Shown here: positions 1 to 54,775 of the stretch, one piece after another | Layout of the letters: each line of letters starts with the position of its first letter | Position numbering within the stretch: the first letter of the stretch is position 1 | From: Spirochaetes bacterium ADurb.BinA120 | Lineage (GTDB): Bacteria > Spirochaetota > UBA4802 > UBA5368 | Length of the DNA: 54,775 nucleotides | Assembly (NCBI GenBank): GCA_002069125.1 | Contig: MVZN01000015.1 | Coordinates: forward strand, 1-54,775 | Direction of reading: 5' to 3' | The notes under the pieces: model-generated | Database searches by the model: none | The model's input: only the letters and a program-made list of their open reading frames with translations | What the model was told of the DNA's origin: nothing | Made by a program: the position numbers and the translations under genes

Positions 1-205
1 CTATAGTATTAATCGGCATGACGCCCGATTCGAAGCGCCGTAAAATGGCGCCTCTCTCCATTAAAATAGCGGTTTGGAATCCACTCAGCCAGCAAAAAAA
101 GTCCCGGGCGCGCATAATTTAATTGCAAGAGGCCCCCTGGGACCCTACCATGCGGGAGCGGCTTCAATGCGGCGCCGGGAGCATGGATACCGCTCATCGA
201 CAGCC

Positions 206-1906
206 ATGAATACGCTTTCCAGCTACGACATTACAGTCCTCTTTATGGGCATTGCCCTAATGCTGGGCTCGGGCAGGCTTTTAGGCGAGCTATTCAGGCG
301 CCTGCGCCTGCCGCCTGTGGCGGGCGAGATCCTAGCGGGCATAATCATTGGGCCAAGCCTGTTGGGGCGCCTCTCGCCCGGTTTCTTCCAGTGGATATTC
401 CCGGCCGCAACGCGCGGCTCGACGGCCATGGAGGCCATCGTTTACATGGGGGTGGTTTTCCTGCTTCTTGTCGCCGGGCTCGAGGTCGATCTCTCCTCGG
501 TCCTCAAACAGGGTAAAACCGTTTTCACCATGAGCGCTTTCAACATCGCGCTGCCCTTCGCCTTCGGGTTTTCTTTCGCCTTCTTCGCCCCGGGTTTTTT
601 CGGAGGCCAAAGCGACCTCGTCCTCGCCCTGTTCGTCGGCGTGGCCCTCTCCATAACGGCCCTTCCCATCATCGCCAAGATCCTCATGGATATGCGCCTT
701 TTCCATACGGACTTCGGTATGCTGGTGCTCGCCTCGGCCATGGTAAACGACCTCTTCGGATGGATCGTGTTCTCGGTCATTGTGCAGCTCGCATCCACCG
801 GGGCCCTCCAGGCCGCGGCGGTCGCCAGGACCGCCGCGCTAAGCGTGCTCGCCGCCGTCGCCATACTCACGGCGGTGCGCGCGCTCATAAATCAGGCGCT
901 CCCCTGGATAGAGCGCCGCACCGAGTGGCCCGGCGGCGTCATCGCCTTCGTAGTCTCGATCGCGCTTGTATGCTCGGCCGTTACCGAGGCGATAGGCATA
1001 CACGCCATCCTCGGCGCCTTTCTTGCTGGTATAGCCATAGGCGACTCGCCGCACCTGCGCGCGCACACAAGGGACATCATAAACCAGTTCATCAACAATA
1101 TCTTCGCCCCCATCTTCTTCGTCTCCATAGGGCTTCGCGTGGACTTCATCGGCAACTTCGACCCGGCCCTCACCCTGGCCCTCACGGCTCTCGCCTTCGG
1201 CGGCAAGTTCGCCGGCTCGCTTATCGGCGGCCGCCTGTCGGGGCTCCCCGTACGCCAGTCGCTGCTTACGGGATCGGCCATGAGCGCGCTGGGCGTCATG
1301 GGGATCATCATAGGGCTCACGGCGCTTCGCTACGGCATAATAGAGGAAAGCGCCTATGTATCGATCGTGGTGATGGCGCTCGCCACGTCACTGCTCAGCG
1401 GCCCGCTTATACGGGCGTTCCTGCCGGCGGAAGCCGGGGGCCCGCTAACACGGCTAATAGACGCGAGCTCGTTCCTGCCGCGCCTGGCCGCCGCCACACC
1501 GGGTGCGGCCATCCGCGAGCTTGCCGCAGCCGCTGCGCTCAAAACCGGTCTGGACTCCGCGCTTATAGCAGGGCGCGCCCTGGAACGCGAGTCAATTATG
1601 AGCACCGGCCTCGACGGCGGCATAGCTGTGCCCCACGCCCGCATGGCGGAGATCGGCGCGCCGAGCCTAACCGCCGGCCTCTCCCCCGACGGAATCGATT
1701 TCGACGCCCCGGACGGAGGGAGGGCTCACATCGTATTTCTCATCCTGACGCCCGCCGCCGACCCGGATTCGCAGATAGCGGTCCTCGCCGAGATATCGCG
1801 CGTCTTCGCCGATGAATCCATAAAAAGGCTTGCCCTGCGCGCGGCCGATCATATAGAATTCATCCGGATAATCGAAACAGCCCGCGCTCAAGAAAAACGC
1901 GAATAA
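206..1906 (+). CDS. CPA2-type cation/proton antiporter fused to a PTS EIIA (type 2) domain
   Basis: This 566-residue inner-membrane protein should exchange Na+ or K+ for protons. Residues 1-410 are a hydrophobic CPA2 transporter domain with about 12 membrane segments; the N-terminal stretch with GRLLGELF, LPPVAGEILAG and IGPSLLG is typical of the KefB/NapA group. Residues 415-560 match PTS EIIA type 2, and GIAVPHAR places the phosphorylatable histidine near residue 477. No TrkA-N domain follows the transporter, so the EIIA domain occupies the regulatory position. The start at 206 is chosen because the transporter begins at MNTLSS; in-frame ATGs at 74 and 167 would add a charged leader unlike the family. 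No strong Shine-Dalgarno sequence is visible. The gene heads a same-strand run that continues with the LysM-like protein 19 bases downstream. Coupling of cation exchange to PTS phosphorylation is an inference. Confidence 0.9.
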   Translation: MNTLSSYDITVLFMGIALMLGSGRLLGELFRRLRLPPVAGEILAGIIIGPSLLGRLSPGFFQWIFPAATRGSTAMEAIVYMGVVFLLLVAGLEVDLSSVLKQGKTVFTMSAFNIALPFAFGFSFAFFAPGFFGGQSDLVLALFVGVALSITALPIIAKILMDMRLFHTDFGMLVLASAMVNDLFGWIVFSVIVQLASTGALQAAAVARTAALSVLAAVAILTAVRALINQALPWIERRTEWPGGVIAFVVSIALVCSAVTEAIGIHAILGAFLAGIAIGDSPHLRAHTRDIINQFINNIFAPIFFVSIGLRVDFIGNFDPALTLALTALAFGGKFAGSLIGGRLSGLPVRQSLLTGSAMSALGVMGIIIGLTALRYGIIEESAYVSIVVMALATSLLSGPLIRAFLPAEAGGPLTRLIDASSFLPRLAAATPGAAIRELAAAAALKTGLDSALIAGRALERESIMSTGLDGGIAVPHARMAEIGAPSLTAGLSPDGIDFDAPDGGRAHIVFLILTPAADPDSQIAVLAEISRVFADESIKRLALRAADHIEFIRIIETARAQEKRE

Positions 1907-1925
1907 TGGAAGGGGAACATCCGGG

Positions 1926-4271
1926 ATGGAACTCAAAGACGTAATACGGCAGGACGCCGACAGGCTCTTCATACTCGACCACGACTGCTACGTCATCTTT
2001 ACCGGCGACACCGTCGAGGACGAAAAACCGTTCATACGCATAGGAAACTGGATCAACCTCCCGGTCGAAATCATTCCGCTCATCGAGAATATCATCGTCA
2101 CCGACCGGCTCGCCGGAAACCCCTCGCACGAGCAGTTCAACATCGACGTAAACTATCTTCCCACCAACCGCTACATAGGCAGCAGGATGATGGTGAAGCG
2201 CTACCTGGATTTCCAGAAGACCTTCGGACTGGACCTTACCAACGTGTCGGTCGTCGAGATCGAAAAGGACATACCGGAAATCTCGAGGGAAAAAATCATC
2301 TCCGACAGGGACTCCTTCATAGGCGTCTTCTACACCAACGGGGACTTCCAGGTGACCCACAACAGGCGCTCGCTTTTCAGCCTAAAGGGGCCGGAAGGCG
2401 GATATTTCGACGAACTCAGGGTTATGGACACCATCTCGGAGTCGTCGCGCGAATCGTCGCGCTACGCCGGAAGCGGCTTCATAGTATTGAGCAATAATCC
2501 CATCTTCTATAAAAATCGCTACTTCACCCTGTACCATTTCCCCCGCGCCTGCTGCGGGGATTTCGCCCGGCTGGAGATAGACCCTGGCCAGGTGCGCGAG
2601 CTCATACTGCCCTCGTCCAACTTGATAAACATCACCCGACTGGTCCGCTGGAAGCACCACTCTCACGGCAGGCTAAAGATCTTCTCGGACCGCAAGGACG
2701 ATATAGACCTGCTCCAAAGGCTCTTCGCCGGGGCATCCATAATCCGGAAGGACTTCGGCGGCTTCAGTTTCGACTCGGGCGACGGCCTTGCAGCGCGCAA
2801 CTATCCGGGCTCCTACAACGTGCGCGTGCTCTATAAGAAAACCAAACCAGCCCTCGAGGACATCGCCGTCGGCTATATCAAGGGCTTCGAGGGCGTGCAA
2901 ACGGTCGTAAAGGACGACCTCGACATAATACTGGTAAGCTATCCCGTATACGAGGAGACCAACCTGGTCTTTAAATCCACCGACACGCCGATCGTCCTCA
3001 TCCCCGGGCCGGGTCGCCCGCCGGTTCGCTCCTCCGCCGGCGGACCGATTATGGCGATGCCGGGCATTCAGTACGAGCTTTGCAAGTACGGCGAGGCGGC
3101 CGAGATGGTCGCCGACATAAAGCGCCAGCTTGGCGCGAACGAGACGGCGGATATAATGGCGACAGGCGAGATCGACGCAATCGCCGCGCGCTTTCCGGAA
3201 GCCGGGAATGACGCGCCATCCAAATTCGAGTCGGTCCGCGAGACCATGAACATGCTGGCCCTCCTGAAGCTGCGCCACGACACCACCACCGACCGAAAGC
3301 TCGCCGCCGCGCTGTGGAAGCTTATCGCCTCCAGGCGCGGCGCGGCCGATCCCGCGTCCATACCCTCAGACAACGCGCCGCGCTTCAGGATATGCCTGGC
3401 GCTCTGCGACGGCTCCCTCTACGAGTACATGGAAAAACTGTCGGACGCTCCCCCATCCTTTGCGGTGCTCGACGAGGCGCCGGAAGACGATACCATGGCG
3501 CTCGAAAGGATAAACGATCCCGAGCTACACCGCCATTACGAAACCATCATCGAGGACCGGCGCAGGCTCCGCGAGCTGCTTGGCCTTTTCGCCGGAAGGA
3601 CAAAGGACGAGGCGCGCATGCGCGAGCTTCGCGCGGCCATTGCCGAGAAAAAGAGGCGCTACGAGTACGAATCCATTGAAGACCTAGGCCTATCGGAGGG
3701 AAGGCCCCATAGGGCCCGAATGGCGGCCTATTTGCGAAAGGCGCTCGTACCGCTTGGAATACTCGTTCTTCTGGCGCTGGCGGCGCTCGCCTGGCGTTAC
3801 GGCGCGCCGCTTCTCGAGGAGCGCCGCATGGCGGCAGTCGAGGAGGAGCGCGCCAGGCGCGAGGCCGAGGAGAGGCGTGTGCGCGAGGGGCTCATCGAAA
3901 AATACGGAATATCGGTAAGCGATCACGATATCTTCACCTATGTCAACCGGGTCGCGGTTAAAAACGGCTACGCACCCATCCCCTTTGCCTCCATGAAAAC
4001 GCGAAATCCCAACTGGATCTATCCGGGCAACGTCTTCGTAATGCCCGACGGCGAACGCGTGGAGGTAAGGGAGGGCGACACCCTGTGGGGGATCTCGCAC
4101 ACCCGGCTTCAGGACCGCGCCATCGAGTTTCACCGGACCCTCGAGGGGATAGAAAAGGCGGCCGCAGGCGGGACCGATATAGCGCCCCTTGTGGCAAAGG
4201 CGCGCGATCTGGCCCCTGGCGGCGCTTACGAACGCAAACTCGAGGCCCTTCTGGGCAGGGTCGGAAAATAG
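1926..4271 (+). CDS. Large unknown protein with C-terminal membrane segment, coiled coil and LysM-like modules
   Basis: I do not recognise the first 590 residues of this 781-residue protein; they have no signal peptide and look like a soluble alpha/beta region followed by a helical region. A single membrane segment lies near residues 603-626. It is followed by a Glu/Arg-rich coiled coil (about 630-658) and then a half LysM-like repeat with NPNWIYPGNVF and a LysM start, VREGDTLWGIS, near residues 715-725. LysM modules bind peptidoglycan, so the C-terminus should be periplasmic and the large N-terminal part cytoplasmic. The gene follows the antiporter by 19 bases and precedes an unknown gene by 8 bases, which suggests one operon. 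A link between a cytoplasmic activity and the cell wall is possible but unproven. Confidence 0.85.
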   Translation: MELKDVIRQDADRLFILDHDCYVIFTGDTVEDEKPFIRIGNWINLPVEIIPLIENIIVTDRLAGNPSHEQFNIDVNYLPTNRYIGSRMMVKRYLDFQKTFGLDLTNVSVVEIEKDIPEISREKIISDRDSFIGVFYTNGDFQVTHNRRSLFSLKGPEGGYFDELRVMDTISESSRESSRYAGSGFIVLSNNPIFYKNRYFTLYHFPRACCGDFARLEIDPGQVRELILPSSNLINITRLVRWKHHSHGRLKIFSDRKDDIDLLQRLFAGASIIRKDFGGFSFDSGDGLAARNYPGSYNVRVLYKKTKPALEDIAVGYIKGFEGVQTVVKDDLDIILVSYPVYEETNLVFKSTDTPIVLIPGPGRPPVRSSAGGPIMAMPGIQYELCKYGEAAEMVADIKRQLGANETADIMATGEIDAIAARFPEAGNDAPSKFESVRETMNMLALLKLRHDTTTDRKLAAALWKLIASRRGAADPASIPSDNAPRFRICLALCDGSLYEYMEKLSDAPPSFAVLDEAPEDDTMALERINDPELHRHYETIIEDRRRLRELLGLFAGRTKDEARMRELRAAIAEKKRRYEYESIEDLGLSEGRPHRARMAAYLRKALVPLGILVLLALAALAWRYGAPLLEERRMAAVEEERARREAEERRVREGLIEKYGISVSDHDIFTYVNRVAVKNGYAPIPFASMKTRNPNWIYPGNVFVMPDGERVEVREGDTLWGISHTRLQDRAIEFHRTLEGIEKAAAGGTDIAPLVAKARDLAPGGAYERKLEALLGRVGK

Positions 4272-4279
4272 GTCCTGTT

Positions 4280-4864
4280 ATGGGCCCTCCGGAAAAGACC
4301 AATTTTTACGTCGAGCCGGTCGAGATCGAAATCTATTTAAAAAAGTCCGGCAAGGTCCGAACAATCATAAAGGACATGTATGTGGAGCTTATAGAGGTCG
4401 AGCCCCATAACGAGCACAGCGTCAGGATATTCCAGCACTTCCGTGAGATCGAAAGCCCCATCGACCTCATCGAGATAATGAATATCTTTCCCGAATATAT
4501 AAAGCCCATCTACGAATCCTATTATCAGCACATGGACCTTTTCGAAAAGCTCAGCATGCATATCCAGTCGGCGGCCGGAGGCAGCATCGATTCGCTGCGC
4601 CTTAGCCTTTATTTCATCGAGCTTTTAATTAAATACGAGCCCACTGTCGCGGCTATCGATTATATAGGCGATTTCCAGACCTACAATCTCAACCACCTGA
4701 TCAGGAAACTCAACACGCTCAACGAAAGTTTCCTTCTGGAGGACTCCACAGTGGCCTATCTCATCAAACGGCGCAACAAGGCGTGGGAGGGAAGGACGCG
4801 TGACCGCGAGTTCGACAAGCTCGTAGAGCTGTGGCAGTATAATATCAAGGAGAAGCTTTTATAG
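4280..4864 (+). CDS. Conserved-looking protein of unknown function
   Basis: This 194-residue protein has no signal peptide or membrane segment and I do not recognise a family. It is rich in acidic and aromatic residues. The first 50 residues look like beta strands (VEIEIYLKK, DMYVELIEVE) and the remainder looks helical (LRLSLYFIELLIKYEP, YLIKRRNKAWEG). The ATG at 4280 lies 8 bases after the stop of the LysM-like gene. The frame stays open upstream to 4085, but that part overlaps the preceding gene and is Arg/Gly-rich out-of-frame sequence. The histone-deacetylase-family gene begins 12 bases downstream, so these genes are probably co-transcribed. Confidence 0.8.
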   Translation: MGPPEKTNFYVEPVEIEIYLKKSGKVRTIIKDMYVELIEVEPHNEHSVRIFQHFREIESPIDLIEIMNIFPEYIKPIYESYYQHMDLFEKLSMHIQSAAGGSIDSLRLSLYFIELLIKYEPTVAAIDYIGDFQTYNLNHLIRKLNTLNESFLLEDSTVAYLIKRRNKAWEGRTRDREFDKLVELWQYNIKEKLL

Positions 4865-4876
4865 GGGGACGAAACC

Positions 4877-5680
4877 ATGCCGGGTATTTCACGCCGCAAA
4901 GATATTATCAGGCTGGTCTATCATCCGATCTACCTTACGCCCTACAGCACCGCCGACTGCGAGTCACCCGAGCGCGTCCGCGGCATCATGTCGGACCTCT
5001 CGTCGAGGTACGAGGTCGTGGAGCCCGAGCCCTGCTCGGAGGAGGACATACTCCGTTGCCACACCCACTCGCTCCTGGCCCAGGAGAAAAACAGCCCCGT
5101 CCGCTACGAGACGGCCCGCATGGCGGCCGGGGGCGCGATCCGCGCGGCGCGCGAGGCGCTGGATGGGTACGTGGCCTTCGGGGTAATAAGGCCGCCGGGA
5201 CATCACGCGAACCCCGACCATAACTGGGGTTTCTGCTTTTTCAACAACATGGGAGTCGCCGTCCGTAAACTCCTGCACGAGGGGCTGGTAGACTCGGCGG
5301 TGATACTCGACATAGACCTGCACTTCGGCGACGGCACGGAGGCCATCTTCAGGCCGTATCGAAACGTCCACGTGCTCAACATACAGTCGTCCCAGCAGGG
5401 CGAATTCCTTCGGGAAACGCGCGCCGCGCTCGATGCCGTAGAGAGCGCCGGCATCATAGGCATCTCGGCCGGATTCGACCAGTACGAGCACGACTGGGGG
5501 GGAAATCTCTCGACCGACAACTACCGGAGCATCGGCCGGATCGCCGGGGCATTCGCCAGAGAAAAGGCCGAAGGAAGGATATTCGGCATACTGGAGGGCG
5601 GCTATTACGTCCCGGACCTCGGCAAAAACCTCGAGGCATTGCTTGGCGGCATCATCGAGGGGCGTTCGGGCGCGGATTAA
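4877..5680 (+). CDS. Compact histone deacetylase/acetylpolyamine amidohydrolase family protein
   Basis: This zinc hydrolase of the arginase-deacetylase fold should remove acyl groups from amines such as acetyl-lysine or acetyl-polyamines. The RPPGHH motif (about residues 109-114) supplies the paired catalytic histidines, DIDLHFGDG (about 143-151) supplies zinc-binding Asp and His, SAGFD (about 199-203) supplies the second zinc Asp, and GGYY near residue 243 supplies the transition-state Tyr. At 267 residues it is shorter than the usual 300-370; the loop region between the two zinc motifs is reduced. The second His of the usual HHG is Phe here, as I recall from other short bacterial members. 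A run of G precedes the ATG. It is the last gene of its run and overlaps the convergent metallo-hydrolase gene by 4 bases. The substrate cannot be read from the sequence. Confidence 0.9.
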   Translation: MPGISRRKDIIRLVYHPIYLTPYSTADCESPERVRGIMSDLSSRYEVVEPEPCSEEDILRCHTHSLLAQEKNSPVRYETARMAAGGAIRAAREALDGYVAFGVIRPPGHHANPDHNWGFCFFNNMGVAVRKLLHEGLVDSAVILDIDLHFGDGTEAIFRPYRNVHVLNIQSSQQGEFLRETRAALDAVESAGIIGISAGFDQYEHDWGGNLSTDNYRSIGRIAGAFAREKAEGRIFGILEGGYYVPDLGKNLEALLGGIIEGRSGAD

Positions 5681-6555
5681 ATGTCAAAGCTTGCGCGCTC
5701 GCGCGCCGCGTCTATCTTCAGCGGTAGATTCTTTTCGACCATCTTGCCCCGGTAGTGCTCCACCAGCCGGTCGAGTTGTGCGTCGGTGCGAAGCGGCTCG
5801 TGGTGAAAGAAGAACAGGCGCTTCACCCCGGCCTTAAGCGCCAGATTGACGACATGGTGCGTGTGGCTGTGGCCCCATCCCCTGTGGCTTCCATATTCCG
5901 CCGGCACGTACTGCGAGTCCGCCACCAGCGTGTCAGCCCCGCGCACGAAATCCACCAGGCGCTCGTTCATCTGCCGCGCCACCGCGTCGGTTTCGGAATC
6001 GCCGTCGTCAAACACGTTGTAGTAGGGCTCGTTGTCCCCCAGATAGATAAACACCCGGTCTTTATAGCTTACACGATATCCCAGGCAGGTGACGGGATGG
6101 TTGAGCATCTGCGTCCTGACGGTGTAGTTGCCTATCCGTATCTCCTCCTCCTTGAGCTCCCTGAAACGCAGGTCCGCCGAGAGCTCCGCGGTCCGTACTG
6201 GGAAATACGAGTATTTCATCTGGCCGGCGATAACGTCCTCCATCGTAAGCTCGAATGTGGAGGGCCCGTAGACCGTCACCCTGTTTCCTGGAATGTAGAT
6301 GGGCGTAAAGAAGGGGAAGCCGTTTATGTGGTCCCAATGCGGGTGCGAGATCATTATATTGATCTCGTGCTTCTTCGAGAGGTCCAGGGAATCGCCGAGC
6401 ACCCGTAGCCCCGTGCCGGCGTCGAAGACGATCCAGTCCCCCTCGTCGGAACGGATGTCGAGACACGCGGTGTTGCCCCCGTATTTCACAGTGGTCGGTC
6501 CGGGGACCGGAATGGAGCCTCTAACCCCCCAGAATGTCAGCTTCCAGTCGCCCAT
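5677..6555 (-). CDS. Metallo-beta-lactamase-fold hydrolase (cyclic phosphodiesterase/RNase Z-like group)
   Basis: This 292-residue soluble protein has the metal-binding motif SHPHWDH near residue 91. Further probable ligands lie in LNHPVT, YLGDNEP and FFFHHEP. The N-terminus (FWGVRGSIPVPGP, then KYGGNTAC) is typical of MBL-fold proteins related to PhnP and class II cyclic nucleotide phosphodiesterases, which are often found near signalling domains. The start lies 3 bases after the HDOD gene stop, so the two genes should be translated from one message. The exact substrate, whether a cyclic nucleotide or another phosphodiester, is not determinable. Confidence 0.88.
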   Translation of the reverse strand: MGDWKLTFWGVRGSIPVPGPTTVKYGGNTACLDIRSDEGDWIVFDAGTGLRVLGDSLDLSKKHEINIMISHPHWDHINGFPFFTPIYIPGNRVTVYGPSTFELTMEDVIAGQMKYSYFPVRTAELSADLRFRELKEEEIRIGNYTVRTQMLNHPVTCLGYRVSYKDRVFIYLGDNEPYYNVFDDGDSETDAVARQMNERLVDFVRGADTLVADSQYVPAEYGSHRGWGHSHTHHVVNLALKAGVKRLFFFHHEPLRTDAQLDRLVEHYRGKMVEKNLPLKIDAARERASFDI

Positions 6556-6558
6556 GGC

Positions 6559-7407
6559 CTACTTTAGGAAGAGCACAGCCTTCTCGATCTCGTTGTTGAT
6601 GGTCGAGAGCGCGGCGAATACCCCCTCCTCGTCGAGGCCAAGCGCCGCCCACACCTCCTCCGGCACCGGCTCGACGCGGTAATTGCCGCTAAAACCGATC
6701 TCCAGCGACTTCACGAAGGTGTCCGCGACGCACACGCTCATGGAAAATATCGCCGACGAGCCTTCCAGCACCGGCTGGTGGTGCCGGCCCACGGAATAGA
6801 GCAGGCTGTTGGCAAAACGCCACTTTTTCCCAATGGCTATTCCGATCTCCTCGTGCGTAAGGCCGAATATGCGCCGCTCGATGTCGATGATGGGCTCCTC
6901 GCGCCGGGAGGCCTCCTCCAGGACCCTGTTCATCTCCTCCGGGAAGAAGTTGTTGATGAGCACCTTGCCGATGTCGTGGATCAGTCCGGCGATAAAGTAC
7001 TCCTCCAGAAGCTTCTGGTCTACGTTCATCCTGCGCGCTATGAGCTTGGTGGCCACGGCCACGCCCAGCGAGTGCTTCCAGAAGTCCTGGCCGTTAAGGG
7101 AGGTGTTGCCCTTAAGGTTCACCTTGCCTAAAAAGGCGGAAGAGAGCGCCACATTCTTTATGGTGTTGAGCCCCAGCATCACGACGGCCTGCTTAAGCGA
7201 CTTTATCTCCTGCGGCAGTCCAAAATAGGCGGAGTTCACCATCCGGATGACCTTGGCTGTCAGAACCGGGTCGAGCTGGATGACGTCGGTGAGGTCCTGG
7301 GCCGAGGACTTAACGTTGTTGGCCACCTCGGTGATCTTGTGGATGACCGGGGAGAGCGTTGGCATCTGGTCGATCGATTCCTTGACCTTGTCGATAACGC
7401 TTTTCAT
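6559..7407 (-). CDS. HDOD domain signalling protein
   Basis: HDOD domains are catalytically altered relatives of HD phosphohydrolases found in bacterial signalling and motility regulation. This 282-residue protein shows the usual opening (IDQMPTLSPVIHKI), the LDPVLTAKVIRMVNSAYFG region, and LIHDIGK near residue 143, so one HD pair is still present. There is no extra output domain. The ATG at 7407 is chosen because the domain begins a few residues later; an upstream extension to 7488 would cover the 32-aa membrane-peptide gene in another frame. Its start lies 2 bases after that peptide gene stop, and the metallo-hydrolase gene follows after 3 bases, so the three genes look translationally linked. 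Confidence 0.92.
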   Translation of the reverse strand: MKSVIDKVKESIDQMPTLSPVIHKITEVANNVKSSAQDLTDVIQLDPVLTAKVIRMVNSAYFGLPQEIKSLKQAVVMLGLNTIKNVALSSAFLGKVNLKGNTSLNGQDFWKHSLGVAVATKLIARRMNVDQKLLEEYFIAGLIHDIGKVLINNFFPEEMNRVLEEASRREEPIIDIERRIFGLTHEEIGIAIGKKWRFANSLLYSVGRHHQPVLEGSSAIFSMSVCVADTFVKSLEIGFSGNYRVEPVPEEVWAALGLDEEGVFAALSTINNEIEKAVLFLK

Positions 7408-7409
7408 AA

Positions 7410-7508
7410 TCAGTAAAAATACCAATAAATGATGTCGATGGCAATTACAAGCCAGAAGAACGCGGTAAATCCAGCCAGTGCGTACCACGCCAGTTTTTTA
7501 CAATCCAT
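7410..7508 (-). CDS. 32-residue single-pass membrane peptide
   Basis: The peptide begins MDCKKLAWYALAG and continues as a hydrophobic aromatic helix ending in WYFY, which is one membrane span with a short positively charged N-terminus. An AGGA element lies 7 bases before the ATG. The stop codon ends 2 bases before the ATG of the HDOD gene, which otherwise has no good ribosome-binding site, so translation of this peptide may feed the HDOD gene. I recognise no family. The alternative is that it is only a coupling leader, but the composition is that of a real membrane helix. Confidence 0.65.
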   Translation of the reverse strand: MDCKKLAWYALAGFTAFFWLVIAIDIIYWYFY

Positions 7509-7538
7509 TGATTTTCCTGTTGGCGGGAATATGTCCGG

Positions 7539-7919
7539 TCACTCTTTAAGAACGACTTTTCCGCGCAGGACACGGAAGATCATAATCTCTCCGCCGCGCT
7601 CCACCTCCAGGGTGACCAGGGAGCCGGGTTTTCCGCGGAGCAGGTTTTTGACGATATAGTCGTAACGCATGCCCTTCAGTGCATGGCCGTCAACGCTCAG
7701 GATCACATCGCCGGGCTGCAGCCCGGCCATATCGCCCGTACCGCCCTTGTACACCGAAACTATGACGTAGGGATTGTCCTTCCCGACCTTTCCGTCTCCC
7801 GACGGAACCTCTATCCCGAGGCCCCCAAACTCCTCCTTCGAGCAAGCGATAATGACGACCACGCAAAGCGATAAGACCGCAGCCATCGAGCAGCTTCTCA
7901 CCACGCGCCCTGCAAACAT
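7539..7919 (-). CDS. PDZ-domain lipoprotein
   Basis: This 126-residue protein starts with a signal sequence ending in the lipobox IIAC, with Cys26 as the likely lipidated residue. A single PDZ domain spans about residues 30-115, including GTGDMAGLQPGDVILSVDG, which is the typical carboxylate-binding loop and turn. No protease domain is attached, so it probably acts as a periplasmic adaptor or binding protein. The ATG at 7919 has a GGGGGTAGG element just upstream; a longer open frame to 7964 lacks one. It lies 30 bases upstream of the membrane-peptide gene in the same direction. Confidence 0.85.
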   Translation of the reverse strand: MFAGRVVRSCSMAAVLSLCVVVIIACSKEEFGGLGIEVPSGDGKVGKDNPYVIVSVYKGGTGDMAGLQPGDVILSVDGHALKGMRYDYIVKNLLRGKPGSLVTLEVERGGEIMIFRVLRGKVVLKE

Positions 7920-7981
7920 ATGCCTACCCCCGGATCGTGTACTCGCGGTAACGCCGCCGGGCAACCGGCGTCATTGGAGGG

Positions 7982-8009
7982 ATTATCGCATCGATACCAA
8001 TAAATGCAA
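7982..8009 (-). promoter_or_regulatory. Candidate sigma-70 promoter for the PDZ lipoprotein gene
   Basis: On the minus strand TTGCAT (8009-8004) and GATAAT (7987-7982) are separated by 16 bases. Transcription would start near 7975, about 55 bases before the ATG at 7919. The -10 element is good and the -35 is weak. Confidence 0.35.
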
Positions 8010-8032
8010 GAATTATTTGCCGGTCGACGGAC

Positions 8033-8281
8033 TTAAGGCCCGCCCTTTATCTGACGAATCATCTCGATTAACATCGCCGCGTGCTCCGAGAGGATATCGA
8101 CCGCTTTAGCCGGGCTCCCCGCTCCGTCCAGTGCGATGTACAGGGCGGCGATGGCCTTTCGAAGGTTGCGGTCGGCCTCGGCGATCTTGTCCGGCGCGTC
8201 CGCAGGGGCGGCATCGCCGCCGCGCACCCCGTCGAGCGCCCTTCGGTGCACCTTGCGCAGGAGTTCTTTGGGGTCTTCCAT
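8033..8281 (-). CDS. Small helical protein of unknown function
   Basis: This 82-residue protein is rich in Ala, Leu and charged residues, for example ELLRKVHRRAL, AIAALYIAL and HAAMLIEMIRQI, and is predicted to be mostly helical and cytoplasmic. I do not recognise it. The ribosome-binding site is weak. It lies 64 bases after the exported-protein gene on the same strand and about 110 bases before the PDZ lipoprotein gene. The opposite strand is also open here but gives an Arg/Pro-rich product without a family look, so the minus-strand reading is preferred. Confidence 0.5.
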   Translation of the reverse strand: MEDPKELLRKVHRRALDGVRGGDAAPADAPDKIAEADRNLRKAIAALYIALDGAGSPAKAVDILSEHAAMLIEMIRQIKGGP

Positions 8282-8345
8282 GGGGATGGTGGCCGCGGGC
8301 TAACGTGGGACCGTTCGGCATCTCTGTGCCTCTATGGTCCGCCGT

Positions 8346-9524
8346 TCATTTCTTGCCTTCGACGCGCTCCTCTCCGTCATGATGGGCGGCGTCTTTCCCT
8401 TCGGCCGCCTTTCCGTCTCCGGGCTTCGCCTTCTCCCCGGGGCCGCTTTTCTCCACGTAATCCTCGACCTTTATGGAGCCGGAGAAGCTTGCAAGCGCCG
8501 ACTCCTTCGAATAGCGGACGTAATTATCGGTGTGATGCGGCAGAAACCCCCTGTAATCCACTCCGTCCGGGGAACCGGAACCCTCGGCCGAAAGCATCTC
8601 CAGCATGGCCTTAATAATCTTGAAATTGAAGTCGTCCACGTATTCGCGGATGGTATCCTCCGCCTTTTCGAACTCGCGATTGAGTATGTACTGGGCCACG
8701 GTCTTTTCGGCCCGAAAGCGCACCCTGCGTTCGGTCTTCTTCTCGAAGGACCCCGCCTCGGCGTCGGCTTCGCCCTTTGTCTTTTCAGCGGAGGCATCCG
8801 CCGGGGTGGACTCGTAATAATCCCGGTTCAGTTCGTTCAAAAAAGCGTCCCCATTCTTCGCCAGGAACCTGCTATAGAATGGATTGCCCGCCTCTCGCTC
8901 CATCTCGAAGAGATGGTTGAATATCTTCGTTTTCATCTCGTCCGAGCGGCTCTCATAAAGGGCCAGGAAGGCGTAGCGCTTGGCCCTTCGCGACATCTTG
9001 ACGGTGTCGATATACTTGTAGATTTTATACGAGTAGAGCTTTGGGTTCGACGCCATGCCGATGGTGTAGTAGTTAAAGCCCACGGCCCTGTCGCGGTATC
9101 CGAGTGTCAGGTAGAGCTTGGCCCTGGAGTTTTTGGACCTGATGATCTCCGGTGCGAGGCTGTCGAGTATGTCCTTGGCCCCTTCCAGGTAGATATCCCT
9201 TGCCATATCCGCAAAAAGGCCCGCATTGACGCCCTCGGAAAGATACAGCCGCTTGAACGCGGCCTTGTAGTCGGACTGTAGAAAAGCGACCTCCGCGTTG
9301 AAATGATGGCGGTAGATCTCCCTGAAACGCTCCCTTTGCTCATCGCCGAAGTTGGTCACGCACACATCCATAAAATCGATAAAGCCCTTGTTTTCATTGA
9401 GCACCCGCTCGGTGGTCGTCTGGTCGGAATATGCGGCCGCCGGGGCGGCCGGGAACACCGTAACGGAGATGGCAAGGGCGACGCGTAGACAGAGCCCGAT
9501 GCCGGAATTATTTTTAATCAACAT
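8346..9524 (-). CDS. Exported protein of unknown function
   Basis: This 392-residue protein has a signal peptide (residues 1-31, ending PAAPAAA), so it should be periplasmic or surface-located. The body is helical and rich in Lys, Glu, Tyr and Phe (for example RFREIYRHHF, YSYKIYKYIDTVK). It ends in a low-complexity tail rich in Lys, Glu, Gly and Asp from about residue 355. A second charged linker (TPADASAEKTKGEADAEAG) sits near residue 240. No enzyme motif is visible. It is preceded by the small membrane-anchored gene on the same strand and is probably part of the same transcript. Confidence 0.8.
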   Translation of the reverse strand: MLIKNNSGIGLCLRVALAISVTVFPAAPAAAYSDQTTTERVLNENKGFIDFMDVCVTNFGDEQRERFREIYRHHFNAEVAFLQSDYKAAFKRLYLSEGVNAGLFADMARDIYLEGAKDILDSLAPEIIRSKNSRAKLYLTLGYRDRAVGFNYYTIGMASNPKLYSYKIYKYIDTVKMSRRAKRYAFLALYESRSDEMKTKIFNHLFEMEREAGNPFYSRFLAKNGDAFLNELNRDYYESTPADASAEKTKGEADAEAGSFEKKTERRVRFRAEKTVAQYILNREFEKAEDTIREYVDDFNFKIIKAMLEMLSAEGSGSPDGVDYRGFLPHHTDNYVRYSKESALASFSGSIKVEDYVEKSGPGEKAKPGDGKAAEGKDAAHHDGEERVEGKK

Positions 9525-9639
9525 TTCGCCGCACCCTGATCGTTGGAGTTACCGCCATACCATGCCTTCGAAATTGTCCCGCCCCGGCCAAGGCCGTCGC
9601 CGTCGACCGATACGCGACAGATCGAAAGGGGCCCGCCGC

Positions 9640-10107
9640 TCACTGCTCGACGAGCTCGATCTCGTTCGTCGCGACCACCTTTCCGTCCAGCGAGGCTTTT
9701 ATACGGTACCTGCCCGGCCGTTTGAAATAAACCGCGGGCACATAGGCGCCGAGCTCTTCGAAGTTCTTGTCGATCTCGAAGCTTATCTGCTTGTACCGCT
9801 TGAAGTCGTTGTTCTCGAAATACTCGATCTCCATCGAGAACATATTGGAATCGAGGTCTTCGAAGTTTCGTTTAATGAAAAAGTGCACCTTCTCCCCGAC
9901 GGTGTACCGTGTCACCTGCCTGGCATCGGTAGACGCTATCTCCTGGTTCGAGAGGATAAAGACGGCCTTGCCGTAACGCGTGGTGATAAAGATGAGATAG
10001 AAAACGACCACGAAAATCAACGCTACAAGCGCCACCTTCGCCACAAGCTTAATGGAGCCCGTCTTGCCGTTGTTATCAACGTTAACGCCCTGCTCTTCCA
10101 TATCCAT
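9640..10107 (-). CDS. Single-pass membrane protein with periplasmic beta domain, unknown function
   Basis: Residues 1-20 are polar, residues 22-46 form a membrane helix (VALVALIFVVVFYLIFI), and the remaining 110 residues look like a beta-rich domain outside the membrane, with strands such as TVGEKVHFFIKR and GRYRIKASLDG. The closing part (ELGAYVPAVYFKRPGRYRIKASL) resembles immunoglobulin-like or carbohydrate-binding sandwich folds in outline only. A G-rich run precedes two close ATGs (10107 and 10101). It is the first gene of the minus-strand run that continues to the metallo-hydrolase. Confidence 0.78.
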   Translation of the reverse strand: MDMEEQGVNVDNNGKTGSIKLVAKVALVALIFVVVFYLIFITTRYGKAVFILSNQEIASTDARQVTRYTVGEKVHFFIKRNFEDLDSNMFSMEIEYFENNDFKRYKQISFEIDKNFEELGAYVPAVYFKRPGRYRIKASLDGKVVATNEIELVEQ

Positions 10108-10586
10108 CCCCCCGCCTCAGCGGTCAGAATTTTCCATTGTATTCATTATCATTTTCGGCCGAAAATCGGGCGCCCAACAGATCATTTTTCCCCGCCCTGT
10201 TATGATAATGGGGCATGGCCCGAAAAAAGTCAACCAGCACACGCCCCCAACGGCGAAATCCGGCCGCCGGAGGCCTTTCATCCGCTCCCGGCCATACGCG
10301 GCCGTCACGCCGCATTCCTTTTGCGGGCCGGCATACACGCCTTAAATCGCGCATCGCGCCCATTGACAATCGAGGGCCGTAAAAATAAAATAATTCTATT
10401 GACAAAGACGCAATTAATGCGTAGAATGCGGCGCGGTTTGAGTTTCCGGAAATCCATATATAATAAACAGGATTGCGCATTCGATAAGTGGCGCAAAACG
10501 CCGCCCGGAAAATAACGACATCCCGGGGATCCGGTTTCGCCGTATCGCCGGTTTCCGATTCACTTTAACGTGTGTGGAACAGGGAA
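10108..10586. other. Gene-free divergent spacer
   Basis: This 479-base spacer separates divergent genes and is more AT-rich in its right half. I see no gene in it. It contains a perfect 16-base palindrome at 10151-10166, with centre CGGCCG, that could bind a dimeric regulator. It also contains a strong rightward promoter at 10399-10427. No convincing leftward promoter was found. Confidence 0.5.
10399..10427 (+). promoter_or_regulatory. Strong sigma-70 promoter for the tail-anchored protein gene
   Basis: A perfect TTGACA (10399-10404) is followed after 17 bases by TAGAAT (10422-10427), which matches five of six -10 positions, with an A-rich stretch just upstream. The start of transcription would be near 10434, giving a leader of about 150 bases before 10587. 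Confidence 0.65.
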
Positions 10587-11591
10587 ATGGCTGAAAACAG
10601 AACCCAGGGTGAATTCCTCGAAGGCGGAAGCTACCTTGTAGTAAAAGGCCGGTTTAAGTCGCAATCGCTTAACCTCTATGGAATCTTTTTTGTCGTCTTC
10701 GACACCGAAGGCTCCATAGAAAACCAGAACATCATCGTATCGACCTTCTCCAACGCCTTCGAACTCGAGCCCCACGTCGGCTGGGAGCGCTACGAGGAGA
10801 ACATCATGGAGCTCAAGTGGAAGGGCAACTTCAACTCCAGCATGAGCTCCTCGCTGATTGACCAGCTCAAGGCGGTCGCCACACAGCCCAATCTCAATTC
10901 GCAGCTTTACGAATCCGCCTCCGGTTACGATTACGATCGCGTCGAGATATTCTTCTCCGACATGCTCTACCGCATAGTTCACGACAAAAACCTGATACTC
11001 GAGATAGGCATACAGGAAGTAACGGAGGAGGAGTTCAAGGCGGCCCGCGAGAGACGCCAGCAGGCGGTGGAGACCCCGGCCGCACAGGCGGCGAAGAAGG
11101 GTTACAACGTCGAGGACGGCTCGGTCATCCTGCCGCTTCAGCCCATACTGGCCCCGGTAAAGGGCAAACCCCTGTACGAGCTTAAAATCGGCGACCGGAT
11201 AATGGCCAAGATCGTCGCCAACTCGGAGCGCGAAAAATACTTCATAGAAATATTGAACCTCAGGGTGGAAGACCACGTCCGGCCGGTGCCCTGCGAGGTT
11301 ATCGACATCAAGGCGAGCAGTAAAAACGATCCCATAGAAATACTCTCCCAGATCGCGCCCGGCATCTACGGTAAAATGGTGGAAGACGAACGGCAGGTCA
11401 AGCTGCGTATGTACGACCCCATGGTGGACGGCCCCATCAGTAAAAAGACCATTCCCGTCAGAAATCCCCTGAAGGAGCAGCCCACAAACGCCGCCCCGGA
11501 GGGGGGGGTGTCCCGGATGACCTACTTTATAATGGGGCTTTTCGCGCTGCTTTTGGTAATCTTCATAATCCTTATTTACCTAAGTTTCTGA
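10587..11591 (+). CDS. Tail-anchored membrane protein of unknown function
   Basis: This 334-residue protein has no signal peptide and ends in one membrane helix (about residues 309-333, with MGLFALLLVIFIILIYL), so most of it should face the cytoplasm. The soluble part is alpha/beta: strands near residues 14-50 (SYLVVKGRF, GIFFVVFDTEG), a Gln/Ala-rich linker near 155-170, and a second strand-rich domain (YELKIGDRIMAKIV, PVPCEVIDIKA). I do not recognise the family but it looks conserved rather than random. The ATG at 10587 is taken; a GTG at 10572 in frame is the alternative. It is the first gene after a strong promoter. Confidence 0.82.
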   Translation: MAENRTQGEFLEGGSYLVVKGRFKSQSLNLYGIFFVVFDTEGSIENQNIIVSTFSNAFELEPHVGWERYEENIMELKWKGNFNSSMSSSLIDQLKAVATQPNLNSQLYESASGYDYDRVEIFFSDMLYRIVHDKNLILEIGIQEVTEEEFKAARERRQQAVETPAAQAAKKGYNVEDGSVILPLQPILAPVKGKPLYELKIGDRIMAKIVANSEREKYFIEILNLRVEDHVRPVPCEVIDIKASSKNDPIEILSQIAPGIYGKMVEDERQVKLRMYDPMVDGPISKKTIPVRNPLKEQPTNAAPEGGVSRMTYFIMGLFALLLVIFIILIYLSF

Positions 11592-11741
11592 TTACCGAAC
11601 AGTGGGAGTTCCGACCCCCGGGCCGTTTAGAGTGGCTTGCATCCTCTCCGGGGGACGCGTCTACTTTGGGAAGCAGGCGGGAGAAAAGACCGGTTAACCT
11701 GGTCCGCCATTTCCGGGGCTAATAAACCACCTTCCTTTGTG

Positions 11742-11757
11742 CCGATACATATATCGG
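11742..11757 (+). other. Short hairpin before the small ORF preceding glutamine synthetase
   Basis: CCGATA and TATCGG pair around a CATA loop, ending 10 bases before the AGGAGGT ribosome-binding site at 11768-11774. It could influence initiation of the 42-residue ORF. No other regulatory element is clear in the spacer 11592-11767, which is GC-rich and could be structured. Confidence 0.35.
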
Positions 11758-11779
11758 AAGCGCATACAGGAGGTGGGTT

Positions 11780-11908
11780 ATGTTCTACATACTTCTTCGC
11801 CTGCTGTACGAGGAGATGGAGAGCGGGATGATTTCGCCGCGGGAATATCGTTCGGCCGTGGAGAAAGTCGCCATGATCCACGGCTTCAGGAGAAACGGAA
11901 TACGGTAG
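11780..11908 (+). CDS. 42-residue protein encoded immediately upstream of glutamine synthetase
   Basis: The ATG has a full AGGAGGT Shine-Dalgarno sequence 5 bases upstream, the best in the window. The product begins MFYILLRLLYEEMESG, carries a middle part ISPREYRSAVEKVAMIHG and ends FRRNGIR; it looks like two amphipathic helices with a basic tail. The TAG stop is directly followed by the ATG of glutamine synthetase, with no intervening base, and the latter has no separate ribosome-binding site, so the two should be translationally coupled. I do not recognise a family. Small proteins that bind glutamine synthetase are known in cyanobacteria and archaea; a similar role here is only a suggestion. 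Confidence 0.72.
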   Translation: MFYILLRLLYEEMESGMISPREYRSAVEKVAMIHGFRRNGIR

Positions 11909-13234
11909 ATGAGCAGAGACAGGGAATACATACTGAAGCTCGCCGCCGAAAACCGGGTGAAATTCATCCGCTTGTGGTTTTCGGACATCCTGGGCTTTCT
12001 TAAAAGCTTCGCCATAACCATTGACGAGCTCGAGGACGCCCTTGTCCAGGGGGTGCGTTTCGACGGCTCCACCCTCCAGGGGGCCATCCGCCGGGACGAG
12101 TCCGAGATGATAGCCCTTCCCGACACCTCGACCTTTCAGGTGCTTCCGTGGCGTCCCCGGGAGGACTCGGTGGCCCGCATGTTCTGCGACATATACCGCA
12201 ACGACATGACCCCCTACGAGGGGGACTCGCGCTACGTGCTCAAAAGGATGCTGCGCAGGGCGTCCGATGAGGGCTATTCGTTTTATACCGGTCCGGAGAT
12301 AGAGTTCTTTTTCTTTAAAAACTCATCGTCTCCGGAGATCCTCGACCGCGGCGGATATTACGACCTAACCCCGCTCGACATGGCATCGGACTACCGACGG
12401 CAGACGGTCCTAACCCTCGAGAAGATGGGCATAGGGGTCATATCCTCTCACCATGAGGGGGCCCACAGCCAGCACGAGATCGACCTTAGGCACGAGAACG
12501 CGCTTACAATGGCCGATAACATCATGACCTTCAGGCTAATCGTCAAGGAGATCGGCCAGTCCAACGGCATTTACGCCTCTTTTATGCCCAAACCCCTGGC
12601 CGAGCAGAACGGTTCGGGCATGCACATCCACCAGTCCCTTTTCCTCGACGAGGAGAACATCTTCTTCGATTACACCGATGAATCGCGTCTCTCCGTTGAG
12701 GGCAGGCGCTATATAGCGGGGCTACTCCGACACTCGAGGGAGTTTTTCGCAATCACCAACCAGTGGATAAATTCCTACAAGCGACTTTTATACGGCTTCG
12801 AGGCGCCCACGCACATTTCGTGGAGCACCCGATGCGACACCTCTCTCATACGCGTACCCGAGTGCAACCCCGACAAGCCCGGCGCCATGCGCGTGGAGCT
12901 TCGCAACCCGGACCCCGCGTGCAATCCATATCTCGTTTTCGCCGCGGTGCTCGCAAGCGGCCTTAAAGGAATAAGCGAGCGCTACGAACTGCCCCCTCCG
13001 CTCGACCCGGACCGAAAGCTGGCCAGCCGGGCGGATTTCCAGAAGATGGGGCTTGAGCCTCTGCCCACAAATCTCGGCGAGGCGCTTGTCGACCTCGGAA
13101 AAAGCGCCCTGATGCGGGACGCGCTGGGAGACCGGCTCGTCGACAACTTTATAGAAAACAAGATGTTCGAGATCGACCGCTTCAACTCCCACATCACCGA
13201 TTACGAAATAAGCGAATACCTGCCCATACTCTAA
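11909..13234 (+). CDS. glnA: Glutamine synthetase, type I (short, non-adenylylated class)
   Basis: Glutamine synthetase joins ammonia to glutamate with ATP and is the main nitrogen-assimilation enzyme. At 441 residues it fits the GSI-alpha length and lacks the adenylylation segment of the longer beta class. Active-site signatures are present: RFDGSTLQG near residue 50, GPEIEFF near 128-134, EGAHSQHEID near 185, GSGMHIHQS at 235-243, NSYKRL with EAP near 290-300, and RVELRNPDPACNPY near 325-340. The EGAHSQHEID motif differs a little from the more usual EVAPGQHEID, so a gamma-glutamyl-amine ligase role is a minor alternative. The start abuts the 42-residue ORF, and an oxidoreductase gene follows after 17 bases. 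Confidence 0.9.
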   Translation: MSRDREYILKLAAENRVKFIRLWFSDILGFLKSFAITIDELEDALVQGVRFDGSTLQGAIRRDESEMIALPDTSTFQVLPWRPREDSVARMFCDIYRNDMTPYEGDSRYVLKRMLRRASDEGYSFYTGPEIEFFFFKNSSSPEILDRGGYYDLTPLDMASDYRRQTVLTLEKMGIGVISSHHEGAHSQHEIDLRHENALTMADNIMTFRLIVKEIGQSNGIYASFMPKPLAEQNGSGMHIHQSLFLDEENIFFDYTDESRLSVEGRRYIAGLLRHSREFFAITNQWINSYKRLLYGFEAPTHISWSTRCDTSLIRVPECNPDKPGAMRVELRNPDPACNPYLVFAAVLASGLKGISERYELPPPLDPDRKLASRADFQKMGLEPLPTNLGEALVDLGKSALMRDALGDRLVDNFIENKMFEIDRFNSHITDYEISEYLPIL

Positions 13235-13251
13235 GGGCCGTGCGGCCATCC

Positions 13252-14337
13252 ATGAAACGACCGCGCATAGCGCTCATCGGCTGCGGAAGGATCGGGTTTC
13301 TGCTCGAATCCGACCCTCTCCGCCATAAACCATGCACTCATTATGGCGGGGCATTATCGGCCGGCCTTGCGGTTACTCACGCGTGCGACACCGATCCCGA
13401 AAGGCTGAACGCGTTCGTGCGCGCGTCGGGCATACCCCGCGAAAACGCCTTCACAAGCCACCAGGAGCTTATCGATTCGGCCCATCCCGAGCTCGTCATC
13501 GTCGCCACCTGGACCGAAACGCACGCGGAAATAGGCATAAGGGCCGCCCATGGCGGCGCGCGTGTGATCGTCTGCGAGAAACCCCTGGCCGCAAGCCTGA
13601 AAGACGCCGCAAGCCTCATCGCCGCCTGCAAGCGGCGCGGCGCCGGGCTCATCGTAAACCACGAGCGCAGATATGACCCGCGTTACGCCAGAATAAGGAG
13701 CATGATCGAAGAGGGCCTAATAGGACAGGTGCGAACCGTGCACGCCTCCATACTTACCGGCGGATTCCGGGGAGTTTCGCGCACGGAGATGGGCGGCGGG
13801 CCCCTGCTGCACGACGGCACCCACATGATCGACATAATACGCTTTCTTTTCGGGGAGATCGCCTCGGTATCCGGCCGGTTCGACCGGGCGGGAAACCGCA
13901 CGAGCGGTTTCGAGGACCGCGCGACGGCCTGGATCAGGACGCGCGGCGGGATCGATGTATTCCTCGAGGCCGGCGGCCCCAGGGATTACTTCGTCTTCGA
14001 GCTTTTAATCTCCGGCACGAAGGGAAAAATCGTCGCTGGGAACGGCTATCAGTCGCTCCACACAGCGAGGAGGTCCCGGTATTATACCGGCTTTAACGAC
14101 CTGGCGGAGCGGCCGTTCCCGCGTTTCAGGCGCGACAACTACTTCACCATGGAATATCGCGAGGCCGCCAGAATGCTCGCCGGGGAGGACATACAGGCGA
14201 CCTCGGGGGGCGAGGACGCCTACAGGGCTATCGAGGCTATCCACGCCATCTATCTTTCCTCCTCAAAAGGCGGAAAAATTGTTGAATTGCCGATCAAACC
14301 GGGTATAATCAGCATGAAAAAAATATTCGGAATCTGA
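13252..14337 (+). CDS. Gfo/Idh/MocA family NAD(P)-dependent oxidoreductase
   Basis: This 361-residue soluble dehydrogenase has an N-terminal Rossmann fold with ALIGCGRIGFL near residues 6-16. The family catalytic Lys lies in CEKPLA near residue 106. The C-terminal alpha/beta domain carries GGGPLLHDGTHMIDIIRFLFG near residues 182-202, where the GTHMIDIIRF part is the usual active-site Asp/His segment. Substrates in this family are sugars, inositols and nucleotide sugars; the specific one cannot be read here. The ATG at 13252 fits the fold; a GTG 12 bases upstream is possible. It follows glutamine synthetase by 17 bases and may be co-transcribed. Confidence 0.88.
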   Translation: MKRPRIALIGCGRIGFLLESDPLRHKPCTHYGGALSAGLAVTHACDTDPERLNAFVRASGIPRENAFTSHQELIDSAHPELVIVATWTETHAEIGIRAAHGGARVIVCEKPLAASLKDAASLIAACKRRGAGLIVNHERRYDPRYARIRSMIEEGLIGQVRTVHASILTGGFRGVSRTEMGGGPLLHDGTHMIDIIRFLFGEIASVSGRFDRAGNRTSGFEDRATAWIRTRGGIDVFLEAGGPRDYFVFELLISGTKGKIVAGNGYQSLHTARRSRYYTGFNDLAERPFPRFRRDNYFTMEYREAARMLAGEDIQATSGGEDAYRAIEAIHAIYLSSSKGGKIVELPIKPGIISMKKIFGI

Positions 14338-14440
14338 TCGCTCGCGAAAGGCGGAAAGTCAATATCGAACACGGGCTGACCGGCCGGACGCAGGGTCACG
14401 GCCGCGAGAGACCGAAATTCAAATACCCGGCTGGCGGGAC

Positions 14441-14782
14441 ATGGAAATAAAATCCGGAAAAATCGGCAAGGACGCCGTCGTACTCACCATCAAGGGAAGG
14501 TTCAATATCGAGCAGGTCGAGTCGTTCGAGACCGCGCTCGAAAAATGCGCCGGCAGCAAGTGGGTGATCCTGGACCTCTCCGCCATGAATTATATAGATT
14601 CCTCGGGGATCGGCTCCCTTATCAAGGCGGTCAATATCGCCAAAAACGAGAAGCGCGAGATAATCCTGCACAGCATCGATCCGGCCATCATGAACGTCTT
14701 CCGACTCGCGTACCTGGACAAGTTTTTCAGCATCCGGACGCGCGAGGAGCTTGCCAAGCTCTTTCCCGGCGCCCATTTCTGA
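14441..14782 (+). CDS. STAS-domain anti-sigma factor antagonist
   Basis: This 113-residue protein is a single STAS domain of the SpoIIAA/RsbV type, which binds and inactivates anti-sigma kinases. The strand-loop-helix with the phosphorylation site is seen in DLSAMNYIDSSGIGSLIKA (about residues 46-64), with the Ser pair as the kinase target. No kinase or sigma factor gene is adjacent. It is separated by about 100 bases from the oxidoreductase and ends 34 bases before the convergent riboflavin synthase gene. Confidence 0.92.
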   Translation: MEIKSGKIGKDAVVLTIKGRFNIEQVESFETALEKCAGSKWVILDLSAMNYIDSSGIGSLIKAVNIAKNEKREIILHSIDPAIMNVFRLAYLDKFFSIRTREELAKLFPGAHF

Positions 14783-14816
14783 TTCCGGGCGCGCCGCTTC
14801 CTCCGGTCCCGCAAAG

Positions 14817-15473
14817 CTACAGGTAGCCGCCCTCCATGAGCTTTCGTTTAAGGACCTCCTCTCCCGCGTCCGCTTCCCCGGTTTCCCGCCGCCCCATCAT
14901 CCGCTCCACGTATTTGGCAAGTATATCGACTTCTATATTGACGCTGTCGCCGGCCTTCCGCTCCGGAAGGGTGGTTTTGGAAACGGTTTCGGGGATGATG
15001 TAGAGGCCGAAGCCGCCGGGCTCGAGCGAGACCACGGTTAGCGAAACCCCGTCCACGGCCACAGAGCCCTTCGGGACGATGTACCCGCCCATGGATTCGG
15101 ATACCCGTATAACGATCTCCATCCCATCCGAGTCGCGGCGCACGGAGGAAATTACCCCGCGGCCGTCCACATGTCCCTGCACGATGTGCCCTCCGAATCT
15201 CCCGGACGCTGTCATCGCCCGTTCGAGGTTTACCCGCCTCCCCGGGCCGAACGAGCCCAGCGTGGTCGCCTGAAGCGTAACCCTCGAGCAGAAGAACGAA
15301 AACGACCCGCCGCCGATACGCGTCACAGTCTGGCAGGCGCCGTCTATCGAAATGGAATCGCCAACGGCGGTACCCTGAAGCACAACATCCGCGGAGACGG
15401 TCAGTGTGGCCCCCGTCCCGGAGGGCACGGTTTTTACGACGACACCCGTCTCTTCGATCAAACCCGTAAACAC
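14817..15473 (-). CDS. ribE: Riboflavin synthase, alpha subunit
   Basis: Riboflavin synthase converts two lumazines to riboflavin and a pyrimidine. The 218-residue protein has the two lumazine-binding barrels: VFTGLIEETG opens the first, with SISIDGACQTV near residue 42, and GGHIVQGHVDG near residue 97 opens the second, with VDGVSLTVV near residue 140. The start is a GTG at 15473, as the family begins with this motif and a GGGGGA element lies about 6 bases upstream. A longer open frame to 15542 would overlap ribD and lacks similarity. It follows ribD by 34 bases; ribA/B and ribH are not in the window. Confidence 0.93.
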   Translation of the reverse strand: MFTGLIEETGVVVKTVPSGTGATLTVSADVVLQGTAVGDSISIDGACQTVTRIGGGSFSFFCSRVTLQATTLGSFGPGRRVNLERAMTASGRFGGHIVQGHVDGRGVISSVRRDSDGMEIVIRVSESMGGYIVPKGSVAVDGVSLTVVSLEPGGFGLYIIPETVSKTTLPERKAGDSVNIEVDILAKYVERMMGRRETGEADAGEEVLKRKLMEGGYL

Positions 15474-15507
15474 CTTAATCCCCCAGAAAAACCCTAAGCT
15501 TGGCCCA

Positions 15508-16722
15508 TCAGCCGTTTCCGGCGTAGGCGGCGTAGAGAACATCGCCGTCCAGGCCGACGGTGGTTACATCCCTAAGACAAAGCGACTCGTCCACCGCCCC
15601 CACACCGGCACCGTTTGTAACCGGGACTCCGCCGCCGAAAACGCGCGGGGCGATGAAATAGAGCAACTGGTCGACCGCGCCCGCCTCGAAAAACGATGCC
15701 GCAAGGGCGCCTCCACCTTCGAGCAGCGCCATCACTATGCCACGCCGGTGCAGCAGGCGCAGGGCATTGTCCACAATTTCCGCCGGGCCCGCGCCCTCCA
15801 CAAATTCCAGCCTTCCCGTTTCCTCGAGCTCTCGGAGATACTCCAGGTCGGCGCGCCGCCGCAAGCCTCTCCTCTCCTCCATCGATCCGATAAAGAGCAC
15901 CCTGCCGTCGCCCATTATCTTAAGCTCGGGCGCAAGCCCGTCGGGAAGCCCGATCACCACGCGAAGCGGCGAGGCCGAGTCGTTAAACGCGTCCGATTCG
16001 AGGAGCAGCTTTATAAAATGATTGGCGTATCCTTCGATGCGCCGCCCGCCGGCCCCGAAGCGTCTTCGAACGTCCCTGGCGAACGAATTCATGCGGACAG
16101 TAAGCTCGGGATTGTCCTTTTCCAGCGTGCCTCTTCCTATGATGACGGCGTCGGCGATCGAACGAAGGCGGTGAACGACGTACCTGGACGCCTCGCCGGA
16201 GATCCAGCGGGAATCGCCAGTACGGGTCGCTATGCGCCCGTCGAGGGAGATGGCGGCCTTGTGAATTACGAAGGGCCTGCCGCTTAGAATAAATTTTTCG
16301 AAGGGGCGGATGAGGTCGCGCGCCTCGGAGGCCATCTCGTCCATCATAACGACCTCCACCCCCGCGCCCCGCAGGCACTCCACCCCCTTCCCGGCAACGC
16401 GCGGATTCGGATCGAGTATGGGGATTACGACGCGCCGAACACCCGAGGCGATGATCGCCTCCGTGCATGGAGGAGTCCTGCCGTGGTGGCAGCAGGGTTC
16501 CATCGTGACGTACATGTCACAGCCCTCCGCCGGAGCAACCGCCCCCTTGATGGCGCACACCTCGGCGTGGTCTCCGCCACAGGCGCGGGTTGCGCCCGTG
16601 GATACGACCTCTCCGTCGCGCACAAGGACTGCTCCGACCGAGGGGTTCGGGGAGGTGCCGCCCATGCCCGCGAACGCCAGCCTTAGAGCCTGCTCCATGT
16701 AAGCCCGGTCAATACCCCCCAT
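15508..16722 (-). CDS. ribD: Bifunctional riboflavin biosynthesis deaminase/reductase
   Basis: RibD deaminates the GTP-cyclohydrolase product and then reduces the ribose side chain. The N-terminal deaminase has GDHAEV near residue 49 and PCCHHGRTPPC near residues 75-85, giving the zinc ligands. The C-terminal reductase has KAAISLDGRIAT near residue 158 and DAVIIGRGTLEKDNP near residue 187. At 404 residues it is somewhat longer than the usual 360-380 because of an insertion around residues 205-290. The ATG at 16722 overlaps the end of the preceding TPR-like gene by 14 bases; the first residues match the family, so this start is likely real. Confidence 0.93.
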   Translation of the reverse strand: MGGIDRAYMEQALRLAFAGMGGTSPNPSVGAVLVRDGEVVSTGATRACGGDHAEVCAIKGAVAPAEGCDMYVTMEPCCHHGRTPPCTEAIIASGVRRVVIPILDPNPRVAGKGVECLRGAGVEVVMMDEMASEARDLIRPFEKFILSGRPFVIHKAAISLDGRIATRTGDSRWISGEASRYVVHRLRSIADAVIIGRGTLEKDNPELTVRMNSFARDVRRRFGAGGRRIEGYANHFIKLLLESDAFNDSASPLRVVIGLPDGLAPELKIMGDGRVLFIGSMEERRGLRRRADLEYLRELEETGRLEFVEGAGPAEIVDNALRLLHRRGIVMALLEGGGALAASFFEAGAVDQLLYFIAPRVFGGGVPVTNGAGVGAVDESLCLRDVTTVGLDGDVLYAAYAGNG

Positions 16723-17632
16723 AACCTATACCGTACCTGCGAAAGATCTCGTCCCGGTCGGCGTCGGGACGAAATTCATCGTATACCGTCTCGCGAATTC
16801 GCTCCCGGATGGAGCCGTTGTAGCGCAGGGCCTCCCTATACGCACCCACCATGCCGCCGCCGTAAAACACGGCCGCAGTCGCGCCGAAAACGATGCCCAG
16901 CGGCGCATTATCGGTGCGGAACGAAAAATAGGTCAAGGCGGAAAACACGCCCACGACGATAAACGCTATAACGCCGTTCTGAAGATTTCCGGCGTACGCG
17001 TAGCCGAGGCCCGGAACGGCCCCAAGGGCAAGCGCGGCCCTGGGCGAACGGAGATCGGAAAAACCGGCGCGTGCGTAATCGAGCAATTTGGCATGGGCAT
17101 CGGGGTCAAAGCCTCCGCCGGGCTCCTCGGCCTCGGGAGGCGGCAATCCGGCGGCCTCGTCGGTTTGGCCAAGCAATACGAGGGACATGAAGGCCCTTCT
17201 GCACAGGGCCCCGCCCAGAAAAGGACCGCATGGCGCATCCGGCGAAATCCGGCTTATTTTTAACGCCCGCTCGTAATCGCCAAGCGCCATAGCGGAGTCC
17301 GCCGATAAAACGGCCGCCGCGCATCGGCCGGGCCCCGACTCAGGCAAGCCGGCATTTAAGACGGACTCGTACCGGCCTCCGCCGTACAATAGAAAGAGTT
17401 CGCTTACACGTAAAACGCCCGGATCGATATAGCCCGGATAGTAGCTGTTCAGGCGGGAAAGCTCGGTATGGGCCCGAAAATACTCGCCGCCCCGGGCGAG
17501 GCGGCGGGAAAAGCCGAGTATGTCTTCGGGGCCGAACCCTGCCGTGGGAGGCCCGGCCAAAGCCCCGGCCGAACAAAGAAGCGCAAAAAGCGCGACCGCA
17601 CGCGCGGCGCACGGCATTCGGGACGGCCTCAT
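16709..17632 (-). CDS. Exported TPR-like membrane protein of unknown function
   Basis: This 307-residue protein has a signal peptide (residues 1-27, ending AGALAG). A helical region follows that resembles degenerate tetratricopeptides (for example FRAHTELSRLNSYYPGY, GDYERALKI). Two or three membrane segments lie near residues 205-275, beginning with ALALGAVPGLGYAYAGNLQNG; this GxxPGxGxxYxG pattern is common in TM2-like small membrane modules. The role is unknown. The ATG at 17632 has a GAGGGCG element that overlaps the end of secF, and the reading frame ends within the start of ribD. It therefore links the sec and rib genes in one transcript. Confidence 0.78.
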   Translation of the reverse strand: MRPSRMPCAARAVALFALLCSAGALAGPPTAGFGPEDILGFSRRLARGGEYFRAHTELSRLNSYYPGYIDPGVLRVSELFLLYGGGRYESVLNAGLPESGPGRCAAAVLSADSAMALGDYERALKISRISPDAPCGPFLGGALCRRAFMSLVLLGQTDEAAGLPPPEAEEPGGGFDPDAHAKLLDYARAGFSDLRSPRAALALGAVPGLGYAYAGNLQNGVIAFIVVGVFSALTYFSFRTDNAPLGIVFGATAAVFYGGGMVGAYREALRYNGSIRERIRETVYDEFRPDADRDEIFRRYGIGYGGY

Positions 17633-17639
17633 CGCCCTC

Positions 17640-18545
17640 TCATTCGTTGCCCCGCGCCCTGTGCCACAATAGCACCACCGGAGAAGCGATGTAAATCGTG
17701 GAGTAGATGCCGGCCACAAGTCCCACCAGCATGACGAGCGCAAAGTCGCTTATCGTCCCCTCCCCGATCAAATACAGCGCCAGCACACAGAAGAAAGTCG
17801 TAAGGGAGGTGATGAAAGTCCTCGAGAGGGTCTGGGTGATCGAGATATTGAGTATCTGCTTAAAAGCGCTTTTGGCGTGGATATTCAGGTTCTCTCGCAC
17901 GCGGTCGAAGATGACGATGGTATCGTTGACCGAATAGCCGAAGATGGTGAGGATGGCCGCCACGATTGGAACGTTGATCTCGAGGCCGATATAGCCGCAG
18001 AAGAGAAACGCTATTATCACATCGTGCACAACGGCGATCATAACGCCAACGGAATATTTCAGTTCGAATCGAAACGCGAGGTACACACCCATAAGCACGA
18101 TGGCGATAAGCATAAGCTTTACGGCGGACTTTCGCAAAAAATCCCCCACTGCCGGGCCAACCGTCTCGGTGGCGAGAATTTTTATACCGGCGAAGGTTTT
18201 GCCGAGCGCTTCTTTGAGTATTTCCGCGCTCTTCTCCGAGGACTCCCCTCTTTCGAGCAGCTTGGAGGAGATGATGAACTCGTTCTGCTCCTCCCTGCCA
18301 TACTGCTGGACATCGGCCTTGATGTTGTGGCTCTCGAGCTCTCTTCGAATGTCGCTCGGGTTCATGGTACCGGCGAACTGCACGGTAAGCTTAACCCCGC
18401 CTATAAAATCGATGCCCCATGTAAAACCGCCCCTTGTGTAGGTGGTCACCGAGAACAAGATGATGGCGGCCGTCGAAAGCCCGATCGTAATCCATTTATA
18501 TTTAAGAAAGTCTATCACCCTTTCCAAAGCGGTTCTCCTTGTCAT
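17640..18545 (-). CDS. secF: Protein translocase subunit SecF
   Basis: SecF works with SecD and YajC in the inner membrane, using the proton gradient to help proteins leave the Sec channel. The 301-residue protein has the N-terminal motif WGIDFIGGVKLTVQF near residues 39-53 and six membrane segments. The characteristic SVNDTIVIFDRVREN lies near residues 204-218. The ATG overlaps the secD stop by 4 bases, as usual for this pair. The TPR-like gene follows directly. Confidence 0.96.
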   Translation of the reverse strand: MTRRTALERVIDFLKYKWITIGLSTAAIILFSVTTYTRGGFTWGIDFIGGVKLTVQFAGTMNPSDIRRELESHNIKADVQQYGREEQNEFIISSKLLERGESSEKSAEILKEALGKTFAGIKILATETVGPAVGDFLRKSAVKLMLIAIVLMGVYLAFRFELKYSVGVMIAVVHDVIIAFLFCGYIGLEINVPIVAAILTIFGYSVNDTIVIFDRVRENLNIHAKSAFKQILNISITQTLSRTFITSLTTFFCVLALYLIGEGTISDFALVMLVGLVAGIYSTIYIASPVVLLWHRARGNE

Positions 18546-20206
18546 ACACTCAGTTTTTTAAGGTTTTTGGAGAGCAATATCAACTCGTACACGTAGCGAG
18601 TGATGTAAAGTATCACGAAAAGGCTCGATATCAGACCGATGGAAAGCGTGACCGCAAAGCCCTTGATTGGGCCGGTCCCGAACTGCGACAGCACGAAGGC
18701 GGCGAGCAGCGTCGTGACGTTCGAGTCCACGATCGCCCAGAAGGCCTTGTCGAATCCGTTGGCCACGGCGATACGCGGCGACTTTCCCGAGCGCTGTTCT
18801 TCACGCATGCGCTCGTAGACGAGTACGTTGGCGTCCACGGCCATGCCGAGCGTTAGTATAAATCCGGCTATGCCCGGAAGGGTAAGGGTAAACCCCAGCC
18901 AGGAAAGCAGGGCCAGCTGGCACACTATATTGATCAGAAGTCCAATTGAGGCGATAAGGCCCGCCAACTTAAAATACGAGATCATGAAGATCGAGACCGC
19001 CGCAAACGCCAGAACCATCGCCTTTATTCCGGCGCCTATCGCGTCCTGGCCGAGGGAGGGCCCCACCGTGCGTTCCTCGATAACGATCAGGTTGACGGGA
19101 AGCGCCCCCTCCTTTATGATGCGGGCGAGCGTGTTCACCTCATCGAGCGTAAAGTCCCCCTGGATGAGCGCCTGACCTGTGGTGATCTGGACATTTATCT
19201 GCGGAGCGCTTCGCACCTTCTCGTCGATGATAATCGCGAGTTTCCTTCCATGGTTATTCGTCGCGGTAACGGCCGCGAACTTGGAGGCCCCGTCCGGCGT
19301 GGTCGTAAAATGCACCGAGAGCCGGCCGTACTCGTCGTGGCCCACCCAGGCCTTGCTGATGTCGTTACCGGCCAGCGCGACCTCCTTTTCGAGCGCTATT
19401 GGGTAGGACGGCAGTATCTTTTTCGTGTTCTCGGCGCGCTCATAAAAAAAGAGCAGCTCATCCTTCGCCGGCAGCCCTATGGCCTTCGCCGCCTCCGCCA
19501 GTATCGGATACTGCTCCTCGGCGCTCTCCGGTATTCTGCCGTCCTTAAAGCGGTGGATGTTCGCGCCAAGCCACTGGCCCGCCAGGCGAGTGTACTCGTC
19601 ATCCACCAGGCGGTACTCCACGCGGCCGGTGGTGCCTATGGCCTTTTTGACGCTTAGGGGGTCCTTCACTCCCGGCAACTGGATCTCGATCGCCTCGGAG
19701 CCCCTTGGCCTTATGGACGGCTCCGATACGCCGAATTTGTCTATCCGGTTTCGCAGAAGCTCGAGGGCCTGCTGGGTAATGTCCATCTTTTCGGAGTCCG
19801 AGAGCTCCTTTTCCTGCCTGCGCTCGATGCTTTCGAAATCGGCGCGCATGACCAGGTTCATCCCCCCCTGCAGGTCCAGCCCAAGGTTCATCTTTTTCGC
19901 GAGAAGGGACCTTTCGGCCCAGTGGGGTATTATTTTAACATCCCCGACTCCGGGGATGATTTTTACCTCGTTCATCACCGCGTCGTTGATTCCGTATCCG
20001 CCGGCGGTGATGCCATTTTCCGTTTTGGTGACGACGAGGCCGATGTTCGTCAGGTGTTTTTCGAGATCCGCCATCTGTTCGGCCGTCGCGTCCTTCTCGA
20101 ATACGACGCTAAGCTCCCTTTCCCCCACAGTGGGAAGAATGAGAAGTACGGCAAATACAAGTATCGCCACTATGAACATGGCCTTGTATATCATGCCTCG
20201 TGTCAT
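18542..20206 (-). CDS. secD: Protein translocase subunit SecD
   Basis: SecD is the large partner of SecF and has a periplasmic head domain. This 554-residue protein shows the GLDLQGGMNLVM signature near residue 77, a P1 head with AIEIQLPGVKD near residue 145, and ITTGQALIQGDF near residue 340. The six-helix RND-like membrane part at the C-terminus includes LTLGMAVDANVLVYERMREE near residue 445. The length is normal. An exported low-complexity protein is encoded 26 bases upstream and yajC before that, so the order yajC-unknown-secD-secF is kept. Confidence 0.96.
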   Translation of the reverse strand: MTRGMIYKAMFIVAILVFAVLLILPTVGERELSVVFEKDATAEQMADLEKHLTNIGLVVTKTENGITAGGYGINDAVMNEVKIIPGVGDVKIIPHWAERSLLAKKMNLGLDLQGGMNLVMRADFESIERRQEKELSDSEKMDITQQALELLRNRIDKFGVSEPSIRPRGSEAIEIQLPGVKDPLSVKKAIGTTGRVEYRLVDDEYTRLAGQWLGANIHRFKDGRIPESAEEQYPILAEAAKAIGLPAKDELLFFYERAENTKKILPSYPIALEKEVALAGNDISKAWVGHDEYGRLSVHFTTTPDGASKFAAVTATNNHGRKLAIIIDEKVRSAPQINVQITTGQALIQGDFTLDEVNTLARIIKEGALPVNLIVIEERTVGPSLGQDAIGAGIKAMVLAFAAVSIFMISYFKLAGLIASIGLLINIVCQLALLSWLGFTLTLPGIAGFILTLGMAVDANVLVYERMREEQRSGKSPRIAVANGFDKAFWAIVDSNVTTLLAAFVLSQFGTGPIKGFAVTLSIGLISSLFVILYITRYVYELILLSKNLKKLSV

Positions 20207-20232
20207 GACAATCCTCGTTAGTGTGAGAGTCT

Positions 20233-20838
20233 TTACAATTTAGGGAACCGCTTCAGAACGCTCGAACGGCGGCTTCTCGCCCTGATACGGTAAAGGACAA
20301 AGATAAGGACGATAATGCCGAACAGCACGACCCTGGCCAGGGTATCGGTCGAGGAGCGGCTGAGCCCGAAGAGGCCGGCGTCCCCGCCTTCGGCGCTCGT
20401 CTCTTTTATTACCTTGCCGTCGTGGGCGGATTGGGCCGGAGGCGCGGTTTCGACCGGGCTTTCCGCGATTTTTATGCCGGGAATCCTCCGGTATTTAAAC
20501 GCTCCTTCGGTTATATCCAGCAGGCCGTCTCCGGCGTAGGCCTCCGCAGCCTCTTCCCGGGGCGCCGGCCTTTTTACAGCGGCCTCGTCCGCGGCCTCCC
20601 TCGCCTTTTTAACGGGAACAGCGGCCTCCACGGGCTCCTTTTTCGCCGCAGGCTCTTCTTTCTTGGCGACCGGCGCGGCGGTTTCCCCTCTATCCACGAC
20701 CAGGGCGTCGTCCGCATGCTCCGTTCCGGTCTGCGCAAAGAGGCCGCCGGCGGATATACCGGACAACGGGCGCCCCGCTGGAGCGGCAATGAACGCCAAA
20801 GAAAGGGAAAACAGAAGGATTTTTACGCCTCGATTCAT
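20233..20838 (-). CDS. Low-complexity membrane protein between yajC and secD, unknown function
   Basis: This 201-residue protein has an N-terminal signal or anchor sequence (ILLFSLSLAFIAAPAG). A Lys/Glu/Ala/Pro-rich middle region of about 90 residues has no fixed fold in appearance, and a C-terminal membrane helix near residues 166-183 (VVLFGIIVLIFVLYRIR) is followed by a basic tail. It lies 25 bases after yajC and 26 bases before secD, which suggests a Sec-associated accessory protein. I know of no established function. The KKEEPAAKKEP-like stretch could span the periplasm. Confidence 0.78.
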   Translation of the reverse strand: MNRGVKILLFSLSLAFIAAPAGRPLSGISAGGLFAQTGTEHADDALVVDRGETAAPVAKKEEPAAKKEPVEAAVPVKKAREAADEAAVKRPAPREEAAEAYAGDGLLDITEGAFKYRRIPGIKIAESPVETAPPAQSAHDGKVIKETSAEGGDAGLFGLSRSSTDTLARVVLFGIIVLIFVLYRIRARSRRSSVLKRFPKL

Positions 20839-20863
20839 TATGGGTAAACGCCGCGCCTGTTTT

Positions 20864-21178
20864 TTATACTTTGGCCTGGACCGCGGAACGCGCGAACTCG
20901 ACCTTCGCTCCGTCGGCTATCTTCAATACGACGATGTTTTCTTCGGCCTTGATGTTCACCACCACTCCATAGATGCCGCCCGAGGTGAGGACTTTGTCCC
21001 CCTTCTGCAGCGCCTCAATCATCTTCTTTCTTTCCTTCTCGCGCTTCTGTGTGGGACGGATCAGAAGAAAATAGAAAATGGCAATCATGAGTATGATCGG
21101 AATGAAGCTCATCCAGCCCTGGCCTCCGGCTCCGCCGGGAGTTTGCGCATACGCGGTGGAAAGGAATAAATCTGACAC
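20864..21178 (-). CDS. yajC: Preprotein translocase subunit YajC
   Basis: YajC is a small membrane protein that associates with SecD/SecF. The 104-residue product has the single membrane helix (FIPIILMIAIFYFLLIRP, about residues 25-42) followed by the family signature RPTQKREKERKKMIEAL and GDKVLTSGGIYGVV near residue 60. It begins about 115 bases after the L,D-transpeptidase stop. A TTGACA sits at 21282-21277 in that gap but without a good -10 element. Confidence 0.95.
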   Translation of the reverse strand: MSDLFLSTAYAQTPGGAGGQGWMSFIPIILMIAIFYFLLIRPTQKREKERKKMIEALQKGDKVLTSGGIYGVVVNIKAEENIVVLKIADGAKVEFARSAVQAKV

Positions 21179-21293
21179 CGTACATCCTCCGAATGACTTT
21201 AATGGTTACGCCGGCGCGTCCCGTGGTCCGTTCCACGCCCAAAAACAGCGAGTACGCTGCACCAGCCAAAACAGTATGTCAACCCTTTAATCC

Positions 21294-21959
21294 TCAATCG
21301 CCATAAATAATTACCGGGGTGCCGATCATCAGGTATTTCTCGAGCTCCACAATGTCCCGGTTGTACATGCGCACGCAGCCGCTTGTCGACAGATGGCCGA
21401 TGGACGCGTCGTCGTTGTTTCCGTGTATGGCTATTCCATGACCTATAGGCGCGTATCCGCCGCGCGAGCGGGGCACTCCGCCCCTGGCCAGCGCCGCGTT
21501 GTACCGTTCCCGGTCCCGCTCGAGCGGATAATCCAGAAGGAAGAAGCGCGGGCCGTAGGCATTGTCGCCCAGATCGACTTCGGGCCTGCCGTATTTGTAA
21601 TGCCCGTCCCGCGCGCGAAAATAGACGCGGTTCATGGCAAGCAGCTTTCCGTAGGCGGCCGAAGCCGGATGCGCGTCCATGCTTAGCATCTCGGCAATCC
21701 TGTATGTCCCCTCGGGGGTGCGGTTGTCGCCGGCATGGAGCTTGGTCAGGCGGTCGGGGTTCAGGCCATAGGCGATACGGTATTCGGCCGCCACCTTCCC
21801 GCCGCGGTCGTGGACCCGAAGCATGAACGTTCGCTTGTCGACAGAGAGAACATAGTTACCCCTAAAGCCCTCAAAGGCCCGGGCGATATCGGCCTCGCGG
21901 GAGCTTCCGCACGAAAGATACGCCGCGGCGGTGGCGAGCATCAGTATTCTTTTAAGCAT
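21294..21959 (-). CDS. L,D-transpeptidase (YkuD family) lipoprotein
   Basis: YkuD enzymes make 3-3 peptidoglycan cross-links or attach proteins to the wall. The catalytic signature is complete: IAIHGNN near residue 175 and HLSTSGCVRMYN near residues 187-198, with the Cys as nucleophile. The N-terminus has a signal sequence with a possible lipobox (YLSC, Cys17), which would anchor it to a membrane facing the wall. At 221 residues it is a stand-alone domain. It follows the Skp-like gene by 6 bases, so it is part of the bamA-skp transcript. Confidence 0.9.
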   Translation of the reverse strand: MLKRILMLATAAAYLSCGSSREADIARAFEGFRGNYVLSVDKRTFMLRVHDRGGKVAAEYRIAYGLNPDRLTKLHAGDNRTPEGTYRIAEMLSMDAHPASAAYGKLLAMNRVYFRARDGHYKYGRPEVDLGDNAYGPRFFLLDYPLERDRERYNAALARGGVPRSRGGYAPIGHGIAIHGNNDDASIGHLSTSGCVRMYNRDIVELEKYLMIGTPVIIYGD

Positions 21960-21965
21960 GGATTC

Positions 21966-22454
21966 TCAGCGCGACACCGGAGCGTTTCTTTTGCGAAGCG
22001 ACACCAGCTCGCGCAGCACCTCCTCTGTGACGTCGTACTCCTTCCCGACGTAAACGGCCCCCTCGCCCGCCCCCAGAATGAAGTCGATTCCCAGCCTGGA
22101 AGCGACGGCGCTCATGGCGCGGTTTATTTCCCCCAATATAAGCCCCCGGTGACGCTCCTCGGCGGCATTTAGCTTTGCGAGCTCCGCGTTCCTCCTGATA
22201 AGCTCGCGCTCGGCATTCTCCCTTTCCGACAAGTCGGATGAGGCCGCCTTCTCCCGCAGGGAGCCGATCGCGGATAGAGCCTCCTTCTTGGCCGCCCTCA
22301 CGCCCCTGGCGTCGGGATCGGAGCTTACCGCGTAATCGAAGAGCAGACCCATGTTGACGGAGCGAATCCTCGCCTCCCGCTCCTCCGGGGGCCGCATTGA
22401 GCCGCAGTAGGAGAGGGTAGCGGCAATGAGCAGTATCGCGCGGAAGGCCCTCAT
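21966..22454 (-). CDS. OmpH/Skp-like periplasmic chaperone
   Basis: Skp holds unfolded outer-membrane proteins on the way to the Bam complex. This 162-residue product has a signal peptide, a short beta entry (IRSVNMGLLFDYA), a long charged coiled-coil region (about residues 55-115) and a closing strand and helix with AVYVGKEYDVTEEVLREL, as in the family. A Cys near residue 17 could be lipidated, but Tyr before it is unusual for a lipobox. Its position directly behind bamA, with a 1-base gap, supports the assignment. Sequence similarity itself is modest. Confidence 0.8.
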   Translation of the reverse strand: MRAFRAILLIAATLSYCGSMRPPEEREARIRSVNMGLLFDYAVSSDPDARGVRAAKKEALSAIGSLREKAASSDLSERENAERELIRRNAELAKLNAAEERHRGLILGEINRAMSAVASRLGIDFILGAGEGAVYVGKEYDVTEEVLRELVSLRKRNAPVSR

Positions 22455-22455
22455 G

Positions 22456-24990
22456 CTAAAAACGATAGTCCCCTATTCCGAATTGGAAGGTGAAATCACC
22501 CATGGGCTCGAAGTATCCCCTGTCTTTGCCCACCCACAGGAGCTTGCGCCCAAACCAGAATCGAAGCGGCATCATGGGTATCTGGATCTTGAACCCGAAA
22601 CCGTACGAATACTTGAAATAATACATAAGATCGATGTTACCGATATCGCGGATGTCGTGCACCAGCCCCGAGGCCTTGTCCTCGCCGAGGGTTTCGAGAT
22701 TGTTCTGGCCTCGCGTCTGCTCCCAGAACCGGTCGGTCCAAAGCGAGCCCGCGTCGAAGAAAAAGGCCAACCATAGCATCTGCGGGTGTATGGGGACGCG
22801 GAACTCGGCGCCGTACAGTATGCGGTGATAGAGCCCTATCCTCCACGAACTCGGCAGCGCGAGGTCGTAATACTCCCAGCCGCGAAGAGTCTCGGGACCG
22901 CCTATGTATAGATAATCCTCGGTCTCCAGCCAGGGGTTTTCCTCCTGGGGCTGCATTCGCGAGAGGGCGCCGCGCGCCATGGGCGGCGTCAGGAAGGTGG
23001 CGTTTGAACGGAGCTCGATCACGCAGGGATGCGTTTTAAGAAAGGGAAGATGGAAGGGCGAATAATAAAAGGAAACCTCCGGGCTGTACTTGATGTAATG
23101 GTCATCCCCCCTAAGCAGCGTGCCGCCGGTAAATCCAACGGCAAGCTCCAGGCGGGAGCCGCGGGTCGGGTTCATGGAATTGTCACGCGAGTCCCGATAG
23201 GTGTACAGCGTCACCGTCCTTTTCTCCTGAACGCCAAGGGATTCCTCTATGAACACGGCGTCGGGAGCGTTGCCCGAGGGATTGAGGTAGGATTTCCAGC
23301 TATGCGACCACACGCTTCCCACGCCGTAATAATACCAGAACCGATAGCTGAGCCCCAGACTGTAGCCGACCGACTGCTTCTGGTATTTCGCGTCATCGTC
23401 GGAGTTGGAGAACATGGAGCTTGTTTTGATGGTATTAAGCGTGTAGAATACCGACGCGTTGAGGCCTATGGGCTTGTCCAGAAGCCACGGCTCGTTAAAC
23501 GACAATGTGACCGAGCTCCTGAGCGGGCCATATTCGAAACGCAGGCCGACGCGCTGGCCGTTGCCGAGCAGGTTGTTCTCGCCCACATCCGCGAAGATAG
23601 AAAACCCGGAGGTCGTGCCGTAACCGCCCCCAAGCGAAATGGTGCCGGTGGGCTGCTCCTCCACGTCCACTATGAGGTTCATATAGCCCTCGCGGCTTCC
23701 CGGGCGCACGTCGAAGTTGACCTGTTTAAAAAACCCCAGATTGAAGATCTTTTCCCTTGAAATCTGCATCTTGAAGGAATTGAAAAGCTCGCCCTCTTCA
23801 ACCAGCAGTTCGCGGCGTATCACCTTTTCCTTGGTTTTAACGTTGCCCTTTATAAAGATGTTCTCGATATAGGCCTGGCTGCCCTCCTCGATCTCGAAAT
23901 CGATCCGCACGAACTTTCGCTTCTCGGTCCCTCCCCTTACCGCCACGTCGCGCTCCTCGACGGTGCGTTTGGGCACCACGCGCGCGAAGATATATCCCAT
24001 CGAGGCATAGGTGAAGCTGATCATCTGGCGGTCCTTCTGGAACCTGGTGTCATTGAAGATGTCGCCTTCTCTGGTCTGCTCGAACTGCGACTCGAGTACC
24101 CTGCTCTCCACCACCTGGTTTCCGGCGATGGTATAGCGGTCGAAATAATAGCGTTCTCCCTCGGTCACCTTGATGGTGATGAAGATCACCCTCCTGTCCT
24201 TCTTCCGGGGGTCCTTCCATTCGTATTCCACCCTGTCCTCGAGGACCTGGGCGTCGAGGTAACCCTCCTCCTTGTAAAGGGCCACAATTTTGCCCTTGTC
24301 CTGCTCGTAGACGTCCTTTTTGAAGTCGCCGTTTCTAAAGAGGCCATCCTCTTCGCTTTCCATTACCTTCTTTAGGGTTTTGGCGGGAATCTTGCGCGCC
24401 CCCAGGATGGCGATCTTCTCGATCTTGATCTCCTCCCCCTCGTCGATGATGAACAGGACCTCGACGGAGTTGGGATCGTCCTTATACTGGCGCGTGCGGT
24501 ATTCGATAACCGCGTTGAAGAGTCCCTCGTCGTCGTATTTTTTCCGAATCGCCTTTACCGCCTTTTCGAGCCGGTCGATTCGCAGGGGCTCGTTCTCCTT
24601 TATCCCGACCACCTCCGAGAGCTCGGTGTCATAGAGCTTTTCCACCCCGCGGAAGGTGATCTGCTTGATCATGGGGCGCTCCTTGCAGACGAAACGGAGC
24701 CGTACGCCGTCGTCGAACTCCTCTATCTCCACCTGGACGTTCTCGAACTGGCCGGTCTTAAAGACCGCCTTTATGTCCTCCCGGACCTCGGCCGCCTTCA
24801 GCGGAAAACCCACGTCGCTGACAAGAACCTCGTACAGGTCCTCCTTGTCGGCGTTTTTCAGCCCGACGAACTCTATCTTGCGTATTGTTTTGCCCTCGTA
24901 CCTGGAGGGTTGGGAAAATACGCGATGTACCATGAACACGGAAGCGCCGAGGACCCCCGCCGCCGCCAGAACAATCAGTGCCTTTCTCAT
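22456..24990 (-). CDS. bamA: Outer-membrane protein assembly factor BamA
   Basis: BamA inserts beta barrels into the outer membrane. The 844-residue protein has a signal peptide or anchor and then five POTRA-type repeats, the first starting IRKIEFVGLKNADKEDLY near residue 36 and the last with FIKGNVKTKEKVIRREL near residue 375. The C-terminal 16-stranded barrel has an aromatic last residue (FGIGDYRF). Barrel landmarks such as GGYGTTSGFSIF, RVGLRFEYG and GGPETLRGWEYYDL near residue 706 are present; the last is the conserved RGF-type loop, with Trp instead of Phe. Skp follows after 1 base. A weak promoter candidate lies about 130 bases upstream. Confidence 0.95.
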   Translation of the reverse strand: MRKALIVLAAAGVLGASVFMVHRVFSQPSRYEGKTIRKIEFVGLKNADKEDLYEVLVSDVGFPLKAAEVREDIKAVFKTGQFENVQVEIEEFDDGVRLRFVCKERPMIKQITFRGVEKLYDTELSEVVGIKENEPLRIDRLEKAVKAIRKKYDDEGLFNAVIEYRTRQYKDDPNSVEVLFIIDEGEEIKIEKIAILGARKIPAKTLKKVMESEEDGLFRNGDFKKDVYEQDKGKIVALYKEEGYLDAQVLEDRVEYEWKDPRKKDRRVIFITIKVTEGERYYFDRYTIAGNQVVESRVLESQFEQTREGDIFNDTRFQKDRQMISFTYASMGYIFARVVPKRTVEERDVAVRGGTEKRKFVRIDFEIEEGSQAYIENIFIKGNVKTKEKVIRRELLVEEGELFNSFKMQISREKIFNLGFFKQVNFDVRPGSREGYMNLIVDVEEQPTGTISLGGGYGTTSGFSIFADVGENNLLGNGQRVGLRFEYGPLRSSVTLSFNEPWLLDKPIGLNASVFYTLNTIKTSSMFSNSDDDAKYQKQSVGYSLGLSYRFWYYYGVGSVWSHSWKSYLNPSGNAPDAVFIEESLGVQEKRTVTLYTYRDSRDNSMNPTRGSRLELAVGFTGGTLLRGDDHYIKYSPEVSFYYSPFHLPFLKTHPCVIELRSNATFLTPPMARGALSRMQPQEENPWLETEDYLYIGGPETLRGWEYYDLALPSSWRIGLYHRILYGAEFRVPIHPQMLWLAFFFDAGSLWTDRFWEQTRGQNNLETLGEDKASGLVHDIRDIGNIDLMYYFKYSYGFGFKIQIPMMPLRFWFGRKLLWVGKDRGYFEPMGDFTFQFGIGDYRF

Positions 24991-25121
24991 CCGCTGACGC
25001 TTACCGTTCCCGCCTTAAAGTATGACGTATATAATGAATGCCGTCGGCCACGCGTGCAAAACGCCGGCCCATAACATGAAGTCCCGCCAGGCCCGCATCG
25101 GACCCCTGCATATTCAGGACT

Positions 25122-25149
25122 CTTTTACTTTTATCCAGCGTAATGTCAA
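25122..25149 (-). promoter_or_regulatory. Candidate promoter for bamA
   Basis: TTGACA (25149-25144) and TAAAAG (25127-25122) are spaced by 16 bases on the minus strand. The -35 is perfect and the -10 matches four of six positions. The leader to the bamA ATG at 24990 would be about 125 bases. Confidence 0.35.
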
Positions 25150-25189
25150 GAAAATAGAGCCGCCCTCCGCCGAAACCGGGGCGCGTACG

Positions 25190-25600
25190 TCATTCGACGG
25201 AGCGCGTGGTCGCCAGGGTGAATTTCGGGATTCCCGCCCGGTTCAGTTGGTCCATTACGTTTACTATCGTCTCGTAACTGGTCATTTTATCCCCGCGTAT
25301 CACAACCGTTCCGTCCTTCACGCCTTCTTTTCTCTTTTTAAGCTCCTCCAGGAGTAGATCGCGGCGTATCGCCACGTCGTTCAGATATATCTCGTTCCTT
25401 TCGCTTATGGTTATAACGAGGTCGCCCGAGCGCTGCGCGCCGGTCTGCACGGCGCGGGGGAGATGTACCGTTATGGCCGATACGTTCCCTATGCTGTACG
25501 AGACCATGAAGAACAGTATAAGATTGAACGAGAGGTCGATGAGAGGTGTAATATCGATCGACGCCCTGCGTTGGAAGCGCGATTTAAACGAGAACGCCAC
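25190..25600 (-). CDS. exbD: ExbD/TolR-type energy-transducing membrane protein
   Basis: ExbD with ExbB harvests the proton gradient to power TonB or Tol. The 136-residue protein has the signature SIDITPLIDLSFNLILFF near residues 14-31, with the essential Asp in LID, followed by a periplasmic domain containing RGDKMTSYETIVNVMDQL. The start is taken as a GTG at 25600, because the family begins with a short basic stretch before the membrane helix. A longer frame to 25642 would overlap exbB and adds a sequence with no likeness. A TonB gene is not visible nearby. Confidence 0.9.
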   Translation of the reverse strand: MAFSFKSRFQRRASIDITPLIDLSFNLILFFMVSYSIGNVSAITVHLPRAVQTGAQRSGDLVITISERNEIYLNDVAIRRDLLLEELKKRKEGVKDGTVVIRGDKMTSYETIVNVMDQLNRAGIPKFTLATTRSVE

Positions 25601-25604
25601 GGCC

Positions 25605-26222
25605 TCAACGCTCCCCGTGGCCGTCGAGCGCGTTCGCCACATAGTCCAGGTCCTTTACGAAAATATCGACGCGCGAGACCATGTAGTTGTAGAAGATCCA
25701 GGCCGGAATCGCCACGATCAGGCCGAGCGCGGTGGTGATGAGCGCCTCTGCGATGCCACGGGCGAGAAGGTCGTGCGCGAATTGCCCCTCCTGGGTAAGA
25801 CCGCTGAAGGATTTCATCATGCCGGTCACCGTTCCCAACAGCCCGAACATCGGCGAAATGGTCGCTATGGTTGAAAGCGTACCGAGGTGCCGCTCGATCT
25901 TCCTGACGGCTATGGCGGAAAGATCCGAAATGGCGCGCTTAGTGGCGCCGGCGTCCGACAGGGAGGAAATGAACCCATCGATGACCTCGGATATCGGGCC
26001 CGGGTACCTCGCCGCGAGCGAGCGCGCCTCCTGGCGCCGCCCTGACCGGAGGTTCTCGAGACAGCCGGCAACTATAAGGCGGTAGTCGTGGCTTATTCCG
26101 CGGAAAAACAACAGGCGCTCGATGATGATCGCCACGCCCACCACTGAACATAAAAATATGGGGGCGAGCATTACCCAGGTGGGCACCGCGTCGAAAATCG
26201 ACAGGTATATGTTCGTGTTCAT
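25605..26222 (-). CDS. exbB: ExbB/TolQ/MotA-type proton channel protein
   Basis: This 205-residue protein has three membrane segments (about residues 16-36, 117-140 and 160-185). The family signature ISPMFGLLGTVTGMMKSF lies near residues 122-139 and ALITTALGLIVAIPAW near residues 162-177. It precedes exbD by a few bases and follows the outer-membrane barrel gene by 9 bases, so the three form a likely unit for TonB-type energy transfer or outer-membrane maintenance. Confidence 0.92.
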   Translation of the reverse strand: MNTNIYLSIFDAVPTWVMLAPIFLCSVVGVAIIIERLLFFRGISHDYRLIVAGCLENLRSGRRQEARSLAARYPGPISEVIDGFISSLSDAGATKRAISDLSAIAVRKIERHLGTLSTIATISPMFGLLGTVTGMMKSFSGLTQEGQFAHDLLARGIAEALITTALGLIVAIPAWIFYNYMVSRVDIFVKDLDYVANALDGHGER

Positions 26223-26231
26223 GGCCTATCC

Positions 26232-27701
26232 TCAGATGAGTATGCGAAGCCCCCCCAGGAGGGTGATTCCCGGCTCCGGGTACCCGTCGCGGAGGTTGTA
26301 TCGCGCGTTATACAGATTTTCCACCCTGATGTACGCGTAAAAACTCTCGAGCATCCGCCGCTGAAGCCCAAGCGTGCCGATAACCGCCCCGGAGAGCTCC
26401 TCGTCGCCCTCCGGGTCCGTGTACACCTTTCCGGTAAGCTTGTTCGCCCATTCAAAGCGCCAGAGCTTTCCGTTGTATCTTACGGCGCTTCCGAAATTCT
26501 GCCGCGGTCTGTATGTAATATTTTCGGAAGCGACGAAGTAATTGTATTCATAGCGCAGCGAAATCTCCAGCGCCTTTTCGAACAGGGAAAAGCTGGAGTC
26601 GAAATGGGAGGCACAGGTGGTTGCCTCGATGGTCTCGGCGCTCAGGACGTTTTTCGATGGATCGACGGTGTAATAATTATAAAAGTTATTATTGTTCTCC
26701 ACCACCACTCCCGCCTTTACGTTCACGCTGTCGTTGATCCGGACCTCGAGCCGCGCGTCGCCGTGATGAACGCGGCCCGGCGGAAGGTCATACGTCGGCA
26801 TGATATATTTCTGCTCGAGATAAAACTCCTCCGGCCTGAACGGCGCGAGGTCGCAGCGATACAGTAGCGAGAGGGTCGTATACCGGAAACCCTTCAACGT
26901 CACCCCGACGATCGGAAAGGCCAGCGGCCTGTAATCGCGGTTGAGGTCTACGTTTACCCCGAAGCTCAGCCCCAGGTTCGGCGTAAGATTGAAATCGTCT
27001 ATGATCTCTCCGCTGAAGTAACGGTCGGACGGTATGTCCCCCTGGTAGATATAATAGCCCCCGAGCATGCCGCCCCGGACCCTGTTTGAGGCCGACCATA
27101 TGTATTCGCCGCCCACCTCCGCCGTCATGTGATTGAGCGTACTGCGCTCGGAATCGTCGGGTATGATGCCGTTTAAACGGTGGCGGTATTCGGCGCCCCC
27201 CACTGTAAAGTACCCTTCGAAGGAGCTGGACAGCTTGGAGATGTTCTTTATCGATATGCGGGCCTTGTCCTTTTCCTCGCGGGAATATACGGCATTGTCG
27301 AACATGCCCCTTGAATCGTTGTTGACATCCGCCTCCAGGATCGATTTCCAGGAATCGGTGGGGTTGAAATTACCCGTGTAGCCTATCCTGTTCTCGTTAA
27401 AACTCGAATTCGCGTAAAGGCTGCCGTTGTATCCGAAATCGTTAGAGCGCTTGAAATATGAACTCAGGAGATAGACGGAGCTTTCCTGCTCGTGGGAAAG
27501 GTTGATCGTCGAGAGCATATTGTTGTACTGTCCGTAGACGACCTGCATGTCTACATTCAGGCTGCGCGACCGGTCGTTCTTCCGCTCCTCCGCCATTGGG
27601 CCGGGGGGGGCCACCTCGGGCCCCTCGATGTCGACCTGGGAATACCCGACCGCATACAGGAAAAGGAGAACTGTCGTTCCCGCCGCTTTAATACGTCTCA
27701 T
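26232..27701 (-). CDS. Outer-membrane beta-barrel protein resembling a TonB receptor without a plug
   Basis: The 489-residue product has a signal peptide (ending VGYSQ) and about 20 alternating aromatic strands. It ends with FYAYIRVENLYNARYNLRDG and GGLRILI, which is the usual close of TonB-dependent receptor barrels. There is no recognisable plug domain after the signal peptide and no clear TonB box, only a short Pro-rich segment of about 25 residues. Its gene is followed immediately by exbB and exbD. Possible roles are a porin-like channel, a receptor whose plug is provided elsewhere, or an outer-membrane partner of a Tol-like system. The length of the barrel part, about 440 residues, is normal for receptors. 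Confidence 0.8.
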   Translation of the reverse strand: MRRIKAAGTTVLLFLYAVGYSQVDIEGPEVAPPGPMAEERKNDRSRSLNVDMQVVYGQYNNMLSTINLSHEQESSVYLLSSYFKRSNDFGYNGSLYANSSFNENRIGYTGNFNPTDSWKSILEADVNNDSRGMFDNAVYSREEKDKARISIKNISKLSSSFEGYFTVGGAEYRHRLNGIIPDDSERSTLNHMTAEVGGEYIWSASNRVRGGMLGGYYIYQGDIPSDRYFSGEIIDDFNLTPNLGLSFGVNVDLNRDYRPLAFPIVGVTLKGFRYTTLSLLYRCDLAPFRPEEFYLEQKYIMPTYDLPPGRVHHGDARLEVRINDSVNVKAGVVVENNNNFYNYYTVDPSKNVLSAETIEATTCASHFDSSFSLFEKALEISLRYEYNYFVASENITYRPRQNFGSAVRYNGKLWRFEWANKLTGKVYTDPEGDEELSGAVIGTLGLQRRMLESFYAYIRVENLYNARYNLRDGYPEPGITLLGGLRILI

Positions 27702-27749
27702 TGTCGAACCCGGTAGTGGAGGAATTGGAGCGGCGGGATAACGCCGGAC

Positions 27750-27890
27750 TTATAGACCGTCTCGCCGAACCGCCCGCCTGCACTTCCGGCAGACCACGGA
27801 TTCCCGGGGTATGCCGAAATCGACGAACACGTTGATCACATAACCACAGCCGCATCTGTAGGTAAAGGATTTTATTGGGCCGCCCATCAT
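27750..27890 (-). CDS. 46-residue zinc-ribbon-like protein
   Basis: The product has a CxC (Cys13, Cys15) and a CxxC (Cys34, Cys37) pair 18 residues apart, typical of a small zinc ribbon, and ends in a basic tail (RRAVRRDGL). An AGGAG element lies about 8 bases before the ATG at 27890, and a second ATG follows directly. The frame is open to 28013 upstream, but that part has no ribosome-binding site and no family look. It lies 48 bases upstream of the outer-membrane barrel gene on the same strand. Function unknown; nucleic-acid or protein binding is the usual role of such ribbons. Confidence 0.65.
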   Translation of the reverse strand: MMGGPIKSFTYRCGCGYVINVFVDFGIPRESVVCRKCRRAVRRDGL

Positions 27891-28058
27891 GGTCCACACT
27901 CCTGTCTGGCATGGATAGCGGGGGAATGTTACACGCGGCGGGTTTTTACGGCCGGTAACCCCGAATGACCGCCTATACACGCCCACGGGATGATTATCGG
28001 ACGGCAAGAACACAAAGGCGAGGATTATCTCCCCGCCTCCATGTTTGCCCCCCGGCGA

Positions 28059-29213
28059 CTACTTCAGGGCGTTGACCCTGTCGGTTTTCTCCCAGGTGAA
28101 CTCGCTCTCGCGCCTCCCAAAATGGCCGTATGCGGCGGTAAGGCGGTATATGGGCCGGAGCAGGTCGAGCGTGGCGATGATCGCCGCAGGTTTGAGGTCG
28201 AAGGTCGCGCTGACGCGCTTTGCAATCTCCTCGTCGGGCAGCCTTCCTGTGCCGAAAGTTTCAACCATTACCGATACCGGCTCGGCCACGCCTATGGCGT
28301 ATGCTATCTGCACCTCGCACCTGTGCGCAAGCCCCGCAGCCACGACGTTTTTGGCTATATAGCGGCCCATGTATGCCGCGGACCGGTCGACCTTGGACGG
28401 GTCCTTTCCGGAGAAGGCGCCGCCGCCGTGACGGCCCATTCCGCCGTATGTATCGACGATGATCTTTCGGCCGGTAAGCCCGGTGTCGCCGTGCGGGCCG
28501 CCGACGACGAAGCGCCCGGTAGGATTGACGAATATCTTCGTGTCCTTGCCCATAAGATTGTCCGGGATGACCTTTTTTATTACTGAGTCTATCATGGCCT
28601 CGCGGATCTTTTCATATTCAACGTCGGGCGAGTGCTGGGTGGATATTACGACCGCGTCGATCATGGCCGGTTTTCCGTCAACGTAGCGAACGGTAACCTG
28701 GGATTTGGAGTCCGGCCGCACGAAGGGTATTTCCCCGCTCTTGCGGCATTCGGCGAGCTTTTTGACCAGGCGGTTCGCGTACCATATCGGCATGGGCATG
28801 AGATCCTCGGTCTCGGCCACGGCATAGCCGAACATCATCCCCTGGTCGCCGGCCCCCTGCTCCTTGAAGAGCCCCTGTCCTTCGGTGACCCCCTGCGAGA
28901 TGTCGGGCGACTGGGGCTCGATGTAGACATCGACCCTGCAGTTGGATGTATCGAAACCGATATTCGGATCGGTGTATCCGATATCCTCGATTACGCCAAG
29001 CGCGATCTTTTTATAATCTATTACGGTACCCGAGGTGATTTCGCCCGAAACGACTATTCTATTGGTGGTTACGAGGGTCTCACAGGCGACCCTGGAGTGC
29101 TTGTCGCCGCGCAGATGCTCGTCGACAACCGCGTCGGATATCTGGTCCGAACACTTGTCCGGATGCCCCTCGGACACGGATTCCGATGTAAAAAGGTAGT
29201 TTTTGCCCGTCAT
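28059..29213 (-). CDS. metK: S-adenosylmethionine synthetase
   Basis: MetK makes S-adenosylmethionine from methionine and ATP. The 384-residue protein starts with [19 protein letters not shown], which carries the ATP-binding His. It contains [12 protein letters not shown] near residue 119, the P-loop-like [16 protein letters not shown] near residues 266-281, and the catalytic Lys and Asp of these motifs. The length is typical. Two hairpins, one with a U-run, lie in the 110 bases between the ferredoxin stop and this start, so its transcription may be regulated separately. Confidence 0.97.
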
Positions 29214-29238
29214 CTTTCCCTCTATATCAATCGATAAT

Positions 29239-29277
29239 TAAAAACGATGGAACCCGCGGAAGGCCGCCGGCTCCATC
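29239..29277 (-). terminator. Intrinsic-terminator-like hairpin just upstream of metK
   Basis: On the minus strand GATGGA pairs with TCCATC, and the inner part pairs further (GCGG with CCGC around CCTT); the hairpin spans 29277-29246. A run of five U follows at 29244-29240, only about 26 bases before the metK ATG. It could end the ferredoxin transcript or serve as an attenuator for metK. Confidence 0.6.
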
Positions 29278-29292
29278 ATGATTTTCGCGTTT

Positions 29293-29315
29293 CGCCCCGG
29301 TTCGGCGCCGGGGCG
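29293..29315. other. Perfect 8-bp hairpin between ferredoxin and metK
   Basis: CGCCCCGG and CCGGGGCG flank a 7-base loop. On the plus strand it is followed by TTTT, on the minus strand by AAACG, so it is not a proper terminator for the minus-strand genes. With the next hairpin it gives the metK leader two stable structures. Confidence 0.5.
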
Positions 29316-29323
29316 TTTTACGG

Positions 29324-29515
29324 CTATTTTTTCCAGTGGATACACTCGGCGGGACAGCTGTCGATGACCTCCTGGATCTTGTCCTCCGACGCGCCTGTGG
29401 GGTTATGCACGACGCTCACACCATCGGGCGTCATTTCGAAAACCTCGGGCAGCGTATCGACGCAGAGCTCACACCCGGTGCACTCGCTTTCATCGACGTA
29501 AACTTCTTTGGCCAT
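29324..29515 (-). CDS. [4Fe-4S] ferredoxin
   Basis: The 63-residue protein has Cys12, Cys15, Cys18 and Cys54-Pro, the ligand pattern of a single [4Fe-4S] cluster, plus a fifth Cys58. The acidic composition is as usual for an electron-transfer ferredoxin. The N-terminus begins with the first strand (KEVYVDESECTGC). A purine-rich AAGGAGG element (minus strand, near 29526-29520) precedes the ATG. It is encoded between secG and metK in the same direction. Confidence 0.93.
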   Translation of the reverse strand: MAKEVYVDESECTGCELCVDTLPEVFEMTPDGVSVVHNPTGASEDKIQEVIDSCPAECIHWKK

Positions 29516-29580
29516 TGCGACCTCCTTAGACTGATATCGTTATAAACGAAGTATTATTATATGGCGCCCGGAGCGCCTGT

Positions 29581-29922
29581 TTATTTCGCTTCGGGAGCGG
29601 TCGCCGGCGGTGCGGGGGTCGACGATTTTTCCTCCAGGACGCCGGAGGTTTTTGCGCCCTCGTCAAGCAGGTCCTTTTCGACGGCCTTGTTCCGGTAAGA
29701 TTCCAGAATCGCGAGCCCGAGCGATCCTGTCATAAAAAGGGCGACCATTACGGCGGTGGCCTTGGTTATTACGTCGGCCGTGGAGGAGCCGAAAGCCGAC
29801 TGGCTGGAGCCCCCGAGGATGCCCATGCCGGCGCTTTTATCCGACTGCAGAAGGATTATTATAATGAGAAACACGCAGATTATCGCGAAAAAAACCGTTC
29901 CAACGGTCATCAATACGCCCAT
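29581..29922 (-). CDS. secG: Preprotein translocase subunit SecG
   Basis: SecG is the small subunit of the SecYEG channel. The 113-residue product has two membrane helices (about residues 5-25 and 56-74), the intervening LLQSDKSAGMGILGGSSQSAFG signature near residues 25-46, and an Ala/Pro-rich tail. It is found after tpiA on the same strand; gapA-tpiA-secG is a common order in bacteria, though pgk is missing here. Confidence 0.95.
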   Translation of the reverse strand: MGVLMTVGTVFFAIICVFLIIIILLQSDKSAGMGILGGSSQSAFGSSTADVITKATAVMVALFMTGSLGLAILESYRNKAVEKDLLDEGAKTSGVLEEKSSTPAPPATAPEAK

Positions 29923-30076
29923 AAGAGTTTCACCTCGAATTTTTTACGGCCGGGTCTCCTGCGTTCACCCTTTACGACACAGCCTCATGGTTGTAAAGGA
30001 ATTTTTTCCCGCCAATGCCGGTTTATTTAAAATTGGTCACTCCTCCGTCGGCACACTTCGAAAGGGCGTCCCGGGG

Positions 30077-30832
30077 CTACCGCACGCGCGCTATTTCGAG
30101 AAATGACGATGCCTTCAGCGATGCCCCCCCCACCAGGGCCCCGTCGATGTCCTCCATGGCGAAGAGGCCCGCGATATTGTCGGGCTTTACGGAGCCGCCG
30201 TAAAGGATGGGCATGGCCCCTGCCACATCCCCGCCGAACAATTTCTCCACCACGGCGCGGATGTGGCCGTGCATGGACTGGGCAATCTCCGGAGTCGCGA
30301 CCTTGCCCGTGCCGATGGCCCATACGGGCTCGTAGGCTATGACGACGGAGGCGGCCTCCCCGCCCGTAAGGCCTTCAAAGGCCCTCTCCACCTGTACCCG
30401 GACCACGTCCTCGGATTTTTCGGCCTCGCGCTCATCGAGGAGCTCCCCCACGCAGACCATGGGCAAAAGGCCCGCCTGTAGGGCGGCCCGAAGCTTTTTA
30501 TTTACGTCCTCGTCGGTCTCGTGGAAGACATGGCGCCGCTCGGAATGGCCTATCAGGACCCAACGCGCCCCGGAGTCCTTCACCATGGCTGGCGAGATTT
30601 CGCCTGTAAAGGCCCCTTCCCTCTCGAAATACATGTTCTGAGCCCCCACGGCCACCGGGCCCCCGGCGCAGAGCGCCGCGACCTCGAAGAGATGGACCGC
30701 GGGAGTGAACAGCACCACCTCGTGGGGGATGGGGCTCTTCAGCCCCTCCAGTATCCCCCTGGCGAGCGCGAGCGCCTCCCCGCGCACCGTGTACATCTTC
30801 CAATTGCCGGCGAAAATGGTCCTGCGTGCCAT
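30077..30832 (-). CDS. tpiA: Triosephosphate isomerase
   Basis: TpiA interconverts dihydroxyacetone phosphate and glyceraldehyde 3-phosphate. The 251-residue TIM barrel starts RRTIFAGNWKMYT with the catalytic Lys near residue 12. Catalytic His lies in VLIGHSERR near residue 95 and catalytic Glu in AYEPVWAIGTGK near residue 166. LYGGSVKPDN near residue 209 is the phosphate-binding loop. It starts 18 bases after the gapA stop. Confidence 0.97.
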   Translation of the reverse strand: MARRTIFAGNWKMYTVRGEALALARGILEGLKSPIPHEVVLFTPAVHLFEVAALCAGGPVAVGAQNMYFEREGAFTGEISPAMVKDSGARWVLIGHSERRHVFHETDEDVNKKLRAALQAGLLPMVCVGELLDEREAEKSEDVVRVQVERAFEGLTGGEAASVVIAYEPVWAIGTGKVATPEIAQSMHGHIRAVVEKLFGGDVAGAMPILYGGSVKPDNIAGLFAMEDIDGALVGGASLKASSFLEIARVR

Positions 30833-30850
30833 GCGATTATCGTCCCCCGC

Positions 30851-32132
<1,282 letters not shown>

Positions 32133-32138
32133 TCAAGG

Positions 32139-32167
32139 AATATACCATAAAACGGCCGTCTTGTCAA
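32139..32167 (-). promoter_or_regulatory. Strong sigma-70 promoter for gapA
   Basis: TTGACA (32167-32162) and TATATT (32144-32139) are separated by 17 bases on the minus strand. The -35 is perfect and the -10 matches five of six positions. The -35 box overlaps the TGA stop of the alpha/beta hydrolase gene. Confidence 0.7.
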
Positions 32168-32943
32168 GCATTAAGGCTTTGCACGAAGCTCTCTATAAGC
32201 TCGTTCACCTCCCCGTGCCGCTCGAAATAGGGCATGTGGCCCTCGCCCTCACATATCTCGATACGCGCTCCGGGGATGCCCTCCGCCAGATGCCTGGAGA
32301 CATCCAGCGGGACCATTTTGTCCCCCGTACACGCGAGCACCATGGCGGGCGCCGCGACCTCCTTCAACATGTCCGTATAATCGAAGGCTGCGCATATGCG
32401 GAAATCGTTCCTCACTCGGTCCGGGTCGAGCGACTGGGCCTCCGAAAGGACCTCCTGTCTCAGCTCCTCGGGCAGGGCCCTGCTGTAGGACAGCTTGACG
32501 AGGAACTCGCAGAACACGTTGAAATCTTTGTCGAGAAAGTCGAACACCAGGTCCGACACCGGTAGTTTAGCGCCTGTGCTGAGAAACACGAGCCCCGATA
32601 TTTTTTCCGGCAGGCGGTCGTATGTTTCGAGGATGATGCCGCCCCCCATGGAATGCCCGGCAAGCACCGCGCGATCCAGGCCCTCCGCCTCCAGTAAGGC
32701 CGCGACCGCGTCGACGTAATCCTTCATCGAGGGGAGCCCCTCGAAGGTGGATCTGCCATGGCCCGGCAGGTCGAGCGCCGCTACCGGACGTTTCCCGGCG
32801 AAGTATTCAAGCTGGTGATGAAACTGGCGGGAATCCCCCGCCGCCCCGTGGACGAAGACAACGGGAATCCCGGACTTCGCCCCGGAAAACCTGTACTTCA
32901 ATTCGCCGGCGGGAAGGGCACGGCCTTTTATATGAACGGACAT
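32164..32943 (-). CDS. Alpha/beta-fold hydrolase
   Basis: This 259-residue soluble protein has the canonical fold: the oxyanion region VVFVHGAAGDSRQFH near residues 28-42, DLPGHGRS near 58-65, nucleophile elbow AGHSMGGG near 94-101 with Ser as nucleophile, acid in CTGDKMVP near residue 210, and the catalytic His in GEGHMPYFE near residue 236. The order fits esterases and C-C hydrolases; the substrate is unknown. It is the first gene of the long minus-strand block and its stop codon is embedded in the gapA promoter. Confidence 0.9.
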   Translation of the reverse strand: MSVHIKGRALPAGELKYRFSGAKSGIPVVFVHGAAGDSRQFHHQLEYFAGKRPVAALDLPGHGRSTFEGLPSMKDYVDAVAALLEAEGLDRAVLAGHSMGGGIILETYDRLPEKISGLVFLSTGAKLPVSDLVFDFLDKDFNVFCEFLVKLSYSRALPEELRQEVLSEAQSLDPDRVRNDFRICAAFDYTDMLKEVAAPAMVLACTGDKMVPLDVSRHLAEGIPGARIEICEGEGHMPYFERHGEVNELIESFVQSLNA

Positions 32944-33097
32944 CCAATCCCTCCATGGGCGCGATTTTTACGGAAGGCCAGTCACAACTTCTATCCCGCC
33001 CCGCGCACCATAACAAGCACTTTTTATCCGGTTCATTGCCAAGCGCTTTTCGGCTTGCCGTATCGAAGCGGCCCGCTATAATGGAAGCATTCCGGCC

Positions 33098-33706
33098 ATG
33101 CGTGGAAAAATAAACATCTGTCAGCCCGGGTACGGCGCCTCCTGCGCCCTCTGCTGCGGAAGCCACAACTTCACCGGCGGAAGGGAGGCCATGCGCTCCG
33201 AGTTCGTCCGACGAAGCCCGCTTCCCGAAGACTTCCGGCCGGAAGACGCGGCCGCTTCGGCGCGGACCCGAACCGGCGATCCCGACCGCCGCCATACGGG
33301 ACAGGCCCTCCACGACGACGCGATCGCCTGCCCTCATGTGGGATTTCTCGACCGCGAACAAACGCTCATCGGCTGCCTTATCTACGATCTTTCCCATAAA
33401 CCGGGCGCGTCCGGAGAATTTTTCGAGGCAACATGCCGCCGTTTTTCCTGCCTCGCCCGCGAAAGGCTTGACGACTCCGAAGTTCTTTTTGCGGCGCGCC
33501 TTTTGGGCGACTGGTACTACTACGGACTTCTTATAAATTCCATACAGATTTTACGGGAGCTGATCCGGGCATACACCGTCCCCGAAAACGTGCCGGCTTC
33601 CGTTCTCCAGGCCTTAAAGGGCGGGCTGGAGGCCATGTTGGAGCACGACGAATCTACCCCTCGCACTCCTCTCTGGGCCGCCGCATCGTTGCCGGAGCAT
33701 GATTGA
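33098..33706 (+). CDS. Cysteine-rich protein of unknown function
   Basis: The 202-residue protein has eight cysteines. Four lie near the N-terminus in CQPGYGASCALCC, two around residues 77-92 (ACPHVGF and IGCLIYD) and two near residues 111-117. The arrangement recalls YkgJ-type proteins that bind a metal or iron-sulfur cluster, but I cannot assign it firmly. The C-terminal half is helical. A GGAAG element lies before the ATG. The stop codon overlaps the -35 box of the next promoter. Confidence 0.72.
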   Translation: MRGKINICQPGYGASCALCCGSHNFTGGREAMRSEFVRRSPLPEDFRPEDAAASARTRTGDPDRRHTGQALHDDAIACPHVGFLDREQTLIGCLIYDLSHKPGASGEFFEATCRRFSCLARERLDDSEVLFAARLLGDWYYYGLLINSIQILRELIRAYTVPENVPASVLQALKGGLEAMLEHDESTPRTPLWAAASLPEHD

Positions 33707-33730
33707 CATTTCCACCCAGCCGCGTATTAT
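33703..33730 (+). promoter_or_regulatory. Sigma-70 promoter for the PEBP-like gene
   Basis: TTGACA (33703-33708) and TATTAT (33725-33730) are separated by 16 bases. The -35 is perfect, the -10 matches five of six positions, and TATAAG follows. The leader to 33824 would be about 87 bases. Confidence 0.6.
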
Positions 33731-33823
33731 ATAAGGTCGGACAGCGCGCATGAACGCCTTCCGACCGAACCCATCCCGCGGCCGGAACCCGGCGCGTTCC
33801 TTACACTCGTACAGGAGGCACCC

Positions 33824-34297
33824 ATGAGGCTGACTTCCAATTCGTTTAACGACGGCGGCTCGATCCCCGCAAAACACGCCATGAAGGCCATACCGGGAGG
33901 GGCGAATGTCTCGCCGCATATCAAGATAAGCGATGTGCCGCCCGGCTCGGTCTCGCTGGCCATCATATTCGTGGACCGCCATCCAATGGCGCGCAACTGG
34001 GTACACTGGCTGGTCACGGGTCTTGCCGCCAAGGATACCGAGATAGCTGAGGGCTCTTCGATGAACCGCATGCCGACCGGATGCCTGGAGCTTGCGAACA
34101 CCTTCGGCTTCAGCGGATACGGAGGGCCCCAGCCGCCGCGCGGAAGCGGCGTACACCGATATGAGCTGGCGGCTTACGCGCTCTCGGCAAACCCGGACAC
34201 GGGCAGGGGAGAGCTTTCCGAAAAGGCCTTTCTCGCTTTAATAGAGAATAAAGTTCTTGCAAAATCGGCGATTACGGGCGGTTTTGAAAACTCCTGA
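33824..34297 (+). CDS. YbhB/YbcL (PEBP, Raf-kinase-inhibitor-like) family protein
   Basis: This 157-residue soluble protein belongs to the phosphatidylethanolamine-binding protein fold. It has IPAKHAMKA and NVSPHIKISDVPPGSVSLAIIF near residues 14-50, the DRHP segment with the ligand-pocket Asp near residue 52, WVHWLVTGL near 59-67, and GYGGPQPPRGSGVHRYELAAYAL near 98-120. Bacterial members have no firmly known role. A good AGGAGG element precedes the ATG and a strong promoter lies about 95 bases upstream. Confidence 0.93.
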   Translation: MRLTSNSFNDGGSIPAKHAMKAIPGGANVSPHIKISDVPPGSVSLAIIFVDRHPMARNWVHWLVTGLAAKDTEIAEGSSMNRMPTGCLELANTFGFSGYGGPQPPRGSGVHRYELAAYALSANPDTGRGELSEKAFLALIENKVLAKSAITGGFENS

Positions 34298-34415
34298 CGC
34301 GCGACGCATTTAGTATCCAGCGGTCCGGGATATAGGCCATCGGCCGCCGCGCATGCGACCGGCGACGACTGTAATCGGCCGATCGGCATGACGCCCGCGC
34401 CGCAACAGAGCCATC

Positions 34416-35024
34416 ATGAACAAAAGAGAGCGCGGCGAACTCATAGTGGAATGCGCGAAACGCCTCTTCGTGCGAAAGGGCTTTCACGCCGTGACGGTTA
34501 GCGATATCATCGAAGAGGCGCGCGTTGCCCGCAGCACCTTCTACGCCCATTTTCCGGGGAAAATGGAGATCTTCGAGCTTCTAACAGGGCGTTTCGCCGC
34601 TATACTTCTTAACGCCATAATGGGAATAAACATCTCCCGCGCAGGAGAAGACGCGCCCCTCTCCGCGCAGATACGGGAGATGAGCGTGGGCCTTGTCGAG
34701 GCCATAGAACACAACCGCGACCTCGCCCTGCTCCTCATCACAGCCCCCTTGGGCCATGACGATCAGTTCGACCGGAGCGTCTCCGATTTTTTTTCCAAGA
34801 TCCTCGCCGCAATCCGCCAGCTCCTCGTGGAGGGCATGGAGGGCCGCACCATAAGGGAGTTCGACCCCGACATCATCTCCTACGTCATCCTTGGAAGCGT
34901 AAAGCAGGTCCTTCTGCAGTGGCTGGTATACGGTGAAATAGGCGACATCCGCGCCGCGCTCGACAACATCACCGAATACACCCTGTTCGGTATAGCCTCG
35001 CCCGCGCCCGCCGGCAGGACCTGA
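34416..35024 (+). CDS. TetR-family transcriptional regulator
   Basis: This 202-residue protein has the N-terminal helix-turn-helix (AKRLFVRKGFHAVTVSDIIEEARVARSTFYAHFPGK, about residues 10-45) and a helical ligand-binding C-terminal domain. TetR proteins usually repress a neighbouring gene and respond to a small molecule. The purine permease gene lies 37 bases downstream on the same strand, so the regulator may control its own operon, possibly with a purine or a toxic substrate as ligand. No operator palindrome was identified with confidence in the 118-base gap upstream. Confidence 0.92.
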   Translation: MNKRERGELIVECAKRLFVRKGFHAVTVSDIIEEARVARSTFYAHFPGKMEIFELLTGRFAAILLNAIMGINISRAGEDAPLSAQIREMSVGLVEAIEHNRDLALLLITAPLGHDDQFDRSVSDFFSKILAAIRQLLVEGMEGRTIREFDPDIISYVILGSVKQVLLQWLVYGEIGDIRAALDNITEYTLFGIASPAPAGRT

Positions 35025-35061
35025 AAAACAGCGCGCCCCTGACGCGCGACCGGAGGATAGC

Positions 35062-36393
35062 ATGAATGCACTGGACCGTTTCTTTAAGATCAGCGAGCGC
35101 GGCTCCACCGTCCGCACCGAGGTGCTCGCCGGGCTTACCACATTCGTCACCATGGCATACATCATCTTCGTACAGCCGGCAATCCTCTCGGCGGGGGGCA
35201 TGAATTTCGGAGCGGTGCTTGTAGCCACCTGCCTGTCGGCCGCAATTGCGAGCGTCGCCATGGGCCTCTGGGCGAACTACCCCATAGCGCTTGCACCCGC
35301 CATGGGCGAGAACTTCTTCTTCTCGTTCGTGGTGATAGTGGCAATGGGAGTACCCTGGGAGGTCGCCCTGGGAATCATCTTCCATTCGGCAGTGATCTTC
35401 CTCCTCCTCTCGCTTTTCAAGGTGCGCGAGGAGATTATAAACGCCATTCCGCCCTCGTTCAAGGCAGGCATAGCGGTGGGGATAGGGGTTTTTATAGCCT
35501 TCATCGGCCTGGTGTACGGCGGCATCGTCGAGAAGTCCCCCGCGGGCGTTTTGAAGCTCGGCGATGTGCGCTCCCTGCACGTACTCCTGCCATTCGCCGG
35601 GCTTATAATAATGGCGGCACTCTCGCGCCTTCGCGTTAGGGGCGCGATGCTTATAGGCATGCTCGTTATTACGATAGCGGCCCTTCCATTTGGCATTGTC
35701 CAATACCACGGCGTGATGAGCGCCCCGCCCTCCATAGAGCCCACGTTTTTAAAGATGGACCTTTTGGCGGCGCTTAGGCCCGAGTACTGGCCGCTCATAC
35801 TCGTGTTTCTTTTTATGGACCTCTTCGACACGATCGGCACGGTGGTGGGAGTGACGCAGCAGGCGGGCTTGATGAAGGAGGACGGCACCGTCCCTAAGCT
35901 TCGCGAGATACTCATTACCGACTCGGCGGCCTCGGTGCTCGGCGCGGCGCTCGGCACCTCGACCGTGGTGACCTATGTGGAGAGCTCGGCAGGCGTTCAG
36001 GAGGGGGGCCGCACCGGGCTTACCGCCATAGTGGCTGGGCTCTTGTTTCTGGCCGCTCTATTCTTCGAGCCGCTGGCCAAAATGATCGGCGGCGGATTCG
36101 CGCCGGGCGGCGGGAGCATTACGCTCTATCCTGTCATAGCCCCGGCCCTGGTGTTTGTGGGCTCCATGCTGCTACGAAACGCCGCGCGGATAGATTTTTC
36201 CGACATAACCGAGTCGCTTCCGGCCTTTCTGGTCATAATAGGCATGCCTCTCACCTATTCCATAGCCGACGGCCTGGCCTTCGGCTTTATCTCATATCCT
36301 ATCATCAAGCTGCTTACCGGGAGGTTCAGGGAGGTGCACCCCATCATGTTCGCGCTTGGTGCGGTGTTCATCCTTCGATATGCGTTTTTATAG
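35062..36393 (+). CDS. NCS2-family purine permease (AzgA/GhxP-like)
   Basis: This 443-residue inner-membrane protein has about 12-14 membrane segments. It has the characteristic start LDRFFKISERGSTVRTEVLAG, then LTTFVTMAYIIFVQPAIL near residues 24-41 and NYPIALAPAMGENFFFSF near residues 73-90. FMDLFDTIGTVVGVTQQAG near residue 252 and LGTSTVVTYVESSAGVQEGGRTGLTA near residues 297-322 contain the substrate-site Asp and Glu of the AzgA subgroup. It should import adenine, guanine or hypoxanthine with protons. The adenine phosphoribosyltransferase gene lies close by on the opposite strand, consistent with purine salvage. Confidence 0.92.
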   Translation: MNALDRFFKISERGSTVRTEVLAGLTTFVTMAYIIFVQPAILSAGGMNFGAVLVATCLSAAIASVAMGLWANYPIALAPAMGENFFFSFVVIVAMGVPWEVALGIIFHSAVIFLLLSLFKVREEIINAIPPSFKAGIAVGIGVFIAFIGLVYGGIVEKSPAGVLKLGDVRSLHVLLPFAGLIIMAALSRLRVRGAMLIGMLVITIAALPFGIVQYHGVMSAPPSIEPTFLKMDLLAALRPEYWPLILVFLFMDLFDTIGTVVGVTQQAGLMKEDGTVPKLREILITDSAASVLGAALGTSTVVTYVESSAGVQEGGRTGLTAIVAGLLFLAALFFEPLAKMIGGGFAPGGGSITLYPVIAPALVFVGSMLLRNAARIDFSDITESLPAFLVIIGMPLTYSIADGLAFGFISYPIIKLLTGRFREVHPIMFALGAVFILRYAFL

Positions 36394-36463
36394 TATAAGG
36401 GGGCCGCAAACCGGAAGAAAGGATGCCGGGAATATCGCCCAACGGTGCAAGGACGGAGGGAAA

Positions 36464-36622
36464 ATGGAAAAAAAAGAAAAGCCCATGGATAGTGAAGAGG
36501 CTATTTGGGCCGAGGCTAAAAAGCAAATGGAGAGAATGACGCCGGAGCAGCGAGCCAGGTATAAGGACTACGCCGATTTTATGGCCGGCGACGGAGAGTA
36601 CGCTGACAACGATGACGACTAG
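36464..36622 (+). CDS. Small acidic protein of unknown function
   Basis: The 52-residue product (starting MEKKEKPMDSEEAIWAE) is highly charged, with a helix containing KKQMERMTPEQRARYKDY and a tail of Asp. A GGAGGG element stands before the ATG, 70 bases after the permease stop. No family recognised. A single-helix soluble protein is the likely form. Confidence 0.6.
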   Translation: MEKKEKPMDSEEAIWAEAKKQMERMTPEQRARYKDYADFMAGDGEYADNDDD

Positions 36623-36712
36623 GCGGACGACAGGTAATTACAAAAGCCCCACCCTGTTAGAAGGCTGAAGGTTTTAGCCCGGCATTTAAAAGCATCGCCG
36701 AAGGCGGCCCCC

Positions 36713-37240
36713 TCAATCCCCCTCGAACTCGCAGAGGGCGAACATTCGGTATCCCGCCCCGGCTATCCTTGCGCGCCCGCCCACGTCGGGAAGGTCCACT
36801 ATAAACGCCATCTCCACGATGCTTCCGCCCAACTTCTCGATGAGCTTAGCCGCCGCGAGGGCGGTGCCGCCGGTGGCAAGCAGGTCGTCGACGATGAGCA
36901 CACGGTCGCCCTTTCCTATTGCGTCGACGTGCATCTCGATGGCGTCGGCGCCGTACTCGAGTTCGTACTCGTAGCTCTCGGTTTTATATGGGAGCTTGCC
37001 CTTCTTTCGCACAGGCACGAAGCCCTTTCCGAGGCGATAGGCGACAGCCCCGCCCAATATAAAGCCGCGCGCCTCGAGCCCCACGACCGCATCCACGGGA
37101 ACGTCCCTGTAGCGTTCCACGAAGGAGTCGATGACCTCGCGAAGACCGTCCGGGTCTTTTAGAAGGGTGGTGATGTCGCGAAACATCACGCCCTTTTGGG
37201 GAAAGTCCGGGATGGTGCGTATCTTGGATTTGATGGACAT
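36713..37240 (-). CDS. apt: Adenine phosphoribosyltransferase
   Basis: Apt joins adenine to PRPP to make AMP. The 175-residue protein starts SIKSKIRTIPDFPQKGVMFRD and has the family LEARGFILGGAVAYRLG near residue 60. The PRPP loop is VLIVDDLLATGGTALAAA near residues 117-134. The start at 37240 gives the usual length and has an AGGAG element about 11 bases upstream. An ATG at 37279 in the same frame overlaps the TAA of the activase gene and would add 13 residues. Both are possible; the two genes are likely co-transcribed. Confidence 0.94.
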   Translation of the reverse strand: MSIKSKIRTIPDFPQKGVMFRDITTLLKDPDGLREVIDSFVERYRDVPVDAVVGLEARGFILGGAVAYRLGKGFVPVRKKGKLPYKTESYEYELEYGADAIEMHVDAIGKGDRVLIVDDLLATGGTALAAAKLIEKLGGSIVEMAFIVDLPDVGGRARIAGAGYRMFALCEFEGD

Positions 37241-37278
37241 GGGCTGAAGCGCTCCTACGCTTAAAAATTTCGCGCCCA

Positions 37279-40200
37279 TTAGGCCATGCCGGCCCGTTCG
37301 CCGTCAATCCTCTTTCGCGCCGGGCCTTCCGCTTCGGCAGCGGCTGCCACGAGTGAAGAGGCCCCGGCCTCTCCGCCCTCGGCGGCGTTTCGAAGATACA
37401 CACCCACCAGCCGATTGACGTCGCTCTCGCCGTCGTAAAAGAGGGATACGGTCCGAAGCGGCAACCCCTCGGATTCCGGCAGGTTTTCTACGGGCGCATC
37501 CTCAACTCCTCGCACGGCCGGACCGCTCCTGAAAAGCGCGCCTGTGATGTTTCCCGGCATGCAGCCAAAGGGCGCGCAGTTAACCACCAGGGCGGCCCCG
37601 GCCTCGGCGAAGGCTTCGGCCCGCCCCAGCGTCAGAATGGCCTCGCCCTCGAAATCGAGCGGCAGGTGGCGCTTTCCGTATTCGAGCACCATCTCCATGG
37701 CCGGTTCGCGGCGATGGGCGAGATAGGTATCCATGGCTGCCTCGAATTTATTATAGCGATGAAAGATGTAGGCCGTCCTAAGCCCCACCAGAGTCCTGTT
37801 CCAAAACCCGGTGCGGTGCAACTTCGCGAAATAGCGCTCCATCCACGAGGTGTACAAAATCCATTCCGAGATGGGCGCAAGCCACGCCTCTCCGCCGAAG
37901 CCCTCGATCGCCTCCACCAGCCGGTTGTTACAGTAGGGGTTGCAGCGCACGTAGATCTCTCCCACTATGCCGACCAGAGGCTTCTTCCCGGCGTAAACCG
38001 GAACGCGCGCGATCAACTCGAGCGCCCTTCCCGTTGCCGCAATCAGGTCGCCTTTTCGTTCCGCGGTCTCTTCCACCTGTCTTATCGCCTCGTCGGCCGC
38101 CCTGTCGACGGAGCCCGGCTCCACCTCATAGGGCCTGCGTGAGCAGATCTGCTTGTAGAGCATATCTCCGGAGATGAGGATGTCCCAGAGATACATACGA
38201 AGGCTCTCGGGCATGCCCATATATGAATTGACTGACGATGGGGAGAATATCTCGGCACCTTCGAAACCATTCTCCGCCATTATCTTTCTGTGCAGAAGGG
38301 TGTACTGGCCGAAGCGGCAGGGCCCCTCGGCCGTCGGCATGAAGAGAGCGTGTTCGTTGGGGTCGGCATCGATCTCGCGCAGGGTGCGCAAAAATACGCC
38401 TATGGTGGTGCTGGCCGGCAGGCACTCGCTTCCGCGCACTCCGCGCCTGCCGATCTCGTGAGCCAGGCCCTCCTCCATGGGAAGGGCCTCCGCGTCGAAG
38501 CCCCATGCCCGGAAACCAGCCGCCGTTATGCGAGGCGAGACCTCGTGCATGGGAGGAATCCAGAGCTTTCGGCCCTTTTGCTTCCAGGTGGAATGGAATT
38601 GCGCTCGAGAAGCGGCCGGTTTTTCGGTCTCCCCTGTGTGTCCGCGGAGGACGTCCATAAAGGCCTCGATTCGGGTGAGATAGCCGGTATCGGAACCGTG
38701 CTCATCGAGCTCGATTATAAGGTACGGCCGGCCCTTCATGATCTCCTCGAAGCGGGTGAGCACGAAGGAATCGGGGCCGCATCCAAAGTTCGTAAGATAT
38801 ACGGGATACAGGTCTTTCATCCGGCGTATTCTTCCGGCAAGGGTGAGAATGCGCTCGCCGTAGTACCAGTACATGTGGTAGACATCCGTGCTCCAGTCGG
38901 AGGGATCGATAAGGCATTCGTATGGAAAGATCTCAAAGCCCTTTCCGGCAAAGCGCTCCGGGAGGGACATGTTGACCACGGAATCATACAGATTATAGGG
39001 CCTCCCTATGAAGACTATTCCCTTCTTGCCCTCATCCTTTATTTTCTTCATCAGGGTGCGGCCGTATTCCCATCGCCGGTTCAAAAATTTCTGCTGAGCC
39101 TCGAGGCCCGCCTTATAGGCCGCCCGAACCTCCTTTTCGGAAGGCCCGTATGCGGCAAGCGCGCGTCCCAGCGATTCCACGATGAGCCTCTCGTCAAGAC
39201 GGAAATCCACAACCGGCGCGATCACCGGCAAGGGAAGCTCGAGCGTACCCGATGTGAGGGAGGGAAAGGACATAACATAGGGGCAGGAGATGCGAGGCAG
39301 CCCGCCCTCCTGCTTCTTCTCGCTAATTACGGTCGGATAGAAGAGCGCGTCCACATCATCTCGGTGGGAAAGCTCATGCGCGTGGGCAAGCGCCATCTTC
39401 ACCGGAAAGCAGAAGTCCGATCTGGCTATACGGATTCCTGTCTCCTTGTGGGCGGCCTTCGATGCTCCTGAGGGCGCCGCCTCGAAGCCTAAGCGCTCGA
39501 GGAAGGTTTTCCACAGCGGCATATAGCCGTGCATGGAGAGGGCCTGCGGGATGCCGATTCGAGGGCGCGGATTCGCGTTATGAAGGCGCGGATTCGAATC
39601 CGCGCCTTCATAACGCGAATCCGCGCTTTCATGAAACGCCATCGCGCGTACGCGGGAGAGATGGTTCACCGCGCGGCGCGGGCGCGAATCTTCGCCCTCC
39701 TCGCGCCCGCACATGTGGCCCCACGATTCCACGGCCCCGCCCTCGAGGCGCGCCACGGTGATGGTGCAGCGGTTGGAGCAGTCGGCGCATTCGCGGTAGG
39801 ATATATCTATCTCGCGCTCGAAAACATTTAGGCCTCTAAATACTCCCGCCTTTTCCTCAGACCGTTCGAGCGCGATTACGGCCGCCCCGAACGCGCCCAT
39901 CACATGACAGTGCGGCGAGACCACCATCTCCCTGCCCGTAATGAGCTCGAAAGCGGCCACGAGCCCCGCGTTTCGTGCCGTCGCGCCCTGGAAAAATATC
40001 CTGTTTCCGGTAACGGGCCGGGTGCCCACCACCCTGTACAGGTAGTTTCGCGCGATGGAATACATCACCCCCGCAAGGACCTCCTCGCGCGAGCGGCCCT
40101 CGCGCAGCAGCCGCTGGATATCCTGCTCCATGAAAACCGTACAGCGGTCGGAGGTGTGCGGAATCTCTCGCCCAAGCGCGAGCTCACCGATCTCTCGCAC

Positions 40201-41781
40201 GTCGTAACCCAGGCGGCCGGCCTGCTCCTCTATGAACGAACCAGTCCCCGCGGCGCAGACAAAATTCATGGCGCAGTCCATTACCGCGCCGCCCGCGCCC
40301 CGTATGTACTTGGCGTCCTGCCCGCCTATTTCAAAGACCGTTTCAATGGAAGGGTCGTGGTGCGTAGCTCCGCGGAAATGGGCCGTTATCTCGTTCACTA
40401 TGACCGAGGCGCCCATCAGGCGGCCTATCAGTCTGCGTCCGGAGCCGGTCGTCGCGGCTCGTTCGATGCGGGCCTCTTTGCCGATCGCCTCGCCGAGGGC
40501 CTTAAAAAGGGCACGCGTCGCTCCGATAGGGTCGCCCCCCGTTTTTCGGTAGATGTCGCAGACCACCTCGCGGCTTTCGGCGTCGATTACGACGCATTTG
40601 GTGCTGGTCGAGCCTATGTCCACTCCGAGCGCGAGAGGCCTGTCGCCCGGGGCCTCATTATGCAGGCGCACCTCATTTCCATCGGCCAGATATTCCCGAA
40701 CCGGCCCTGCCGCGATATGGGAGGAACGGCGAAGCTCGAGGATTCTCGGCCGGCCTTCCTCTTCCGGGCCTGTTCTTTTCGTCTCGTTAGACGAAGCTTC
40801 AAAAGCGGGGCACACGAGTTCGCCCTCTTCGCTCTCCATCGCGACTTCGGTGGCATAGGGTTTCGAGGCGCCAGGCCTCGCTGTGCCGGAAAGGCCGCCC
40901 TCTCCCGCCAAAAGGGCCGCGCCGATGGAGGCGAGAAAATGGCCTTTTTCGTGAAACAAAGGCCGGGGCACCGAGCGAGATACCCACTCGCGCGCCTGGG
41001 GATTGAGGAAGAGCCCTCCGCAAAAGAGTATCGGGTATTCCGGGACATCGCCCCTGAACACAGTGGCGAGCATTGTGGTCACCACCCCCCGGCAGAGCCC
41101 GGACCACAGCTCTTCGCGCGTATAGCCCTCCTGCTGGCGATGGATGAGATCGGACTTGGCGAAGACGGCGCAGCGCGTGGCTATGGATGGCGGATCGTTC
41201 AGGATTCCAAGCTGCCCAAGGTCCTCGTAGTTAAAGCCCATGCGTCGCATCTGCTCATCCAAAAAGGAGCCGGTGCCTGCGGCGCAGAGACTGTTCTCGC
41301 GATATCCCCTGAAGCGCATCTTCCCATCGAGCTCGATGCAGCGGATCGACCCTGCCCCGACGTTCACTATATGACCGCACTCCATCCCCTCGCGGCGCAC
41401 CGCCATGATGGTGGCGGCTATCTCGTCCACACTTCCCAGAAAGTGCGGATCCAAATCCGCACGCCCCAGAAAGCGCGGGTGGGAATTCGCGCCCGCGCCC
41501 CTCAGAAAGCGCGGATCCAAATCCGCGCCAGCGCCCCCATCCGAATCCGCGCCCCGACACCCATCCGCGCCCCCATCCAGATGACCGGCAAATGGACCGG
41601 TAGCGACGATCCAGGCGGGCCGACCGCCGTTTTCGGCGCCGTTCATCTCGGCGAGTGCCGCCTTGAGAGCAAGGCTCGGCTTGCCGAGGTGTTCGACAAA
41701 GCGCATGGCGTCGTCGTGTTGAATTTCATTGTATCTCACAATCTTCAAAAATTTGCTTCCCGCGTCGACGCCGAAAATCAT
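37279..41781 (-). CDS. Giant 2-hydroxyacyl-CoA dehydratase activase (duplicated BcrAD/BadFG, DUF2229-like) with repeat insertions
   Basis: This 1500-residue cytoplasmic protein belongs to the ATP-driven activases that supply low-potential electrons to 2-hydroxyacyl-CoA or benzoyl-CoA-type dehydratases and reductases. It has two BcrAD/BadFG ATPase domains; CAAGTGSFLDEQ near residue 166 and CAAGTGSFIEEQ near 510 mark each. A Cys pair in ADCSNRCTI lies near residue 680. A DUF2229-like region starts at GIPQALSMHGYMPLWKTF near residue 742, and a HgdB-like C-terminal region ends the protein. The ATG at 41781 has GAGG at 6 bases; M1 at 41817 would add 12 residues. Two in-frame insertions, residues about 85-115 and 719-739, consist of palindromic repeat DNA and lie in a loop of the first domain and in the linker before DUF2229. 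The protein would be active in anaerobes. Confidence 0.93.
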   Translation of the reverse strand: MIFGVDAGSKFLKIVRYNEIQHDDAMRFVEHLGKPSLALKAALAEMNGAENGGRPAWIVATGPFAGHLDGGADGCRGADSDGGAGADLDPRFLRGAGANSHPRFLGRADLDPHFLGSVDEIAATIMAVRREGMECGHIVNVGAGSIRCIELDGKMRFRGYRENSLCAAGTGSFLDEQMRRMGFNYEDLGQLGILNDPPSIATRCAVFAKSDLIHRQQEGYTREELWSGLCRGVVTTMLATVFRGDVPEYPILFCGGLFLNPQAREWVSRSVPRPLFHEKGHFLASIGAALLAGEGGLSGTARPGASKPYATEVAMESEEGELVCPAFEASSNETKRTGPEEEGRPRILELRRSSHIAAGPVREYLADGNEVRLHNEAPGDRPLALGVDIGSTSTKCVVIDAESREVVCDIYRKTGGDPIGATRALFKALGEAIGKEARIERAATTGSGRRLIGRLMGASVIVNEITAHFRGATHHDPSIETVFEIGGQDAKYIRGAGGAVMDCAMNFVCAAGTGSFIEEQAGRLGYDVREIGELALGREIPHTSDRCTVFMEQDIQRLLREGRSREEVLAGVMYSIARNYLYRVVGTRPVTGNRIFFQGATARNAGLVAAFELITGREMVVSPHCHVMGAFGAAVIALERSEEKAGVFRGLNVFEREIDISYRECADCSNRCTITVARLEGGAVESWGHMCGREEGEDSRPRRAVNHLSRVRAMAFHESADSRYEGADSNPRLHNANPRPRIGIPQALSMHGYMPLWKTFLERLGFEAAPSGASKAAHKETGIRIARSDFCFPVKMALAHAHELSHRDDVDALFYPTVISEKKQEGGLPRISCPYVMSFPSLTSGTLELPLPVIAPVVDFRLDERLIVESLGRALAAYGPSEKEVRAAYKAGLEAQQKFLNRRWEYGRTLMKKIKDEGKKGIVFIGRPYNLYDSVVNMSLPERFAGKGFEIFPYECLIDPSDWSTDVYHMYWYYGERILTLAGRIRRMKDLYPVYLTNFGCGPDSFVLTRFEEIMKGRPYLIIELDEHGSDTGYLTRIEAFMDVLRGHTGETEKPAASRAQFHSTWKQKGRKLWIPPMHEVSPRITAAGFRAWGFDAEALPMEEGLAHEIGRRGVRGSECLPASTTIGVFLRTLREIDADPNEHALFMPTAEGPCRFGQYTLLHRKIMAENGFEGAEIFSPSSVNSYMGMPESLRMYLWDILISGDMLYKQICSRRPYEVEPGSVDRAADEAIRQVEETAERKGDLIAATGRALELIARVPVYAGKKPLVGIVGEIYVRCNPYCNNRLVEAIEGFGGEAWLAPISEWILYTSWMERYFAKLHRTGFWNRTLVGLRTAYIFHRYNKFEAAMDTYLAHRREPAMEMVLEYGKRHLPLDFEGEAILTLGRAEAFAEAGAALVVNCAPFGCMPGNITGALFRSGPAVRGVEDAPVENLPESEGLPLRTVSLFYDGESDVNRLVGVYLRNAAEGGEAGASSLVAAAAEAEGPARKRIDGERAGMA
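39565..39626 (-). repeat. Perfect 62-bp palindrome inside the activase gene
   Basis: Two 31-base arms are exact reverse complements with no loop, centred between 39595 and 39596. The core 20 bases are GCGCGGATTCGAATCCGCGC; it is flanked by TTATGAAG and CTTCATAA, then again by GCGCGGATTCGCG and its complement. Read with the gene it encodes ADSRYEGADSNPRLHNANPR, in the linker just before the DUF2229-like domain. The same core occurs in the array at 41437-41528. Confidence 0.9.
41437..41528 (-). repeat. Tandem array of three hairpin repeats inside the activase gene
   Basis: Three units start (plus strand) with CAGAAAG at 41437, 41467 and 41503, with spacings of 30 and 36 bases, both multiples of 3. 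The outer units fold into 8-bp stems around CCAA: GTGCGGAT pairs with ATCCGCAC in the first, and GCGCGGAT with ATCCGCGC in the third. The paired base change keeps the stem. The middle unit has a 7-bp stem (GCGCGGG with CCCGCGC). The units encode ADLDPRFL, ANSHPRFL and ADLDPHFL. More degenerate copies of the core follow to about 41570. Confidence 0.85.
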
Positions 41782-41959
41782 CATAATCCTCACTTTAAAA
41801 ATGTTTTTTCCGGGCACTCATAGGAGTTAGGTATTCCAGTCCATCTTCGGCAAGCGGGGATACCTGGTTTTTGTAACTACCGCTGATATTTAGAGGCCCC
41901 ACCTGAGCTTTTACGATCACCCTTAAGTTGTAGGGAGGACCATTCATACATAAAACGTA

Positions 41960-41989
41960 AATATGTTTTTATTCGAACATTTTTGTCAA
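41960..41989 (-). promoter_or_regulatory. Candidate promoter for the activase-apt operon
   Basis: TTGACA (41989-41984) and CATATT (41965-41960) are separated by 18 bases on the minus strand within an AT-rich stretch. The leader to 41781 would be about 170 bases. The -10 matches four of six positions. Confidence 0.4.
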
Positions 41990-42014
41990 TAGTATTTCGA
42001 TGCATTTTTCCCGC

Positions 42015-42043
42015 TTGACTAAGTTCGCCAATTCGGATATTCT
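42015..42043 (+). promoter_or_regulatory. Candidate promoter for the Uma2-family gene
   Basis: TTGACT (42015-42020) and TATTCT (42038-42043) are separated by 17 bases. Transcription would start near 42050, about 20 bases before the ATG at 42070, so the leader is very short. Confidence 0.45.
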
Positions 42044-42069
42044 TAGCATGAGAAACAGGCGATGGACAG

Positions 42070-42660
42070 ATGAACACGGCACGAAAACTTAGAGGCGGAT
42101 ACACCTATGCCGACTATCTGCGATGGGACGACGATCAACGCTACGAGCTCGTCGACGGCAGCGTATACGGCATGACTCCTGCTCCCTCGCGAAAGCACCA
42201 GGAGATCTCTATGAGGCTTTCGTTTATCATAGCGGGGCATCTTAAGGGAAGGCGCTGCAAAATATTCGCCGCGCCCTTCGATGTGCGTCTTCCCGAGGCA
42301 GGCGCTCGCGACGAGGAAATCTATACAGTGGTGCAACCGGACATTGTAGTCGTATGCGACCCCAAAAAGCTCGACGAGCGCGGCTGCTTAGGGTCGCCGG
42401 ACCTCGTTATGGAAATAGCCTCGCCCTCGACTGCCGAAAGGGACATGAAAGAAAAGCTTTCGCTATACGAGCGTCACGGCGTAAAGGAATACTGGATAGT
42501 CTTTCCGGGCGAAGGCGATTCGATGCGCCTGGTGCTGGTCTTCAACGCGGTAAAAAGCGGCGGTTACGGCAAGCCGGCGGTCTACGGGCCCGGGGATACA
42601 ATCAAAAGCAAAACCCTCCGCGGCCTGTCCGTCTCGGCCAGTGAACTCTTCGGCCTCTGA
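42070..42660 (+). CDS. Uma2-family protein (PD-(D/E)XK nuclease fold)
   Basis: This 196-residue protein carries YTYADYLRWDDDQRYELVDGSVY near residues 11-33. The nuclease core follows: PFDVRLPE near 74-81, VQPDIVVVCDPKK near 90-102, and PDLVMEIASPSTAERDMKEK near 111-130, the last with the catalytic Glu and Lys pattern. The family is common in cyanobacteria and other environmental bacteria, usually in many copies, and its biological role is not established; links with mobile DNA have been suggested. The neighbouring spacer is full of repeats. Confidence 0.92.
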   Translation: MNTARKLRGGYTYADYLRWDDDQRYELVDGSVYGMTPAPSRKHQEISMRLSFIIAGHLKGRRCKIFAAPFDVRLPEAGARDEEIYTVVQPDIVVVCDPKKLDERGCLGSPDLVMEIASPSTAERDMKEKLSLYERHGVKEYWIVFPGEGDSMRLVLVFNAVKSGGYGKPAVYGPGDTIKSKTLRGLSVSASELFGL

Positions 42661-42705
42661 CGGCAACCCGGCACAGACTTGAACCAGACCTTATTTCAAG
42701 AAAAA

Positions 42706-42860
42706 CTAAAGGGCGGTCTCAAAAACTCGTTTTATTCGCCCGCCGAAGGCGGGCGGATAAGCCCAACTTTTGAATTTGTAAGTAGTTGCATTTTTAAGAA
42801 AATCTAAAAATACTACTTTTTAGGACTTCCCTAAAGGGCAGTCACAAAAGCTCGGTTTAT
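42706..42860 (+). repeat. Imperfect 30-base direct repeat pair
   Basis: The segments 42706-42735 and 42831-42860 both start CTAAAGGGC and end TTTAT and differ at 4 of 30 positions. Between them lies an AT-rich bulged inverted repeat (42781-42817: AGTAGT with ACTACT and ATTTTTA with TAAAAAT). Confidence 0.65.
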
Positions 42861-42921
42861 GAGGTTGAACCCCTTGCTTTTTTCACGACGAGCATATAAG
42901 GCCAAGCTGTAAAAATCCAAC

Positions 42922-42979
42922 CGGCCATAGGCATCAGCAAAACCCCCTCTAGGGGGTGGCGCAGAGCGCCGGGGGCGTT
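42922..42979 (+). repeat. Double-hairpin intergenic repeat, copy 1
   Basis: The element begins CGGCCATAGGCATCAGCAAA, then has one hairpin (ACCCCCT with AGGGGGT) and a second (GGCGC with GCGCC), and ends GGGGGCGTT. It matches copies at 53176-53215 and 53476-53532; copies 1 and 3 are complete, copy 2 is cut after the first hairpin. Confidence 0.85.
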
Positions 42980-43088
42980 AGTCTCCGCAGCCCTGGAGAA
43001 AGTAAAAGGAAAAACCTACAGATAAGCCGAGCGGACGCTGAGTAGGGCGCAGCCCGTATCGAAGCGCGGCGCCTGATCGGGGCTTTCT

Positions 43089-43127
43089 TTGGTTACTTTC
43101 TTTCGCCCCACGAAAGAAAGTAACCAA
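43089..43127. repeat. 17-bp inverted repeat with 5-base loop
   Basis: The arms (43089-43105 and 43111-43127) begin TTGGTTACTTTC and end with the complement, around CCCCA. The stem is perfect and AT-rich enough to be a cruciform or a weak terminator. It stands about 55 bases after the M23 gene stop in its transcription direction. Confidence 0.7.
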
Positions 43128-43181
43128 GGCCGTTTTTTAACGACTGAGGAGAGGGACTTTCCTAAATTTTTCAAATGGACC

Positions 43182-44123
43182 CTACCAGAGCACCGACAGC
43201 GGGTTGATGAGCCGTCCGTTATGCCATAGTGTGAAGTGCAGGTGAGGCCCTGTCGACCATCCGGTAGAGCCCACCCGGCCTATTATGCGCCCGGCGGCGA
43301 CCCTCTGCCCCGGGCGGACGTGTATGGAAGAAAGATGGCCGTACAGGGTACGGTAGCCCTTGGGATGGTCTATTATTACGGCCTTTCCGTAGCCCCCCAT
43401 CCATCCGGCCGCTGTGACCACGCCGCCGCAGGACGCTCCGACGGGGGTGCCGTGGGCCGTGGCGATATCGACGCCGTTATGAAAGCCGTACTGCTTGAAA
43501 ATGGGGTGCGTCCTACCGCCGAAATGAGAGGTAAAGCGCCCGGCCAGCGGCGAGCGGAACATCTCGCGGAGGGCGTACTTTTTTGCCATGTCGGGCGTCA
43601 TGGTGTGGGTGGTAGGACGGGCCCCCTCCACGAAGATCGCGACAGGCCTTCTTTCGCTTTGAAAGCGCGAAAAGAACCAGTGGAGCGGCGGAAGCTTCTG
43701 GACCATTATCTTCGACCTCTCCACTCCATAGAGCTCGGCTATCTCGTCGATCTCGGACCTGTCGTTGATGAAATTGAGCACCCCCGGCCTCGAGGGCACT
43801 ATGATACGCTGCTTGACCCTTGCGGTCAGGCTGTCCCAGTGGGGATTGGCCCCTATAAGCGTGTCTATGTTAACGCCGTTGTCGCGCGCGATCTTCCAGA
43901 AGTTGTCGCCCTTTTGGATATCGACGACCCTGAGCTCGATGTCGTCGAAATCGACCTTGGCGACAACAAACTCAATATAGTCACCCTCCGTGAGAAAAAG
44001 GCTGTGGATGTCGGTCTGCGTGGCGGGCGTGTCGGAGGGCATTAAACCCGAAAGGCTTAGAACGGCGATCAAGGCGACGGCCGCGCAAAGCCCGACGAGA
44101 GGGTATGAATATCTCCTCGGCAT
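43182..44123 (-). CDS. LysM and M23-domain metallopeptidase
   Basis: This 313-residue cell-wall hydrolase or activator has an N-terminal membrane anchor or signal sequence (residues 8-28). A LysM module follows (IQKGDNFWKIARDNGVNIDTL, near residues 69-89, with a possible second), and then the C-terminal LytM/M23 domain. Zinc ligands are seen in FHNGVDIA near residue 213 and GPHLHF near residues 290-295, so it should be an active endopeptidase against peptide cross-links. The start at 44123 has GGAG 6 bases upstream; another ATG at 44135 has none. It is transcribed away from the csp gene on the same strand, after its terminator. Confidence 0.93.
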   Translation of the reverse strand: MPRRYSYPLVGLCAAVALIAVLSLSGLMPSDTPATQTDIHSLFLTEGDYIEFVVAKVDFDDIELRVVDIQKGDNFWKIARDNGVNIDTLIGANPHWDSLTARVKQRIIVPSRPGVLNFINDRSEIDEIAELYGVERSKIMVQKLPPLHWFFSRFQSERRPVAIFVEGARPTTHTMTPDMAKKYALREMFRSPLAGRFTSHFGGRTHPIFKQYGFHNGVDIATAHGTPVGASCGGVVTAAGWMGGYGKAVIIDHPKGYRTLYGHLSSIHVRPGQRVAAGRIIGRVGSTGWSTGPHLHFTLWHNGRLINPLSVLW

Positions 44124-44268
44124 TTTGCACTCCATATAGGTACAATTGATTGCGAACCTGCCTCCCCCGCCGTGGACGTGGCATTGCGCACATTCGGGAG
44201 AAGCGAGAAGCCATTAATTTATAGACATGGGCGCCGGAGACCGGTCAAGGAATTTTTTTACGGCGCGC

Positions 44269-44294
44269 AAAAAAAGAGAGTGCGGGACACTCTC
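44269..44294 (-). terminator. Intrinsic terminator of the cold-shock gene
   Basis: On the minus strand GAGAGTG and CACTCTC flank a 5-base loop and are followed by seven U. It lies about 35 bases after the csp stop, so the M23 gene downstream is likely transcribed from its own promoter. Confidence 0.85.
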
Positions 44295-44326
44295 TTCCTG
44301 AATCAGTTCCGTGCGGCCGGTATGCG

Positions 44327-44527
44327 TTATATCACTTTAACCGAAACGGCCCTTGGACCCTTTTCGCCGTTCTCCACCTCGAACTCGACATTGTCACCTT
44401 CGGCAAGAGTCTTGAATCCGTCCCCGCCGATCCCCGTGTAATGGACGAACACGTCGTTACCGTTCTCCTGCTTGATGAACCCGAACCCTTTTTTGTCGTT
44501 AAACCATTTTACCACACCTTTAGGCAT
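44327..44527 (-). CDS. Cold-shock protein (CspA family)
   Basis: This 66-residue single cold-shock domain binds single-stranded RNA or DNA. It has the RNP1 motif KGFGFIK near residues 13-19 and RNP2 VFVHY near residues 26-30. The opening [11 protein letters not shown] is typical. An AGGAG element lies before the ATG. An AT-rich upstream region of about 170 bases with TTGACA and a palindrome suggests a long leader, as known for cspA genes. Confidence 0.95.
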
Positions 44528-44885
44528 TGTAAAAACTCCTTACCATTAATTTGCGGCATGAAGCCTGGGGCAGAGCTCTGCGTCTGAATCCGCTTCTCTA
44601 TTGCTTTTCCACGGGGGAAAACCGGAGTGTGCCGATCCTAAGCCTCTCTACCTGTTGGTAACAGTATATACTGCATTAATCGATATAATATGTCAAATAT
44701 TATTCGATTTTTTCGATAATTTATACCGGGATTATGAAGGTTCCCCTAACGGACGCATATCCGAACCTTTATGCGCCGGGAGGGGGCAAGGCGGGCCGGG
44801 ACGGGACGCCATAATTACTATTGACAAATACGACGCCGGAAGTACCCTCATTTGTCGCGCATACTATCGTTTCCCGGGAATATGA
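44528..44885. other. Gene-free divergent spacer between csp and lolC/E
   Basis: The 358-base spacer has no gene. Its AT-rich centre holds a TTGACA for csp at 44696-44691 (minus strand) and a perfect 12-base palindrome CAGTATATACTG at 44662-44673. A short inverted repeat CTGTT-GGT-AACAG lies at 44652-44664. On the right a TTGACA at 44821-44826 (plus strand) may serve lolC/E but lacks a clear -10. Confidence 0.5.
44662..44673 (-). promoter_or_regulatory. Palindrome overlapping the likely csp promoter
   Basis: CAGTATATACTG is a perfect 12-base palindrome and includes the TATACT that could be the -10 element on the minus strand; the TTGACA at 44696-44691 lies 17-22 bases upstream depending on the alignment. 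It could be an operator, but the sequence is short and AT-rich. Confidence 0.35.
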
Positions 44886-46187
44886 ATGAGCCTGTACGAA
44901 CTGTTTGTCGGCCTGCGCTACCTGAAGGCCAGGAAGAGCCAGAGGTTTATTTCGTTCAACACCATGCTTTCCGTCGTAATAGTGTTTCTCGGCGTCTTCA
45001 TCCTCATCGTGGTCATCAGCGTAATGACCGGCTTTCAGGGCCAGATAAAGGACAGGATACTCGACGTCGACTCTCACATCACCGTATCCGGCTATTCCGG
45101 CGACGGCGGGGAGGGCATCTCCGATTACGCGGCGCTTACGGTAAAGATACTCGACCTCAAGGGCGTCCGCTCCGCGAGCCCCTATCTTCAGGGACAGGGC
45201 CTTTTCCGTTACGGCACGGCGATCACGCCGGTCATGATCCGGGGAATCGGTTCGGCGAAGGAGATCCCCGGGGACACGGCGAAATTCATCACCGAGGGGC
45301 CGAAAAGCTATTCAAGCGACAGGAATGTCTTCATCGGGGCGGAGATGGCGCTCAATTACGGCATACGAATCGGCGATTCCATAGAGCTCATTGTTCCAAG
45401 GGGCCGCCTTACGGCCTCGACAGGCGTAAGCCCCGGCATGGGGAGCTTCCGCGTGGCCGGTTTTTTTAAAACGGGCTACTACGAATTCGACACGCGGCTC
45501 ATCCTTATGTCGCTGGGGGCCTCCCAGCGGCTCTACAGCCTGGGAAACATAGCCTGGGGCATCGGCGTCAAGATAGACGACATCTACCGAATGGACTACA
45601 TGTCCTCCCGAATCCAGTCGGCGGTCGGCTTCAGCTATCAGACCCTTACCGCCGAACAGCGCAACCAGAACCTGTTCTACGCGCTCAGGCTCGAAAAGCT
45701 CATCATGACGATAATACTGTTTCTGGTAATCATTTCGGCCGGCTTTTCAATTATGGGCACGCTCGTAATGGTCGTGATGGAGAAGCGCCGCGACATTGGG
45801 ATTCTTAAATCGATGGGGGCTACGCCGATCTCGATAATGGCTATCTTCGTGCTCGAGGGCTTCTTCATCGGGGTGATCGGGACGGTGGCCGGCGTCGCGG
45901 GCGGGCTCTACGCGTCCCTCAACCTGGAGTCCGTTATCCGCTGGATCGAGAAGACCATAAACGCGGTAATGGGATACATCTACACAGCGTTCGACCTGGG
46001 CTTCTATTTCAACATCACCCTCGTCCCCAAAAGCGTCTATTACATCGACACCATCCCGACCGAGATAAAACCGGAGTTCGTGGTCCTCATAGCCGCCTTT
46101 GCCGTGTTCCTCTCCACCGTAGCCGCAATATTCCCCTCCTGGCACGCCTCGCGCCTCCAGCCTGTCGAGACCATACGATACGAATAG
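44886..46187 (+). CDS. Lipoprotein-releasing system permease, LolC/LolE family
   Basis: With LolD this permease extracts lipoproteins from the inner membrane. The 433-residue protein has four membrane segments (about residues 23-48, 280-302, 325-350 and 392-415) and a large periplasmic domain between the first two, including RGIGSAKEIPG near residue 122. The signature MVVMEKRRDIGILKSMGAT near residues 295-313 and the end with IFPSWHASRLQPVETIRYE are typical. Only one LolC/E-type gene is present, as in organisms that have a single permease (LolF). lolD follows after 10 bases. Confidence 0.93.
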   Translation: MSLYELFVGLRYLKARKSQRFISFNTMLSVVIVFLGVFILIVVISVMTGFQGQIKDRILDVDSHITVSGYSGDGGEGISDYAALTVKILDLKGVRSASPYLQGQGLFRYGTAITPVMIRGIGSAKEIPGDTAKFITEGPKSYSSDRNVFIGAEMALNYGIRIGDSIELIVPRGRLTASTGVSPGMGSFRVAGFFKTGYYEFDTRLILMSLGASQRLYSLGNIAWGIGVKIDDIYRMDYMSSRIQSAVGFSYQTLTAEQRNQNLFYALRLEKLIMTIILFLVIISAGFSIMGTLVMVVMEKRRDIGILKSMGATPISIMAIFVLEGFFIGVIGTVAGVAGGLYASLNLESVIRWIEKTINAVMGYIYTAFDLGFYFNITLVPKSVYYIDTIPTEIKPEFVVLIAAFAVFLSTVAAIFPSWHASRLQPVETIRYE

Positions 46188-46197
46188 GGCACCGAAA

Positions 46198-46884
46198 ATG
46201 GAAAAGAGCGCCATCATAAAGGCCGACGGCATAGAGAAGGTTTACGGCACCGGGCGAAACGCCCTTCGCGTATTGAAGGGGGTGTCCCTTTCTATCGGCG
46301 AAGGCGAGATCGTTTCGATCATGGGGCCCTCGGGGGCGGGCAAGTCGACCCTGCTTAACGTGATGGGATGCTTAGACGGCTTTCAGTCGGGAAGCCTTTC
46401 GGTGCTGGGGCGCGAGCTCTCCGGCCTTTCGGTGGAGGACCTCTCGATGTTCCGCAACCGTCACATCGGCTTCGTATTCCAGCTTCATAATCTGCTTCCG
46501 GACTTCACGGCGCTCGAAAACGTAATGATGCCGATGCTCATCCGGCGGGATCGCCGCCAGGCCGCGAGGGCCGCCGCGATTTCGGTCATCGAGCGCTTCG
46601 GCATGGAGGACCGCCTAGACCACCGTCCCGGCGAGCTTTCCGGCGGGGAATGCCAGCGCATAGCCGTCGCACGGGCCATAGTGGGCAGGCCGGACATCAT
46701 ATTGGCCGATGAGCCCACGGGGAGCCTGGACAGTGAGAACTCCCGGGTGCTTATGAATACGCTTTTCGAGCTGGGAAGGGAAAACGGCGCCACAATCGTG
46801 GTGGTTACCCACGACGCCGGGATCGCCTCGATAACAGGCCGTACGATTACCATTGTGGACGGATCGATAACGGAAACGCAATAA
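46198..46884 (+). CDS. lolD: Lipoprotein-releasing system ATP-binding protein
   Basis: This 228-residue ABC ATPase has Walker A GPSGAGKST near residue 43, the Q-loop region FVFQLHNLLPDFTALENV near residues 92-109, signature LSGGECQRIAVARAI near residues 145-159, and Walker B ILADEPTGSLD near residues 168-178 followed by H-loop VTHD. The LLPDFTALENV phrase with NRHIGF is typical of the LolD/MacB group. Translation probably begins at the ATG at 46198, directly behind the permease gene. Confidence 0.96.
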   Translation: MEKSAIIKADGIEKVYGTGRNALRVLKGVSLSIGEGEIVSIMGPSGAGKSTLLNVMGCLDGFQSGSLSVLGRELSGLSVEDLSMFRNRHIGFVFQLHNLLPDFTALENVMMPMLIRRDRRQAARAAAISVIERFGMEDRLDHRPGELSGGECQRIAVARAIVGRPDIILADEPTGSLDSENSRVLMNTLFELGRENGATIVVVTHDAGIASITGRTITIVDGSITETQ

Positions 46885-46982
46885 AACTTGTAAGCAAGTC
46901 CCAACGATGATACGCTGGGTTTCATATCGCCCTTCGGCCCTATGGAGGCGTCATCCGGCCGGGGGCGTAACGGAGCTATGGA

Positions 46983-48578
46983 ATGAAAATTGAATTTGTG
47001 GGCGGGGCCGGGACCGTCACCGGTTCCTCGTACATCCTCAAGAACGGCGACTTTACCATAATGATCGACTGCGGCATGTTTCAGGGCCGCCGCGAACTGA
47101 AGGAGCGGAATTTCCAGCATCTCATCTACGCCCCCGGCGAGGTCGACGCCATACTCCTCACTCACGCGCACATCGACCACAGCGGCCTCATCCCGAAAAT
47201 CGTAAAGGACGGATACTCCAACCCGATCTACGCGACCGACGCGACGGCCGACCTCTGCGGCATAATGCTTCCCGACAGCGCCCACATCCAGGAGATGGAC
47301 ATCGAATGGATCAATCGGAAGCAGAAAAAGCTGGGGCGCGATCCCGTCCCGCCCCTCTACACATCCGAGGACGCGGTAAAATCGCTCGAGTTCTTTTCGC
47401 CGAAGAGATACGGCGAGACCTTCGAGGTGGTCAGGGGCGTAAGGGCCCGCTTTCGGGACGCCGGTCACATTTTGGGCTCGGCATTCATCGAACTGTGGGT
47501 CGAGGAGAACGGGCGCACCACAAAGTTCGTCTTTTCGGGGGATCTGGGCACAAAGGGCCAGCCCATCATCCACGACCCCGAGACGGCGGACGAGGCGGAC
47601 ATTCTGCTTATCGAATCCACCTACGGCGACCGCCTGCACAAGAGCCGGGAGGACACATTCCTTGAATTCAAGCAGATCATCCTCGACTCGTACAACCGCA
47701 AGGGCAACATCATCATCCCCTCTTTCGCCATCGAACGCACGCAGGAGATAATATACGTCCTTGGGCGTCTCATAAAAAACGATGAGATCCCCCATATACC
47801 CGTTTATATTGATTCGCCGCTCGCGATCTCGGCCACGGAGCTTTTCAAAAAAAATTCGCGCCTGTTCAATGACGAGATGCGCGCCCTGCTCGCCGCCGGC
47901 GACAATCCGCTCGAGTTTCCGGGACTTCGCTACACCCGCACCACCGAGGAATCAAAAAGCTTGAACGAAACGCGCGGATCCATTATCATAGCGGCATCGG
48001 GGATGTGTACCGCCGGCCGGATCAAGTTCCATCTGGCGAACAACCTGTACCGCAAGGACTCGTGCGTGGTCTTTGTCGGCTACCAGGCCGAGGGTACGCT
48101 TGGCAGGCGGCTCGTGGACGGGGAGAAGCGCGTAAGCATCTACGGCGAGGACGTCGCCGTGCGCGCCAAAATCCACACGCTTGGCGGATTTTCGGCCCAC
48201 GCCGACCGCGACCGCCTGCTCGAGTGGATGGGCTATATCAAGAACGACCGACTCAGGGTCTTCGTCGTACACGGGGAGGAGTCCGCCTCGCTTGCGTTCG
48301 CCGATTCGGTCCGAGGACGATTCGGATACGAAACGAGCGCCCCGCGATGGGGGGACATTGTGGACCTCGCCACCATGGAGAGGACCTCGGCGCACTACGG
48401 AACGGCGCCCACCTCGTCGGTGGAGCGCGAGATGGAGGCGTTGAAGACGGTTATGGCCTCGCTTTTCGAAAAATACGAACAGGCCAAAGAGGAAAAGCGC
48501 ATCTTCCAGGCACAACGGCTGGAGCAGGACCTGGGCGACCTCACGGAGATGGCGCGCTCTTTGAGTGACGCGCTTTAG
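46983..48578 (+). CDS. MBL-fold beta-CASP ribonuclease (RNA exonuclease family)
   Basis: This 531-residue protein has the MBL motif LTHAHIDHSG near residues 59-68, RFRDAGHILGSAFIELW near 154-170, FSGDLG near 184-189 and IESTYGDR near 209-216. Beta-CASP motifs VYIDSPLAI near 270-278, SGMCTAGR near 338-345 and GGFSAHADRD near 400-409 are also present. These define the YsgH/CPSF-like group, known RNA endo- or exonucleases. The C-terminal extension of about 60 residues is a charged coiled coil. It stands 98 bases after lolD, and the PilZ-like gene begins 17 bases downstream. Confidence 0.95.
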   Translation: MKIEFVGGAGTVTGSSYILKNGDFTIMIDCGMFQGRRELKERNFQHLIYAPGEVDAILLTHAHIDHSGLIPKIVKDGYSNPIYATDATADLCGIMLPDSAHIQEMDIEWINRKQKKLGRDPVPPLYTSEDAVKSLEFFSPKRYGETFEVVRGVRARFRDAGHILGSAFIELWVEENGRTTKFVFSGDLGTKGQPIIHDPETADEADILLIESTYGDRLHKSREDTFLEFKQIILDSYNRKGNIIIPSFAIERTQEIIYVLGRLIKNDEIPHIPVYIDSPLAISATELFKKNSRLFNDEMRALLAAGDNPLEFPGLRYTRTTEESKSLNETRGSIIIAASGMCTAGRIKFHLANNLYRKDSCVVFVGYQAEGTLGRRLVDGEKRVSIYGEDVAVRAKIHTLGGFSAHADRDRLLEWMGYIKNDRLRVFVVHGEESASLAFADSVRGRFGYETSAPRWGDIVDLATMERTSAHYGTAPTSSVEREMEALKTVMASLFEKYEQAKEEKRIFQAQRLEQDLGDLTEMARSLSDAL

Positions 48579-48595
48579 GCCGCGGGACGGCACCG

Positions 48596-49690
48596 ATGGC
48601 GGAACTCATAAAAACCATAACGGACAAAAACCTGTTCGAGAAGATTTTTTACAAGTTCTTCCTTCAAAAGAAGGTGTATCTTCGGACCAAGAACGGCGAC
48701 CTTAAAATCGAGTTCTTCGGCTATACGGACGGCATGGCGGCCCTCCGGATCCCATACATTAAAAACATGTACGACAACTGCCTCATCTTTACGCGCAACG
48801 AATCGTACACGATCTACGCGAACCTCAAGCTCGTCGAGAAACAGGAGGACGATTCCTATATCTTCATCCCGATCAAGTTCCAGATCATCTCGGCCATGCG
48901 CAGGGAGGACCGCAGGATCGTGGACATCGGCGGGCAGGGAAAAAACATCATCTACGTCACGAGCGTGATCTCCGACTTCATCATACAGAATTCCCTTGCC
49001 ATGGAAAGCAAGAAGGTCGACCACGTAAAGGAGATCGTCCGCTTCGACCTCGAGAAGCAGTTCAAGCAGGTCAGGATATTCTTCTGCAACGAGGGAATGA
49101 CCGACTTGCGCATGAAATATTTTTATGACATAAAGCCCCCGTATCTTATAAGCGACATAAACAACAAAAATGGCGCAAAAGACCAGGCATTTTTCAACTA
49201 CTATCTCAACAACATCTACGGCAAGGATTACCAGTTGATCAACCGTAAAAACATCATATCCGAGGTGTCGGTGCCCGTGCTCTACAAGGCCCGCATTCCC
49301 TATGGCTACATCCAGTGCAACGGCGCGGAGCCTCTCTCGGAATCGGCTCTCCTTATCGTCAAGCGCATGGCGATCGTGGTGGAGGAGCTATTCAACAAAT
49401 ACAAGGTTTTCCCCGTTTCCGACGAGCGTCTGCTGGTTTCGGACGTTTCGAAAAACGGAGTGGGGATCGTCTTCAAGGAGCGCCGTTTTATCCGCTATTT
49501 CAAGGAGAACAGCTACGTCTATTTCGACCTCAACCTGCCGGCGAACAAGAAGGCCTCTTGTTTTGCCGTTATACGAAATATCGGGATTCTGGAGAACAAG
49601 ATTATCAAGGTGGGCTGCGAACTCAGGGAGCTCGACGCCCTGAGCGAAGTAAACTACGATGAGTACCTGGAGTCCATAGGCCTATCCTGA
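48596..49690 (+). CDS. PilZ-like protein of unknown function (DUF1577-like)
   Basis: This 364-residue soluble protein has no signal or membrane segment. The first 120 residues form a strand-rich domain (KVYLRTKNGDLKIEFFGY, SYTIYANLKLV, YIFIPIKFQIISAMRREDRRIV) and the C-terminal part has LVSDVSKNGVGIVFKERRFIRYF and YVYFDLNLP, which resemble the PilZ fold; the RRExR-type stretch could contribute to cyclic-di-GMP binding. From memory, this arrangement is found in spirochetes under the label DUF1577; I could not test this. It is 17 bases behind the ribonuclease gene. Confidence 0.75.
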   Translation: MAELIKTITDKNLFEKIFYKFFLQKKVYLRTKNGDLKIEFFGYTDGMAALRIPYIKNMYDNCLIFTRNESYTIYANLKLVEKQEDDSYIFIPIKFQIISAMRREDRRIVDIGGQGKNIIYVTSVISDFIIQNSLAMESKKVDHVKEIVRFDLEKQFKQVRIFFCNEGMTDLRMKYFYDIKPPYLISDINNKNGAKDQAFFNYYLNNIYGKDYQLINRKNIISEVSVPVLYKARIPYGYIQCNGAEPLSESALLIVKRMAIVVEELFNKYKVFPVSDERLLVSDVSKNGVGIVFKERRFIRYFKENSYVYFDLNLPANKKASCFAVIRNIGILENKIIKVGCELRELDALSEVNYDEYLESIGLS

Positions 49691-49731
49691 TGGGCGCCCG
49701 CCCGAGGGCCCCGGACGCGCCGGGGCCGCCT

Positions 49732-50556
49732 TCAGAGGATGCGGGCCGCACGCATAAGCCCCCCGAGATCCATCGGCCCGGCGAGCACCGGTTGCGCATC
49801 GGCCCCTCCGAAGGCAGCGCCCAGCGCGTATCTTCCCAGTATCGCGCTCTCGAACCGTGCCGGCGGGGGCAGGCCGTTCGTCTTGTTCCTGCACCGCGCC
49901 CGGCCGTCCGCAAACGAAAATTCGTATTCTCGAAGGACCCGCAAAATCCCCTTCCCCTCGAGCTTCGCAAGCGACTCCTTGAGCGTCCACAGACGGAAAA
50001 ACCCGGCGGAAGGGGATTCGGCGCTTTCGATAGCGTCGAGCTCCACGGCCGAAAAATATTTTTTAGCGACAGCAAGCGGCGGCCTTCTGAATCGTTCTAT
50101 GTCTACTCCTATCGGCGCGGTTGCTGATATCGCGAACGCAGCGGCCCCCCGGGTGTGGGAAAGGGAAACATGGCTTCGGGCCAGTGGGCCGTTCAGGACG
50201 AGGCGTCCGCCGCTGCCGGCCGCCGTTTCGACCGAGATGGCGGGCGTTCCGCCCAGGGCCGCGCAGACCGCCTTTACGAGCAGGCGCGAGGCGAGGTAGC
50301 GGCCGCGCGCGCCGGGGTGCCGGACAGTCCCCAGCCGGGAGCGCTCCCCATCGGTAAGCGCTGAAATGACCGGGCCGGAGGGAAAGTCGAGCTCCTCCAT
50401 CTCTAAGCTGCATACTGCGACAAGCGAAATCCGACCTGCCGCAAGCTCGCCGCGCAGCCCTTCGATTGAGTTAAATTCGACATATCTGAAACCGGACACG
50501 CCCCAATACTCGGCCCAACGCCCCCGGCTGTCAATATCGTAATTTATTATTGACAA
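49732..50556 (-). CDS. 4'-phosphopantetheinyl transferase (Sfp type)
   Basis: The enzyme attaches the phosphopantetheine arm of CoA to carrier proteins. The 274-residue protein has an N-terminal half with the usual RGRYLASRLLVKAVCAALGG near residues 84-103. The substrate motif HVSLSHTRGAAAFAISA follows near residues 128-144, then GVDIERF near 149-155 and FFRLWTLKESLAKLEGKGI near 186-204, whose Asp, Glu and Lys bind magnesium and CoA. The first codon is a TTG at 50556 with GGGAG directly adjacent, which is poor; a later in-frame GTG is an alternative. The first 40 residues are therefore uncertain. The start overlaps the btuB promoter on the other strand. Confidence 0.9.
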   Translation of the reverse strand: MSIINYDIDSRGRWAEYWGVSGFRYVEFNSIEGLRGELAAGRISLVAVCSLEMEELDFPSGPVISALTDGERSRLGTVRHPGARGRYLASRLLVKAVCAALGGTPAISVETAAGSGGRLVLNGPLARSHVSLSHTRGAAAFAISATAPIGVDIERFRRPPLAVAKKYFSAVELDAIESAESPSAGFFRLWTLKESLAKLEGKGILRVLREYEFSFADGRARCRNKTNGLPPPARFESAILGRYALGAAFGGADAQPVLAGPMDLGGLMRAARIL

Positions 50557-50578
50557 CTCCCAAGCGGCATGCTATGAT
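50550..50578 (+). promoter_or_regulatory. Strong sigma-70 promoter for the riboswitch and btuB
   Basis: TTGACA (50550-50555) and TATGAT (50573-50578) are separated by 17 bases; the -35 is perfect and the -10 matches five of six. Transcription should start near 50585, at the beginning of the riboswitch. The -35 box overlaps the first codons of the phosphopantetheinyl transferase gene. Confidence 0.75.
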
Positions 50579-50579
50579 A

Positions 50580-50715
50580 GATGTGCCGGTGGAAAATCCC
50601 GGCAGGAGGAAGCGGGTGAAAATCCCGCGCTGTCCCGCAACTGTAATTCCGCGCCCGCGCGGATGAGCCAGGAACTCCTTTTACTGGATATCCTCGAGGA
50701 ACGGGAACCGGTGAG
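50580..50715 (+). ncRNA. Cobalamin (B12) riboswitch
   Basis: The conserved aptamer parts are visible in order: GGTGGAAAATCCC near 50587, GGGTGAAAATCCCGCGCTG near 50613-50632 followed by TCCCGCAACTGTAA (the B12 box), and GATGAGCCAGGAACTCC near 50662-50678. Binding of adenosylcobalamin or methylcobalamin changes the folding of the downstream leader. It precedes a terminator at 50755 and btuB at 50953, so transcription of the uptake receptor is expected to be cut off when B12 is abundant. Confidence 0.93.
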
Positions 50716-50754
50716 TAGTTCGGCCTTTAAAGGGCCGCACTTCCCCGAAAGACC

Positions 50755-50783
50755 AACGCGCCCCGAGCGCGTTTTTTGTTTTT
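50755..50783 (+). terminator. Intrinsic terminator of the cobalamin riboswitch
   Basis: AACGCG and CGCGTT flank a 7-base loop (50755-50773) and are followed by a T-rich tract to 50783. Its place between the aptamer and btuB fits a transcriptional off-switch. Confidence 0.75.
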
Positions 50784-50952
50784 CAGGGAGAACGGCCCCA
50801 AAAGCTCACTCACACGACCCCTCCGTAGATTATCCAATGCAAAAGCGTCCGGAAACGCAGACGATGGCCGGCGAGCTTGACACCTGGCCCATGGGGCCCA
50901 TGCCGCCGCTCCGAAGCCTGTCCGTGCGCAATACACCTACACGGAGGAGTAT

Positions 50953-52896
50953 ATGCTTAAACCAAGATCGTTAAACCTGTTAGTACTTACCGCCCTGCTC
51001 TGCTCGTCGGCAGCATGGGCCCAGGATACACCCGCCGGTGATGCGACGCCGGAGGAAAAGACCGTCATCGGCGAAGTGGTTGTCACCGCCACGAAATCCA
51101 ACATCAACAAACGCGAAACCGGCGCCTCGGTCACCATCATCACCGAGAAGGAGATCGAAGAGCGCGGCAAGGCGAACGTAGTCGACCTCCTTAAAGACGT
51201 TCCGGGACTCACCATAGTCCGCGAGAACGACTTCGGCGGCAAGGCGAACGTATTTATTCGGGGGGCCAAGTCCGGAAACACCCTCATCCTAATCGACGGC
51301 GTGGAGTCGAACGATCCCTCGGCCTCCGACCGCTCCTTCGATTTTGCCAACCTGACAGCGGACAACGTGGAGCGTATAGAGGTGCTTCGCGGACCGCAGA
51401 GCTTATTGTACGGCTCGGACGCGACTGGCGGGGTGATAAACATAGTCACCAAACGCGGAAAGGGAAAGCCAAGCCTTAGCGTAAAGGCCGAGGCCGGGGC
51501 CTACTCCACATTCCGCGAATCTATATCGGTAAACGGGGGGAGCGAGGACGCCTACTACTCGTTCGCGGCAGGCCGAACCGACACAAAGGGCTTCTCTCAG
51601 GCCGCAAAGGCCCCCGGCGCGACGGAAGACCCGGAGAAGGACGGCTATTACAACACCACTCTCTCGAGCCGCCTGGGAATGCGCGTGCTTAACGAAGCCT
51701 GGTTGGATTTCAGCCTTCGCTACACCGACGCGAAGGCCGACCTGGACGACGGCGGCTACGCGGACGATCCAAACTACAGGGCCTACACAAAAAACCTGTC
51801 GGCCAAAGCATCGTTAGACCAGACACTCGCCGAATGGTGGAGCCATAATCTGAGCTTTATGTACTTGGATACCATGCGCCGCTACAAGGACAGCTCTCAC
51901 GACGGCGTGACCGAGGACGTCAATAGCTGGTATCAGGGAAATCAAAAGAAGGTGGAGTGGCGAAACACTTTCACGATGGGATCGTTAAACAGAATAATTG
52001 CGGGCGCGGAATATCGCGTCGACGAGGTGTCGCTCTACGACCATTCCGACTACGGCTTCGGGCCCAATACGAGCGAGATGAACGCCAAACGCCTCGACAG
52101 CCGGGGGCTTTATCTGGTGGATCACCTGCGCCTTTTCGAACGCTGGTTCACCACCGCCGGCGTTCGCGTGGACGACCACCAGGAATTCGGATCTCGCTTC
52201 ACCTGGCAGGCCAACAGCTCGTTTGCGATGCCGGTCACCGGCACGCGCCTCAAGGCGCTCTACGGCACCGGCTTCAAGGCGCCGTCGATCTACCAGTTGT
52301 ACGATCCCACCTATGGCAACAAGGGCCTCGATCCCGAGCGAAGCACAAGCTGGGAGGCCGGCATAGAGCAGCCTCTGGCAAACGGACTTCTGCTTCTCGA
52401 GCTCACTTATTTCAATTCAAGCTATAAGGACATGTTCGGGATGGATTCCATGTGGAAAACAACCAATATTGGCCGCGCAAGCGTAAATGGAATCGAATCG
52501 GCCATTACAATCAAGGCGTTTAAAACCCTCTCGCTTATAGCGAGCTTCACCTATCTTGACACCGAGGACAGGGAGACGGGCGAGGAGTTGCTGCGCCGCC
52601 CGAAATATCAGGCGGGAGCCAACCTCAACTGGGCCTTTCTGCCCGGGGGGAACCTCAATCTCTCGTACACCTACGGCGGCAAACGCGATGACGTATGGTT
52701 TGACGCCATGTTTACTCAGTACGACGTGACGCTCGACGACTACCACCGGCTGGACCTGTACGCCTCGTACTGGCTGAACGATCACTTACAGGTGTTCGGC
52801 CGAATCGACAACCTCACGAATGCGGACTTCCAGTATGTGGCGGGTTACCGGACAACCGGGCGCTCCTTCTACGCGGGCGCGAAAGCCACGATGTAG
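50953..52896 (+). CDS. btuB: TonB-dependent cobalamin receptor, BtuB-like
   Basis: This 647-residue outer-membrane receptor has a signal peptide (cleavage after AAWA, residue 23), a TonB box region (EVVVTATKSN near residue 43), and a plug domain (residues about 50-170). The plug carries VVDLLKDVPGLTI and VFIRGAKSGNTLILIDG near residues 76-115. A 22-strand barrel ends in FYAGAKATM. Substrate B12 is inferred from the riboswitch. A GGAGGAG element precedes the ATG, and the spacer 50784-50952 lacks other features. ExbB and ExbD in the window could energise it; no BtuF/C/D transport genes are visible. Confidence 0.93.
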   Translation: MLKPRSLNLLVLTALLCSSAAWAQDTPAGDATPEEKTVIGEVVVTATKSNINKRETGASVTIITEKEIEERGKANVVDLLKDVPGLTIVRENDFGGKANVFIRGAKSGNTLILIDGVESNDPSASDRSFDFANLTADNVERIEVLRGPQSLLYGSDATGGVINIVTKRGKGKPSLSVKAEAGAYSTFRESISVNGGSEDAYYSFAAGRTDTKGFSQAAKAPGATEDPEKDGYYNTTLSSRLGMRVLNEAWLDFSLRYTDAKADLDDGGYADDPNYRAYTKNLSAKASLDQTLAEWWSHNLSFMYLDTMRRYKDSSHDGVTEDVNSWYQGNQKKVEWRNTFTMGSLNRIIAGAEYRVDEVSLYDHSDYGFGPNTSEMNAKRLDSRGLYLVDHLRLFERWFTTAGVRVDDHQEFGSRFTWQANSSFAMPVTGTRLKALYGTGFKAPSIYQLYDPTYGNKGLDPERSTSWEAGIEQPLANGLLLLELTYFNSSYKDMFGMDSMWKTTNIGRASVNGIESAITIKAFKTLSLIASFTYLDTEDRETGEELLRRPKYQAGANLNWAFLPGGNLNLSYTYGGKRDDVWFDAMFTQYDVTLDDYHRLDLYASYWLNDHLQVFGRIDNLTNADFQYVAGYRTTGRSFYAGAKATM

Positions 52897-52920
52897 CGAA
52901 TCCAGCCTTCGGCAGACGGG

Positions 52921-52974
52921 GCTCTCCGAACTCATCCCCCCGGCCCCCTTCTCTTCGGGCAAGAGAAGGGGGAG
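52921..52974 (+). repeat. 54-bp hairpin repeat, copy 1
   Basis: The 54 bases are identical to 53255-53308. They start GCTCTCCGAACTCATC and contain an 11-bp perfect stem (CCCCCTTCTCT at 52944-52954 with AGAGAAGGGGG at 52962-52972) around TCGGGCA. The first copy begins 24 bases after the btuB stop and could act as a 3' end structure. Confidence 0.95.
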
Positions 52975-52983
52975 GTTGTAAGC

Positions 52984-53046
52984 AGTTAAAAGTTCAAAGT
53001 GGAAAGGAAAATAGTCGAAAGTCACAAGTCGAAAGTAGAAAGTTTG
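52984..53046 (+). repeat. Short AAAGT-type tandem repeats
   Basis: The phrase AAAGT occurs repeatedly at 5-14-base intervals (AAAAGTTCAAAGT, CGAAAGTCACAAGT, CGAAAGTAGAAAGT). The unit is a degenerate heptamer like GTCGAAA. A second small cluster (GTTCAAAGTTCAAAG) is at 53159-53173. Confidence 0.6.
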
Positions 53047-53097
53047 TGGGAAGGTATTTTATGGTTATGATTTAGAACTCCTTCTCTCATGAGAACT

Positions 53098-53135
53098 CCC
53101 CCTCTCCTCTCTTCCGAGCTTAATGGGAGAGGGGG
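53098..53135 (+). repeat. CCCCCTCTC-type hairpin, inverse-type copy
   Basis: CCCCCTCTCCT (53098-53108) pairs with GGGAGAGGGGG (53125-53135), 10 pairs plus one wobble. It is followed by CCGGGGGGTGAG, the complement of the CTCATCCCCCCGG that leads the 54-bp repeats, so it is a related element in inverted orientation. Confidence 0.7.
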
Positions 53136-53175
53136 CCGGGGGGTGAGGGCGTCGAGTAGTTCAAAGTTCAAAGCT

Positions 53176-53215
53176 CGGCCATAGGCATCAGCAAAACCCC
53201 CTCCGGGGGTGGCGC
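53176..53215 (+). repeat. Double-hairpin intergenic repeat, copy 2 (truncated)
   Basis: The 40 bases match the start of the copies at 42922 and 53476 up to GGTGGCGC, then diverge. The first hairpin (ACCCCC with GGGGGT) is kept, the second is lost. Confidence 0.8.
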
Positions 53216-53254
53216 TCGATCGTGCGCTGTTCAGAAGACTCCCGGTCGCCGGAA

Positions 53255-53308
53255 GCTCTCCGAACTCATCCCCCCGGCCCCCTTCTCTTCGGGCAAGAGA
53301 AGGGGGAG
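53255..53308 (+). repeat. 54-bp hairpin repeat, copy 2
   Basis: Identical to 52921-52974, same orientation, start-to-start distance 334 bases. Confidence 0.95.
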
Positions 53309-53417
53309 TTTGAATATCAAGCTTTCTTGCGATATCCGATATCCGGTCGGCAGTAGAGGCTTCAGATAAATTAGTCTGGATGTACCTTTGAAATTTCATA
53401 TGGATCGTGGCACGATC

Positions 53418-53446
53418 CCCCCTCTCTTTCGTTCAAAGAGAGGGGG
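53418..53446 (+). repeat. CCCCCTCTC-type hairpin with 12-bp stem
   Basis: CCCCCTCTCTTT (53418-53429) and AAAGAGAGGGGG (53435-53446) pair perfectly around CGTTC. It follows an 8-bp inverted repeat at 53402-53418. Confidence 0.8.
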
Positions 53447-53475
53447 TTAGGGGGTGAGTTGAATAGTTGAAAGCT

Positions 53476-53532
53476 CGGCCATAGGCATCAGCAAAACCCC
53501 CTCCGGGGGTGGCGCAAAGCGCCGGGGGCGTT
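53476..53532 (+). repeat. Double-hairpin intergenic repeat, copy 3
   Basis: Full-length copy with both hairpins (ACCCCC with GGGGGT, and GGCGC with GCGCC). It differs from copy 1 at a few positions in and near the loops. Confidence 0.85.
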
Positions 53533-53717
53533 TAGGAGTACCTGCGTTTTTTTATAATCCCAGAGAAGGCTCTCGCTTTTTTATCGTTATAAAGTCGAAT
53601 GGAAAAATATTCAGAGAAAAAGTAGAACCCCTCCCGGCGGTTGGCACATCCGGGGATAGCTCTGAGCGCCGTGGGCGCGAGGCCCGCAGCCCTGAATTAG
53701 GTAATACGCTAATTTTA

Positions 53718-53747
53718 TTTGACAAATACGCCAATAACCGGGTACAA
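53718..53747 (+). promoter_or_regulatory. Candidate promoter for the LysE-family gene
   Basis: TTGACA (near 53719-53724) is followed after about 18 bases by TACAAA, four of six matches to the -10 consensus. The distance to the ATG at 53762 is short, so the leader would be about 10 bases. The -35 and its flank (TTGACAAATACG) recur before lolC/E at 44821. Confidence 0.4.
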
Positions 53748-53761
53748 AGGCAGATTGCGTC

Positions 53762-54448
53762 ATGAACTGGGTCATTTTTTTGAAATTCTCGGTGCTGATC
53801 GGATTCAGCCTGTTTCTTGGTTTTCTTTCGGCCATTCCGGTAGGCGCCGTGCAGGTCGATGTCGCCAAAAAGGCCATAAACGGTCACCTTATGCCGGCCC
53901 TGGCCGTGGCGGCAGGGTCCGTGACCTCCGACTTCATATACGGAACGCTCACCCTTTTCGGAATAGGGCACTTTCTGGTACTAAAGCAATCCCAGATAAT
54001 CATCTATTCGCTCGGCATTCTGGTGCTGTCGTTTCTTTTATACCGCTCCTATCGGGAATACCGCCACGTCTACCATCCCGAGGACTCTCCGCTCGTGTAT
54101 AAAAAGCGCTTCTCCTTTTTAACGGGCTTCAGCATCGCCATTACGAACCCCGGCATCATAATATGGTGGATAATCGGCTTTAAGCTCTTCATCGACCTCT
54201 CGGTGTTCAGCGAGATCACGCCTCTTATAAAACTGCTCTTTGTTCTCGGGGGATGCGCAGGGCTGGGGGGCTACCTCATCTTCATCGCGCACGTGCTTCA
54301 CCGTATGGGCAAGGCCTTTCCGGAAAAGTACATCGACCGCATGCAGGTGGGGCTTCTGGTGCTGCTTGTGGCGCTGATCGGATATTTCGGCTGGCAGATC
54401 TTCTCGATCGCCTTCAATTATTCGCAGCCCCTTATGTCCGGAATATAG
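53762..54448 (+). CDS. LysE-family amino-acid exporter
   Basis: This 228-residue inner-membrane protein has six membrane segments. It carries the family N-terminal pattern GFLSAIPVGAVQVDVAKKAINGHLMPAL, where the segment after the first helix is normally PGP, and a second conserved patch TGFSIAITNPGIIIWWIIGF near residues 121-140. LysE proteins export amino acids or related small molecules. The Pro-Val-Gly instead of Pro-Gly-Pro and the distance from regulators make the substrate unclear. The gene stands alone between the repeat-rich spacer and a convergent gene. Confidence 0.85.
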   Translation: MNWVIFLKFSVLIGFSLFLGFLSAIPVGAVQVDVAKKAINGHLMPALAVAAGSVTSDFIYGTLTLFGIGHFLVLKQSQIIIYSLGILVLSFLLYRSYREYRHVYHPEDSPLVYKKRFSFLTGFSIAITNPGIIIWWIIGFKLFIDLSVFSEITPLIKLLFVLGGCAGLGGYLIFIAHVLHRMGKAFPEKYIDRMQVGLLVLLVALIGYFGWQIFSIAFNYSQPLMSGI

Positions 54449-54462
54449 GCGCAGCCGGAGGG

Positions 54463-54775
54463 CTACGAACCGCTGTAGAATTCCGGTGCGCAGTCCACAA
54501 CCGCCCGCTCGTTTGCCAATACGGAATCGACCTTTCCAAAAAACAAAGGGAACTCCACGCCGAGGTAAAAGCGCGAGGCGAGCGCTCGCCCAACAAAAAA
54601 CGATTTCCCCGAGTCCCCTTCCGCTTCGATGGGAAGGGCTGCCGGATCCATACCGGATTTTTCAATCGCCTTCGACAGGCCCCACAGGTGCATCCATGCG
54701 AGGCTCGCCATAAAAAAGGCCTGCTGCAGCACTGTGGCGTCCGCGTAGATTTGAAGGGTGTCGCGCGCCTCGTAG
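54463..54775 (-). CDS. Acyl-CoA dehydrogenase, C-terminal part (cut by window edge)
   Basis: The minus-strand frame is open to the right end of the window. The visible 104 residues (YEARDTLQIYADATVLQQAFFMASLAWMHLW... in part) match the C-terminal helical extension of long acyl-CoA dehydrogenases, in which a helix of the ARDxLxxYADAxVL type is followed by a segment like KSFFVGRALASRFYLG. The rest of the enzyme lies outside, so the flavin and active-site parts cannot be checked. The gene converges on the LysE gene with 14 bases between the stops. Confidence 0.7.
   Translation of the reverse strand, partial: YEARDTLQIYADATVLQQAFFMASLAWMHLWGLSKAIEKSGMDPAALPIEAEGDSGKSFFVGRALASRFYLGVEFPLFFGKVDSVLANERAVVDCAPEFYSGS

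Follow-up and report, generated by a model that had tools for sequence, protein, structure and literature searches.

A 42-codon reading frame that directly precedes glnA, the gene for a short-type glutamine synthetase I (GSI), is on comparative grounds a real and conserved gene of an uncultured spirochaete group. The reading that we favour, to which we assign a probability of roughly 0.55, is that it constitutes an autonomous, SHOCT-like small-protein gene equipped with a promoter-like element and a Shine-Dalgarno (SD) sequence of its own, that its product would act as a hairpin adaptor or regulator, and that the translation of glnA would be coupled to it. The features of the locus within the window (the whole stretch of DNA analysed, 54,775 nt) are as follows.

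10572..11591, + strand: upstream neighbour, DUF4899 protein (Pfam PF16240, E 5e-7)
11720..11747, + strand: promoter-like element, TAAT at 11720-11723, 17 nt, then GCCGATA at 11741-11747 (from a leader comparison of 18 genomes)
11768..11774, + strand: Shine-Dalgarno sequence AGGAGGT, 5 nt (GGGTT) ahead of the ATG at 11780 (duplex energy -11.6)
11780..11908, + strand: small-protein gene, 42 aa, stop TAG at 11906-11908 (profile search, pN/pS, AlphaFold model)
11906..11911, + strand: TAG-ATG stop-start junction (gap compared in the 17 genomes with both genes)
11909..13234, + strand: glnA, short-type glutamine synthetase I, 441 aa (Pfam PF03951, Gln-synt_N, and PF00120, Gln-synt_C)
13252..14337, + strand: downstream neighbour, Gfo/Idh/MocA oxidoreductase (Pfam PF01408)

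Relatives were fetched with the glnA of the window, and a profile (A1) was built from 12 small-protein sequences. Searches with A1 find the ORF in 18 of the 46 genomes of the order and not in the other 28, distributed over families f1 to f7 as f1 8/8, f2 1/1, f4 4/4, f6 5/6, f3 0/4, f5 0/3 and f7 0/20. All 18 copies are exactly 42 codons long and carry a GGAGG SD (mean duplex energy -11.4), and none is frameshifted. Thirteen of the 42 columns are invariant in the alignment of 12 sequences; Arg 7 is invariant in the 12 close members, Arg 42 is present in 17 of the 18 copies, and the basic tail of the protein is conserved. Pairwise comparison (153 pairs, not mutually independent) gives a median pN/pS of 0.28, and differences at codon positions 1, 2 and 3 number 1764, 1179 and 3620. 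While a lone 42-codon ORF would be attributable to chance, the residues, length, SD and junction kept in 18 genomes argue that this one is not. The initial annotation had staked its proposal on the amino acids being conserved, not just the length, and on the frame being free of frameshifts in relatives, and both hold among these copies.

The family searches covered 392 Spirochaetota genomes and, as their sole reach beyond the phylum, a set of 80 named loci retrieved through similarity to GS. Four of these 80 loci hold the ORF, and all four are spirochaete records. Short ORFs do precede many other glnA genes, and these are chance occurrences that show no resemblance to the 42-aa family by profile search. 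A phage or plasmid origin of the small gene was considered and rejected, with no relevant match in plasmids, viral contigs or PHROGs. The gene also provides an example of how a conserved 42-aa gene can escape the family libraries.

The positions of AGGAGGT, 5 bases 5' of the ATG at 11780, and of the TAG stop, abutting the glnA ATG at 11909, are as the initial annotation gave them and can be read directly from the sequence. In calling this SD the best initiation signal of the window, it goes slightly too far: at -11.6 the signal is among the strongest, but once alternative starts are admitted, one of the 42 long ORFs scored rises to -11.8. The window contains 13 copies of AGGAGGT, and three of them lie 4-10 nt ahead of a start codon, namely those of the 42-codon ORF, a ferredoxin-like ORF of 63 aa and an ORF of 929 aa starting with GTG. 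The ferredoxin-like ORF (so named by eye; 29324-29515, - strand) has the exact AGGAGGT 4 nt before its ATG. That GS has no SD of its own is correct as regards spacing, the nearest AGGAG lying about 16 nt before the glnA ATG, but it is not peculiar to this arrangement, since the GS SD is no better in genomes without the ORF (mean duplex energy -4.9, n=12 scored) than in those with it (-5.6, n=17).

In all 17 genomes that have both genes, which span four families, the gap from the small-gene stop to the glnA start is -1, 0, +2 or +3 nt. The stop itself varies among TAG, TAA and TGA, and the small gene is in frame with glnA in 10 of the 17. The varied stops and the 10 of 17 in frame exclude a read-through product as a general rule, and read-through or fusion with GS was rejected on these grounds. 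The geometry is that of coupled re-initiation: ribosomes that finish the small protein would probably re-initiate at the glnA start lying on its stop codon, and GS output would probably track the promoter and SD of the small gene.

One of the 18 ORF-bearing genomes, G010, has no intact glnA, yet its small gene, SD and GCCGATA are all intact. The small gene is followed there, after ~330 bp, by the Gfo/Idh gene that normally follows glnA, and the gap holds glnA traces collinear with the gene of the congener G023, one of 33 bp at 88% (E 2e-7) and one of 75 bp at 69% (E 0.004). In the 75-bp trace, which has a stop inside it in G010, G010 agrees with G023 at 52/75 positions, fewer than the 57/75 at which G019, from another genus, agrees with G023; no such reversal of order is seen in the 33-bp trace (29/33 versus 28/33). 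The remnant (L118 1627-1960) is a pseudogene caught in decay next to an intact small gene. No other GSI is found in G010, whose single PF00120 match lies in a 731-aa frame of a long GS type. This second, long GS type (mostly 700-770 aa frames) is present in 30 of 34 genomes in the PF00120 search, for example at G000:C1:51372-51839.

The small genes of G010 and G023 are alike at 104 of 126 nt and differ at five amino acids, none of them in the invariant columns. With pS at 0.46 and pN at 0.09 next to a decayed glnA, the constraint on the small gene has outlasted glnA, which suggests that the small protein is probably not merely a helper of GS. G010 is a single draft genome, 93% complete, and its loss of glnA may be recent relative to the turnover of so small a gene. 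This natural loss makes the choice between a GS partner and an independent protein directly testable.

Relatives outside the order point in the same direction. Across the 392 Spirochaetota genomes, A1 recovers the same 18 genomes and four more, G169, G049, G082 and G181, with per-genome E-values of 1.6e-7 to 1.8e-5. These four belong to other spirochaete families, and their copies are stand-alone ORFs of 43 to 51 codons, each with its own ATG and with GGAGG, GAGG or GAGAGG a few bases before it. The stretch shared with the close members is mainly the first 31-34 residues, and the remote relatives could be convergent hairpins. The small gene is present in 2 of the 30 genomes of G049's order and in 2 of the 31 of G169's order. 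With the widened profiles A2 and A5 these 22 genomes come back, accompanied by weak matches only (G098, G212, G229, G232, G268, G274 and G351), which were dropped, all having E > 5e-4; on inspection of the G229, G232 and G274 sequences, none of these three matches starts at an ATG.

None of the four remote loci has a glnA neighbour. Judged by eye from the translations, the G049 copy is flanked by CoaBC-like halves, the G181 copy by an FMN-reductase-like protein and a histidine kinase, and the G169 copy by a dihydroorotate dehydrogenase. In G082 (L134 5882-8308) the relative is followed, at a distance of 141 bp, by an ammonium-transporter-like ORF that has, by eye, a phosphatase-like C-terminal part.

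The product is predicted to fold as a helical hairpin followed by a flexible, basic tail: the AlphaFold model of the 42 residues has a helix at 2-15, a turn, a helix at 20-33 and a disordered tail (pLDDT 85, pTM 0.58, from a shallow alignment of five rows). A Foldseek search with this model gives nothing below E 0.7, with SHOCT-named viral proteins among the low-ranked matches, and the best match in a search for a solved homologue (E 0.16) is chance-like. The SHOCT domain (PF09851) is described as about 30 residues forming a pair of amphipathic helices joined by a G-x-I-[ST] turn with a conserved Glu after it, for which binding has been suggested (PMC3581485). The small protein shares with it two helices within about 30 residues, as seen in the AlphaFold model, but it is an entire stand-alone protein of 42 aa, whereas SHOCT is described as mostly a C-terminal part of larger proteins (PMC3581485). 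PF09851 matches 0 of 12 members at E-values up to 10 and so stays short of its Pfam cut-off. The best Pfam match is to the SHOCT-like DUF1707, which appears in five of the 12 members and reaches E 0.0033 at best; the alignment of a SHOCT sequence from G010 to the small protein spans 19 residues, with a low probability (11.8%). As candidate counterparts of the strongly conserved Gly and Glu of SHOCT, G16 is invariant in the 12 close members but gives way to R or K in three of the four remote relatives, and E22 is nearly invariant in the close members only. We propose that the hairpin is most likely a protein-binding adaptor or regulator that acts in trans, with a target beyond GSI alone.

Small proteins that bind GS occur in cyanobacteria and methanogens, and in Gram-positives GlnR does so too; to our knowledge none comes from spirochaetes, and the literature searches yielded no case of a spirochaete small GS-binding protein. 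The main rival to an autonomous gene is a subunit dedicated to this GSI, with a role in its regulation or assembly, held at a fixed ratio by translational coupling in the manner of IF7/IF17 or sP26. We regard this as possible but weakened. The cyanobacterial inhibitors IF7 and IF17, in which three conserved arginines are essential for GS inhibition, resemble the present case as small, Arg-containing proteins linked to a GS; they have genes of their own, gifA and gifB, controlled by NtcA (PMC6316151), whereas the spirochaete gene adjoins glnA and, in G010, outlives it. Searches of the family libraries Pfam and NCBIfam report no IF-like family for the small protein. In Methanosarcina mazei, sP26 (PMC11957540) and sP36 (PMC10714827) are described as small proteins of 23 and 61 aa that act on GlnA1 or AmtB1 in nitrogen control; the parallel between these archaeal proteins and the 42-aa protein is drawn from their description.

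A GS partner would be expected to lie beside glnA, as 17 of the 18 close copies do, and the coupled junction in every genome with both genes, the conserved residues including Arg 7, the basic tail and the hint of a nitrogen role in the position of the G082 relative all fit such a subunit. Against it stand the intact ORF of G010, the remote relatives away from any GS and the 25 of 42 glnA-bearing members of the order that have no ORF. The initial annotation had named relatives with the same gene order but no ORF as evidence against a role with GS, and such relatives exist: in 22 genomes of f3 and f7 the DUF4899 gene is upstream of glnA in 22/22 and the Gfo/Idh gene downstream in 19, with no ORF between DUF4899 and glnA. 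These shared neighbours suggest that some lineages gained the small gene by insertion or that others lost it. Presence of the ORF takes two changes when mapped on a 44-row GS tree, and the small gene may still have had a single origin. Co-adapting GS residues were also considered and rejected, since only two columns (176 and 304) separate genomes with and without the ORF, and thus no co-adaptation is visible. The earlier suggestion of a regulatory subunit or a coupling leader is therefore supported in part, by the coupling geometry and the conserved residues, but the GS-specific half of it does not sit well with G010 and the four remote relatives. An autonomous gene remains our preferred reading: one set of spirochaete families has it interposed between DUF4899 and glnA, where it behaves like a cassette placed before glnA rather than a part of GS. 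A model of a TAG=Q fusion of the small protein and GS predicts both folds (pLDDT 89.7), and its output, which comes without contacts, is uninformative on binding.

The leaders carry a further conserved signal. In all 18 leaders CCGAT[AT] occurs 36-47 nt upstream of the ORF, usually as GCCGAT[AT] (ACCGATA in G019). Of the 27 loci that lack the small gene, none has this motif within the 250 nt preceding glnA. The motif tracks the small gene, not glnA. T[AT]AT is found 20-21 nt before CCGAT[AT] in 14 of 18 leaders, while non-neighbouring offsets give 0 or 1 of 18. A search with Rfam finds no riboswitch near the leader; a single sub-threshold match lies on the opposite strand at 13900.

The leader motif bears a suggestive resemblance to a sigma-28 -10 element. 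The mapped flaB2 promoter of T. denticola, assigned to sigma-28, has CCGATAA at -10 and TTAA at -35 (PMC9481697), and two of the four remote-relative leaders hold CCGATAA or TCGATAA. Together with the second block at fixed spacing, this could mean that the small gene belongs to a motility regulon and that glnA was brought under a sigma-28 promoter. Several observations make this improbable: TAAA-N12-16-GCCGATA is not enriched in the own genome (18 matches versus 16 in the control), 10 of the 17 other matches of this strict pattern fall inside long open frames, and most flagellin leaders inspected are without the motif. The second block is moreover TAAT or TTAT, at a spacing 1-2 nt above the E. 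coli pattern. A sigma-28 regulon defined by the strict pattern was rejected for want of enrichment. A broader and still doubtful proposal is that the small proteins form an undescribed spirochaetal family of stand-alone hairpins that, from a sigma-28-like promoter, would tie glutamine synthesis to motility by coupled translation and would have a second nitrogen or signalling target where GSI is gone. If true, candidates for that second target would include the 730-aa GS type and an ammonium transporter.

The other half of the earlier suggestion, a mere leader whose strong SD loads ribosomes that go on to glnA and whose peptide is irrelevant, draws on the contrast between the strong ORF SD and the weak glnA SD and on the abutting or overlapping stops and starts, but is the most unlikely reading given the purifying selection on the residues, the identical length in 18 genomes, the survival of the gene without glnA, and a GS SD equally weak in genomes without the ORF, which indicates that no leader is needed.

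We further note that the Gfo/Idh gene is found downstream of glnA in most of the order, and the DUF4899 gene is constant upstream of glnA in f1, f2, f3, f4, f6 and f7, though not in f5. In the window, the DUF4899 gene (10572-11591) encodes a C-terminal hydrophobic stretch.

Follow-up and report, generated by a model that had tools for sequence, protein, structure and literature searches.

How do palindromic repeats come to lie within protein-coding genes, and how is their symmetry kept up? Intragenic palindromic repeats have been described in Rickettsia and in a few other genomes. Among the closest described systems are the REPs, whose GTAG- and CGTC-tagged groups are short dispersed palindromes located mostly downstream of genes and sometimes clustered; in the sections of the published account drawn on here, GTAG REPs have a stem of 5–13 bp, CGTC REPs have a stem of 8–9 bp and a loop of 4–5 bases, and REPs sometimes lie within genes and are translated, with 20–82 amino acids reported (PMC3733652). 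The Rickettsia palindromic elements (RPEs; Ogata 2000, 2002) are about 150 bp long, and nearly half of the 44 copies in R. conorii are located within genes according to the cited excerpts (PMC10969869, PMC2996958). With respect to mechanism, quasipalindrome template switching has been established in E. coli (PMC7202029), and the arms of inverted repeats are homogenised in yeast coding DNA (PMC8604942). Because intragenic REPs and RPEs are described in the portions of these sources used here (PMC3733652, PMC10969869, PMC2996958), a palindromic repeat inside a gene is of a kind already known. We analysed a 54,775-nucleotide stretch of the genome of Spirochaetes bacterium ADurb.BinA120 (hereafter, the window), in which one gene carries such repeats at two places.

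Palindromic inserts in an activase gene

The host gene (37279–41817, minus strand) encodes a fused acyl-CoA dehydratase-type activase of 1512 amino acids with BcrAD_BadFG-type ATPase and DUF2229 domains, and its reading frame of 1512 codons is intact. With dN/dS over the aligned codons at 0.16–0.22 against two congeners (genomes G003 and G004), the gene is under purifying selection.

The first insert, site a (41425–41578, minus strand; protein GADSDGGAGADLDPRFLRGAGANSHPRFLGRADLDPHFLG), is an in-frame array of palindromic units and half-sites. A preliminary description of this DNA had reported three units that start with CAGAAAG at spacings of 30 and 36 bases, and these starts are found exactly at 41437, 41467 and 41503. 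On the plus strand, the motif is followed in unit 1 (41437–41466) by the stem GTGCGGAT/ATCCGCAC (41443–41450/41455–41462), in the degenerate unit 2 (41467–41502) by GCGCGGGTGGGAATTCGCGC (41473–41492), which has 2 mismatches to the family core, and in unit 3 (41503–41528) by the stem GCGCGGAT/ATCCGCGC (41509–41516/41521–41528). The outer units had been said to keep an 8-bp stem through a paired change, and indeed both stems are perfect, with 4-base loops. The peptides read from the three units on the minus strand are ADLDPRFL, ANSHPRFL and ADLDPHFL, all inside the intact frame, in agreement with the in-frame ADLDPRFL-like peptides described earlier. The stretch folds better than 200 of 200 shuffled sequences (z = −4.2 as DNA and −4.6 as RNA).

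Three features had been overlooked in that first reading. First, additional half-sites, ATCCGAATCCGCGC and CATCCGCGC (41539–41570, plus strand), extend the array to approximately 41578. Second, the array is peculiar to the species of the window, and its congeners have one copy at the same place. Third, the same gene contains a second insert, site b (39565–39626), a perfect 62-bp palindrome with 31-base arms and no unpaired centre, which forms part of the insert ESADSRYEGADSNPRLHNANPRPR. Site b belongs to the same palindrome family as site a and contains the family core GAAGGCGCGGATTCGAATCCGCGCCTTC (39582–39609); AAGGCGCGGATnnnnATCCGCGCCTT at this site is the sole copy in this genome at ≤2 mismatches.

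In an alignment with eleven orthologues, insert a corresponds to approximately residues 84–127 and insert b to approximately residues 745–775. The preliminary description had predicted, in advance of any such alignment, that the roughly 30 residues of site a would be absent elsewhere. This holds for other genera and families, in whose orthologues neither insert has a counterpart, but not for the congeners G003 and G004, which carry both inserts as single short units (GADSNPR and variants; GGC GCG GAT TCG AAT CCG CGC), the unit at site a being GADSNPR or GADSNPH. A third variable place, directly before insert b, has similar peptides in the congeners only. In this genus, copies of the palindrome therefore occupy two places in the activase that are common to three species, and their translation apparently adds loop-like segments to an enzyme that is otherwise constrained and presumably tolerates them. 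Because solved relatives align only downstream of insert a, the term 'surface loop' is used here on the strength of length variation among orthologues; a predicted structure of the first activase domain, made from a two-sequence alignment, had a mean pLDDT of 34.6 and was left unused. Since the congeners hold a single copy at the same place, the array at 41437–41528 is probably a later local in-frame expansion, and the site-a insertion would be older than the three species, with amplification of the array afterwards.

A dispersed family in one order of Spirochaetota

The palindromes of the activase gene are members of a REP-like dispersed family in one order of uncultured Spirochaetota, with a core of about 28 bp, GAAGGCGCGGAT-nnnn-ATCCGCGCCTTC. 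Copies were counted by pattern searches of genomes, all of which are draft or metagenome assemblies. At ≤1 mismatch, the core GCGCGGAT-nnnn-ATCCGCGC is present in 19 of 59 relatives: this genome has 16 copies, two congeners have 14 and 9, G005 and another genome of a sister genus have 38 and 14, and G023 has 44; a reversed control pattern gave 0–1 matches per genome across the 59 relatives and 0 in this genome. The further copies that the preliminary description had anticipated are thus present here and, in many cases, in relatives. A survey of 149 sampled genomes from the phylum gave 10 with the extended core, and every one of them belongs to the order of the window. Exact core matches in GTDB r220 comprised 27 records, of which 17 (several from one assembly) are titled uncultured Spirochaetes and 10 are scattered single matches in other phyla; no Rickettsia record was among them. 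A literature search for the core sequence found no match, and in Rfam the palindromes of the window had none.

In this genome, the copies are clustered at about six loci. The activase gene holds two of these; others are arrays on contigs 46 and 129, which begin where a gene appears to have its TGA stop, and isolated sites, for example on contig 22. From this dispersal, the family would appear to be mobile. The earlier proposal that a mobile or amplifying palindromic element had been accepted as protein sequence is upheld in part, as far as the family and its local in-frame amplification are concerned, with the qualification that most copies are extragenic and that mobility is deduced from dispersal. 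Two candidates were set aside. L198, a two-mismatch match, is ordinary coding sequence with no insertion, and therefore the two-mismatch lists include some chance matches. A role as a DNA uptake sequence was rejected, the half-site GCGCGGATTCG occurring 15 times in 3.5 Mb as against the hundreds to thousands of single copies of such sequences.

Because most copies are extragenic and near gene ends, the family behaves mainly like a REP. As in the REPs of the cited sections of PMC3733652, it has an 8-bp stem, a 4-base loop, a dispersed distribution and a position mostly downstream of genes; REP ends can supply a stop codon, and the TGAA of this family apparently does so at C46, C129 and L193 (PMC3733652). 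It differs from GTAG and CGTC REPs, as characterised there, in that the tag is absent and the flanks are GAAG/GAAA and CTTC/TTTC (GAAR/CTTC) or locus-specific. Those sections of PMC3733652 make no mention of arms that are locus-specific and perfectly complementary, or of a centre that is self-complementary. The PARCEL palindromic coding repeats share tandem in-frame units and dyad symmetry with site a; they are, however, longer protein-repeat domains of exogenous genes, whereas the activase carries short inserts in an enzyme gene (PMC2996958).

Other repeats and signals were observed in the window and in these genomes. The only Rfam match of the window is a cobalamin riboswitch (50565–50695, plus strand; RF00174, 49.2 bits). 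A second hairpin repeat has two identical CCCCCTTCTCTTCGGGCAAGAGAAGGGGG copies and one related copy (52944–52972, 53278–53306 and 53418–53446), and two congeners carry a GCGCGGAT-family copy in this stretch. At 43089–43127, a terminator-like 17-bp hairpin, TTGGTTACTTTCTTTCG, is followed by a T-run. In G003, a tandem GTGAAGGCGCG tract (L188, 1370–1540) lies beside a palindrome behind a stop codon. A separate repeat of about 45 bases adjoins the element L166 in G005 and occurs at about 40 places in G007. Finally, L224 and L225 on contigs C46 and C74 of G008, a genome of another family, are 88–92% identical to contig 129 of this genome, reflecting either assembly contamination or recent transfer.

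Paired change in arms and centres

The preliminary description had also suggested comparing copies for compensatory changes, and such changes are paired. At site b, 22 base pairs were compared outward from the middle of the palindrome: 8 differ between the window and G003 (8 paired, 0 one-sided), 9 between G004 and G003 (9 paired, 0 one-sided), and 1 between the window and G004 (1 paired, 0 one-sided). The phylum survey listed 43 two-mismatch copies; in 35 of them the two mismatches lie opposite each other and are complementary, where chance would give 1.6%.

The same symmetry extends to sequence that the copies do not share. In the 31 copies of G005, the common sequence ends about four bases outside the 20-mer. 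Outside the 20-mer, pairing between the two arms of a locus is 0.73 at positions 5–8 and 0.61 at positions 9–12, as against 0.28 and 0.26 for arms drawn from separate loci; because pairing is high within a locus and low between loci, the arms are locus-specific yet symmetric. Full palindromes span 46–62 bp. At a site between convergent genes, L211, the arms are symmetric but different in four species. The palindromes change in pairs between species, and the arms outside the core are locus-specific and perfectly complementary. Correction of the arms is incomplete, since several armed copies in G003 (L195, L196 and L197) carry single unpaired changes, and the paired symmetry is far clearer at other copies than inside the site-a array. 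Locus-specific perfect arms around a common core, with paired replacement inside coding sequence, are a combination that we have not seen described in the parts of the literature cited here.

Chance would make the four bases of the centre self-complementary in 1 of 16 copies; they are so in 65 of 92, in six different forms, although TCGA makes up 47 of the 65 and these copies may share descent. An RNA hairpin cannot pair its four central bases and so has no need for a self-complementary centre. The apex also varies at a single locus: L294 in G007 has another apex, GAAGGCGCGAAAGCGCTTTCGCGCCTTC, than L155 at the same locus in the sister species G005.

Where do the arms come from? Comparison of occupied and empty sites offers some indications, although the host-flank evidence amounts to only 4–7 bases per locus and the empty sites of G005 and G007 are mostly too diverged for reading. 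The left arm of L196 starts with AGTAGC, which contains the conserved stop codon of the upstream gene, and AGTAGC is found in three congeners without the element. At L321/L194, the left flank GCGTCAG is present in both species, and its inverted right copy in G002 only. Two cases are weaker. A 48-bp palindrome lies at the 3′ end of the activase gene in G003, and the last bases of its right arm, TGCGCG, occur in G004 without the palindrome; at L220/L284, one clear pair of occupied and empty sites examined for target site duplication, CCGG stands on both sides and is itself a palindrome. Not every arm is visibly derived from the host, because the arms at L195/L305 are absent from the empty site of G002. 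These short matches are directionally consistent with copying of the host flank.

Origin of the symmetry and its implications

We consider it probable, with some reserve, that the family is a REP-like repeat whose symmetry is renewed at the DNA level, most likely by template switching, and that the site-a copy was locally amplified. During replication, the template would be switched at the hairpin, and the polymerase would use either one arm or adjacent host DNA as its template for the opposite side; the palindrome would thereby grow, regain perfect symmetry and now and then be replaced as a whole. Site a of the window would afterwards have been expanded locally in multiples of three bases, as the single copies in congeners suggest. 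The spread of the core could have relied on hairpin-dependent copying or, equally by assumption, on transposition in trans. The family shows paired changes of several bases by which symmetry is increased or maintained, as in quasipalindrome correction by template switching; that process likewise perfects imperfect inverted repeats by copying arm to arm and leaves clustered paired changes, in coding DNA too (PMC7202029, PMC8604942). It is known at single sites; in this family, it would operate repeatedly on dispersed copies and extend the arms into host flank. Because the symmetry covers the centre and the locus-specific arms, copying of DNA is favoured over a kept RNA hairpin. In this respect, the earlier suggestion that the element is kept as a hairpin is half sustained: symmetry is retained by paired change, but the centre and arms point to copying at the DNA level.

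It is possible, although we do not favour it, that the family is a conventional REP-like element, spread by an unlinked transposase (RAYT-type or other), with its hairpin kept as a two-way terminator or stabiliser of mRNA ends through ordinary compensatory substitutions. The setting of the copies fits this reading. According to a rough gene caller, the genes neighbouring 43 scored copies are convergent in 17 cases, in the same direction in 13 and divergent in 3 (8 copies fall within a frame by this scoring, several of these calls being doubtful, and 2 are without one neighbour), and the distance to the gene end is mostly 10–40 bp. T-rich tails resembling intrinsic terminators follow 10 of the 31 copies in G005, so that about a third of the copies in one genome have what appear to be the T-runs of a two-way intrinsic terminator, and the A- and T-runs at L211 are retained in several species; a terminator role for such copies is likely. 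Where the palindrome is itself the terminator, as at L211, ordinary hairpin selection explains the paired changes. Such selection leaves the symmetric centre and the coding site unexplained. It is within coding sequence, in which a terminator would do harm, that paired turnover is strongest, and at sites a and b no terminator is predicted and T-rich tails are absent. As for the transposase, Y1 genes are present in most of these genomes, but they are equally common in genomes without the element. GTAG REPs are associated with RAYT genes in the cited account, whereas the GCGCGGAT core flanks 0 of the 18 Y1/RAYT loci examined, and linkage to RAYT was rejected. The one exception involves a variant palindrome, GAAAGCGCGCAAGCGCTTGCGCGCTTTC, which lies within a RAYT-type transposase frame of G010 (L280, 1100–1744), where an outer inverted repeat of 21 bases encloses it; another variant palindrome lies just outside this gene.

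A more active role for the core is likewise possible, although we do not favour it. The family would then be a foldback system in which the conserved palindromic core, at insertion or replication, takes the host DNA next to it and writes it in inverted form on the opposite flank; the copies, including those inside genes, would in this way be perfect palindromes made partly of host DNA.

It is unlikely that the family is of the RPE kind proper, that is, a selfish element that lives chiefly in protein-coding genes, even though the activase inserts are in-frame, stop-free and palindromic, with several inserts in one gene and none outside the genus. The likeness to the Rickettsia elements drawn in the preliminary description is real to the extent that both are palindromic DNA placed in frame at loop-like places, apparently kept as protein in the RPEs of the cited excerpts and here, and repeated in several copies per genome. 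Membership of that family is unsupported by length, typical location or sequence relation. The cores are 28 bp and the palindromes up to 62 bp, as against about 150 bp (PMC10969869), and the other copies examined are mostly extragenic. No sequence relation was found by the exact core matches in GTDB r220, a comparison that did not include the RPE sequences themselves. Nor is there a large share of copies in unrelated coding genes: stop-to-stop frames were searched over 20 elements, and in the three with Pfam domains the element always lies outside the domain, probably before the start, so no further convincing intragenic copy is known beyond the activase and the variant palindrome in the G010 RAYT gene.

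A GC-rich minisatellite of the gene or chance, unrelated to any dispersed element, is very improbable, as the period-like 30- and 36-base spacing and the tandem tracts of the same motif in some relatives are outweighed by an identical core at dozens of unrelated loci, control matches of about zero and single copies at the same sites in congeners. Long perfect palindromes are a known class of assembly artefact, and every genome examined is a draft or metagenome assembly, but foldback or chimeric reads can hardly be responsible, since the palindromes stop after 46–62 bp, their flanks go on without inversion, and separately assembled species are occupied at the same sites with different but symmetric arms.

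At one coding site in three species, symmetry survives the replacement of about a third of the base pairs, always in pairs, and this case makes it possible to test selection on the hairpin against direct copying from arm to arm. The family offers a natural set of perfect palindromes of 46–62 bp that are inherited between species. If the arms are copied, the process would mislead any test in which compensatory changes are taken to prove that an RNA structure is conserved. If the foldback reading were true, host codons would have been copied in mirror image into new protein sequence. Copying between arms, if it is the cause of the symmetry, would let a functional enzyme acquire changes in several adjacent codons in a single step.
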